A stretch of 37,137 nucleotides of DNA, taken from Bacilli bacterium. Its GTDB lineage: Bacteria; Bacillota_I; Bacilli_A; RF39; UBA660. Where the stretch lies: NCBI GenBank assembly GCA_017484125.1, contig JAFUTV010000020.1, forward strand, positions 1 through 37,137, in the 5' to 3' direction. The notes under the pieces were generated by a model, which worked only from the letters and a program-made list of their open reading frames with translations, searched no databases and was not told the origin of the DNA. A program made the position numbers and the translations under genes. This document shows, piece after piece, positions 1 to 37,137 of this stretch; positions within the stretch are counted from its first letter, which is position 1, and each line of letters starts with the position of its first letter.

Positions 1-75
1 ATTATATCTATAAAGATAAATAACATTTGTTGTGTCCTTACTATTACAATAAGGACAAGTCATTCTTGCTCCCAT
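1..75 (-). CDS. 5' end of a small zinc-ribbon ORF, cut by the window edge
   Basis: Reading leftwards from an ATG at 73-75 there are 25 open codons up to the window edge. An AAAGGTG ribosome-binding site lies about 7 bases before the ATG. The peptide starts MGARMTCPYCNSKD, and the CPYC knuckle is typical of a zinc ribbon. It points away from the ABC permease remnant on the other strand. A zinc-ribbon protein beside a broken gene could be the start of a transposase, but 25 residues cannot show that. I do not recognise the family. Confidence 0.35.
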   Translation of the reverse strand, partial: MGARMTCPYCNSKDTTNVIYLYRYN

Positions 76-91
76 ATTTATTACACCTTTC

Positions 92-316
92 TTGGAATCT
101 TATAACCTTTGCATATTTTCTCCCACCACAGGTAATAGCGGAGTAATAATGGGAGAATTTTTAGTAAGTAAAAAAGGTATAGGATATTTAATTATATATG
201 GTACACAAGTATTTAATTTAGATTTAGTTTACTCAGGAATACTTATTTTAATTATTCTTTCTTATATAATTTATAAACCAATAAAAATATTAGAAAACAA
301 AACCAAGAACAATTAG
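92..316 (+). pseudogene. C-terminal remnant of an ABC transporter permease
   Basis: From about residue 18 the reading frame contains GVIMGEFLVSKKGIGYLIIY, followed by a last membrane segment (about residues 43-63) and a short basic tail. This matches the C-terminal end of SsuC/TauC/ThiX-type binding-protein-dependent permeases, just after the EAA loop. Such permeases are normally about 250 residues, so most of the protein is missing. The open frame runs back only to a stop at 50-52. The residues before GVIMGEF do not look like a permease, so the upstream part has been replaced. A TTG at 92 could start a 74-residue product, but no good ribosome-binding site was seen. It is the only plus-strand gene remnant in the window. 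Confidence 0.5.
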
Positions 317-328
317 TTCTTGGTTTTT
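301..328. terminator. Bidirectional intrinsic terminator
   Basis: A perfect 10-bp stem (301-310 with 316-325, AACCAAGAAC/GTTCTTGGTT) has a 5-base loop. It is followed by five T on the plus strand and by TTTTGTTTT on the minus strand. It contains the stop codons of both the plus-strand permease remnant and the minus-strand signal peptidase, so it can serve both. Confidence 0.75.
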
Positions 329-1314
329 GGTAATGTTAAACTATCATCTAAAGAATTTAGTTTAGATATATTAACCATTACTTTATTAACATCAAATTTT
401 TCTTCTTCATCTTTTACTTTTTCAATATTATTAAGTACTTTATTCATGTCAAAATCATTAATGTTATCATTAATAATGGCAGGTTCAATATTTTTTACAA
501 CGCCTAAATTTTCTTTACTAAAATATTCATCTTCGCCATCTTTTTGAACTTCATTAGTAATAAATGGTGTAATATTTTCTTTAGTGTTATCATCAAAAGT
601 GTTTACTGGTTCTATAATAGGTCTAACTGCAGCAACACCAATATACTTTTGCTTTAAGTCTTTCTTTAAATTATCTGTTTTATTTTTTAATTGGATATTT
701 TCTTCAGGTGCCTTAATAGATTCTTCAACTTTTTGTTTAATACTTGATAATCTAACAACTTTAACAACATCGTATATTACAACAATTAATGCAGGAATTA
801 AAAGTACAAATAACAATCCGCCTTTTGATTGAAGTAAAAACTGAACATGACCAAGTAAAGGTATTTTAAACATTACTTTTCCTAAAATATGATCACTGCT
901 TACCAAAGCAGAATCAGCTATTGCATTATTATCTCCTTGAGTTCTAAATTTAACACCATTATCAGTAGTAATAACAGACTTAACTCTATGTGTGATTGTT
1001 AACCCTTCACCTAAAGTACTTGTTGAAACATAGGTTATTATATCTCCTTCTTTAATAGTTGATGGATCTGTTACTTTCCTAGTAACAACAACATCATATA
1101 CTTTAATTGCAGGTTCCATTGATGGCGAAATAATTGTATATAACGATACTGCTGGTTCATAATTTTTTCCTTTAATTTCATATATTTTTGAACTTATGAC
1201 ATAATAAATTAAAAGTAAAGCAAGTAAAACTAAAAACACTAAAACAACCCAAGATATTATCTTGGTTATTATTTTAATGATAGGATTTTTAAAAAAATTC
1301 TTTACTTGTTCCAC
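313..1314 (-). CDS. sipW: SipW/ER-type signal peptidase I with a long cytoplasmic tail
   Basis: This is a membrane serine endopeptidase that removes signal peptides outside the membrane. The first membrane segment is at about residues 19-40. The catalytic Ser65 lies in SPSMEP. The second catalytic position is His109 in THRV, where the bacterial type has Lys, so this is the ER/archaeal/SipW class. The QGDNN box (126-130) is present. A second membrane segment spans about 167-187. A charged tail of about 145 residues follows, ending in two related stretches, FDMNKVLNNI and FDVNKVMVNI. Typical SipW proteins are near 190 residues, so the tail is unusual. The start is GTG with an AGGGG site upstream. 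In Bacillus, SipW processes TasA-like fibre proteins. Here the gene directly follows a giant surface-repeat protein, its likely substrate by context. The symbol indicates class, not proven orthology. Confidence 0.85.
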   Translation of the reverse strand: MEQVKNFFKNPIIKIITKIISWVVLVFLVLLALLLIYYVISSKIYEIKGKNYEPAVSLYTIISPSMEPAIKVYDVVVTRKVTDPSTIKEGDIITYVSTSTLGEGLTITHRVKSVITTDNGVKFRTQGDNNAIADSALVSSDHILGKVMFKIPLLGHVQFLLQSKGGLLFVLLIPALIVVIYDVVKVVRLSSIKQKVEESIKAPEENIQLKNKTDNLKKDLKQKYIGVAAVRPIIEPVNTFDDNTKENITPFITNEVQKDGEDEYFSKENLGVVKNIEPAIINDNINDFDMNKVLNNIEKVKDEEEKFDVNKVMVNISKLNSLDDSLTLPKTKN

Positions 1315-1339
1315 ACTATAAGCCCCTATTCTTATAAAA

Positions 1340-1368
1340 ATTATAAGATAAATTAATTACAATATCAA
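1340..1368 (-). promoter_or_regulatory. SigA-type promoter for the signal peptidase gene
   Basis: The minus strand reads TTGATA (1363-1368), a 17-base spacer and TATAAT (1340-1345), a near-perfect vegetative promoter about 25 bases before the GTG. With the terminator at 1411-1442 it makes the peptidase a separate unit, so its level can differ from that of the giant protein. Confidence 0.75.
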
Positions 1369-1410
1369 TTAATATTAGATTCTTTTTCTTTATTTGACAT
1401 GTTTTTAACA

Positions 1411-1442
1411 AATAAAAAATTGAGATTAATTATCTCAATTTT
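1411..1442 (-). terminator. Intrinsic terminator of the giant repeat gene
   Basis: An 11-bp perfect stem (1416-1426 with 1432-1442) with loop TAATT is followed on the minus strand by a run of T. The TGA stop of the repeat gene lies inside the stem. Confidence 0.8.
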
Positions 1443-4400
1443 CTACTTGACCTGCTTTAACTAAAATATCAGTTTTAAATACTTTATTCATATCTACATT
1501 TTGGTTTTCACCAGTTTCTTTGAATTCGTATCTAATTTCATATCTATTTTCAGAATTAGCATTTACAATTTCATTTTCAATTAACGCTTGACCATTATAT
1601 GGTAATGTTGCATCAGATACAATTACTTCACCATTTCTAATTAAAGTATATTTTAAATTATTTGTAGTAAATGTATTAGTAACATTTATCCATTCTAAGC
1701 TATATGAAATATTAGCTGGGTTAGAATTCTTTATTGAAAACGATTGTGATCCACTCCAACCTGGGACTATATTTCTTCCATTAATTGAATTAATATCACC
1801 AAGTGAAATATAATATGTTCCTTCTTCAACATCACAATACATATCGCATATTCCATCACCATCTGTATCGCAATATTTGTCACATACTCCATCATCATTT
1901 GTGTCACAGTTTAAGTCGCATTTGCCATCACCATCTGTGTCACAGTTTAAATCGCATTTACCATCACCGTTTGTATCACAGTTTAAATCACATTTGCCAT
2001 CGCCATTTGTATCACAGTTTATATCGCATTTGCCATCGCCATTTGTATCACAATTTATATCACACTTACCATCGCCATCTGTATCACAGTTGAGATCACA
2101 TTTGCCGTCTCCATTAGTGTCACAGTTTATATCGCATTTACCATCGCCGTCTGTGTCACAGTTTAAATCGCATTTGCCATCACCATTAGTGTCACAGTTT
2201 AAGTCACACTTACCATCGCCATCTGTGTCTATATTAGTATCTGGCTTACCATCACCATTAGTGTCACAATTTAAATCGCATTTACCGTCGCCGTCTGTGT
2301 CACAGTTTAAATCACATTTACCATCACCATCTGTGTCTATATTAGTATCTGGTTTGCCATCACCATCTGTGTCACAGTTTAAGTCACATTTTCTATCACC
2401 ATCTGTATCGCAATTTAAATCGCATTTACCATCACCATCTGTGTCACAGTTTAAATCGCATTTACCATCGCCATCTGTATCACAGTTAAGATCACAAACA
2501 CCATCACCATTAGTATCGCAATTTATATCACACTTACCATCACCATCTGTGTCACAGTTTAAATCACATTTGTTATCGCCATCTAAATCGATATTTAAAT
2601 CTGCTTTGCCATCATCATCAGTATCGCAATTTATATCACACTTACCATCACCATTGGTATCACAGTTTAAATCACATTTACCATCGCCATCTAAATCACA
2701 GTTTAAGTCACACTTACCATCGCCATCTGTATCTAAATTAGTATCTGGTATTTTATCACCATTAGTATCGCAATTTAAATCACATTTTCCGTCACCATTA
2801 GTATCGCAATTGTAATCGCACTTACCATCACCATTAGTGTCACAGTTTAAATCACATATACCATCACCATTGGTATCAATATTAGTATCTGGTTTGCCAT
2901 CTCCATCTGTATCACAATTTAAATCACACTTATTATCACCATTAGTATCAATATTTACATCAGGTAATCCATCACCATTGGTATCGCAATTGTAATCACA
3001 TTTACCATCACCATTGGTATCACAGTTTAAATCACATTTGCCATCGCCATTTGTATCACAGTTTAAATCGCATTTGCCATCGCCATTAGTATCGCAATTG
3101 TAATCACATTTGCCATCGCCATTTGTATCACAATTTAAATCACATTTTCCGTCACCATTTTTATCACAGTTTAAATCGCATTTGCCATCACCGTTTGTGT
3201 CGCAATTTATATCACACTTACCATCACCATTGGTATCACAGTTTAAATCACATTTGCCATCCTTATTCGTGTCGCAATTTAAGTCGCACTTGCCATCGCC
3301 ATTGGTGTCACAGTTTAAGTCGCACTTTCCGTCACCATTGGTATCGCAATTATAATCACATTTGCCATCACCATCTAAATCGCAGTTCTTTGAACACTTA
3401 TCAGGTTCTGGCTCAGGTGTTGGTTCTGGCTCTGGTTCTGGTTCAGGCTCAGGTTCTGGCTCAGGTGTTGGCTCTGGTGTTGGTATTGGATTATATAAGC
3501 AATTATAATCACAAATTCCATCACCATCTATATCAACATTAAGATTTGGGAATCCATCACCTGTTGTATCACAATTTAAATCACATTTGCCATCACCATC
3601 TAAATCTTGATTCATAAGATTTTCATCAGGTTTACCATCATTATTGGTATCACAGTTATAATCACATTTATGATCACCATTTGAATCTAAATTTAAATCT
3701 GGTATTCCATCACCATTGGTATCACAGTTTAGATCGCATTTGCCATCGCCATTTAAATCAATATTTAAATCTGGTTTTCTATCTTTATTTGTATCACAAT
3801 TAATATCACAAATTCCATCAGAATTATTATCACAATTTAAATCACATACCCCATCACTATCAGTATCAACATTTCTATCAGGTATTCCATCACCATTGGT
3901 ATCACAATTTAAATCACACTTTTTATCACCATCTAAGTCTTGATTCATCAAGTTAAGATCAGGTTTGCCATCACCATTGGTATCACATGCATAATCACAA
4001 ACTCCATTACCATCAACATCAATATTTAAATCTGGTACATTATCACCATTTGTATCAACATTAATATTTGGTTTGCCATCACCATTAGTATCAAAGTTTT
4101 TATCAGGTATTCCATCACCATTGGTATCACAATTTAAATCACAAACTCCATCATTATCAGTATCTTGATTAATTAAATTTTTATCTGGTTTACCATCACC
4201 ATTGGTATCGCAATTAAATTCGCATCTTCCATCACCATTTTTATCAATGTTTAAATCAGCAATTCCATCACCATTGGTATCTAAATTAGTATTAGCTTTA
4301 CGGTCTCCATTACTATCACAATTATATTCACATTTTTTATCATGATTTGGATCACAGTTAACATCACATTTACCATCGCCATTGGTATCAATATTTATAT

Positions 4401-5367
4401 TTGGCTTTAAATCTCCAGTAAAATCAAGATTTAAATCAGGCATTCCATCACCATTGGTATCACAGTTTAAATCACATTTACCATCACCATCTAAATCTTG
4501 ATTAGCTAAATTAGTATTAGGTATGTTATCACCCGTAATATCACAGTTAAAGTCACATAACAAATCGCCATCATAATCAAGGTTAATGTCAGCTTTTCCA
4601 TCACCATTTGTATCAATATTTATATTTGGTTTTACATCACCGTTTTTGTCAATATTAATATCTGGTTTTCCATCACCATTAGTATCACAATTTAAATCAC
4701 ACTTACCATCACCATTTGTATCTTGATTAATTAGCTTAGTATCTGCTTTCCCATCACCATTTGTATCGCAATTAAAATCACAAATATTATCACCATTAAC
4801 ATCAATATTTAAATCTGCAATTTTATCATTATTTGTATCAATATTAATGTCTGCTTTACTATCATCATTTATATCACAATTTAACTCACAATAACTTAAA
4901 TTATGAACATAAACATTTCTATCAGGAAATCCATCGCCATTTGTATCACAGTTTTTAGTACAATATCCATATCCATAAACATCAACATTAATTAAATTAG
5001 TATCTGGTTTTCTATTTCCTGTTGTATCAATATTAAACATTTTAATTCTATTACCATTAAAATCTAAATTTAAATCAGGAATTCCATCACCATTTGTATC
5101 GCAATTGATATCGCAATATCCATCACTATTAGTATCAACATTTAAATCTGCAACTCCATCACCATTTGTATCAATATTTAATTCACTCTTTTTATTATTT
5201 AAAATTAAATAATAACCAAATAATAATACTAATAAAATTATTAAAAAGAATAAAAATATTAAAATAATAATGCGTCTTTTCTTTTCTTTTTCTTCTTCAT
5301 TATTATTGTTATTATCAACAAATTTATTATTATAATCAAATTCATTTAAGACATTTTCTTCATTCAT
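1435..5367 (-). CDS. Giant membrane-anchored Asp/Cys-rich repeat protein
   Basis: This 1310-residue protein has five parts. Residues 1-32 are an Asn/Glu-rich cytoplasmic head ending KEKKRR. Residues 33-56 form one membrane segment, so the rest should be outside. Residues 66-623 hold 45 repeats. Residues 624-662 are a Pro-Glu linker. Residues 663-1178 hold 43 more repeats, and 1179-1310 form a C-terminal domain. Repeats are 12 residues, of the type DTNGDGKCDLNC. They carry the Dx[ND]xDGxxD signature of calcium loops in EF-hands, dockerins and thrombospondin type 3 repeats. Six units are 15 residues. The C-terminal domain starts with VPGWSGSQSFSIKNSN and looks like a beta-sandwich similar to TasA/camelysin-type SipW substrates (inference). 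An AAGGAGGAG site precedes the ATG. It is cotranscribed with the small membrane protein 16 bases upstream. No AxA cleavage site follows the membrane segment, so it may stay anchored. Function is unknown; a calcium-stiffened surface fibre or adhesin stalk is my inference. Confidence 0.85.
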   Translation of the reverse strand: MNEENVLNEFDYNNKFVDNNNNNEEEKEKKRRIIILIFLFFLIILLVLLFGYYLILNNKKSELNIDTNGDGVADLNVDTNSDGYCDINCDTNGDGIPDLNLDFNGNRIKMFNIDTTGNRKPDTNLINVDVYGYGYCTKNCDTNGDGFPDRNVYVHNLSYCELNCDINDDSKADINIDTNNDKIADLNIDVNGDNICDFNCDTNGDGKADTKLINQDTNGDGKCDLNCDTNGDGKPDINIDKNGDVKPNINIDTNGDGKADINLDYDGDLLCDFNCDITGDNIPNTNLANQDLDGDGKCDLNCDTNGDGMPDLNLDFTGDLKPNINIDTNGDGKCDVNCDPNHDKKCEYNCDSNGDRKANTNLDTNGDGIADLNIDKNGDGRCEFNCDTNGDGKPDKNLINQDTDNDGVCDLNCDTNGDGIPDKNFDTNGDGKPNINVDTNGDNVPDLNIDVDGNGVCDYACDTNGDGKPDLNLMNQDLDGDKKCDLNCDTNGDGIPDRNVDTDSDGVCDLNCDNNSDGICDINCDTNKDRKPDLNIDLNGDGKCDLNCDTNGDGIPDLNLDSNGDHKCDYNCDTNNDGKPDENLMNQDLDGDGKCDLNCDTTGDGFPNLNVDIDGDGICDYNCLYNPIPTPEPTPEPEPEPEPEPEPEPTPEPEPDKCSKNCDLDGDGKCDYNCDTNGDGKCDLNCDTNGDGKCDLNCDTNKDGKCDLNCDTNGDGKCDINCDTNGDGKCDLNCDKNGDGKCDLNCDTNGDGKCDYNCDTNGDGKCDLNCDTNGDGKCDLNCDTNGDGKCDYNCDTNGDGLPDVNIDTNGDNKCDLNCDTDGDGKPDTNIDTNGDGICDLNCDTNGDGKCDYNCDTNGDGKCDLNCDTNGDKIPDTNLDTDGDGKCDLNCDLDGDGKCDLNCDTNGDGKCDINCDTDDDGKADLNIDLDGDNKCDLNCDTDGDGKCDINCDTNGDGVCDLNCDTDGDGKCDLNCDTDGDGKCDLNCDTDGDRKCDLNCDTDGDGKPDTNIDTDGDGKCDLNCDTDGDGKCDLNCDTNGDGKPDTNIDTDGDGKCDLNCDTNGDGKCDLNCDTDGDGKCDINCDTNGDGKCDLNCDTDGDGKCDINCDTNGDGKCDINCDTNGDGKCDLNCDTNGDGKCDLNCDTDGDGKCDLNCDTNDDGVCDKYCDTDGDGICDMYCDVEEGTYYISLGDINSINGRNIVPGWSGSQSFSIKNSNPANISYSLEWINVTNTFTTNNLKYTLIRNGEVIVSDATLPYNGQALIENEIVNANSENRYEIRYEFKETGENQNVDMNKVFKTDILVKAGQVEN
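1834..3381 (-). repeat. Coding tandem array of 43 near-uniform 36-bp units
   Basis: This encodes residues 663-1178, 43 consecutive 12-residue units with no length variation. In 37 units Cys sits at both positions 8 and 12; the other six have neither. Most units are DT[ND]GDGKCD[LIY]NC. The DNA repeats every 36 bases with mostly synonymous changes (for example TGTGAC versus TGCGAT). The uniformity suggests recent expansion or gene conversion. Confidence 0.9.
3499..5172 (-). repeat. Coding tandem array of 45 diverged 36/45-bp units
   Basis: This encodes residues 66-623. Thirty-nine units have 12 residues and six (units 5, 12, 18, 27, 33 and 42) have 15, with a three-residue insertion ending in LINQ, LANQ, LMNQ or LINV. 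Nineteen units carry the Cys8/Cys12 pair. Units near the membrane are the most degenerate, for example unit 8, which has lost its Asp ligands. This is the older-looking half of the array. Confidence 0.9.
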
Positions 5368-5383
5368 TTTAAATAACTCCTCC

Positions 5384-5629
5384 TTATTTCAACTCAATTT
5401 CTACAACATTAGATGAACTATTAGTATTATTTTGATTTTCATATTTTTGCTTGGCCTTTATATAATTAGTAACTGACAATATAGCACTTGTTAAAACAGC
5501 AAGAAAAAGTATTACTGAAGCAACATTTAATAATATTTTAAAAAACTTATTTTTTCTCTTATCGTGGTCTTCAATATTACTTATTTTTTCTTCAAATTCT
5601 TTTTTTATATCTACATTAACATTGTCCAT
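5384..5629 (-). CDS. Small single-pass membrane protein before the giant repeat gene
   Basis: The product has 81 residues starting MDNVNVDIKKEF. The head is charged (about 1-32), one membrane segment lies at about 33-55, and a hydrophilic Asn/Ser-rich tail ends VVEIELK. A longer frame begins at 5665, but that start has no ribosome-binding site and overlaps the promoter. The chosen ATG at 5627-5629 has an AGGATG element upstream and lies just after the predicted transcription start. The gene is first in a two-gene operon with the giant protein 16 bases downstream, so it may help that protein's membrane insertion, anchoring or processing. That is inference from position. I do not recognise the family. 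Confidence 0.7.
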   Translation of the reverse strand: MDNVNVDIKKEFEEKISNIEDHDKRKNKFFKILLNVASVILFLAVLTSAILSVTNYIKAKQKYENQNNTNSSSNVVEIELK

Positions 5630-5655
5630 AACAAAGACACATCCTATTCTTAATA

Positions 5656-5684
5656 AATATACCATAAAAGAGATATAAAGACAA
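5656..5684 (-). promoter_or_regulatory. Promoter of the small-membrane-protein/giant-repeat operon
   Basis: The minus strand reads TTGTCT (5679-5684), 17 bases, then TATATT (5656-5661). It lies between the rpsR terminator and the chosen start at 5629. It has four of six matches at the -35 and five of six at the -10, so it is moderately strong. Confidence 0.55.
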
Positions 5685-5711
5685 GAAAAAAAGTCCCTTA
5701 ATAAGAGACTT
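5685..5711 (-). terminator. Terminator of rpsF-ssb-rpsR
   Basis: The stem pairs 5705-5711 with 5691-5697 (AAGTCTC/GGGACTT on the minus strand, one G-T pair) around a 7-base loop, followed by seven T. It overlaps the rpsR stop codon. Confidence 0.75.
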
Positions 5712-5928
5712 AATCTTTAACAAAAGGTATTAAAGCCATAAATCTTGCCCATTTGATTTGTTCAGCAATATGTCTTTGATGTTTGGCACAAGCTCCTGTC
5801 ATTCTTCTTGGCATTATTTTTCCTTTTTCAGTTATATATTTTGATACAACGGCTACATCTTTATAATCAAATGATTTTCCAGCGCACATTTGACATACTT
5901 TTTTCTTTTTACGATAAAATTCAGCCAT
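5710..5928 (-). CDS. rpsR: 30S ribosomal protein S18
   Basis: S18 pairs with S6 on the platform of the 30S subunit. The 72-residue product starts MAEFYRKKKKVC and contains DYKD and the basic RRMTGACAKHQR core of the family. The frame is open further upstream, but the ATG at 5926-5928 follows AAGGAG and gives the usual length. Cys12, Cys15, Cys47 and His50 could bind zinc, so this is a C+ version. It is last in the rpsF-ssb-rpsR operon, 16 bases after ssb. Confidence 0.93.
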   Translation of the reverse strand: MAEFYRKKKKVCQMCAGKSFDYKDVAVVSKYITEKGKIMPRRMTGACAKHQRHIAEQIKWARFMALIPFVKD

Positions 5929-5944
5929 AATATTTTCTCCTTTC

Positions 5945-6418
5945 TTAATTAAAATCAAAAGGTAAATCATCATCAGTTAAAGCAACTTCATCGCCCATAT
6001 TTGCATATGGATCATCATTTAAATTAGCTGTTTCAATATCTGGTGATGGTTCACTATAAGAATTATTATATGAAGAGTTTTCTTCGTTATTATTAGAATT
6101 TTTTGATCCTAAGAAAGTTACATTATCACAAATAACTTCAGTAACATATCTTTTAGTACCATCATTTGCATCATAATTTCTAGTTTGAATTCTTCCTTCA
6201 ACAGCAACTTGGCTACCTTTATTGCAATATCTAGAAATATTTTCAGCTTGTTTTCTCCAAGCAACGCAGTTTATAAAATCTGCTTCTCTTTGTCCAGTTT
6301 GTTGATTAACAAAATTTCTATCTACAGCAATAGCAAATGTAGTTGTAGCAACACCACTTGGCGTTGTTCTAAGTTCAGGATCTCTAGTTAATCTTCCAAT
6401 TAAAATAACTTTATTCAT
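5945..6418 (-). CDS. ssb: Single-stranded DNA-binding protein
   Basis: SSB coats single-stranded DNA in replication, repair and recombination. Residues 1-105 form the OB fold, starting MNKVILIGRLTRDPELR and including FINCVAWRKQAENI. A flexible Asn/Ser-rich linker follows. The tail ends DDDLPFDFN, an acidic DDDLPF-type tip that docks partner proteins, here extended by three residues. The length of 157 residues is normal. It sits between rpsF and rpsR, the standard Firmicutes order, 3 bases after the rpsF stop. Confidence 0.95.
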   Translation of the reverse strand: MNKVILIGRLTRDPELRTTPSGVATTTFAIAVDRNFVNQQTGQREADFINCVAWRKQAENISRYCNKGSQVAVEGRIQTRNYDANDGTKRYVTEVICDNVTFLGSKNSNNNEENSSYNNSYSEPSPDIETANLNDDPYANMGDEVALTDDDLPFDFN

Positions 6419-6421
6419 ATA

Positions 6422-6712
6422 TTACTCCTCTTCTTTTCTAACAATTAAATGTCTAATAACATTTTCATTAATAGATGTTTTACGATTTAGTTCTTCAATA
6501 GCTTCTTTTGGTGCTTCAAAAGTTAATAGATAATAATATCCATTAATTTCCTTTTTAATAGGATAAGCAAGTTTTTTTAAGCCTAATTCTTTAAATTCTG
6601 AAACTTTTGCCCCATTATCTTTAGCTACTTTTTCAATTGAATCAGCAACTTTTTTAACATCAGCTTCTTCAGTTTGTGACTTAACAATAAACATCATTTC
6701 GTATTTGTTCAT
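6422..6712 (-). CDS. rpsF: 30S ribosomal protein S6
   Basis: S6 forms a heterodimer with S18 on the 30S platform. The 96-residue product begins MNKYEMMFIVK and contains the conserved KKLAYPIKKEINGYY stretch and a C-terminal VIRHLIVRK strand. It is the first gene of rpsF-ssb-rpsR. Its AAGGAGGT site is partly enclosed in the leader structure at 6724-6765, which suggests feedback by the S6:S18 complex. Confidence 0.95.
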   Translation of the reverse strand: MNKYEMMFIVKSQTEEADVKKVADSIEKVAKDNGAKVSEFKELGLKKLAYPIKKEINGYYYLLTFEAPKEAIEELNRKTSINENVIRHLIVRKEEE

Positions 6713-6723
6713 TTTTTACACCT

Positions 6724-6765
6724 CCTTATGGTCATTACGGTTTCATTTATTAATATGAAACAAGG
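6724..6765 (-). promoter_or_regulatory. Candidate S6:S18-binding leader in the rpsF mRNA
   Basis: On the minus strand an outer stem CCTT/AAGG (6762-6765 with 6724-6727) encloses an inner stem TTTCAT/ATGAAA (6755-6760 with 6741-6746). The 3' side between them is unpaired and begins with CCG (6738-6740). The known S6:S18 leader motif has nested stems with a 3' bulge carrying CCG. The outer stem takes up half of the AAGGAGG site, so binding could block translation. The pairing is seen; the ligand is inferred. Confidence 0.6.
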
Positions 6766-6788
6766 AGTAATTAAATTACTCAAGACAT

Positions 6789-6817
6789 ATTATAACAAAC
6801 AAAGCACTTAATATCAA
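6789..6817 (-). promoter_or_regulatory. SigA-type promoter of rpsF-ssb-rpsR
   Basis: TTGATA (6812-6817), 17 bases, TATAAT (6789-6794) on the minus strand. The -35 box overlaps the T-run of the preceding terminator. The transcript would start just before the S6:S18 leader. A 7-bp hairpin (GAGTAAT/ATTACTC, 6765-6781) lies in between. Confidence 0.8.
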
Positions 6818-6843
6818 GAAAAATAAGCATATTTTATGCTTAT
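6815..6843 (-). terminator. Terminator after the small genes downstream of ychF
   Basis: A 9-bp stem ATAAGCATA/TATGCTTAT (6835-6843 with 6823-6831) with a 3-base loop is followed on the minus strand by TTTTCTTG. Confidence 0.75.
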
Positions 6844-6853
6844 CTTTTAATTA

Positions 6854-7105
6854 TTAAAAGTCTCTATTTATAGCCCTAACTAATACTTTCTTATCCACAA
6901 TTTCTTCTTCTTTTAAACCATAGTTATTTAACATATATTTTAAATTATGTTTCATTCTTCCAAGCATAAATCTTGTAATATTTTCTTTAGCTTTATCTAT
7001 ATCTTCACCTAATTTTGATAATGCTAAATTAAAATCATAATTGTCATTATATTCTTTAACAACTTTATCATCAACAAAATATTCATTATCATAGTATTTT
7101 TTCAT
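6854..7105 (-). CDS. Hypothetical small charged protein, 83 aa
   Basis: I do not recognise this protein. It starts MKKYYDNEYFVDDK, is rich in Asp, Asn, Tyr and Lys, and has no membrane segment. Residues 26-65 look helical (SKLGEDIDKAKENITRFMLG). It follows the 43-residue gene by 26 bases and ends just before a clear terminator, so it is probably the last gene of the ychF unit. No convincing ribosome-binding site is visible, which lowers confidence in the start. The composition and single terminator favour a real gene. Confidence 0.55.
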   Translation of the reverse strand: MKKYYDNEYFVDDKVVKEYNDNYDFNLALSKLGEDIDKAKENITRFMLGRMKHNLKYMLNNYGLKEEEIVDKKVLVRAINRDF

Positions 7106-7131
7106 TAATAAATTTAATTCTTTTAAAATAT

Positions 7132-7263
7132 TTATTTTAATTTTTTCCCTTTAGCAATATCTTTTAATTGTATTGCACTAGCTATTAAATCATCTTTTAA
7201 TTCATTATCTAAATTAGCATTTATTCTTTCTAAATCTTTATTTATTGCATCTTGTAAGCTCAT
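7132..7263 (-). CDS. Hypothetical 43-residue helical protein
   Basis: The ATG at 7261-7263 opens 43 codons ending in TAA at 7132-7134. The peptide starts MSLQDAINKDLERINANLDN and ends with KGKKLK. It looks like one or two amphipathic helices with acidic and basic residues alternating, and has no membrane segment. A GTGGGGG element lies 4-10 bases before the start. It begins 18 bases after the ychF stop, consistent with cotranscription. I do not recognise the family. Confidence 0.5.
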   Translation of the reverse strand: MSLQDAINKDLERINANLDNELKDDLIASAIQLKDIAKGKKLK

Positions 7264-7281
7264 AAAACCCCCACTTATAAT

Positions 7282-8382
7282 TTATACATTAAATCTAAAT
7301 AATACTATATCGCCATCTTGCATTAAGTAATCTTTTCCCTCAAGTCTTAATTTGCCAGCTTCTTTTACTTTTAATTCTGAACCTAAAGTTCTTAAATCTT
7401 CAAAAGAAGTAACTTCAGCTTTAATAAAACCTCTTTGAAAATCACTGTGAATTATACCTGCACATTCTGGAGCTTTCATACCATCCTTAAAAGTCCATGC
7501 TCTTACTTCATCTTTACCAACAGTAAAGAATGTTTTAAGCCCAAGTAATTCATATGTTGCATATATCAATTTATCTAAACCTGAATTAGTAATTCCCATA
7601 TCATTTAAAAATACTTGTTTATCATCATCATTTAATTCAGATAATTCTGATTCCATCGCACAAGACATTACAACAACTTCAGAGCCTTCTTCTTTTGCAT
7701 AATTTGATACTTCATCAGTATATTTATTATGACCAATTACTACATCATCTTCACTTACATTAGCAACATATATAATTGGTTTTAATGTAATAAAATTAAA
7801 ATTTTTTAATAATAGTAATTCATCTTCAGTTAATTCAACTCTTCTTAAAGGAATATTATTATTCAGTGCCTCAATACATTTATTTAAAACGTTGTATTCT
7901 AAAACAGTTTCTTTTTCTTTAGTAGTTTCAGCCTTTTTAGCTATTTTATTTAAACGAGTTTCAGCAATTTCCATATCCGAAAATATTAATTCTAAATTAA
8001 TTATTTCAATATCCCTAATAGGATCAGGATTACCCTCAACATGAATAATATCAGGATTATCAAAACATCTAACTACCTCAACAATAGCATCTGTTTCCCT
8101 TATGTGTGATAAAAATTTATTTCCTAGCCCTTCACCCTTAGATGCTCCTTTAACAAGTCCAGCAATATCAGTAAATTCATATGTAGTTGGAATCATTCTT
8201 TCAGGAACATACATATTATTTAAAAACTCTAATCTTGTATCTGGAACAGTAACTACACCAACGTTAGGATCTATAGTAGCAAATGGATAGTTAGCTGCTA
8301 ATATATTTTTTTTAGTAATTGCATTAAATAATGTTGACTTACCAACGTTTGGAAGACCAACAATACCTGCTTTTAATGCCAT
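7282..8382 (-). CDS. ychF: Ribosome-binding ATPase YchF (Obg family)
   Basis: YchF is a universal P-loop nucleotidase that binds ribosomes and is linked to stress and redox responses. The P-loop GLPNVGKST is at residues 9-17. The DIAGLVKGASKGEGLGNKFL switch region is typical. The base-specificity motif is NVSE (in YVANVSEDD) rather than NKxD, which explains the ATP preference of this branch. The C-terminal TGS-like domain includes the RGFIKAEV stretch. The 366-residue length is normal. AAGGATG precedes the ATG. It has its own promoter and is followed by two small unknown genes. Confidence 0.95.
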   Translation of the reverse strand: MALKAGIVGLPNVGKSTLFNAITKKNILAANYPFATIDPNVGVVTVPDTRLEFLNNMYVPERMIPTTYEFTDIAGLVKGASKGEGLGNKFLSHIRETDAIVEVVRCFDNPDIIHVEGNPDPIRDIEIINLELIFSDMEIAETRLNKIAKKAETTKEKETVLEYNVLNKCIEALNNNIPLRRVELTEDELLLLKNFNFITLKPIIYVANVSEDDVVIGHNKYTDEVSNYAKEEGSEVVVMSCAMESELSELNDDDKQVFLNDMGITNSGLDKLIYATYELLGLKTFFTVGKDEVRAWTFKDGMKAPECAGIIHSDFQRGFIKAEVTSFEDLRTLGSELKVKEAGKLRLEGKDYLMQDGDIVLFRFNV

Positions 8383-8409
8383 AATAAATCACATCCTTAA
8401 ATCTTTATT

Positions 8410-8438
8410 ATTATAATTAATATTTTATATTTTATCAA
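8410..8438 (-). promoter_or_regulatory. SigA-type promoter of ychF
   Basis: TTGATA (8433-8438), 17 bases, TATAAT (8410-8415) on the minus strand, between the rplQ terminator and ychF. It separates ychF from the ribosomal operon. Confidence 0.8.
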
Positions 8439-8450
8439 GAAAATAATCAT

Positions 8451-8482
8451 AAAAAAATTAGAATTAAACTAATTCTAATTTT
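8451..8482 (-). terminator. Terminator of the ribosomal superoperon
   Basis: A perfect 13-bp stem (8470-8482 with 8454-8466) with a 3-base loop is followed by a run of T on the minus strand. The rplQ stop codon is inside it. It closes the operon that starts at rpsJ. Confidence 0.85.
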
Positions 8483-8808
8483 ACTTCTAAAGCGTCGTCT
8501 CCAACTCTTTCTTTTAATTTGATTATTCTTGTATATCCACCATTTCTAGTTTCATACTTTTTAGCAAGTTCATCAAATAATTTACTAACTAATTTCTTAT
8601 CATTATGTAAGAAAGCAAGTGCTTTTCTTCTAGCTACAAGACTACCATCTTTTCCATAAGTAATCATTCTTTCAACATATTTTCTAGCTTCTTTTGCTCT
8701 TGCATCTGTAGTTACAACATAACCATGTTCTAATACACTTTTAGTAAGACTTGCTAAGATACTTCTTCTAATTCTTGATTCTCTATTTAATTTTCTATAT
8801 ATAGCCAT
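8464..8808 (-). CDS. rplQ: 50S ribosomal protein L17
   Basis: L17 sits near the polypeptide exit tunnel. The 114-residue product starts MAIYRKLNRESRIRRSILAS, a form of the family start, and has the ARKYVERMITYGKDG segment and the NGGYTRIIKL end. It is the last gene of the long operon, 15 bases after rpoA, the usual bacterial order. Confidence 0.95.
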   Translation of the reverse strand: MAIYRKLNRESRIRRSILASLTKSVLEHGYVVTTDARAKEARKYVERMITYGKDGSLVARRKALAFLHNDKKLVSKLFDELAKKYETRNGGYTRIIKLKERVGDDALEVKLELV

Positions 8809-8823
8809 AGCATTACCTCCTTA

Positions 8824-9774
8824 CTATTCACTAAATTTAAGTCCAAGTTCTTTAACTTTATCAATTACTTCTTTTAAAGACTTTTTACCTAAATTTCTTA
8901 TTTTTGTTACTTCTATTTCTTTCTTATTAATTAAGTCTTGAACAGTATTAATTCCTGCTCTTTTTAAGCAATTATATGCTCTTACTGAGAATTCAATTTC
9001 TTCAATAGGAGTTTCTAATGTTCTTGTAATAGTATCTACTTTCTTTTCTGCCATCATTCCAGAAATATTAGAAATATTATTTAAATCAGCAATAATATTT
9101 AAATGTTCCATTAATATTTTAGCAGAAAGTGCCATAGCCTCCTCTGGAGTTAAAGATCCATTAGTATAAACTTCCATAATTAATTTATCATAGTTTTCAT
9201 TTTGACCAACACGTGTAGGAAGTGGATCGAAAGCTACTCTTTCAATTGGTGAGAAATCTGAGTCAATTCCAATAACACCAACTTTGTCATCAAACATTTT
9301 TTGATTTTCTTTTGCATCAACATATCCACGACCATTAGCTACAGTCATTTCCATTTCAATTTTTCCACCTTTAACAAGTGTACAAATAACTTGATCTGGA
9401 TTAACTATTTCTAAGTCAGCATCATGTTCGATATCACCAGCAGTAATTACTCCTTCTTTATTTGCATTTAAAGTAATTGTTTTAATTTCATCTCTGTTTT
9501 CAGAATGATTTAATAAAACAACACTCTTTAAATTTAATACAATTTGAGTAACATCTTCAACTATACCTTCAATTTTTTGGAATTCATGCATAACTCCTGC
9601 AATTTTAACAGATGTTATAGCAGTTCCTGGCATACTTGATAACATAATTCTTCTAAGTGCAGTACCTATAGTTTGAGCATAGCCTCTTTCAAGTGGTGCT
9701 ATTTCAAACTTTCCATAGTGTGCATCTTCAATATATTCAGTTATTTTATATTCTGGTTTTTCAAATTTAATCAT
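8824..9774 (-). CDS. rpoA: RNA polymerase alpha subunit
   Basis: The alpha dimer nucleates RNA polymerase assembly and contacts promoter DNA and activators. Residues 1 to about 230 form the assembly domain, with ERGYAQTIGTALRRIMLSSM near the start. The C-terminal domain (about 254-314) has the helix-hairpin-helix EVTKIRNLGKKSLKEV. The 316-residue length is normal. It lies between rpsK and rplQ, so polymerase supply is coupled to ribosomal proteins. Confidence 0.96.
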   Translation of the reverse strand: MIKFEKPEYKITEYIEDAHYGKFEIAPLERGYAQTIGTALRRIMLSSMPGTAITSVKIAGVMHEFQKIEGIVEDVTQIVLNLKSVVLLNHSENRDEIKTITLNANKEGVITAGDIEHDADLEIVNPDQVICTLVKGGKIEMEMTVANGRGYVDAKENQKMFDDKVGVIGIDSDFSPIERVAFDPLPTRVGQNENYDKLIMEVYTNGSLTPEEAMALSAKILMEHLNIIADLNNISNISGMMAEKKVDTITRTLETPIEEIEFSVRAYNCLKRAGINTVQDLINKKEIEVTKIRNLGKKSLKEVIDKVKELGLKFSE

Positions 9775-9791
9775 ATTTCTACCCCTCTTTC

Positions 9792-10175
9792 CTATATTCT
9801 TGGTCTCTTAGGTGGACGACAACCATTATGTGGTACTGGTGTTACATCAGAAATTGATGTGATTTCAAGTCCAGCAGCTTGAAGTCCACGAATAGAACTT
9901 TCTCTACCTTGACCTAAACCTGTAACAACAACTTCTACTTTTTTAACACCAGAATCCATTGAAGATTTTCCAGCAGCTTCAGCAGCCATTTGTGCAGCAT
10001 AAGCTGTTTTCTTTTTAGATCCTTTATATCCAATAGTACCTGAAGAAGCCCAACTAATTACATTACCAGCTGTATCAGTAATAGATACTACTGTGTTATT
10101 GTATGAAGTTTTAATATGAGCTTGAGCTTCAGGAATATTCTTTTTAACTTTTCTTTTTCTTCTATTGTAAGCCAT
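9792..10175 (-). CDS. rpsK: 30S ribosomal protein S11
   Basis: S11 lines the mRNA exit region of the 30S platform. The 127-residue product has the basic head [11 protein letters not shown], then [16 protein letters not shown], and the family end [10 protein letters not shown] with VTPVPHNG just before. It is 12 bases after rpsM, followed by rpoA. Confidence 0.95.
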
Positions 10176-10187
10176 TTAATTTACCTC

Positions 10188-10562
10188 CTATTTAGAAACT
10201 TTTTTCTTATTAGCAACAACTTTTCCTTTACCTTTTCTTGTTTTAGCATTTCTTGAAGTTCTTTGTCCACGAACAGGTAATCCTTTTTTGTGTCTAATAC
10301 CTTGATAAGAATTGATTTCCATCTTATTTTTAATGCTCATTTGAACATCTCTTCTAAGATCTCCTTCAACTGTATATTTATCAATTTGTGCTCTTAATGC
10401 TGCAATTTCTGCTTCAGTTAAATCAGCACCCTTTTTACTTCTTTCAACTTTTGCATCATCACAAATTGTTTCAGCTAATCTTCTTCCAATTCCATAGATT
10501 GCTGTTAAACCAATAACAATATGTTTTTGGTTTGGTATTTCAATATTTTTAATACGTGCCAT
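10188..10562 (-). CDS. rpsM: 30S ribosomal protein S13
   Basis: S13 sits in the 30S head and contacts the 50S subunit and P-site tRNA. The 124-residue product begins MARIKNIEIPNQKHIVIGLT. The mid part has LRRDVQMSIKNKMEINSYQG, and the basic tail RGQRTSRNAKTRKGKGK reaches the tRNA. It follows rpmJ by 14 bases. Confidence 0.95.
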   Translation of the reverse strand: MARIKNIEIPNQKHIVIGLTAIYGIGRRLAETICDDAKVERSKKGADLTEAEIAALRAQIDKYTVEGDLRRDVQMSIKNKMEINSYQGIRHKKGLPVRGQRTSRNAKTRKGKGKVVANKKKVSK

Positions 10563-10576
10563 TTAATAACCTCCTA

Positions 10577-10690
10577 TTAACCTTGTACTTGTTTGTGTTT
10601 AGGGTTTTCACAAATAACCATAACTTTACCTTTTCTTCTAATAACCTTGCATTTATCACACATAGGTTTTACTGATGGTCTCTTTTTCAT
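10577..10690 (-). CDS. rpmJ: 50S ribosomal protein L36, zinc type
   Basis: This short gene encodes 37 residues, starting [14 protein letters not shown] and ending KHKQVQG. Cys11, Cys14, Cys27 and His32 form the C-x2-C-x12-C-x4-H zinc ribbon of C+ L36. The start follows an AAGGAGG site. It lies between infA and rpsM, the standard place. Confidence 0.95.
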
Positions 10691-10707
10691 AAATAATTCC
10701 TCCTTGA

Positions 10708-10932
10708 TTATCTATTATTCCATATAATACGCCCATGTTTTATATCGTAAGGCGATAATTCAATTGTAACTGTATCACCTGGTAAAATACGAATCATGTT
10801 CATACGCATTTTACCAGAAACATAGGCCTCTACAGTATGTTTATTTGGAAGTTCAACAATATAACTTCCACCTTTAAGTACTTCTAGTACTTTTCCTTCA
10901 ACTTCTATTTTTTCACTATCTTTTTTAGCCAT
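10708..10932 (-). CDS. infA: Translation initiation factor IF-1
   Basis: IF-1 is an OB-fold protein that blocks the A site during initiation. The 74-residue product has the core [17 protein letters not shown], the [23 protein letters not shown] signature in pieces, and ends GRIIWNNR. It lies 4 bases after map and before rpmJ. The length and order are normal. Confidence 0.95.
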
Positions 10933-10936
10933 TTTT

Positions 10937-11683
10937 TTATTCTCCTGTCAATATTTTATATCCAGTTTTAGTAACCAAAACAGTGTGTTCAAAATGTGCA
11001 CTTGGTTTTCCATCGGCAGTAACAATTGTCCAATCATCATCTAACATATAAACGTGTTTTGTACCTAAATTAAGCATAGGCTCAATTGCAAATGTCATAC
11101 CTGCTTTAAGAGTCAAACCAGTTCCTTTTTCACCAAAGTTTGGAATATCTGGATCTTCGTGTAATTCTGTACCAATACCATGTCCACATAACTCTTCAAC
11201 AACACCTAAGTGATGACGATGAGCATATGTTTCAATAGCATTAGATATATCACCAAGTTTTGCACCTTCCTTAACCATTTTTAGGCCTTCCATAAGTGCA
11301 TCCTTAGTATTTTTTATTAATTCTTCTTTTTCTTTTGTTATTGTTCCAACAGGATAAGTAGCAGCAGAATCAGAATGATAACCTTTATAACTCATACATA
11401 TATCAAGTGAGACAATATCACCATTTTTAATTTTTCTTTTGCCACCTATTCCGTGAACAACTTCGTCATTAACTGATATACAAATATTACCAGGATATCC
11501 TTCATAACCAAGAGATGAAGATATACAACCATGACTAGTTATAAATTCACCTGCAAGTTTATCAAGTTCACCAGTAGTAATACCGGGTCTTAATTTGCTT
11601 TCTAAGTATTTATGACATAAATAGTTAATATGCCCAGCATATTTCATTAATTCTATTTCTCTATCACTTTTTATACTAACCAT
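10937..11683 (-). CDS. map: Methionine aminopeptidase, type I
   Basis: It removes the initiator Met from new proteins. The 248-residue pita-bread fold shows the two metal-ligand Asp residues D94 (SLDI) and D105 (YHSDSAATY), the His of CGHGIG, the Glu of AIEPM and the last Glu of AHFEHT. There is no N-terminal zinc extension. Its ATG overlaps the adk stop by one base, so the two are translationally coupled. Confidence 0.95.
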
Positions 11684-12333
11684 TAACTTATAACCCTTTC
11701 AATTTCATTTATTATATCATCAACATTTTGTGTTGCGTCAATAACTTTTAATAAATCTTTATCTTTATAGTAATCTATAATAGGTTTTGTTTGTTCCATA
11801 TAAGTGTCATATCTAATCTTAAATGTTTCTTTAGTATCATCACTTCTTGAAACAAGACTAGTACCACAATCATCACAGATACCATCTTTTTTAGGCTTTA
11901 ACAAAGTTGAATACTTATTATATCCTTTATTACAATTAGGACATGTAAGTCTTCCTAGAGTACGATTTAACGCCTTTTCAAAATCAATTTCTAAGTATAT
12001 TACAACAAAATCACTAACTTGTAAATCAACAAATAATTGATCTAAAGTTTTAGCTTGTGCAATATTTCTTGGATAACCATCAAGTATGAATAACTTGTCC
12101 TTATCCATATTTTTTAATTCTCTTGATAATAACTCAAGGACAATATCATCACCAACTAATTTACCACTATCAATTAATGATGCAATTTTTTGTCCTAAGT
12201 CATCACCCTTCATTTTTGCTTCTCTAAGTAGATCACCCGTTGATATATGTTTGTATCCAAACTTATTCTTTAGAGCTTCACTACATGTGCCTTTACCAGC
12301 AGCAGGTGGAGCAACAAAAATTACATTTTTCAT
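11683..12333 (-). CDS. adk: Adenylate kinase with zinc-binding lid
   Basis: It interconverts AMP, ATP and ADP. The P-loop is APPAAGKGT near residues 8-16. The AMP site has STGDLLR and DGYPRN. The lid carries CPNC and CDDC, a four-Cys zinc site with 18 residues between the pairs, typical of Gram-positive enzymes. At 216 residues it is the long-lid form. It overlaps the secY stop by 4 bases (ATGA), so the genes are coupled. Confidence 0.95.
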   Translation of the reverse strand: MKNVIFVAPPAAGKGTCSEALKNKFGYKHISTGDLLREAKMKGDDLGQKIASLIDSGKLVGDDIVLELLSRELKNMDKDKLFILDGYPRNIAQAKTLDQLFVDLQVSDFVVIYLEIDFEKALNRTLGRLTCPNCNKGYNKYSTLLKPKKDGICDDCGTSLVSRSDDTKETFKIRYDTYMEQTKPIIDYYKDKDLLKVIDATQNVDDIINEIERVIS

Positions 12334-13592
12334 CTTCTTCTATATCCCTTCTTATAGCTTCTACTTCTAAGACTACTTTCAATTTGTTTGTTAGTTTCAA
12401 TTGCAACACCAACAACAATTAATAATCCAGTTCCTCCAATAGTTACAGAACTTGATAGTCCAGATAACTTAGAGAATAAAATTGGAAGTATTGCTATAAT
12501 AACAAGTAATATAGATCCAACAAATGTTATTCTTCCAAGTACTTTAGTAATATAATTAGCAGTATCAGTACCTGGTCTAATGCCTGGTATATAACCACCA
12601 TTCTTATTTAAATTCTTACTCATTTCTTCAGGATTCATTTGAAGTAATGTGTAAAAATATCCAAAGAACATGATTAATAATACATAAATAACCATACCAG
12701 TCCAAGAAGTATAATTAATATAATTATTAACAAAATCAATTGCTTCTTGATTATTAATTAAATTAACAATAGTAACTGGAATAGTTATTAATGTTGATGC
12801 AAATATTACTGGAATAACATTTGCAGCATTTAATTTAATTGGTAAGAACGATTGTTGAGCACCATAGGCAACATTTGTTCTATTTGAATACTGAATAGGT
12901 ATTCTTCTTTCAGCAAGTTGTGTATAAACAATTCCTATAATAATAGCTAAATCAACTAATACAAATATAATAAATAATATAATACCAACTACATTTGTAT
13001 AAGTTCCACTTAATATTAATTCATTAAATGCAGTTGTAAATATTGATGGCATAGATTGAATAATACCAGCCATAATTAGTAATGACATACCATTTCCTAT
13101 ACCCTTTTGAGTAATTTGATCACCCATCCAAATTAAGAAACATGTACCAGCAGTCATAACTAATGTTGTTTTAAGTATTTCAACTGATGACATACCATTC
13201 ATATAAGCAATAGTAAGTACATAAGCTTGAATAAATGCAAATATAATTCCTAACCATCTAGTTATCTTATTTATTTTTTGTCTTCCTGTATATCCTTCTT
13301 CTTTTAATTCCTTAAAGTATGGAATAATATCCATTTGAAGAAGTTGGGTAATAATTGATGCAGTAATGTATGGTGATACACCAAGTGCAAATATAGAAAA
13401 TGACTTTAATCCACCACCAGACATTAAGTTAAATATTTCTAAGAAACCAAGTTCTTGATATATTGTATTAGCCCAAGGAATTGTTATAGTAGTACCAAAA
13501 GCGAATACTCCTAAACAAAATAATGTAAAATATATTCTTTTTCTTAAATCTTTATTAGATGAACTAAATAGTTGCTTTATCATAGCAAACAT
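12330..13592 (-). CDS. secY: Protein translocase subunit SecY
   Basis: SecY is the membrane channel for secreted and membrane proteins. The 420 residues hold about ten membrane segments. Visible landmarks are the plug-region FNLMSGGGLKSFSIFALGVSPYI, read here in two parts (FNLMSGGGLKS and FSIFALGVSPYI), QMDIIPYFKEL, and the C5-loop RTNVAYGAQQSFLPIKLN region. A GAGGTGA site supports the start at 13592. It sits between rplO and adk. Confidence 0.95.
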   Translation of the reverse strand: MFAMIKQLFSSSNKDLRKRIYFTLFCLGVFAFGTTITIPWANTIYQELGFLEIFNLMSGGGLKSFSIFALGVSPYITASIITQLLQMDIIPYFKELKEEGYTGRQKINKITRWLGIIFAFIQAYVLTIAYMNGMSSVEILKTTLVMTAGTCFLIWMGDQITQKGIGNGMSLLIMAGIIQSMPSIFTTAFNELILSGTYTNVVGIILFIIFVLVDLAIIIGIVYTQLAERRIPIQYSNRTNVAYGAQQSFLPIKLNAANVIPVIFASTLITIPVTIVNLINNQEAIDFVNNYINYTSWTGMVIYVLLIMFFGYFYTLLQMNPEEMSKNLNKNGGYIPGIRPGTDTANYITKVLGRITFVGSILLVIIAILPILFSKLSGLSSSVTIGGTGLLIVVGVAIETNKQIESSLRSRSYKKGYRRR

Positions 13593-13593
13593 A

Positions 13594-14037
13594 TTAAATC
13601 ACCTCAGTTTTACCACCGGCATTTTCAATTTTTGTAACTGCTTTACTTGAGAATCTATTAGCTTTAACAGTTAATTTCTTTTCAAGTTCACCGTTTGCAA
13701 GAACTTTAATACCAGAAAGTTGTTTTTTAATTATCCCCTTTTCTTTTAAAATTTCAGGACTAACAACATCACCATCATTAAAGAATTTATTTAAATCACT
13801 TAAATTGATAGTTGCATATTTTGTTTCAAATCTCTTATTATTAAATCCTCTTTTAGGAATTCTTCTATAAAGTGGAGATTGTCCACCTTGGAACCATGCA
13901 GAAATAGATACACCACTTCTTGCTTTTTGTCCTTTTTCACCGTGTCCAGATGTTTTACCTGTACCAGATGCTGGTCCACGACCTAATATTTTTTTATTCT
14001 TTGCTTCAGGTAGAGCATTTAATTCATGTAACTTCAT
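13594..14037 (-). CDS. rplO: 50S ribosomal protein L15
   Basis: L15 is a late-assembly protein with a long basic tail. The 147-residue product starts MKLHELNALPEAKNKKILGR and has the Gly-rich GRGPASGTGKTSGHGEKGQ region and RRIPKRGFNNK. It follows rpsE by a single base. The gene for L30 (rpmD), normally between rpsE and rplO, is missing. Confidence 0.95.
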   Translation of the reverse strand: MKLHELNALPEAKNKKILGRGPASGTGKTSGHGEKGQKARSGVSISAWFQGGQSPLYRRIPKRGFNNKRFETKYATINLSDLNKFFNDGDVVSPEILKEKGIIKKQLSGIKVLANGELEKKLTVKANRFSSKAVTKIENAGGKTEVI

Positions 14038-14038
14038 A

Positions 14039-14542
14039 TTATAATTCCTCTACTTTCTTACCACGTAATGCAGCAATATGTTCTGGAGTTCTTTGCATCT
14101 TTAATGCTTCAAGAGTTGCTTTTGCAACATTAATCTTAGTATTTGAACCTAAAGATTTTGCAACAATATCTTTAACTCCTGCAAGTTCTAAAACAGCACG
14201 AGCAGAACCACCAGCAACAACTCCAGTACCTTCTTTAGCAGGTTTTAGCATAACCATAGCTCTACCTACTTTAGCTTGTGCATCATGTGGAATTGTTCTA
14301 TTGTCAATAATATCAACTTTAAATACATTTTTATTAGCAGCTTGAAGTGCTTTTTTAATAGCTTCTGGAACTTCGTTAGCTTTACCATTACCAAGACCAA
14401 CAAGTCCTTTTCTATTTCCTACAACAACTGTTGCAGAAAATCTAAAATGACGTCCACCTTTAGTAACTTTAGTAACTCTACCAATAGATATTACTTGATC
14501 TTCAAGTAAATTCTTTTTATTATCAAATTTTTCTCTTGCCAT
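14039..14542 (-). CDS. rpsE: 30S ribosomal protein S5
   Basis: S5 helps decoding accuracy and mRNA unwinding at the entry channel. Residues 14-75 form the dsRNA-binding-like half ([20 protein letters not shown]). The second half has [19 protein letters not shown] and the family end. The 167-residue length is normal. It lies between rplR and rplO. Confidence 0.95.
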
Positions 14543-14551
14543 AATATCCTC

Positions 14552-14908
14552 CTAAAATTCCAATCCATTTTCTCTTGCTGCTTCAGCTAAAGCTTGAACT
14601 CTACCATGATATAGGTATCCACCTCTATCAAATACTACTTTAGTTATTTTAGCTTTTTTAGCTTTTTCAGCAATATCTTTTCCTACTAATTTAGCACCTT
14701 CAACATTTCCACCGTTTTTAAGTTTTAATTCAACAGAAGATGAGCTAACTAAGGTATTTCCTTTAGTATCATCGATAATTTGAACAAAGATATTATCATT
14801 AGATCTAAATACATTTAATCTTGGAACATCACTAGTTCCAGAAACTTTAGAACGTACTCTTGCATGTCTTCTTAGTCTTGCAACGTTATTTGATTCTTTC
14901 TTTATCAT
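14552..14908 (-). CDS. rplR: 50S ribosomal protein L18
   Basis: L18 binds 5S rRNA in the central protuberance. The 118-residue product has the basic head [20 protein letters not shown], then [20 protein letters not shown] and the ending ARENGLEF. The usual order rplF-rplR-rpsE is kept. Confidence 0.95.
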
Positions 14909-14925
14909 AATCTTTCCTCCTTACC

Positions 14926-15465
14926 TTACTTAGCTGCTTTCTTTCCAACTTTACGTCTTACATGTTCGCCTTTATATCTAATACCTTTACCTTTATATGG
15001 TTCTGGTGGTCTTATAGCACGAATCTTAGCCGCAAAATCAGCAACTTTCTTTTTACTAATTCCTGAAATACTAATTTCAGTATTACTTGTTTGTGTAACT
15101 TTTAAATCAGATGGAATTTCAATTTCTACAGGATGAGAAAATCCGGCATTAATTCCAATCTTTTGTCCAGCTACATTAAATCTATAACCTACACCAATTG
15201 TTTCTAAATCTTGTGTATAACCATCTTTAACACCAATTAGCATATTATTAATTAGAGAATTTGTTGTTCCGTGAAGTTGTTTATTTTGTTTAGTATCATT
15301 TGGTCTTGTAGTATAAACTTCACCATCTTTTACTTCAACTTTAATTGGACTTTTAACTTCTAATTGTAATTCACCTTTAGGTCCTTTAACAGTAACTAAT
15401 TGATTATCAACAGTTACTTCAACACCCTCAGCAATTTTTAAAATTCTATTTCCTATTCTACTCAT
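14926..15465 (-). CDS. rplF: 50S ribosomal protein L6
   Basis: L6 sits near the factor-binding centre. The 179 residues contain two similar domains, ending with the signature PEPYKGKGIRYKGEHVRRK. The start MSRIGNRILKI is a normal family start. It lies 16 bases after rpsH. Confidence 0.95.
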   Translation of the reverse strand: MSRIGNRILKIAEGVEVTVDNQLVTVKGPKGELQLEVKSPIKVEVKDGEVYTTRPNDTKQNKQLHGTTNSLINNMLIGVKDGYTQDLETIGVGYRFNVAGQKIGINAGFSHPVEIEIPSDLKVTQTSNTEISISGISKKKVADFAAKIRAIRPPEPYKGKGIRYKGEHVRRKVGKKAAK

Positions 15466-15481
15466 AATTTAGACACTCGCA

Positions 15482-15877
15482 TTACCAAATGTAAGCAAGT
15501 ACTTCACCTCCTAAATTATTAGCTCTAGCTTCCTTATCTGTCATTAATCCTTTTGAAGTTGAAATAATAGCAATTCCAAGTCCATTAAGAACACGAGGAA
15601 CATCGTCTGCTTTAACATATACTCTTAGTCCAGATTTAGAAATTCTCTTTAAACCAGTTATGACTCTTTCTTTCTTTTCACCATATTTTAAAGTAATATT
15701 TAATTTATCACCATTAGTGTTTTTTTGATATTCATAATCTTCAATGAAACCTTCTTTTTTAAGAATTTCAGCAATTCCTAAAGTCATTTTAGTTCCATTT
15801 ACTTCAACATTTTGATATTTCATAACTAAAGCATTACGCATTCTAGTTAACATATCTGCAATATTATCATTAACCAT
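15482..15877 (-). CDS. rpsH: 30S ribosomal protein S8
   Basis: S8 binds 16S rRNA directly and organises the central domain. The 131-residue product starts [17 protein letters not shown] and ends [10 protein letters not shown] longer frame reaches 15901, but its extra codons include the AAAGGAGG site of the true start, and the family begins at this Met. It follows the S14 gene. Confidence 0.93.
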
Positions 15878-15894
15878 TGTCAGTTCCTCCTTTC

Positions 15895-16080
15895 CTACCA
15901 ACTTGATTTTCTAACACCAGGAATTTGTCCTTTATTTGCTAATTCTCTAAAACAAATACGACAAAGTCCATATTTTCTAAGTACTCCATGAGGTCTTCCA
16001 CATCTATTGCATCTTGTATATGCACGAGTAGAGAACTTAGGAGTTCTTTGTTGTTTTACAACCATACTTTTCTTAGCCAT
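15895..16080 (-). CDS. rpsN: 30S ribosomal protein S14, zinc type
   Basis: This is the short 61-residue C+ form of S14 from the 30S head. Cys24, Cys27, Cys40 and Cys43 form the zinc site (TRCNRCGRP and GLCRICF). It ends GVRKSSW, as usual. It lies between rplE and rpsH, the standard place for the type-Z gene. Confidence 0.95.
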
Positions 16081-16098
16081 AATATTTTATCTCCTTTT

Positions 16099-16638
16099 CT
16101 ACTTTCTAAATGGAAGTCCAAACGCACTTAATAATGCTAGACCCTCTTCATTACTTTTTGCAGTTGTTACAAGAACGATATCCATACCAATTACTTGTAA
16201 TACTGTATCATAATCAATTTCTGGGAAAATTAATTGTTCTTTAATTCCTAAAGTATAATTACCTTTTCCATCAAATGCAGTTTTAGAAATACCTCTAAAA
16301 TCTCTTACACGTGGAAGTGCAATTCTAACTAATTTTTCTAAGAAATTATACATATTTTCACCACGAAGTGTTACTTTGCAACCAATTGATTGTCCTTCTC
16401 TAATTTTAAATCCGGCAATTGATTTTTTAGCTTTAGTTACTACTGCTTTTTGTCCAGTAATAGCTTCTAAATCTTTAACAGCAGCTTCCATGTATTTTTC
16501 ATCATGTGCAGCTTCTCCAACACCCATGTTAACTACAATTTTCTCTAGTTTTGGAACTTGCATAACACTATCGTATTTGAATTCATCCATTAAAGATTTA
16601 ACAATTTCTTTATTATATTTTTCTTTTAATGTACTCAT
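16099..16638 (-). CDS. rplE: 50S ribosomal protein L5
   Basis: L5 binds 5S rRNA and contacts P-site tRNA. The 179-residue product has [11 protein letters not shown] near the start, [20 protein letters not shown], and ends SAFGLPFRK. The order is rplX-rplE-rpsN. Confidence 0.95.
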
Positions 16639-16653
16639 ATTTTCAGTTCCTTT

Positions 16654-16968
16654 CTAACTAGCTTTCTTTTTAGAAGTTTTAGCTTTAGTTTCTTTTTTTT
16701 CAACTTTAGCTTCTTTTACTTCTTTTTTTGTATCTTTTTTTGCTTCTTTTGCATCAATTTTTTTAACATTTGATACATGAATTGGTGCTTCACTTTCAAA
16801 TATACCACCAGTTTGATTCATTTGATTTGGTTTAGTATGTCTTTTGTGAATATTTACACCAGAAACGATAACTTTACTATCTTTAGCGAAAGTTTTTAAT
16901 ACTTTACCAACGCTATCTTTATATTGACCAGCAATAACTTTAACTTGATCTCCAACTTTTATCTTCAT
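16654..16968 (-). CDS. rplX: 50S ribosomal protein L24 with a Lys-rich tail
   Basis: L24 starts 50S assembly and sits at the tunnel exit. Residues 1-68 are the KOW-domain core, starting [19 protein letters not shown]. Residues from about 70 to 104 are a low-complexity Lys/Glu/Ala/Thr tail ending TSKKKAS. The family usually ends near where this tail begins to lose similarity, so the tail is a lineage feature. It may contact rRNA or the membrane near the exit (inference). Confidence 0.93.
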
Positions 16969-16978
16969 AAGAACCCTC

Positions 16979-17347
16979 CTATAATACCTCAGGTGCTAAT
17001 GAGATAATCTTTGTGAAATCTTTATCACGAAGTTCTCTAGCAACTGGTCCTAAAACTCTTGTTCCAACTGGAGTTTTATCATCTTTAATTAATACACATG
17101 CGTTATCGTCAAATTTAATATAAGAGCCATCTTTTCTTCTAACACCTTGTTTAGTTCTTACAATTACTGCTTTGCAAACTTTTCCTTCAGGAACATTACC
17201 ATTAGGAATAGCTTTTTTAACAGTAACTGTAATAATATCACCAATGTTACCATATTTGACTTTTGAGCCACCCATAACTCTAATAACTAATACTTCTCTA
17301 GCACCAGAGTTATCAGCAACTTTAAGTCTACTTTCTTGCATTACCAT
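16979..17347 (-). CDS. rplN: 50S ribosomal protein L14
   Basis: L14 sits at the subunit interface and is the docking site of the silencing factor RsfS. The 122-residue product begins [19 protein letters not shown] and ends [10 protein letters not shown]. Length and place (between rpsQ and rplX) are normal. Confidence 0.95.
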
Positions 17348-17357
17348 AAGATACCTC

Positions 17358-17627
17358 CTATAATACTACAGCTTTTTCAACAACTTCTTTAAGAACATAT
17401 CTCTTAGTTTTAGATAGTGGCTTAGAAGCAGTCAATCTAACTGTATCCCCTTCTTTAGCAACATTCTTTTCATCATGTGCTACATATTTTTTAGAATATT
17501 TAACTCTTTTACCATAAAGTGGGTGATTTTTATAAGTTTCAACTAATACAGTAATAGTTTTATCATTTTTTGCAGATACAACTTTACCAACTAATTCTTG
17601 TTTATTTAAACTTTCAGTCTTAGCCAT
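17358..17627 (-). CDS. rpsQ: 30S ribosomal protein S17
   Basis: S17 is an early-binding OB-fold protein of the 30S body. The 89-residue product contains [17 protein letters not shown], the [14 protein letters not shown] motif and [17 protein letters not shown]. It begins at the base where the rpmC stop ends, so the two genes touch. Confidence 0.95.
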
Positions 17628-17836
17628 TATTTACTTACCTCACTTTCTGATAATTCTCTTTCTTTTAGAATAGTCATAGCTCTGGCTATACCTTTTCTAA
17701 GTTCATTTATTCTAGAAGGTTTTTCTAGTGTTCCTGTAGATTTTTTAACACGAAGTTCTAATAATTCTTTTTTAGCTTCAGTAATTTTTTTAGTTAAATC
17801 TTCATTACTAAGTTCTCTTAATTCCTTAATTTTCAT
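17627..17836 (-). CDS. rpmC: 50S ribosomal protein L29
   Basis: L29 is a two-helix protein near the tunnel exit that helps dock trigger factor and SRP. The 69-residue product starts [15 protein letters not shown] longer frame reaches 17860, but the AAAGGAGG site lies inside those extra codons and the family starts here. The first bases overlap the rplP stop by 11 bases. Confidence 0.93.
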
Positions 17837-18251
17837 CAGAAACAACCTCCTTTTTAACAAATTTACATGTTACAGGTAATTTATGAGATGCTAATCTTAA
17901 AGCTTCTCTTGCTTGTTCTTCACTTACATCTGCAAGTTCAAACATAATCTTACCTTTTTTAACAACTGCAACCCATTCTTCAACATTACCTTTACCTTTT
18001 CCTTGACGAGTTTCAAGAGGTTTTTTAGTTAATGCTAAATGTGGGAAAATGTTAATCCATAGTTTTCCACCACGTTTTAATTTTCTTGATATAGCAACAC
18101 GAGCTGCTTCAATTTGACGAGCAGTAATCCATGCTCCTTCTTTAGCCATTAGGCCATAAATTCCAAAATGAAGTTCTGTATTACCTTTAGCATGACCATC
18201 ATAAGTTAAGCGATGTGGTTTTCTATATTTAGTTCTTTTTGGCATTAACAT
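17826..18251 (-). CDS. rplP: 50S ribosomal protein L16
   Basis: L16 organises the A-site tRNA pocket. The 141-residue product starts [15 protein letters not shown], the family start. Two earlier start choices to 18260 are less likely because GGGAG abuts them. Basic loops such as [18 protein letters not shown] are present. It overlaps the end of rpsC by 23 bases, a rather large overlap for this operon. Confidence 0.93.
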
Positions 18252-18912
18252 TTTGGTCATCTCCCTTCTTTACTTTATTAGTAGGAAGAATTTCACCTTT
18301 ATAAATCCATACCTTAACACCAATAATTCCATATGTAGTAGCTGCTTCAGCAGTACCATAATCAATATCAGCTCTTACAGTATGTAAAGGAACAGTACCA
18401 TCTGTATAATGTTCACCTCTAGCCATTTCTGCTCCACCTACACGTCCTGAAACTAATGTTTTAATTCCCTTAGCTCCAGCTTTCATTGCATTTCTTATAG
18501 CTCTTTTTTGAACAGTTCTATAATTTCCTCTTGCTTCAATTTGTAAAGCAATAGATTGAGCAACGATTTGTGCATTTAAGTCAGGATTTTTTACTTCAAC
18601 GATAGATACATATATATCTTCATCTACTAATTTCTTTAATTGATTTCTTAATTTTTCAATATCTTCTCCACCTTTACCAATAATGATACCTGGTTTTGAA
18701 GTATTAATTGTAACATTACATTTATTATCTTTATTTCTTTCAATAATAATTGATGCTACAGAGGCTTCTCTTAATTTTTTATTTAAATATTTTCTGATTT
18801 TTATATCGTGATCTAAATATTTAGCATAATCTTTATTAGATGCCATCCATCTAGAATCCCAATCTTTATTAACTCCAATTCTAAAACCTATTGGATTAAT
18901 CTTTTGTCCCAT
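18229..18912 (-). CDS. rpsC: 30S ribosomal protein S3
   Basis: S3 is in the 30S head at the mRNA entry. The start [13 protein letters not shown] is canonical. The KH domain has GIIIGKGG at residues 75-82. The C-terminal domain has [20 protein letters not shown] and [13 protein letters not shown]. At 227 residues it has normal length. It follows rplV directly. Confidence 0.95.
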
Positions 18913-19257
18913 CTATTTTGCCTCCTTCTTGTCGCTTACTTTAACAATAATATGACTTGTTCTATGATCAGATCTATCGATTCTTGAACGAGAACCAAAT
19001 CTAATTTTCTTTCTTGTTGGTCCTGGATTGATAAAGCATTCAGAAATAACTAAATCAGATTCTTTTGCATTATTGTTATTAACAGCATTTGCAACTGCAG
19101 AATTTAATACTTTAATAATCATTCTACTAGCTTTAGTATTAGTATTAGTTAAAATTGCTCTAGCAGCTTCAACTGATTTTCCTCTAACTAAATCTAAAGT
19201 AAGTCTAGCTTGACGAGGTTTTAAATCAGCATTTTTATGTATAGCATATGTTTCCAT
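18913..19257 (-). CDS. rplV: 50S ribosomal protein L22
   Basis: L22 contributes a hairpin to the exit tunnel, where macrolides bind. The 114-residue product has KPRQARLTLDLVRGKSV, the NSAVANAVNNN helix and the hairpin-side PGPTRKKIRFGSRSRIDRS. It lies between rpsS and rpsC. Confidence 0.95.
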   Translation of the reverse strand: METYAIHKNADLKPRQARLTLDLVRGKSVEAARAILTNTNTKASRMIIKVLNSAVANAVNNNNAKESDLVISECFINPGPTRKKIRFGSRSRIDRSDHRTSHIIVKVSDKKEAK

Positions 19258-19268
19258 TTAGTTTCCTC

Positions 19269-19550
19269 CTACTTCTTCTTACCTTGTTTATCTGCTCCAC
19301 CGTGTCCAGTGAACTTACGAGTTAAAGCAAATTCTCCAAGTTTATGTCCTACCATATCTTCAGTAATATAGACAGGAATAAATTCTTTACCATTATGAAC
19401 AGCAATAGTATGTCCAACAAAATCAGGGAATATTGTTGATCTTCTTGACCAAGTTTTAATTACTTCTTTTTTATTTGCCTTATTTAATTCTTGAATTTTC
19501 TTTAAAAGTCTATCAAAAACATAAGGTCCTTTTTTTAAACTTCTAGCCAT
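19269..19550 (-). CDS. rpsS: 30S ribosomal protein S19
   Basis: S19 pairs with S13 in the 30S head. The 93-residue product starts [18 protein letters not shown] and has [20 protein letters not shown] and [15 protein letters not shown]. Length and order are normal. Confidence 0.95.
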
Positions 19551-19562
19551 TATTTATTCCTC

Positions 19563-20390
19563 CTACTTTCTTCTACTAACAATTAGCTTGTTAGATGCTT
19601 TCTTTCTTTTTCTTGTCTTTAGACCAAGAGCAGGTTTACCCCAAGGTGTCATTGGTGCTTTTCTACCAATAGGTGCACGACCTTCACCACCACCATGTGG
19701 GTGATCATTAGGGTTCATTACAGAACCACGGTTAGTTGGTCTAACTCCCATATGTCTTGTACGTCCAGCTTTACCGATGTTAACAAGTTCATAATCTTCA
19801 TTTCCAACTTCACCAATAGTTGCTATACAAACACCTAAAACTTTTCTTGTTTCACCTGATTGAAGTCTTAACATAACGTATTTATCTTCTCTACCAAGGA
19901 TTTGTGCTCTAGTTCCAGCACTTCTTGCAATTGCAGCACCTTTTCCTGGAACAAGTTCAACGCAATGAACAACAGTACCTACAGGGATATTTTGTAAAGG
20001 TAGAGCATTTCCAACCTTAATATCTGCTTGTGGACCATTTTCAATTATTGCACCAACTTCTAAATTCTTTGGAGCAATAATATATCTTTTTTCTCCATCT
20101 TTATAAGAAATAAGAGCGATATTAGCATTTCTGTTTGGATCATATTCGATTGAAACTACTTTACCAGTTACGCCAGTTTTATTTCTTTTAAAATCAATAA
20201 TTCTATATTTTTGTTTTTCTCCACCACCAATGTGTCTAACTGTCATTTTACCAGAATTATTTCTTCCACCTGTTTTAGTTTTCTTAGCAAGTAAAGATTT
20301 TTCTGGAGCCTTTTTAGAAAGACCTTCATTAGTAAGTGCAGACATACCTCTACGACCATTTGTTGTAGGTTTAAATTTCTTAATTGGCAT
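19563..20390 (-). CDS. rplB: 50S ribosomal protein L2
   Basis: L2 is central to subunit joining and peptidyl transfer. The 275-residue product starts [17 protein letters not shown], the family start. A GTG at 20397-20399 would add three residues and cannot be excluded. The conserved [13 protein letters not shown] loop carries the critical His. The tail is basic ([15 protein letters not shown]). Confidence 0.94.
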
Positions 20391-20408
20391 ATTCTTCACT
20401 CTTCCTTC

Positions 20409-20684
20409 CTATATATTTAAGCTTTCGCCATCTTTAAGAGTAACGATTGCTTTCTTATATGATTTTCTTTCTCCAACGTATCTTCCAACACGTTTTTTCT
20501 TTGTTTTAGTATTTAATGTGTTAACTGATTTTACTTTAACACCAAATGCTTTTTCAATAGCATCCTTTATTTGAATTTTGTTAGCACTTTTAGCTACTTT
20601 AAATGTATAAACACCTTTTTCAGCATTAGCAGCACTTTTTTCAGTAACAACAACTTCTAAAATTACATCTGTATAATCTTTCAT
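20409..20684 (-). CDS. rplW: 50S ribosomal protein L23
   Basis: L23 sits at the exit tunnel and is the main dock for trigger factor and SRP. The 91-residue product has TEKSAANAEKGVYTFKV and AIEKAFGVKVKSVNTLN. Its start codon overlaps the rplD stop by one base, so translation is probably coupled. Confidence 0.95.
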   Translation of the reverse strand: MKDYTDVILEVVVTEKSAANAEKGVYTFKVAKSANKIQIKDAIEKAFGVKVKSVNTLNTKTKKKRVGRYVGERKSYKKAIVTLKDGESLNI

Positions 20685-21313
20685 TATTTAAGTGCCTCCT
20701 CTATTTCTTTAATAGCAGCTTCTTCAACTACAACACTATCAGCGTTAATTAAGTCAAAAGCATTAATTTCATCTGATAACATTACATATACATAGCCTAA
20801 ATTTCTTGAAGCCATATATAAGTTTTCTAAATCACTTTCACTTGAGCCAATAAATAAAACTTTACCAGTTAATTTCATTGCTTCAATCATTTCCTTAACT
20901 TCTTTAGTTTTCATTGATTTAATTGCAAGTGATTCAACTACTACTAATTCTTTATCTTTTAATTTATGAGTTAAGGCACTCTTAAGTGCTAAAACTCTTT
21001 CTTTCTTATTCATTTTGAAAGTATAGTCTCTTGGAGTTACACCACCAGCGATACCGCCGCCTCTCCATTGAGTAGCTCTAGTACTTCCTTGACGAGCACG
21101 TCCAGTTCCTTTTTGTCTCCATGGTTTTTTTCCACCACCAGACACTTCACTACGTGTTTTTGTTTTAGCAGTTCCTTGACGAGAAGCTGCAAGTTGTAAA
21201 TCAATAGCTTTCTTTAAAACTATATCATTTACTTCAACACCAAATACTTCAGTACTTAATGTTAAATCTTTAGTTTTTTCGTTTTTTAAATTCTTAACAT
21301 CAACTTTTGCCAT
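20684..21313 (-). CDS. rplD: 50S ribosomal protein L4
   Basis: L4 has a globular domain and a tunnel loop. The 209-residue product contains the loop KTRSEVSGGGKKPWRQKGTG, then RARQGSTRATQWRGGGIAGG. In E. coli L4 represses its own operon; here that role is unknown. The order rplC-rplD-rplW is standard. Confidence 0.95.
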   Translation of the reverse strand: MAKVDVKNLKNEKTKDLTLSTEVFGVEVNDIVLKKAIDLQLAASRQGTAKTKTRSEVSGGGKKPWRQKGTGRARQGSTRATQWRGGGIAGGVTPRDYTFKMNKKERVLALKSALTHKLKDKELVVVESLAIKSMKTKEVKEMIEAMKLTGKVLFIGSSESDLENLYMASRNLGYVYVMLSDEINAFDLINADSVVVEEAAIKEIEEALK

Positions 21314-21343
21314 TGTCAGTCACCTTACTTTAAGAAAACATTA

Positions 21344-22195
21344 TTAGTTTTCTTCAGTTCCTTCCTCTGTTTTAGTTTCTTCTTCGTTAGTAGTTTCTTC
21401 TACAGGAGCTTCTTCAGTTACTTCTTCTGCTTTAGTTTCTTCTGCAGGAACTTCTTCAGTTACTTCAGGAGTTTCTACTGCACTTTCTTCAACTACTTCA
21501 TCAACTACTGTTTCTTCAACTGGTTCTTCAACTTTTTCATCATATGAAATAAGTTCAATATTACCTTTCTTTCTTGAATTTTTAACAGCAGCTTTAATTA
21601 AAACTAAAGATTTTTTTGCGCCTGGAACATTTCCACTAACTAAAATATAATTTTCTTCAACATTAACATCAACTATTTCTAAATTTTGAATAGTAACAGT
21701 TGCATCTCCTAAATGACCTGGTAATTTTTTACCTGGAATAACACGCATTGGACGCATTGTTCCCAGAGATCCAACTCTTCTGTGATAACGTGAACCGTGT
21801 GTATCTGGACCTGAATGTTGTCCATATCTTTTAATAACACCTTGAGTACCTTTTCCTTTAGAAGTACCAGTTACATCAACTATTTCTCCTACTTCAAAGA
21901 TATCTGCAGATATTTTATCTCCTAAGTTATAAGTTCCTTCAAAGTTTCTAATTTCTTTTAAGAAGCGCTTAGGATTTGTATTAGCTTTTTTTGCATGACC
22001 AATACTTGCTTTAGTTGCGTTCTTTTCTTTTTTGTCACAAACGCCTAATTGAATTGCATCATAACCATCAGTTTCTTTAGTTTTAACTTGAGTTACAATA
22101 TTTGGTTCAACTTCAATTACTGTGACAGGAATAACATTACCATCTTTTGTAAAGACTTCAGTCATTCCAACTTTTCTTCCTAAGATTCCTTTCAT
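21344..22195 (-). CDS. rplC: 50S ribosomal protein L3 with an acidic C-terminal extension
   Basis: L3 is one of the first proteins in 50S assembly and its loop reaches the peptidyl-transferase centre. The core (about 1-215) starts [15 protein letters not shown] and includes [20 protein letters not shown] and [13 protein letters not shown]. Residues 219-283 (DNA 21347-21541) form an extra low-complexity tail with 27 Glu in 65 residues plus Val, Thr and Pro. Normal L3 has about 210 residues. The tail is in frame and codon use does not change, so it is part of the gene. Confidence 0.94.
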
Positions 22196-22222
22196 AATAT
22201 TTTTTCCTTCCTTTTAATATAA

Positions 22223-22528
22223 TTATTTAATATTGATGCTTACACCACTTGGTAAATCTACATGAGTTAAAGCCTCAATAGTTTCCTTACTAGGGTTTTT
22301 AATATCAATTAGTCTTTTATGAGTACGACTTTCAAATTGTTCTCTAGCATCCTTGTACTTATGTACTGCTCTAAGTACTGTAACTTTTTCAATTTCAGTA
22401 GGTAGAGGAATTGGACCAGATATTTCTCCCCCAGTTCTCTTAACAGTTTCGCAAATCTTTGCAGCAGCTAAATCAACTAATCTATGATCATAGCTCTTTA
22501 AATTAATACGAACTTTGTTACTTGACAT
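22223..22528 (-). CDS. rpsJ: 30S ribosomal protein S10
   Basis: S10 belongs to the 30S head and also pairs with NusB in antitermination. The 101-residue product has [17 protein letters not shown] and [19 protein letters not shown], and ends [16 protein letters not shown] precedes the ATG. It is the first gene of the superoperon, so the S12-S7-EF-G-EF-Tu genes are elsewhere. Confidence 0.96.
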
Positions 22529-22691
22529 AATACATGTCCTCCTTTCGCCTATATCTAGTATAGACTTGCTCCGTAATGAATTACCTGATAAAAGCTAGAC
22601 TTTTATATTTGATATTCTTGTTTTATCAAACAACTTTGCCTAGTGTATCAGCAACCTCACACATCAACGCAGTCATACGTATATAAGTTTA
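22529..22691 (-). promoter_or_regulatory. Structured 5' leader of the S10 operon
   Basis: About 150 bases lie between the predicted promoter and rpsJ. On the minus strand there are three hairpins in series: TTTGATA/TATCAAA (22624-22630 with 22608-22614), ATAAAAG/CTTTTAT (22600-22606 with 22588-22594), and CTATA/TATAG (22559-22563 with 22549-22553) next to the ribosome-binding site. No hairpin has a T-run, so this is not a simple attenuator. It may be an autoregulatory ribosomal-protein leader; the ligand is unknown. Confidence 0.5.
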
Positions 22692-22715
22692 TCATAATTA
22701 TATGCATAAATGCAA
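22686..22715 (-). promoter_or_regulatory. Candidate promoter of the S10 superoperon
   Basis: The minus strand reads TTGCAT (22710-22715), 18 bases, TAAACT (22686-22691), with a TG just before the -10 (extended type). No other good promoter was seen between the gpmI terminator and rpsJ. Confidence 0.5.
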
Positions 22716-22742
22716 GCATTTTTTTAAAATAAATTTCAAATA

Positions 22743-22870
22743 TTAATTAATATCAAAATATTTATTTAAATCTTCTTCAGATGGTAAATATTCATTGATT
22801 TTAAATAAACAAAACACTATCCTTTTTAATTATTTCATACATAAACTTTCTACCTGCATTAAAACAATAA
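22743..22870 (-). pseudogene. Frameshifted fragment of an unknown gene
   Basis: On the minus strand one frame gives GRKFMYEIIKKDSVLFI and then a stop. Removing one T there would continue into KINEYLPSEEDLNKYFDIN, which ends in TAA at 22743-22745. The joined peptide reads like a genuine protein end. It starts inside or just after the gpmI terminator and has no promoter or ribosome-binding site. It is best explained as decayed coding DNA, not a working gene. The parent family is not recognisable. Confidence 0.35.
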
Positions 22871-22898
22871 AAAAGACACTTTTCTTTAAAAAGTATCT
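22866..22898 (-). terminator. Terminator of gpmI
   Basis: A 10-bp stem AGATACTTTT/AAAAGTGTCT (22889-22898 with 22874-22883, one G-T pair) with a 5-base loop is followed by six T on the minus strand. It is 77 bases after the gpmI stop. A second, T-less 9-bp hairpin (CATTTATTT/AAATAAATG) lies just upstream of it. Confidence 0.7.
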
Positions 22899-22974
22899 CC
22901 ACGTCCATATCATTTATTTCTTGCCTAAATAAATGAACTATAGCATTAAATATATAATAAATCTATATATTTTG

Positions 22975-24489
22975 TTATTCTTCTTCACTATCAAATAAAA
23001 CTTCAGAATCCTTCATTTCTTTAGGTATTTTTATATCCATATATTTTAATATTGTTGGAGCAATATTAGTTATAGAACCATTAACTAATTTTACTTTTTT
23101 ATCAGTAACAATAAATGGAACAGGATATGTTGAATGAGTTGTAATCATATTACCATTTTCATCTTGCATATAATCAGCATTACCATGATCAGCTGTTAAA
23201 AATATTGTATAAAAATTTTCTGTTGCATATTCTAAAATATTACCTAAGCAATTATCTATAGCCTCTAAAGCTTTAATGGTTGCATCATAATTACCTGTAT
23301 GACCTACCATATCAGAATTAGCAAAATTAACTAAAATAAAATCATAGTTTTCATTTAAGCATTTAGTTACTTGTCTAGTTATTTCAAAAGCAGACATTTC
23401 TGGTTTTAAATCATAAGTTGCAACTTTAGGTGAAGGTATTAAAAACCTGTCACATCCATCAAGTTGCAATTCCCTTCCACCATCAAAAAAGTAAGTTACA
23501 TGAGCATACTTTTCAGTTTCTGCTATTCTTGCCTGTGTTAAACCTAAAGTAGAAATGTATACACCAAGTGGATTTTCAACATCAATATGATTAAGTAAAT
23601 TCTTACTATTTTTAGCCTCATCTATTTTATATATAGTATATACTTTTAAATTAGGCATTTTTAAAGTAGGATATTCATTAAAACTATCATCAGTTATTAC
23701 TTGCATAATTTGTTTTGCCCTATCTGGTCTAAAATTAAACCAAAGCAACACATCTCCATCTTTTATAATATGTTCTTTATCAAGTAAAATAGGTGGTAAA
23801 AATTCATCAGTAACACCTTTCTTATAACAAATATTAATAGTTTCCTCTAAATTATTTACTAAAACACCTTTACCTAGTGTAACCATATCAGAATAATATT
23901 TTGTTCTGTTCCACTTTTTATCTCTATCCATTGCATAGTATCTTCCACAAACAGAAACAACATGTCCCATATTATACTTTGTTAGTAATTCTTCAACCTG
24001 ACTAATATATTTATATGATGAGTGAACATCAGTATCTCTTCCATCAGTAATAGAGTGAACATAAACATTACTAATATTATCTTTATGTAATTTTTCTATC
24101 ATATTTAATACAAATCTAATATGAGAATGAATTCCACCATCAGAAATTAAAGCCATGATATGAATAGGTTTATTATTAAGCTTAGCATAACTAACCATAT
24201 CTTTATAACTATCATTATCATCTAACTCATTATTTACAAACATATCATTTATTTGAGCAATATTTTGTTTAATTAACCTTCCAGCACCAATTGATAAATG
24301 TCCAATCTCAGAATTACCCATTTGACCTTTTTCTAAACCAACAGCCTCACCTGAAGCCTCAAGTAATGAATGAGGATACTTTTCCCATAAACTATTAAAG
24401 TTAGGCATATCAGCATTTTTTATTGCATTACCCTTTACCTCATCTCTAATTCCAAAACCATCTAATACAATAAGCAAAACTTTCTTCAT
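22975..24489 (-). CDS. gpmI: 2,3-bisphosphoglycerate-independent phosphoglycerate mutase
   Basis: It interconverts 3- and 2-phosphoglycerate in glycolysis and is a manganese enzyme of the alkaline phosphatase fold. Asp10 lies in VLDGFG. Ser60, the phosphoserine nucleophile, lies in MGNSEIGH. HSITDGRDT and the FLTADHGNADYM end motif supply further metal and substrate ligands. The 504-residue length is normal. It stands alone between its own promoter and terminator, away from other glycolytic genes. Confidence 0.96.
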   Translation of the reverse strand: MKKVLLIVLDGFGIRDEVKGNAIKNADMPNFNSLWEKYPHSLLEASGEAVGLEKGQMGNSEIGHLSIGAGRLIKQNIAQINDMFVNNELDDNDSYKDMVSYAKLNNKPIHIMALISDGGIHSHIRFVLNMIEKLHKDNISNVYVHSITDGRDTDVHSSYKYISQVEELLTKYNMGHVVSVCGRYYAMDRDKKWNRTKYYSDMVTLGKGVLVNNLEETINICYKKGVTDEFLPPILLDKEHIIKDGDVLLWFNFRPDRAKQIMQVITDDSFNEYPTLKMPNLKVYTIYKIDEAKNSKNLLNHIDVENPLGVYISTLGLTQARIAETEKYAHVTYFFDGGRELQLDGCDRFLIPSPKVATYDLKPEMSAFEITRQVTKCLNENYDFILVNFANSDMVGHTGNYDATIKALEAIDNCLGNILEYATENFYTIFLTADHGNADYMQDENGNMITTHSTYPVPFIVTDKKVKLVNGSITNIAPTILKYMDIKIPKEMKDSEVLFDSEEE

Positions 24490-24513
24490 TTATATCACTA
24501 TTCCTTATATTAA

Positions 24514-24542
24514 ATTATAAAACAATAATTTATAAATGCCAA
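24514..24542 (-). promoter_or_regulatory. SigA-type promoter of gpmI
   Basis: TTGGCA (24537-24542), 17 bases, TATAAT (24514-24519) on the minus strand. The start codon lies 25 bases downstream of the -10, with AAGGAATAG between. Confidence 0.75.
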
Positions 24543-24551
24543 TTATTTTAT

Positions 24552-24578
24552 TAAAAAAATAGCAATTATATTGCTATT
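24552..24578 (-). terminator. Terminator of spo0A
   Basis: An 8-bp stem AATAGCAA/TTGCTATT (24571-24578 with 24558-24565), loop of 5, is followed by a run of T on the minus strand. It touches the spo0A stop codon. Confidence 0.75.
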
Positions 24579-25344
24579 AATTATAATTATTTAATTTATA
24601 TTTATTTTCATTTAAATTTATTCTATCAGCAAGTGTTGCTAAAAATTCAGAATTAGTTGGTTTAGCCCTATCAAAATCTACGGAGTGTCCAAATATTTCA
24701 TCCATCAAATCATAATCACCCCTATTCCATGATACTTCAATAGCATGACGAATTGCTCTTTCAACACGAGAAGAAGTAGTATTATATTTATCAGCAATAG
24801 CAGGATACAATTTTTTAGTAATACCACCAATATATATAGGATTATCATACATCATCATGATAGCATCCCTAACATATTGATAACCTTTAATATGAGATGG
24901 CATGCCAAGATCATGTAATAATTTACTTATTTTATCTATAACAAAATTATCAACAAATTCATATTCTAAATAGTTTATATTACTCGCATCAATAATTCTT
25001 TCAGCTAGTAAACTATTATCTATACTCTTTAATAAATAGAAAGAAATATTATATTGATGTAATAATTTTATCATATTAGGGTTATTATACTCACTATAAA
25101 TAATTACCTTACATTTAATATTATTGTCATCTAATTTTTTTAAAATACCTAATCCATCAACCTTAGGTAATATTGGATTTAAAAGTAAAACATCATAATC
25201 GTTACTATTTTTTAATAACTCATCTAATGCTTCTTTTCCATCGCTACAAGTTTTCTTAATACAAATACTGCTTTGGTTACTAAAATACTGCTTAACTTCT
25301 TTAATAGTAGATTCATCACTATCTACCATAAATACATTAACCAT
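24577..25344 (-). CDS. spo0A: Spo0A-like response regulator lacking the phosphoacceptor Asp
   Basis: Spo0A is the master regulator of sporulation and stationary phase in Firmicutes. Residues 1-120 form the receiver domain and about 140-250 the Spo0A-specific DNA-binding domain, with GMPSHIKGYQYVRDAIMM and the recognition part NTTSSRVERAIRHAIEVSWN, then KPTNSEFLATLADR. In the receiver the aligned position of the phosphorylated Asp is Asn56 (VLLLNPILP, codon AAT at 25177-25179). The acidic pair is D8-S9-D10 rather than Asp-Asp. The switch Ser (IIYSEY) and the Lys (LLKS) are kept, but the Pro after Lys is Ser. It therefore probably works without normal phosphotransfer. The DNA-binding half is highly conserved, so it is still functional. 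It has its own promoter and terminator; no kinase or Spo0B/F is near. Confidence 0.9.
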   Translation of the reverse strand: MVNVFMVDSDESTIKEVKQYFSNQSSICIKKTCSDGKEALDELLKNSNDYDVLLLNPILPKVDGLGILKKLDDNNIKCKVIIYSEYNNPNMIKLLHQYNISFYLLKSIDNSLLAERIIDASNINYLEYEFVDNFVIDKISKLLHDLGMPSHIKGYQYVRDAIMMMYDNPIYIGGITKKLYPAIADKYNTTSSRVERAIRHAIEVSWNRGDYDLMDEIFGHSVDFDRAKPTNSEFLATLADRINLNENKYKLNNYN

Positions 25345-25423
25345 TTTCTTTTCTCCTTACATATTTATATTTTTTACAGCACATGTATATTATATTATTA
25401 TAATAGACAAATTACTAGAAAAT

Positions 25424-25453
25424 AATATGTCATATTATGTCTAATACTGTCAA
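25424..25453 (-). promoter_or_regulatory. Candidate promoter of spo0A
   Basis: The minus strand reads TTGACA (25448-25453), 18 bases, CATATT (25424-25429) with TG before the -10. GACATAATAT and GACATATTAT are near-repeats across this promoter and could be an operator. No TGTCGAA (0A box) was seen. Confidence 0.45.
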
Positions 25454-25463
25454 TATTTGTAGT

Positions 25464-25491
25464 ATTTAAAAATGAAGCTATTTAGCTTCAT
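25464..25491 (-). terminator. Terminator of the TagG/TagH pair
   Basis: A 9-bp perfect stem ATGAAGCTA/TAGCTTCAT (25483-25491 with 25472-25480) with a 2-base loop is followed by TTTTTAAAT on the minus strand. The TagH stop codon is inside it. Confidence 0.7.
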
Positions 25492-26221
25492 TCATGAATT
25501 TTTCATATTCAGATAAAACCTTGTTTGGTTCACCAATCATTTTTATTTTACCGTCATGAAGCCATAATACTTCATCACATAACTCTTTCAAAGTTGAACT
25601 ATTATGAGAAACTATTACAACAGTTCTTTTATCATCAGATATTAATTCTTTCATTTTGTTATAACTTTTTTCTTTAAATTTAGCATCACCTACTGATAAT
25701 ACCTCATCAATTAACATAATATCTGTTTCAAGTATGGCAGTAATTGCAAAAGCTAATTTAGAATGCATACCAGAAGAATAAGTTTTAACAGGTTTATAAA
25801 TAAAATCACCAATATCAGCAAACTTTATTATCTCTTTTTCTTTTTCTTTTATTTGCTCTTCACTAAAGCCTAAAAGCATACCAGATAAATAAATATTTTC
25901 ATAACCAGTTAATTTTTTATTAAAACCAACACCAATAGATAATAAAGATATGGAATTATCATGTAAATCTATACTACCCTTATCAGGAGAAAATATTCCT
26001 GCAATTGCTCTTAGCATTGTAGATTTACCAGAGCCATTTTTCCCAATTATGCCTAATATTTTACCTTCTTCTATTTCAAAAGATACACCTCTTAAAGCCT
26101 CAAAAACTTCAATTTTATCTTTAAGTTTATTCCATGAAGCTCTAATAGATGTTTTCTTAAGTCCACGATAAGATATATGTAAATCTTTGACTGTAACAGC
26201 TATTTCCTTACTTTTCTTCAT
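25478..26221 (-). CDS. tagH: ABC exporter ATPase, TagH/Wzt type
   Basis: It powers export of a lipid-linked wall polymer such as teichoic acid. Walker A GKNGSGKST is at residues 60-68, the signature TYSSGM at 147-152 and Walker B with Glu173 at IMLIDEV. The short form of 247 residues has no C-terminal substrate-binding domain, unlike B. subtilis TagH. The family start IAVTVKDLHISYRG is typical. It begins directly after the permease gene, so the two form one transporter. Confidence 0.9.
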   Translation of the reverse strand: MKKSKEIAVTVKDLHISYRGLKKTSIRASWNKLKDKIEVFEALRGVSFEIEEGKILGIIGKNGSGKSTMLRAIAGIFSPDKGSIDLHDNSISLLSIGVGFNKKLTGYENIYLSGMLLGFSEEQIKEKEKEIIKFADIGDFIYKPVKTYSSGMHSKLAFAITAILETDIMLIDEVLSVGDAKFKEKSYNKMKELISDDKRTVVIVSHNSSTLKELCDEVLWLHDGKIKMIGEPNKVLSEYEKFMNEAK

Positions 26222-27013
26222 CTAAATCACCTTTGCGTAAGAATTTTCATTTTTATGAATTATTTTTATTCCTATAAAGCATAATAAAATACCAATAGCA
26301 AACCAAAATAACATTCCTTCAAAACTAGGTAGTTTTCCTTCTAAACAAACTTTTCTAAGTTCATCCATACTAAATGCAGCAGGATTTGCTCTTAATAATA
26401 CATATTGTAACGTTCCACCAAGTCTTTGTCTTATGTTATAAAAAACACCAGATAAATAAAAGACCATTCTAAGAGCTATTCTAGTTAAATTAGCTAAATC
26501 ATTAAGTAATACACCATAATGCATTAATATCATACCAAGTCCAAAACAAAGAATATATAATATAGCAAAAATAGGTACTACAAGTAATATAGTTGGAGAA
26601 ATAGGGACATGTTGAAATAACATAAGAACAAGTGTAACAATAAATGATATACCTGTTTTAAATAAATAAGTATATGATTTAGAAAGTAATAGTATATACT
26701 TTGGTAAATATACCTTTGTTACAATTTCTCTATTACCTGCAATTAAACTAACACTACCAGTAATCATTCTATTAAAGAATTCCCATCCTGTTAAACCAAT
26801 AAATACAAATGATGCAAAATATTGCGTATTATTTTTAAATATATATCCAAATACAAAAGTATAAATAAGCATAAAACAAATTGGTTCAATTATCCACCAC
26901 AACCAATTAAGATAAGAATCAGCAACTTCACTTTTAAGTTCAGCCTTAGCAGATCTAATAGCATATTTATTATACTTTTTTATATTACTAAAAAATCTTT
27001 TTATATCTTTCAT
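26222..27013 (-). CDS. tagG: ABC exporter permease, TagG/Wzm type
   Basis: It is the membrane half of the exporter. The 263 residues have about six membrane segments, with the amphipathic start, YLNWLWWIIEPICFMLIYTFVFGY-like first part (here NWLWWIIEP), the RMITGSVSLI region and the NPAAFSMDELRKVCLEG stretch of ABC-2 polysaccharide permeases. The start at ATG 27011-27013 follows AAGGTGA; an earlier Met to 27040 lacks one. It is adjacent to the ATPase. The substrate is probably a wall polymer made by the next two genes. Confidence 0.88.
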   Translation of the reverse strand: MKDIKRFFSNIKKYNKYAIRSAKAELKSEVADSYLNWLWWIIEPICFMLIYTFVFGYIFKNNTQYFASFVFIGLTGWEFFNRMITGSVSLIAGNREIVTKVYLPKYILLLSKSYTYLFKTGISFIVTLVLMLFQHVPISPTILLVVPIFAILYILCFGLGMILMHYGVLLNDLANLTRIALRMVFYLSGVFYNIRQRLGGTLQYVLLRANPAAFSMDELRKVCLEGKLPSFEGMLFWFAIGILLCFIGIKIIHKNENSYAKVI

Positions 27014-27053
27014 TACTTCACCTTCACATAGTATATACATATTTTAACATATT

Positions 27054-27093
27054 ATAAGAAATAATAAAAGAAGATATTTTTTTATCTTCTTTT
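27054..27093 (-). terminator. Hairpin after the epimerase gene
   Basis: An 11-bp perfect stem AAAAGAAGATA/TATCTTCTTTT (27083-27093 with 27066-27076) with a 6-base loop is followed by ATTATTATTTC, a weak T-run. It may stop transcription partially, so the cytidylyltransferase and epimerase genes may still feed tagGH. Confidence 0.55.
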
Positions 27094-27097
27094 AACA

Positions 27098-28180
27098 CTA
27101 TAATTTTCTAGTTTTTTCTTCTTTTAATTCATCTTCAATATGAACTATAGTTCTAGCAAATCCTTCTTTAATAGAATATCTTGGAGTCCAACCAAGTTCA
27201 CTTCTTATTTTATCAGTAGACAAAATTCCACCAGTAAATGATGCTACACCTTTTAACTGTTCCTTAGGAATATCAAATATTAATTCTAAACCTTTAGATG
27301 GATCTATATCAACTAATGTTTGAGCAAGTTCTCTAATTGAAGTCTTAGAATTTTCATCAGCAATATTATAAACTAAATCTTGTGATTTTAATAATACGGA
27401 AATAATAGCAGTAATTGCATCACTTATATATGTATAACTTCTTACAGAAGAGCCATCACTTTTAAGAACAATATTTTCATTATGAACAACATTATTTAAA
27501 AAGTCAGCTTGAACTCTACCATCATAAATAGACATACCAGGACCATAAGTGTGAGCAAGTCTAACAATTTTAGTGTTAAGTCCATATTCTTCTTTATATC
27601 CTGAACATAAATTTTCTGCAGCTTTCTTTCCTTCAGCATATCCATTTCTAGGAACAAGTGGATCAACTTGTCCTAAAGGACCATTTTCATAAAATAATTC
27701 TTGTCCTACATTTGGTTCTCCATATATTTCTCTTGAAGAAATAAATAAATAGCCATCCGTATTTTTTTCTTTAGCCAAAGCTAAAGTATTTATAGTTCCT
27801 AGTGTATTTGCTAAATTAGTTTCAACTGGATGTTCTTTCATTATTTTAGGACTAGCAGGAGATGCAGCATGAATAATATAATCAATATTTTCATCAATAT
27901 TAAATGGTTTAGTAACATCTTGAACTAAAATTTCAACATCTTTATTTTCTCTTATAACTGGACTTAGTTTTTCAGGATTTCTAACTACAGTTATTACTTT
28001 TGTATTAGTATTATATAATTCATTCATTTTTAATGCTACAAAACAAAGATAAGAACCAACCATACCAGAAGCACCGGTAATTAAAAATGTTTTATCTTGA
28101 AACTTATCTAAACATTCATTTAGTTTTGCATCTTTAATAATATTAACAACATCTTCATCAACAATATTAGTATATTTCAT
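27098..28180 (-). CDS. NAD-dependent sugar epimerase/dehydratase, extended SDR family
   Basis: The 360-residue product has the NAD-binding GASGMVG at residues 36-42, the catalytic Ser148/Ser149 with Tyr181-x3-Lys185 (YAEGK), and HAASPASP as in the UDP-glucuronate decarboxylase/dehydratase branch. It lacks TarJ features (TarJ is an alcohol-dehydrogenase type). A longer frame from 28210 would overlap the previous gene and lacks a ribosome-binding site; the ATG at 28178-28180 follows GAAGAGG. It follows the cytidylyltransferase gene by 4 bases. The likely job is making or modifying a nucleotide-activated sugar for the exporter; the exact substrate is unknown. Confidence 0.8.
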   Translation of the reverse strand: MKYTNIVDEDVVNIIKDAKLNECLDKFQDKTFLITGASGMVGSYLCFVALKMNELYNTNTKVITVVRNPEKLSPVIRENKDVEILVQDVTKPFNIDENIDYIIHAASPASPKIMKEHPVETNLANTLGTINTLALAKEKNTDGYLFISSREIYGEPNVGQELFYENGPLGQVDPLVPRNGYAEGKKAAENLCSGYKEEYGLNTKIVRLAHTYGPGMSIYDGRVQADFLNNVVHNENIVLKSDGSSVRSYTYISDAITAIISVLLKSQDLVYNIADENSKTSIRELAQTLVDIDPSKGLELIFDIPKEQLKGVASFTGGILSTDKIRSELGWTPRYSIKEGFARTIVHIEDELKEEKTRKL

Positions 28181-28184
28181 AAAA

Positions 28185-28931
28185 TTATCTACCTCTTCCC
28201 TTATTTTCATTTAATATAGAAATTTGTTCATAATCTTTCATATTTAAATTAGCAAGTAATGCATAAAAATCTTCTGGTGTAGTAACTTTAATATTACCAC
28301 GATTACCTTTAACTAAACGGCAATTTACACCATATTTAAACATTAATCCACAAGAATCAACAATACCATCATAGTTTGGATTTACTTGTCTTTCTGCCAA
28401 ATGACATTTTAATAAATCATTAAGTAAAAAACCTTGTGGAGCTTGCGCCGTATACATTACTTTTCTCTCTGGCATTGCTTCAACATTTTCACCATTATAA
28501 CTCATTATTGGTGTTTCATAAGCTTCAGTAACGGTAATACCTGTACCATTTGATCTAACTGAATCAATACACTTATCAATAGTTTCTTGACTAACTAAAG
28601 GTCTAACACCATCATGAATTAATACAACAGCATCATCATGATCTTTTTTAACTTGAGAAAGTCCAATAAATATTGAATCTTGTCCAGTTTTTCCACCAGG
28701 GAAAACTCTTTTTACTTTATCTATATCATATTTAGTAATTAATTTACCAAGATAAGGTATCCACTCTTCAATGCAAGCAACATATATTTCATCTATATTT
28801 GGGTTTTGTTCAAACAATTCTAAAGTATGTATAATTATTTCTCTACCACACACTTTTAAAAATTGTTTAGGAATTTCAGCACCCATTCTTTGACCTGCAC
28901 CACCAGCAAATATAATTGCAATATTTTTCAT
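28185..28931 (-). CDS. CDP-polyol cytidylyltransferase, IspD/TarI-like
   Basis: It transfers CMP from CTP to a phosphate-bearing alcohol. The N-terminal signature GGAGQRMG...PKQF (residues 10-24), VLIHDGVRP and NIKVTTPEDF are those of the IspD/TarI family. The choice between methylerythritol phosphate (IspD) and ribitol-5-phosphate (TarI) cannot be made by eye. The neighbourhood (epimerase, TagGH) favours a wall-polymer role. The start at ATG 28929-28931 follows GGTGGG; an earlier Met to 28952 overlaps the promoter. The 248-residue length fits. Confidence 0.82.
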   Translation of the reverse strand: MKNIAIIFAGGAGQRMGAEIPKQFLKVCGREIIIHTLELFEQNPNIDEIYVACIEEWIPYLGKLITKYDIDKVKRVFPGGKTGQDSIFIGLSQVKKDHDDAVVLIHDGVRPLVSQETIDKCIDSVRSNGTGITVTEAYETPIMSYNGENVEAMPERKVMYTAQAPQGFLLNDLLKCHLAERQVNPNYDGIVDSCGLMFKYGVNCRLVKGNRGNIKVTTPEDFYALLANLNMKDYEQISILNENKGRGR

Positions 28932-28953
28932 TGATATCCCACCAATCAACATT

Positions 28954-28962
28954 ATTATATCA
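28954..28962 (-). promoter_or_regulatory. Extended -10 promoter of the cytidylyltransferase gene
   Basis: The minus strand has TGATATAAT, a consensus -10 with TG in the extended position, about 22 bases before the start codon. No clear -35 box is seen. Confidence 0.5.
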
Positions 28963-28990
28963 CTTAAAATATATTTTTAATAGTATTTAA

Positions 28991-29818
28991 TTAATAACTT
29001 AAGTCATATTTTTCTACTTCACTACATTTACCATTATCATAGGCATAACATGCATAAACATATTGTTCTTCACTTTTAGCATCTATTTCTTTAATATTTA
29101 TTACTTTAATAGCCATAGTTTCCATTCCTTCTGTATCAATAGCACTTTGTAAAACACCCTCAATTTCATACCATGTATTGTCTTTAACATCAATATCATT
29201 TTTAATATAAAATCCAACATATATAGCATCTGCAGCACAACAACTTATATTATATTTTCCAAGCATAAAATAACCATTTGGAATATAACTATCATTTAAT
29301 AAAGTAAATCCTCTTACTCTAATAGTTTTTCCTTCATATTTTTTTGCTTTAGGAACAAAAGTAAAATAATTAGCCAAATCATAATAACTAGCATCTATAA
29401 CATTGAAATCAACATTAGTAAAATCATATTCTATTTCCTTTTCTTTAGTTTCATTTGTTTGGTCTTTTTGTTCTTCAATAGTAGTATTTTCATCACTATT
29501 ACTTTTTTCTTCAACTTTTTGATTATCATTAGTATTTACTACTCTATTATTTGCAAAAGAAGAAGAAAGTCTTGCATCTCCAGCAAAAATTAACATAATA
29601 AATGGTAATAGCAATACTAAATCACTTATTTTAAATTTATAAGAAAACTTATCATATAAAATAATTACCATTCCAAGTATTAATAAAATAAATAAAGATA
29701 TTTTTATATATATTTGCATTTGGGGTGCTAAAAAGTTTTTTAATTCATCAAAAACCCATACATATAAAATAATAGACATATATAATATACAAATTAGTCC
29801 TAAATACTTATTTTTCAT
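28991..29818 (-). CDS. DUF1980/TIGR03943-type permease subunit
   Basis: The 275-residue product has three or more membrane segments in residues 5-85, a charged Asn/Glu-rich linker (95-130), and a conserved C-terminal domain with the SCCAADA motif (192-198). That motif is typical of the YcgQ-like TIGR03943 family, which is paired with a YcgR-like permease. Its start overlaps the end of that permease by 4 bases, so they are coupled. It probably helps transport or sense a metal, perhaps zinc (inference from the Fur-type regulator). The last gene of the operon has no strong terminator behind it. Confidence 0.82.
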   Translation of the reverse strand: MKNKYLGLICILYMSIILYVWVFDELKNFLAPQMQIYIKISLFILLILGMVIILYDKFSYKFKISDLVLLLPFIMLIFAGDARLSSSFANNRVVNTNDNQKVEEKSNSDENTTIEEQKDQTNETKEKEIEYDFTNVDFNVIDASYYDLANYFTFVPKAKKYEGKTIRVRGFTLLNDSYIPNGYFMLGKYNISCCAADAIYVGFYIKNDIDVKDNTWYEIEGVLQSAIDTEGMETMAIKVINIKEIDAKSEEQYVYACYAYDNGKCSEVEKYDLSY

Positions 29819-30711
29819 ATGTATGTCACCACCAAACTAGTAATAAATATAATAATAAATATTAATAATATTAATGTTATAGTAAAACTCTTTTTATAAT
29901 TGCCTAATAAAACTATAGTATTTTTAATATCTATCATCGGTCCAAGAAGTAAATATGCAACAATAGATGAAGAAGAAAACGATGAAAGAAGTGATTTACC
30001 TACAAAAGAATCAGATGTCGAACATAAAGATATTAAATATGCAAATAACATTAATATAATAATTGACAATACTTGATTATTATTAAATATATTTAATATA
30101 TCTCTTGGAAGTAAAACTTGTGTTAAACTAGCAATTAATGCGCCAAACATCAAATACTTCACTACATCAAAAAAATCTAAAGTACAATGATTAATTATAG
30201 ATAAAAAATCATTTTTAAAAGTATGTTTATTTTCATGATGATGGCAATGCTTACACTTGATATCAGAATTATTAATAGTAACATCTTTATCTTTAAAAAT
30301 TAAAGCCATTACTACTCCAATTATCAAAGATATTAATACTCCTAATATTAAACGATAATAAAATATTTTAGGATTAGAATTATAAAAAGCATAATATGTT
30401 GAAAGTAATACGACAGGATTAATTATAGGTGAAGCAAGCATAAAAGATATAGCAACATTTATTGGAACTTTCTTTTTTAATAATCTTTTAGATATCGGAA
30501 TAACAGCACAATCACAAGCAGGAATAAAGAATCCTAATAATATTCCAACTATTGAACCTAATACTTTATTCTTAGGAATAATCTTAGCTATAGTTTCATC
30601 AGATACATATGTTTCTATAATTGCTGATATTAAAGAACCTAAAAGTAAAAAAGGTAAACTTTCGAAAAATATAGATATAAATATAATAGATATATTTTTA
30701 ATTATTTCCAT
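29815..30711 (-). CDS. Permease, DUF318/YcgR-like (ArsP superfamily)
   Basis: The 298-residue membrane protein has about eight segments and the PACDCAVIPISKRLL motif (64-78), a Cys-x-Cys feature of this permease family, and ASPIINPVV at 93-101. The loop at about 153-163 is rich in His and Cys (CKHCHHHENKH) and looks metal-binding. The start ATG at 30709-30711 follows AGGAG; a longer frame to 30738 overlaps the previous gene. It pairs with the DUF1980 protein. Confidence 0.82.
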   Translation of the reverse strand: MEIIKNISIIFISIFFESLPFLLLGSLISAIIETYVSDETIAKIIPKNKVLGSIVGILLGFFIPACDCAVIPISKRLLKKKVPINVAISFMLASPIINPVVLLSTYYAFYNSNPKIFYYRLILGVLISLIIGVVMALIFKDKDVTINNSDIKCKHCHHHENKHTFKNDFLSIINHCTLDFFDVVKYLMFGALIASLTQVLLPRDILNIFNNNQVLSIIILMLFAYLISLCSTSDSFVGKSLLSSFSSSSIVAYLLLGPMIDIKNTIVLLGNYKKSFTITLILLIFIIIFITSLVVTYI

Positions 30712-30721
30712 TTTTATTCTC

Positions 30722-31555
30722 CTAAATAATAAAATCAACCACTATTCCAATTACTACACCAACAAAGTATATTATTGAAAGTACAGTTAAATTTTCTTTT
30801 AAATTTTTATTAGTTTTAAATAAAAGCAATAAACCAATTCCACTACCAGTTAAAAGACCAGCAAGTAAATTTCCTATAGTAATTAAATTAGATAAGTATA
30901 ATTCTGTTATTATTACACTACTAGCACAATTTGGGATAAGACCGATTAAACTGGCAATAAAGTATGTAAATATATTTTTATTTAATAATAATATAGATAG
31001 TTTTTCTTCACCAATATAATATATAATTATATTTATTAATAAATTAGCAATCAAAATAAATAATCCTATTTTTAAAGTATGTTTAATACTAGAAATAATT
31101 ATATTTTCTTCACAATGACAATTATCATGTTCACATAATTCATGAATATGATTTTTTCTTTCTTTTTTTCTATAAAATATATCTACTATAAAACCAATTA
31201 AAATACCTACAAGTACTTTAAAACCAACTATTTTAATTATAAACATAATATCTACTTGTTCACTAATCATAATTGGAAGCATTTCATCACTTGTAGCTAG
31301 AAATACAGCAATTAATGTACCAATAGTAATTACAGATGAAGAAAATAAATTTGATGCCATAGTTGAAAATCCACACTGAGGTAGTGCACCAAGTATACCT
31401 CCAAGAATTGGACCATACTTTTTATTCTTTATTAATATTTCTTCATTTTTATGACTTAGTTTATGTTCAATAAATTCTAATATTAAAAATGTAATTAATA
31501 AATATGGTAAAAGTTTTAATGTGTCTATTAAACCATCAATAATTGAATCTAACAT
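30722..31555 (-). CDS. ArsP_2-type putative manganese/metal transporter
   Basis: The 277-residue membrane protein contains two related motifs, GALPQCGFSTM (56-66) and GLIPNCASSVI in the second half, so it has an internal duplication. ATSDEMLPI (87-95) is typical of the putative Mn/As transporter family (PF11449). A central His/Cys-rich loop (HIHELCEHDNCHC, 136-148) probably binds metal. It follows the Fur-type regulator by 6 bases and precedes the second permease. The ion is unknown. Confidence 0.82.
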   Translation of the reverse strand: MLDSIIDGLIDTLKLLPYLLITFLILEFIEHKLSHKNEEILIKNKKYGPILGGILGALPQCGFSTMASNLFSSSVITIGTLIAVFLATSDEMLPIMISEQVDIMFIIKIVGFKVLVGILIGFIVDIFYRKKERKNHIHELCEHDNCHCEENIIISSIKHTLKIGLFILIANLLINIIIYYIGEEKLSILLLNKNIFTYFIASLIGLIPNCASSVIITELYLSNLITIGNLLAGLLTGSGIGLLLLFKTNKNLKENLTVLSIIYFVGVVIGIVVDFII

Positions 31556-31561
31556 AAATAA

Positions 31562-31942
31562 TTACCTCCCACATTTAGAACATAAACCATCAATAATAAT
31601 ATGTTCTTTATTTAATTTAAAATTATGATTCTTATTAATATGATCAGTTAATTCTTTAATACAATCACAATCAATGTGTATAGTTTTCTTACAACATTCA
31701 CATCTTAAATAAAAATGATTATCTTCTTCACATTTTTCTAAATATTGATAGTAAGTAAGACCATCATTTCCAATATGCTTAGCTAATAAATTATCCAAAA
31801 CTAATTTATCGACTAATCTATAAATAGTTGTTAATCCAGTCTTCTCATTTAAATCTTTATAAATATCCTTAACAGTAAACTCCTTCTTTTCTTTTTTTAT
31901 TACATCTAGTATTAAATCTTTTTGTTTAGTCTTATATGACAT
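31562..31942 (-). CDS. Fur-family metal regulator
   Basis: The 126-residue DNA-binding repressor has an N-terminal winged helix, with TGLTTIYRLVDKL as the recognition part, and a C-terminal dimer domain with structural zinc ligands Cys81/Cys84 and Cys121/Cys124 (C-x2-C pairs). DNHFYL and DCDC (91-94) add possible sensor ligands. The ATG at 31940-31942 follows AAGGAGTG; a GTG three codons earlier lies in that site. It heads a transporter operon with a Fur-type box beside the promoter, so it likely regulates itself. Fur, Zur or Mur cannot be told apart from the sequence; the transporter family hints at Mn or Zn. Confidence 0.88.
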   Translation of the reverse strand: MSYKTKQKDLILDVIKKEKKEFTVKDIYKDLNEKTGLTTIYRLVDKLVLDNLLAKHIGNDGLTYYQYLEKCEEDNHFYLRCECCKKTIHIDCDCIKELTDHINKNHNFKLNKEHIIIDGLCSKCGR

Positions 31943-31958
31943 AGTTATCACTCCTTAA

Positions 31959-31983
31959 TTTGAAAATGGTTTTCATTTTCAAA
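31959..31983 (-). promoter_or_regulatory. Fur-type operator
   Basis: A perfect inverted repeat TTTGAAAAT/ATTTTCAAA flanks a 7-base centre. It also contains two overlapping 7-1-7 boxes (TGAAAAT-G-GTTTTCA and its partner on the other strand), the arrangement known for Fur. Its edge touches the -10 box, so binding would block transcription. The target of the adjacent regulator is inferred. Confidence 0.75.
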
Positions 31984-32011
31984 TTATACACCATTTTAAA
32001 TTTATATACAA
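31983..32011 (-). promoter_or_regulatory. Promoter of the metal-transport operon
   Basis: TTGTAT (32006-32011), 17 bases, TATAAT (31983-31988) on the minus strand. The operator begins at the end of the -10 box and covers the transcription start. Confidence 0.75.
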
Positions 32012-32017
32012 GAAAAA

Positions 32018-32054
32018 ATTATAAAATAAAAAAGGAAATTTGTTATTTCCTTTT
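32018..32054 (-). terminator. Terminator of the glycan-modification operon
   Basis: A perfect 10-bp stem AAAAGGAAAT/ATTTCCTTTT (32045-32054 with 32030-32039) with a 5-base loop is followed by TTATTTTAT on the minus strand. It ends the unit that runs from the window's right edge. Confidence 0.75.
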
Positions 32055-32094
32055 AAAATATAATATATTATATTTATGAATCTATTTATTAAAG

Positions 32095-33216
32095 CTAGTT
32101 AATTACGGAATCAGAAAGTTTTTGAATTTTATTTTTAAACTTGTTAATTAATTTTTCATAACAAATTAATTTTTTTAACAATTCAATAGCAATAGATATT
32201 ACTAATGATATAATTAACAAAGCTAAAAATATTTTTAAAAAGTTTTTATAAGAATAAATATATTCTCTTAAATACTTTTGAGCAACAATCCAATGAATTA
32301 AGAAAATATTCATTGAATGTTTTCCTAAAAATCTAAGTACATTTTTAATCAATGGAATACTAGAAAAAAATTCAAATAGATAACATATTAATAATGCAGG
32401 AAAAATTCCATATTTTAATTCCCACAAAAACTTTGCATCAACTACAACTGAAATTCTATATAGTAAAATTATAATTAGAGTTTCAATAATTAATTTTGTT
32501 ATTAAATTCAGATATTTATTCTTTTTGATAATCACATAATTGGATAACTTTATAATGATGTTTTCCTTTGAAAATATTATTCCAAGTAGAAAAGGGAAAA
32601 GAAAGGCAATATATGAATTATCTACAAAATTCCACCCAATTACTCTTGGTAAAAAAATAACTATTAATAAAACTTTTGTGTACCCATATTTATTAAACAA
32701 TCTAACAAAAATTGGAGCACTTAATATAAATAAAACCGCTATACTCATGTACCACCATGGTCCACTAAAAACTGCATTAAATATAAGTTTTCCCATTCCA
32801 AGTAATTCTACAATCATCCTAATTATGCCATACAATATATCGCCTTTAAAATAAAAGTTAAATGTCTCTCCATCAATAATTTGGCATACAATAAAAGCAA
32901 TTATAGCAATTATCCAAAAACCAGATAATGTCTTAAAAACTCTATTAATATACCAATTCTTAATTGATTTATGATCATCAATCTTTTCTTTTATTATGGC
33001 TTTGTATAAGCCATAACCAGTAAGAAATGCAAAAATGCTAACGCATATTTTAAATATAGTTGTTAATTCCATAACAAAATTTAATGTTAGTGGAAAAAAT
33101 GAAACTTGATAATTGCTAAATAGTGATTGATTTCTAAACAAATGATGTAGTAGCATCATTATAATAGCTATTCCCTTTATAAAAAGAGTATCATCTTTTG
33201 TAAATTCCTTTTTCAT
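32095..33216 (-). CDS. Acyltransferase-3 family membrane protein
   Basis: The 373-residue protein has about ten membrane segments and begins with FIKGIAIIMMLLHHLF, where the conserved His of the acyltransferase-3 fold lies. WWYMSIAVLFILSAPIFVRL resembles the middle part of the family. Such enzymes move acetyl or succinyl groups onto surface sugars. The start ATG at 33214-33216 follows AAAGG; the frame reaches 33246 but overlaps the previous gene. A second member of the family is directly upstream. The substrate is unknown. Confidence 0.82.
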   Translation of the reverse strand: MKKEFTKDDTLFIKGIAIIMMLLHHLFRNQSLFSNYQVSFFPLTLNFVMELTTIFKICVSIFAFLTGYGLYKAIIKEKIDDHKSIKNWYINRVFKTLSGFWIIAIIAFIVCQIIDGETFNFYFKGDILYGIIRMIVELLGMGKLIFNAVFSGPWWYMSIAVLFILSAPIFVRLFNKYGYTKVLLIVIFLPRVIGWNFVDNSYIAFLFPFLLGIIFSKENIIIKLSNYVIIKKNKYLNLITKLIIETLIIILLYRISVVVDAKFLWELKYGIFPALLICYLFEFFSSIPLIKNVLRFLGKHSMNIFLIHWIVAQKYLREYIYSYKNFLKIFLALLIISLVISIAIELLKKLICYEKLINKFKNKIQKLSDSVIN

Positions 33217-33223
33217 ATTATTT

Positions 33224-34303
33224 TTACCTTTCAAAATATAAATCATTAACTCTATCTTTTATTATTTTAAAAAAATACTTTACTTTTTTATTATTCGCTA
33301 TAAAATCTATTATTACACATATGAAAATAGCACTTAAAACATATACTAGTAAATTTGTAATGTAACCAGCATCTTTATTTAATACCTTTAATAGTACAAG
33401 GCGACAATTCCAATGATTAATAAATAATACCATACTAAATCTTTCTAAGTACATGAATATTTTATTATTACTAAAAGAAAATAATACTTTACTTTCATCG
33501 GTAATAATTAATATTCCAAATCCTATTGATAATAATAAAACATAATCAAATTGTGCAGGTTGTTTAACTATTGTTGAAACAATAAAAGGTATTCCTAAAA
33601 GAATAGAAGAAAAAATAAAATTAAACATTTTTCCAAACTTAGTTAATTTAATATCTTTGTATCTACTGCTTAAATAACTAATAAAAATACCAAAGCACAT
33701 CCCACATAATGCTCTAAATAGGCCAATAAATATTGGGCCAAGCCATTCATTAGAATATAAGTTTAAATTACTATAATGTGCGTTTAAATATCCATATCCC
33801 AATATAAATATAAGCGGACATATTATTAAGCTAAACTTATCATTATGTTTTCTTAATAATGGATACAATAATAGCATTACAATTAACATTGCAGATAAAT
33901 ACCATAATGGTCCATTAATTACAAAAGTTTTTAAACCCGACATTCTTAAAAAGAACAAATCAAAAAATGAAGTGAAAAATTTATAAAAATTCATATCGTA
34001 ATATATAAAATTAATAAATAATCCAATTAACCATGCTATTAAAACTAATGGTAAGTATTTTTTGATTTTTCCAACTATTAATTCAAATGTTTCAACTCCC
34101 AATTTATTGGTATCATTTTTATTATTATCTACTTGTTTAGCTAAATAAAAACCAGAGATAATAAAGAAAAATTCAACTGCTAAATATCCGTTTCTAAAAA
34201 AGGCAAAATTACCTCCATTTACAAAAGGAGCACCATGATATACAACTATCATTAATGCATACATAAACTTCCAAAATCCTACTAATCCATTCCTTTTTGA
34301 CAT
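33224..34303 (-). CDS. Acyltransferase-3 family membrane protein
   Basis: The 359-residue protein has the family start GFWKFMYALMIVVYHG with the catalytic His, followed by RNGYLAVEFFFIISGFYLAK, the typical second segment, and GPLWYLSAMLIVMLLLYPLL in the middle. It has about ten membrane segments. The ATG at 34301-34303 follows GGGTG; a GTG at 34313-34315 lies within that site. It differs clearly from the downstream family member, so the pair is not a recent duplication. It probably O-acylates a surface glycan. Confidence 0.84.
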   Translation of the reverse strand: MSKRNGLVGFWKFMYALMIVVYHGAPFVNGGNFAFFRNGYLAVEFFFIISGFYLAKQVDNNKNDTNKLGVETFELIVGKIKKYLPLVLIAWLIGLFINFIYYDMNFYKFFTSFFDLFFLRMSGLKTFVINGPLWYLSAMLIVMLLLYPLLRKHNDKFSLIICPLIFILGYGYLNAHYSNLNLYSNEWLGPIFIGLFRALCGMCFGIFISYLSSRYKDIKLTKFGKMFNFIFSSILLGIPFIVSTIVKQPAQFDYVLLLSIGFGILIITDESKVLFSFSNNKIFMYLERFSMVLFINHWNCRLVLLKVLNKDAGYITNLLVYVLSAIFICVIIDFIANNKKVKYFFKIIKDRVNDLYFER

Positions 34304-34314
34304 AATATCACCCA

Positions 34315-35268
34315 CTACTTATTATTTAAATTTTCACTTATTATATATCTAGGTCTTTGTTTAGTTTCATTATATATTTTTCCAACGTATTCTCCAACAA
34401 CACCAAGACTCATTATTATTATACTTCCTAAAATCCAAATTGAATTAATTGCTAGGGCAAAGTTAGTAACACCTACACCACATATCTTTATAATTAATAA
34501 TATTATAAATACTAAAATACTAATTATAGTTGCAACTATTCCTAAAGATAATATTAATCTAATAGGTTTAACACTAAAGGATGTGATACCATCCCACGCA
34601 AAATTTAACATCTTTTTCAAAGGATATTTACTCTCACCAGCAAATCTTTCAGCTCTTTCATAGTAAACTTTATCACTCTTAAAACCTATTAATGGGAACA
34701 TTCCTCTTAAGAATAGATTTACTTCCTTATAATTTTCAAATTCATTTAAAACTCTTTTTGATGTTAATCTATAATCGGCATGATTAAATACTATTTCTAC
34801 ACCCATTTTTGCCATTAGTTTATAAAATCCTTCGGCAGTAAACTTTTTAAAAAATGTATCTTTTTTTCTTGCTGATCTTACACCATAAACAATATCGCAT
34901 CCATTAAAGTATTTATCAAGCATTTCATCAATTGCATTTATATCATCTTGTAAGTCAGCATCCATTGAAATAACCACGTCAGCATATTCTTTTGCAGTCA
35001 AAAGTCCTGCAACTAAAGCATTTTGATGCCCTCTATTTCTAGAAAGAGAAATACCAGTAAATAATTCCTCTTTCTTATTTATTTCTTTTATTAAATCCCA
35101 TGTTTTATCTTTAGAGCCATCATTAACATACATTACTCTACTCTTTTTACTAATAATATTATTTTTTATTAATTCACTTAACTTAGATTTCAATCTTTTA
35201 GTAGTTTCACTTATTACTTCCTCTTCATTATAACAAGGAATAACAACATATAATATATTATTTTTCAT
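34315..35268 (-). CDS. Polyprenyl-phosphate glycosyltransferase, GtrB/CsbB/DPM1-like (GT2)
   Basis: It transfers a sugar from a nucleotide donor to a lipid carrier. The GT-A domain (1 to about 225) starts VVIPCYNEEE and has VNDGS (48-52) and the DxD-like SMDADLQDD (D103, D105). Two C-terminal membrane segments (about 236-262 and 270-292) end in GEYVGKIYNETKQRPRY, the signature end of this group. In such systems the lipid-linked sugar is flipped and used by a GT-C enzyme, here probably the next gene. Length of 317 residues is normal. Confidence 0.9.
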   Translation of the reverse strand: MKNNILYVVIPCYNEEEVISETTKRLKSKLSELIKNNIISKKSRVMYVNDGSKDKTWDLIKEINKKEELFTGISLSRNRGHQNALVAGLLTAKEYADVVISMDADLQDDINAIDEMLDKYFNGCDIVYGVRSARKKDTFFKKFTAEGFYKLMAKMGVEIVFNHADYRLTSKRVLNEFENYKEVNLFLRGMFPLIGFKSDKVYYERAERFAGESKYPLKKMLNFAWDGITSFSVKPIRLILSLGIVATIISILVFIILLIIKICGVGVTNFALAINSIWILGSIIIMSLGVVGEYVGKIYNETKQRPRYIISENLNNK

Positions 35269-35278
35269 TTCTTCACTC

Positions 35279-37137
35279 CTACTTTATTTTTCTATAAATC
35301 AAATATTCAAGTCCAACAAACAATAATGTTATTACTAAATATGAAATAGATGAAAAATATACACTGCTATCTGAGTACTTATAAACGCGCATGTATAAAT
35401 CATTTTTTTGAGACTTGCCATTTAATTTTAAAACACCTTTATAATTATCCATAGTTTTAGATTGAATATAGCCCCATTTAATTGAATCTTCTTTTGATTT
35501 GTCGTCCGAATTTTTTTCAATCCTTATAATATACTTTTTATTATTTTCAATATTTAAATCATCAGGTAAGGATAATGTAATAAAATCATTGCCTTCATTT
35601 ACTTTATTACTTGTAATGGAAGTTTTATAAACTATATTATCATCAAGTAATAAACTTATTTTATATCTTGTATTAGTATTATTTATTTTTTTGGCAAATA
35701 ATGCAATTCTATTAAATCCATTCTTTGAATAGAATTCTTGTTCTATAACATTATCATCACTTATAACATTATCTATATACTTTCTTCCAGATGTATTAGC
35801 AACATAAACACAATGATCTTTTGTAACAATCTTATCCTTTGTAAATGATTTATACTCTGAAATAGATAATATTAATGTTATTGATACTACAATAATGAAA
35901 ATATTTTTCTTTGAAATACTGCTTTTTTCAATTTTTTTATCAAATAGTTCAACACCATATGTTCCTAATATTAGCATAATTGGTACAAATGGAATACTAT
36001 ATGACGATTTAGCCTCCCATAGTAAGTAAAATAATATTGCACCAAAGAATGTTAAAACATATAAATTTATATTATCAAATTCCTTCTTTTTGTATAATTT
36101 TATTAAAAAGAATAATATCATTAAAATAGTGAATATTCTAAATGCTTGGCAATAAACCATTATGAAATCATTTCTATCACTTATGACAAATTGATATAAA
36201 TATCCAATATTTTTTTCTTGTCTCATTCTTAAAGTATAATTAGAAGTACCGTCATCCCATGTAATTGGCAATTTTACAATAATATGATTAATCAAACCAG
36301 AAATGCCATATTCACTTAAAGTTTTCTTAATCTCCTCTATATTAGCTTTTTTCATCTCATCTTTTGTTTTAAAACTTGCAGTGAAAGCATTATCTTCAGA
36401 TGAAAGTGTTCCGTTACCATGTAATCCCATCATTATCCAATGTGTTATTGGAAATGTATTTTCTTGATTACTAATATATTTATTAAAACTAACTTTTAAA
36501 ACAAAGGATGTTGAAATACCTGAAACAATAATTAAACTTACTGGCAATATGCATTTTTTAAATCCAATTTTTTTCTTTGATAATTCTATTAAAAATATAA
36601 TTAAAAATGCAATAAATGGAATTATAATAACAGGCCTCATATAATAACCTAATACACCAAATATTCCAAATAATAATGATACTATTACAGTCTTTTTCTT
36701 TGAAGACAATGAGTCTTTTAATAATAACCATAAATAAATGATTAACATAATAAATGGTAACGAATAAGTAACAGTATATGTCCAAAAAATCATAAAATAA
36801 TTTAAAGGATTAAGAACACTTATTGCTAATGCTAAAGTAGCAATTTTATCATTTTTTTCACGTTTAACTATTAAATATGTTAATAATATAGAAATATCTA
36901 CCATTATAGCATTAAAAAGTACCAAAAACTTTGCATAATTTGATATTCCAAACAATTTGGCAATCCTTAATACATTAATAGTTAATAATAACACAAAATT
37001 GTTGTTAGAATAACGTGTGAAATAATTTGAGTAATCATTATCTACTACTTCATCTATACCATCTACAATTGATGCTGCTTGATCATTTACAAAGAAAGGA
37101 TCAGTTATTTGAACAACATCAAATGATTTTATCAAAA
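35279..37137 (-). CDS. Large multi-pass membrane protein, likely GT-C glycosyltransferase, 5' end missing
   Basis: The frame enters from the right edge; no start codon is within the window. At least 618 residues are present, with about ten or more membrane segments in the first 400, then a soluble C-terminal part with a beta-rich domain (about 440-590), and a last membrane segment near the end. Near its start is QITDPFFVNDQA, whose Asp residues could be the acidic motif of GT-C enzymes. It lies 10 bases before the GtrB-like gene, which would supply its lipid-linked sugar. Family assignment rests on topology and context. Confidence 0.65.
   Translation of the reverse strand, partial: LIKSFDVVQITDPFFVNDQAASIVDGIDEVVDNDYSNYFTRYSNNNFVLLLTINVLRIAKLFGISNYAKFLVLFNAIMVDISILLTYLIVKREKNDKIATLALAISVLNPLNYFMIFWTYTVTYSLPFIMLIIYLWLLLKDSLSSKKKTVIVSLLFGIFGVLGYYMRPVIIIPFIAFLIIFLIELSKKKIGFKKCILPVSLIIVSGISTSFVLKVSFNKYISNQENTFPITHWIMMGLHGNGTLSSEDNAFTASFKTKDEMKKANIEEIKKTLSEYGISGLINHIIVKLPITWDDGTSNYTLRMRQEKNIGYLYQFVISDRNDFIMVYCQAFRIFTILMILFFLIKLYKKKEFDNINLYVLTFFGAILFYLLWEAKSSYSIPFVPIMLILGTYGVELFDKKIEKSSISKKNIFIIVVSITLILSISEYKSFTKDKIVTKDHCVYVANTSGRKYIDNVISDDNVIEQEFYSKNGFNRIALFAKKINNTNTRYKISLLLDDNIVYKTSITSNKVNEGNDFITLSLPDDLNIENNKKYIIRIEKNSDDKSKEDSIKWGYIQSKTMDNYKGVLKLNGKSQKNDLYMRVYKYSDSSVYFSSISYLVITLLFVGLEYLIYRKIK

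Follow-up and report, generated by a model that had tools for sequence, protein, structure and literature searches.

A Membrane-Anchored Protein with Predicted Calcium-Binding Repeats and a TasA-like Terminal Domain as a Candidate Holder of Fibre Ends in RF39-Type Bacilli

We describe a protein of 1310 residues that, from its architecture, homology, and genetic linkage, we read as a membrane-anchored, length-variable, Ca2+-binding stalk whose TasA-type acceptor domain would hold one end of a TasA-like fibre. We put the chances of this reading at about even. The protein is encoded beside a SipW-type signal peptidase and a small single-pass protein in a 37-kb window, i.e., the whole of one contig (C23) of a 1.18-Mb draft MAG (G000; 89% complete).

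Results

Organization of the Locus

All genes of the module lie on the (-) strand, where rpsF-ssb-rpsR precede a small gene, followed by the gene for the giant protein and then by that for SipW. A preliminary description of this DNA had proposed a three-gene module comprising a type II membrane protein of 1310 residues, an 81-residue protein, and a SipW-type peptidase, and the open reading frames confirm this. The small gene (5384..5629, (-)) encodes the 81-residue single-pass protein. The giant gene (1435..5367, (-)), which has a good Shine-Dalgarno sequence (AAGGAGGA), encodes a protein with a cytosolic N-terminus, a transmembrane segment, two repeat blocks, and a TasA-like C-terminal domain. 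The third gene (313..1314, (-)), which lies outside the interval 1340-5684 given in that description, encodes a SipW or ER-type signal peptidase I of 333 residues.

A promoter-like site for the small and giant genes (5656..5684, (-); TTGTCT-17-TATATT, with an extended -10) has 9 of 12 matches and was recognized by consensus only. A hairpin with a T-rich tail (1409..1449, (-); 18 pairs, -18.5 kcal/mol, z -7.1) lies at the giant gene's stop codon and is likely to be an intrinsic terminator. This hairpin is absent from the list produced by the terminator scan, which placed a terminator 3' of SipW (299..327, (-)). Because of the hairpin at the giant's stop codon, and because SipW is preceded by the best promoter in the region (1340..1368, (-); TTGATA-17-TATAAT, 11/12 matches), SipW looks to be transcribed separately, and the small and giant genes look like a single transcription unit, as had been suggested.

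Architecture of the Giant Protein

The sole hydrophobic segment of the giant protein (residues 33-51, mean hydropathy 3.6) comes after the sequence KEKKRR, the two together occupying residues ~29-56 (5200..5283, (-)); no SipW-type cleavage motif was found at this membrane segment. Next come an N-terminal repeat block (residues 66-623; 3499..5172, (-)) of heterogeneous units with a recurrent three-residue insert (xNQ), a Pro-Glu-rich linker that joins the two blocks (residues 624-662; 3382..3498, (-)), and a C-terminal repeat block (residues 663-1178; 1834..3381, (-)) made up mainly of Cys-type units (DTNGDGKCDLNC). The protein ends with an all-beta, TasA/camelysin-like domain that lacks a donor strand (residues 1179-1310; 1438..1833, (-)).

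No model in Pfam or NCBIfam describes this stalk protein. Matches of the whole protein to Filamin, PARP, SGP, ClfA/B, and SdrC/D in those libraries were all compositional and were rejected, and a score of 281 bits against an MSCRAMM Sdr/Clf cut-off of 999, being a compositional match to SD repeats, does not place the protein in that class. Sortases are present in the genome, but LPXTG is absent from the giant's sequence and its C-terminus is a folded domain, and sortase-linked anchoring was also rejected.

The Repeat Units

A position-weight scan for 12-residue units (consensus DTNGDGKCDLNC) found 87 that do not overlap. A further unit, degenerate but in phase, occupies residues 153-164 and brings the total to the 88 counted previously, a figure that depends on the MAG assembly; 46 units are in phase N-terminal to the Pro-Glu linker, and the autocorrelation at lag 12 is 0.59. 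The motif Dx[DN]xDG occurs 65 times, compared with a mean of 2.7 and a maximum of 10 in 500 shuffled sequences. It is a known linear Ca2+-binding motif that is strongly biased to extracellular proteins (PMC3123361), and its abundance favours the earlier proposal of calcium binding; judged by these motifs, the units would bind Ca2+.

Eleven copies of DTNGDGKCDLNC are encoded by 10 different DNA sequences, and the repeats must therefore be real, since identical units carry different synonymous codons. There is no exact DNA repeat of at least 60 bp; given this and the synonymous divergence, recent DNA expansion or an assembly artefact is an unlikely origin for the repeats. The ratio pN/pS between units is 0.31 overall and 0.17 in the C-terminal block, values that indicate strong purifying selection.

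In 31 homologous stalks, Cys8 and Cys12 occur jointly in one unit 302 times and singly seven times, when 120 joint occurrences would be expected if they were independent, although the units are related to one another and the associated p-value is not a clean probability. Units without Cys almost always have Pro or Ala at position 8 paired with Ile, Leu, or Val at position 12. The co-occurrence and the swap argue for a contact between positions 8 and 12 within one unit; they point to a disulfide or a metal pair that may be interchangeable with a hydrophobic contact, and of these we infer Cys8-Cys12 disulfides. The repeat region contains 114 Cys and 284 Asp residues.

Thrombospondin type 3 models (Pfam TSP_3 and TSP3_bac) were not among the matches listed for the giant protein or for pieces of 5-7 units, and EF-hand and FG-GAP models match the repeats on DxDGxxD only. 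FG-GAP did score above its cut-off on a repeat piece from one relative (a stretch that L037 contains), again through DxDGxxD and nothing else; we rejected a beta-propeller, whose period would be ~60 residues and not 12. When 16 repeat units alone were modelled with AF2, the best pLDDT was 61 and the other four models gave 34-44. Because this repeat-only model was too poor, we drew no stalk geometry from it and no fold search.

Resemblance of the C-Terminal Domain to TasA

When the same genomes were searched with a profile built from ten terminal domains (A1), a second class of proteins was recovered, of ~200-250 residues and with N-termini such as MEKKNVVFLTVLAIATLLTAIVGTTFAFFTA. Aligned with these SipW-type subunits using hhalign, the terminal domains matched over 124 columns with a probability of 99.7% (E 4e-26). 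Against Peptidase_M73 (TasA/camelysin; cut-off 22.5), the window's domain scored 15.0 bits (E 0.022) and that of a relative, L034, 20.7 bits (E 4e-4), both below the cut-off. One of the three subunits scanned for M73 and TIGR04088 did pass (L040; 27.2 bits, and also above the cut-off for the TIGR04088 SipW-dependent signal), while the subunit of G000 was below, and among the control genomes B. subtilis gave the only M73 match. At the profile level, then, the terminal domain is homologous to SipW-dependent subunits, and M73 members are found among these.

When the domain was modelled with AF2 together with the six units before it, its pLDDT was ~90. After re-alignment of Foldseek's best 1000 PDB chains, the top row was the TasA fibre subunit 8aur with a Z score of 7.9, which is below 8, middling for an all-beta fold, and close to the values for unrelated beta-sandwiches. 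The alignment covers 128 of ~129 residues at 19% identity (model 77-204 versus TasA 42-235), and TasA monomers scored 7.0 and 6.9 in the same re-alignment. Neither the terminal-domain profile nor the subunit profile found more than chance matches in sequence searches of the PDB. Taken together, the structural match and the chain of sequence matches are persuasive that the terminal domain is TasA-like; the beta-type domain proposed previously is thus borne out, and it does not match an unrelated intracellular fold.

In TasA, the donor strand (residues 28-38) inserts into the next subunit, and P62 is located in the conserved protomer interface (PMC9674648, PMC10151520). The proline at the place equivalent to P62, as judged by hand alignment, is invariant in 16 of 16 aligned homologues and is among the most conserved positions of the terminal domain. 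No counterpart of the donor strand was found in the giant's domain, where the structural alignment starts at TasA residue 42. Because of this starting point and the invariant proline, we regard the domain as having kept the acceptor side, with the stalk in place of the donor strand, and predict that it accepts a donor strand.

Two known classes do not accommodate the giant protein. A TasA-type polymerizing subunit starts with a signal that SipW can cleave, and an N-terminal donor strand comes next; we did not file the giant there because it has no cleavage motif and its alignment begins after the donor strand. A TapA-type accessory protein is secreted and has a TasA-like N-terminal donor strand; the giant's N-terminus is instead a cytosolic segment and a transmembrane helix, followed by Asp-rich units.

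The Small Protein and the SipW Peptidase

Beyond the small proteins from which it was built, the best matches of profile A5, for which background starts at 26.5 bits, were the N-termini of giant proteins in other genera (G189, 41 bits, E 2e-10; G186, 32 bits; G024, 27 bits). It also matched an open reading frame of ~70 residues directly upstream of the giant gene in G209. The similarity spans the cytosolic part (KxxFEEK..-TM-) and not the membrane helix alone, and no separate small gene was found in the genomes with fused giants that were checked. By these profile matches, the small protein is a stand-alone copy of the anchor module that is fused to the giant in other genera, which ties the small and giant genes functionally. 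That it is a processed, TapA-like donor peptide is an attractive thought for G002 and G004, where GAIFSY stands at the membrane exit, but the window's copy (TSAILSV) shows no clear site of this kind, and we retain the thought as no more than an idea.

The SipW protein scored 91.3 bits against TIGR02228 (curated cut-off 51.85), placing it in that family, and 105 against the Bacillus equivalog NF046067 (cut-off 190), to which it is therefore related without being that equivalog. The motifs PSMEP, THRV, and [TK]xGDNN (TQGDNN in the window), which are known as catalytic in this family, are invariant or nearly so in nine relatives, giving the Ser/His (not Lys) pattern and the Asp box, and the alignment of these relatives has 40 invariant columns. 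The cytosolic tail (316..747, (-)) ends in LPKTK, and a similar LPK motif is found in most relatives' SipW tails; the length of the tail, previously called unusual, is the norm for the clade.

Conservation in Relatives and Alternative Readings

The giant is present in all four congeners. The order rpsR-small-giant-SipW is the same in G000, G002, G003, and G004; three congeners show it intact, the module of the fourth congener being cut by a contig end, and the co-occurrence proposed for the three genes holds. About 20 further genomes of the family encode proteins of the same plan, and all 31 giants have one N-terminal transmembrane segment, a variable stalk, and a conserved terminal domain. 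The stalk ranges from ~105 units (L089) down to none, being replaced by a Pro/Lys/Glu linker (L034), by other domains (L040), or by a short spacer (L097, L101), and is dispensable in some relatives. Strong matches were confined to this family in a class-wide sample of 296 genomes.

Giants of many other genera have membrane segments that end in GATYSY, GASFSY, GTTFSY, or GTTFSYF, and some of these proteins may be cleaved. The first two of these motifs and GTTFSYF resemble the VGATFAYF of the subunits, whose signals also include VGTTFAFFTA. This raises the alternative that SipW acts on the giant too, cleaving it where the membrane segment ends and releasing it to act as a long linker or as a minor subunit within or between fibres, like TapA or CapP, accessory proteins that are indeed processed and secreted; the adjoining SipW gene would also fit. 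We nevertheless consider this unlikely, while giving it real weight. The motif is gone in the window's genus (which has proteins of 1310 and 813 residues) and in genus g62 (LLFGYYLILNN, ILLCVFLYRYN, and IFIGYKLFGG), and a long cytosolic N-terminus with 22-26 strongly hydrophobic residues behind KKRR is a typical anchor. The window's protein probably stays uncleaved at its membrane segment, and the earlier suggestion that the C-terminal domain is released finds no SipW-type site there in this genus.

Gram-positive adhesins commonly raise a binding domain off the surface on a tandem Asp-rich stalk, and the giant might be a free-standing adhesin or spacer in which a TasA-like domain has been reused for host or neighbour ligands, with no relation to fibres. 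NCBIfam MSCRAMM Sdr models match the repeats, by composition only and far under cut-off, and the window's genus does not have its subunit genes next to the giant, that of G000 being on contig C20. We think this improbable in view of the linkage to SipW, which would have no other role for an uncleaved adhesin. A same-clade SipW gene is found within two genes of the giant in 20 of the 24 assessable loci and in 12 of the 14 genera, the exceptions (g21 and g62) having SipW elsewhere in the genome. Across 193 genomes, giant and SipW occur together in 21, against 3.1 expected (p 4e-21), or, leaving out the genomes used for profile building, in 14 against 1.6 (p 5e-15), although relatedness among the genomes means that these p-values overstate. 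In addition, TasA-like subunit genes adjoin the giant in ~10 other genera, and the conserved proline has its equivalent in the TasA protomer interface. A third alternative is that function resides in the repeats, which would be a Ca2+ or metal store or a wall-spanning spacer, with the terminal domain a mere cap. It would suit the 65 Dx[DN]xDG motifs and the strong purifying selection on the units but is very improbable, because no part of the giant is less conserved than the stalk (0 to ~105 units) while the transmembrane segment and terminal domain persist.

Discussion

The gene co-occurrence and the TasA-like C-terminal domain uphold a SipW-type fibre system as the setting of this module. 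The earlier view that the giant is itself the fibre finds no support: in this genus its membrane segment lacks a SipW-type cleavage site, and genes for TasA-like subunits that do carry proper SipW signals lie at other places in the genome. In the arrangement that we favour, a stalk holding one fibre end, the N-terminus would remain in the cytoplasm and the single membrane helix would hold the giant, while ~88 Dx[DN]xDG units would bind Ca2+ to form an extended tether, with either a Cys8-Cys12 pair or a Pro8...Ile/Leu12 contact closing each unit. The tip of the stalk would be a TasA-type beta-sandwich that has kept its acceptor side and is missing its own donor strand. The module's SipW would cut the signals off the true TasA-like subunits, which, once matured, would assemble by donor-strand exchange; the terminal domain of the stalk would take up the donor strand of one of them, and the end of the fibre would thereby be held on the cell. 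The giant would mark the cell-bound end of the fibre and so define its polarity, with the membrane end predicted to be the acceptor end. For the window's genus, the pairing of giant and subunit is presumed from other genera, because its subunit gene is on another contig.

Besides the middling Z score, the unlinked subunit gene in this genus, and the SipW-like motifs of giants outside it, two observations speak against holding of a fibre end by the giant. In two relatives the terminal domain would be only ~20-70 residues above the membrane, which is too short to cross the wall, and the known initiator, TapA, works in the reverse sense by donating a strand. A broader generalization, that fibres throughout the family, rather than simply being shed into a matrix, end in a membrane protein with a length-variable stalk built from a new kind of 12-residue Ca2+ unit (closed interchangeably by Cys8-Cys12 or Pro8...Ile12), an acceptor-only TasA tip, and an anchor that is either fused or a separate small protein, we offer tentatively, as a possibility that falls short of an even chance.

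Comparison with Known Systems

The TasA-SipW-TapA system of B. subtilis is alike in having a dedicated SipW, TasA-fold subunits, and an accessory protein encoded with SipW (PMC9674648, PMC10151520), and the TasA fibre subunit is the top structural match of the giant's terminal domain, at a Z score below 8. However, TapA is small, secreted, and a strand donor, whereas the giant is membrane anchored, with a long stalk of Dx[DN]xDG units and a domain of the acceptor type that lacks a donor strand; no TapA homologue came to light in searches directed at other proteins. The CalY/TasA fibres of B. cereus are likewise sortase independent, with an accessory protein, CapP, that ties assembly to the cell surface; in contrast with the giant, CapP undergoes processing and secretion, a disordered C-terminal domain keeps it in the wall, and it is not reported to have a transmembrane stalk or a TasA-type terminal domain (PMC13082335). 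In the SipW operon of C. perfringens, BsaA subunits polymerize without a sortase, and the accessory proteins BsaB and BsaC, unlike the giant, are not reported as membrane-anchored repeat stalks (PMC7395162); one subunit from the family's genomes scored 31 bits against the BsaA model TIGR04090, below its cut-off of 60. Thrombospondin type 3 repeats share with the giant's units tandem Dx[DN]xDG motifs, an extracellular location, and Cys residues (PMC3123361), but the giant's units differ in their strict 12-residue period, and in the presence or absence of Cys8 and Cys12 together, and no TSP3 model was among the Pfam matches listed for them.

We searched the literature for this architecture and for TasA/SipW systems in Tenericutes or RF39-type bacteria and found nothing relevant. 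The preliminary description had named no described system with this architecture. This stands for the stalked design, since in the literature searched we did not find a stalk that is integrated in the membrane, ends in an acceptor-only TasA domain, and has a detachable anchor module, but not for the kind of fibre, since SipW/TasA fibres are already known. Even in Bacillus, little is understood of how TasA-type fibres are attached to the cell, and the module suggests a concrete, testable answer in a large family of uncultured gut Bacilli; it also defines a family of calcium repeats for which no model exists, and gives a role to proteins that general databases miss. Should the broader, family-wide generalization hold, this would be the first donor-strand-exchange fibre of a Gram-positive-type bacterium whose acceptor-side end is integrated in the cytoplasmic membrane.

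Repeat Organization and a Further Group of Stalk Proteins

In the N-terminal repeat block of the giant stalk protein (window 3850-4850, minus strand), a 3-residue insert (xNQ) following each sixth or ninth repeat unit generates a higher-order periodicity, of either 75 or 111 residues; this 15-residue spacing is also recurrent in other stalks. In uncultured Bacilli we found a second branch of stalk proteins (loci L072 and L075-L080), with about 95 additional cytosolic residues ahead of the membrane segment. No SipW of the module-type clade was found in the flanks of these stalk genes.

SipW-Type Peptidases and Associated Proteins

Comparison across relatives (window 316-330, minus strand; L032, L033, L034, L035, L037, L040, L092, L094, L097, L100, and L106) showed that the long cytosolic tails of the module-type SipW clade diverge freely. 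Most of these tails contain a short motif, approximately [D/E]-x-hydrophobic-x-LPK-x-K, which often lies at the extreme C-terminus and is possibly a docking site for a cytosolic partner.

In genera whose fibre subunits adjoin the giant, SipW is followed by a gene for a further protein, of 152-183 residues (L037:7584-8120, L040:3457-3915, L092:3146-3682, L094:1921-2448, L096:7233-7784, L098:4272-4745, and L102:4216-4764). It has a membrane segment at its N-terminus, and its C-terminus (e.g., LMWMDYETGNEMQGKSLNYSFEL) looks like the final strands of a TasA-like domain; searches of Pfam and NCBIfam yielded no match.

The genome carrying the window, G000, also encodes a second SipW, on contig C20. 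This 379-residue protein has an N-terminal membrane extension and its own putative substrates, of 256 and 858 residues. Roughly 7 kb separates this group from the gene for the TasA-like subunit (L061:4118-4834 and L061:11676-12815), and it is the subunit locus whose synteny is kept in the congeners G003 and G004.

TasA-Like Repertoires in Relatives

Some relatives encode 10-18 TasA/M73-like proteins per genome (G209, G062, G104, and G004, the last with 15-18 copies). Many are of about 500 residues with SipW-type signals, and the sets suggest large repertoires of fibre or surface proteins. In G181, a TasA-like domain match of 74 bits (C35:40597-40980) falls inside a 5628-residue open frame, which is a further giant surface protein.

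Genomic Surroundings of the Module

Beside the module in several genera is an ABC transporter of the nitrate/taurine/thiamine-precursor type (periplasmic-binding protein, ATPase, and permease; L032, L034, L093, L100, and L106), represented in the window by the permease tail only, at the contig edge (92-316, plus strand). The window contig also encodes a Spo0A-like response regulator (24577-25344, minus strand), with a receiver domain and a C-terminus resembling that of Spo0A. In B. subtilis, the tapA-sipW-tasA operon is under Spo0A.
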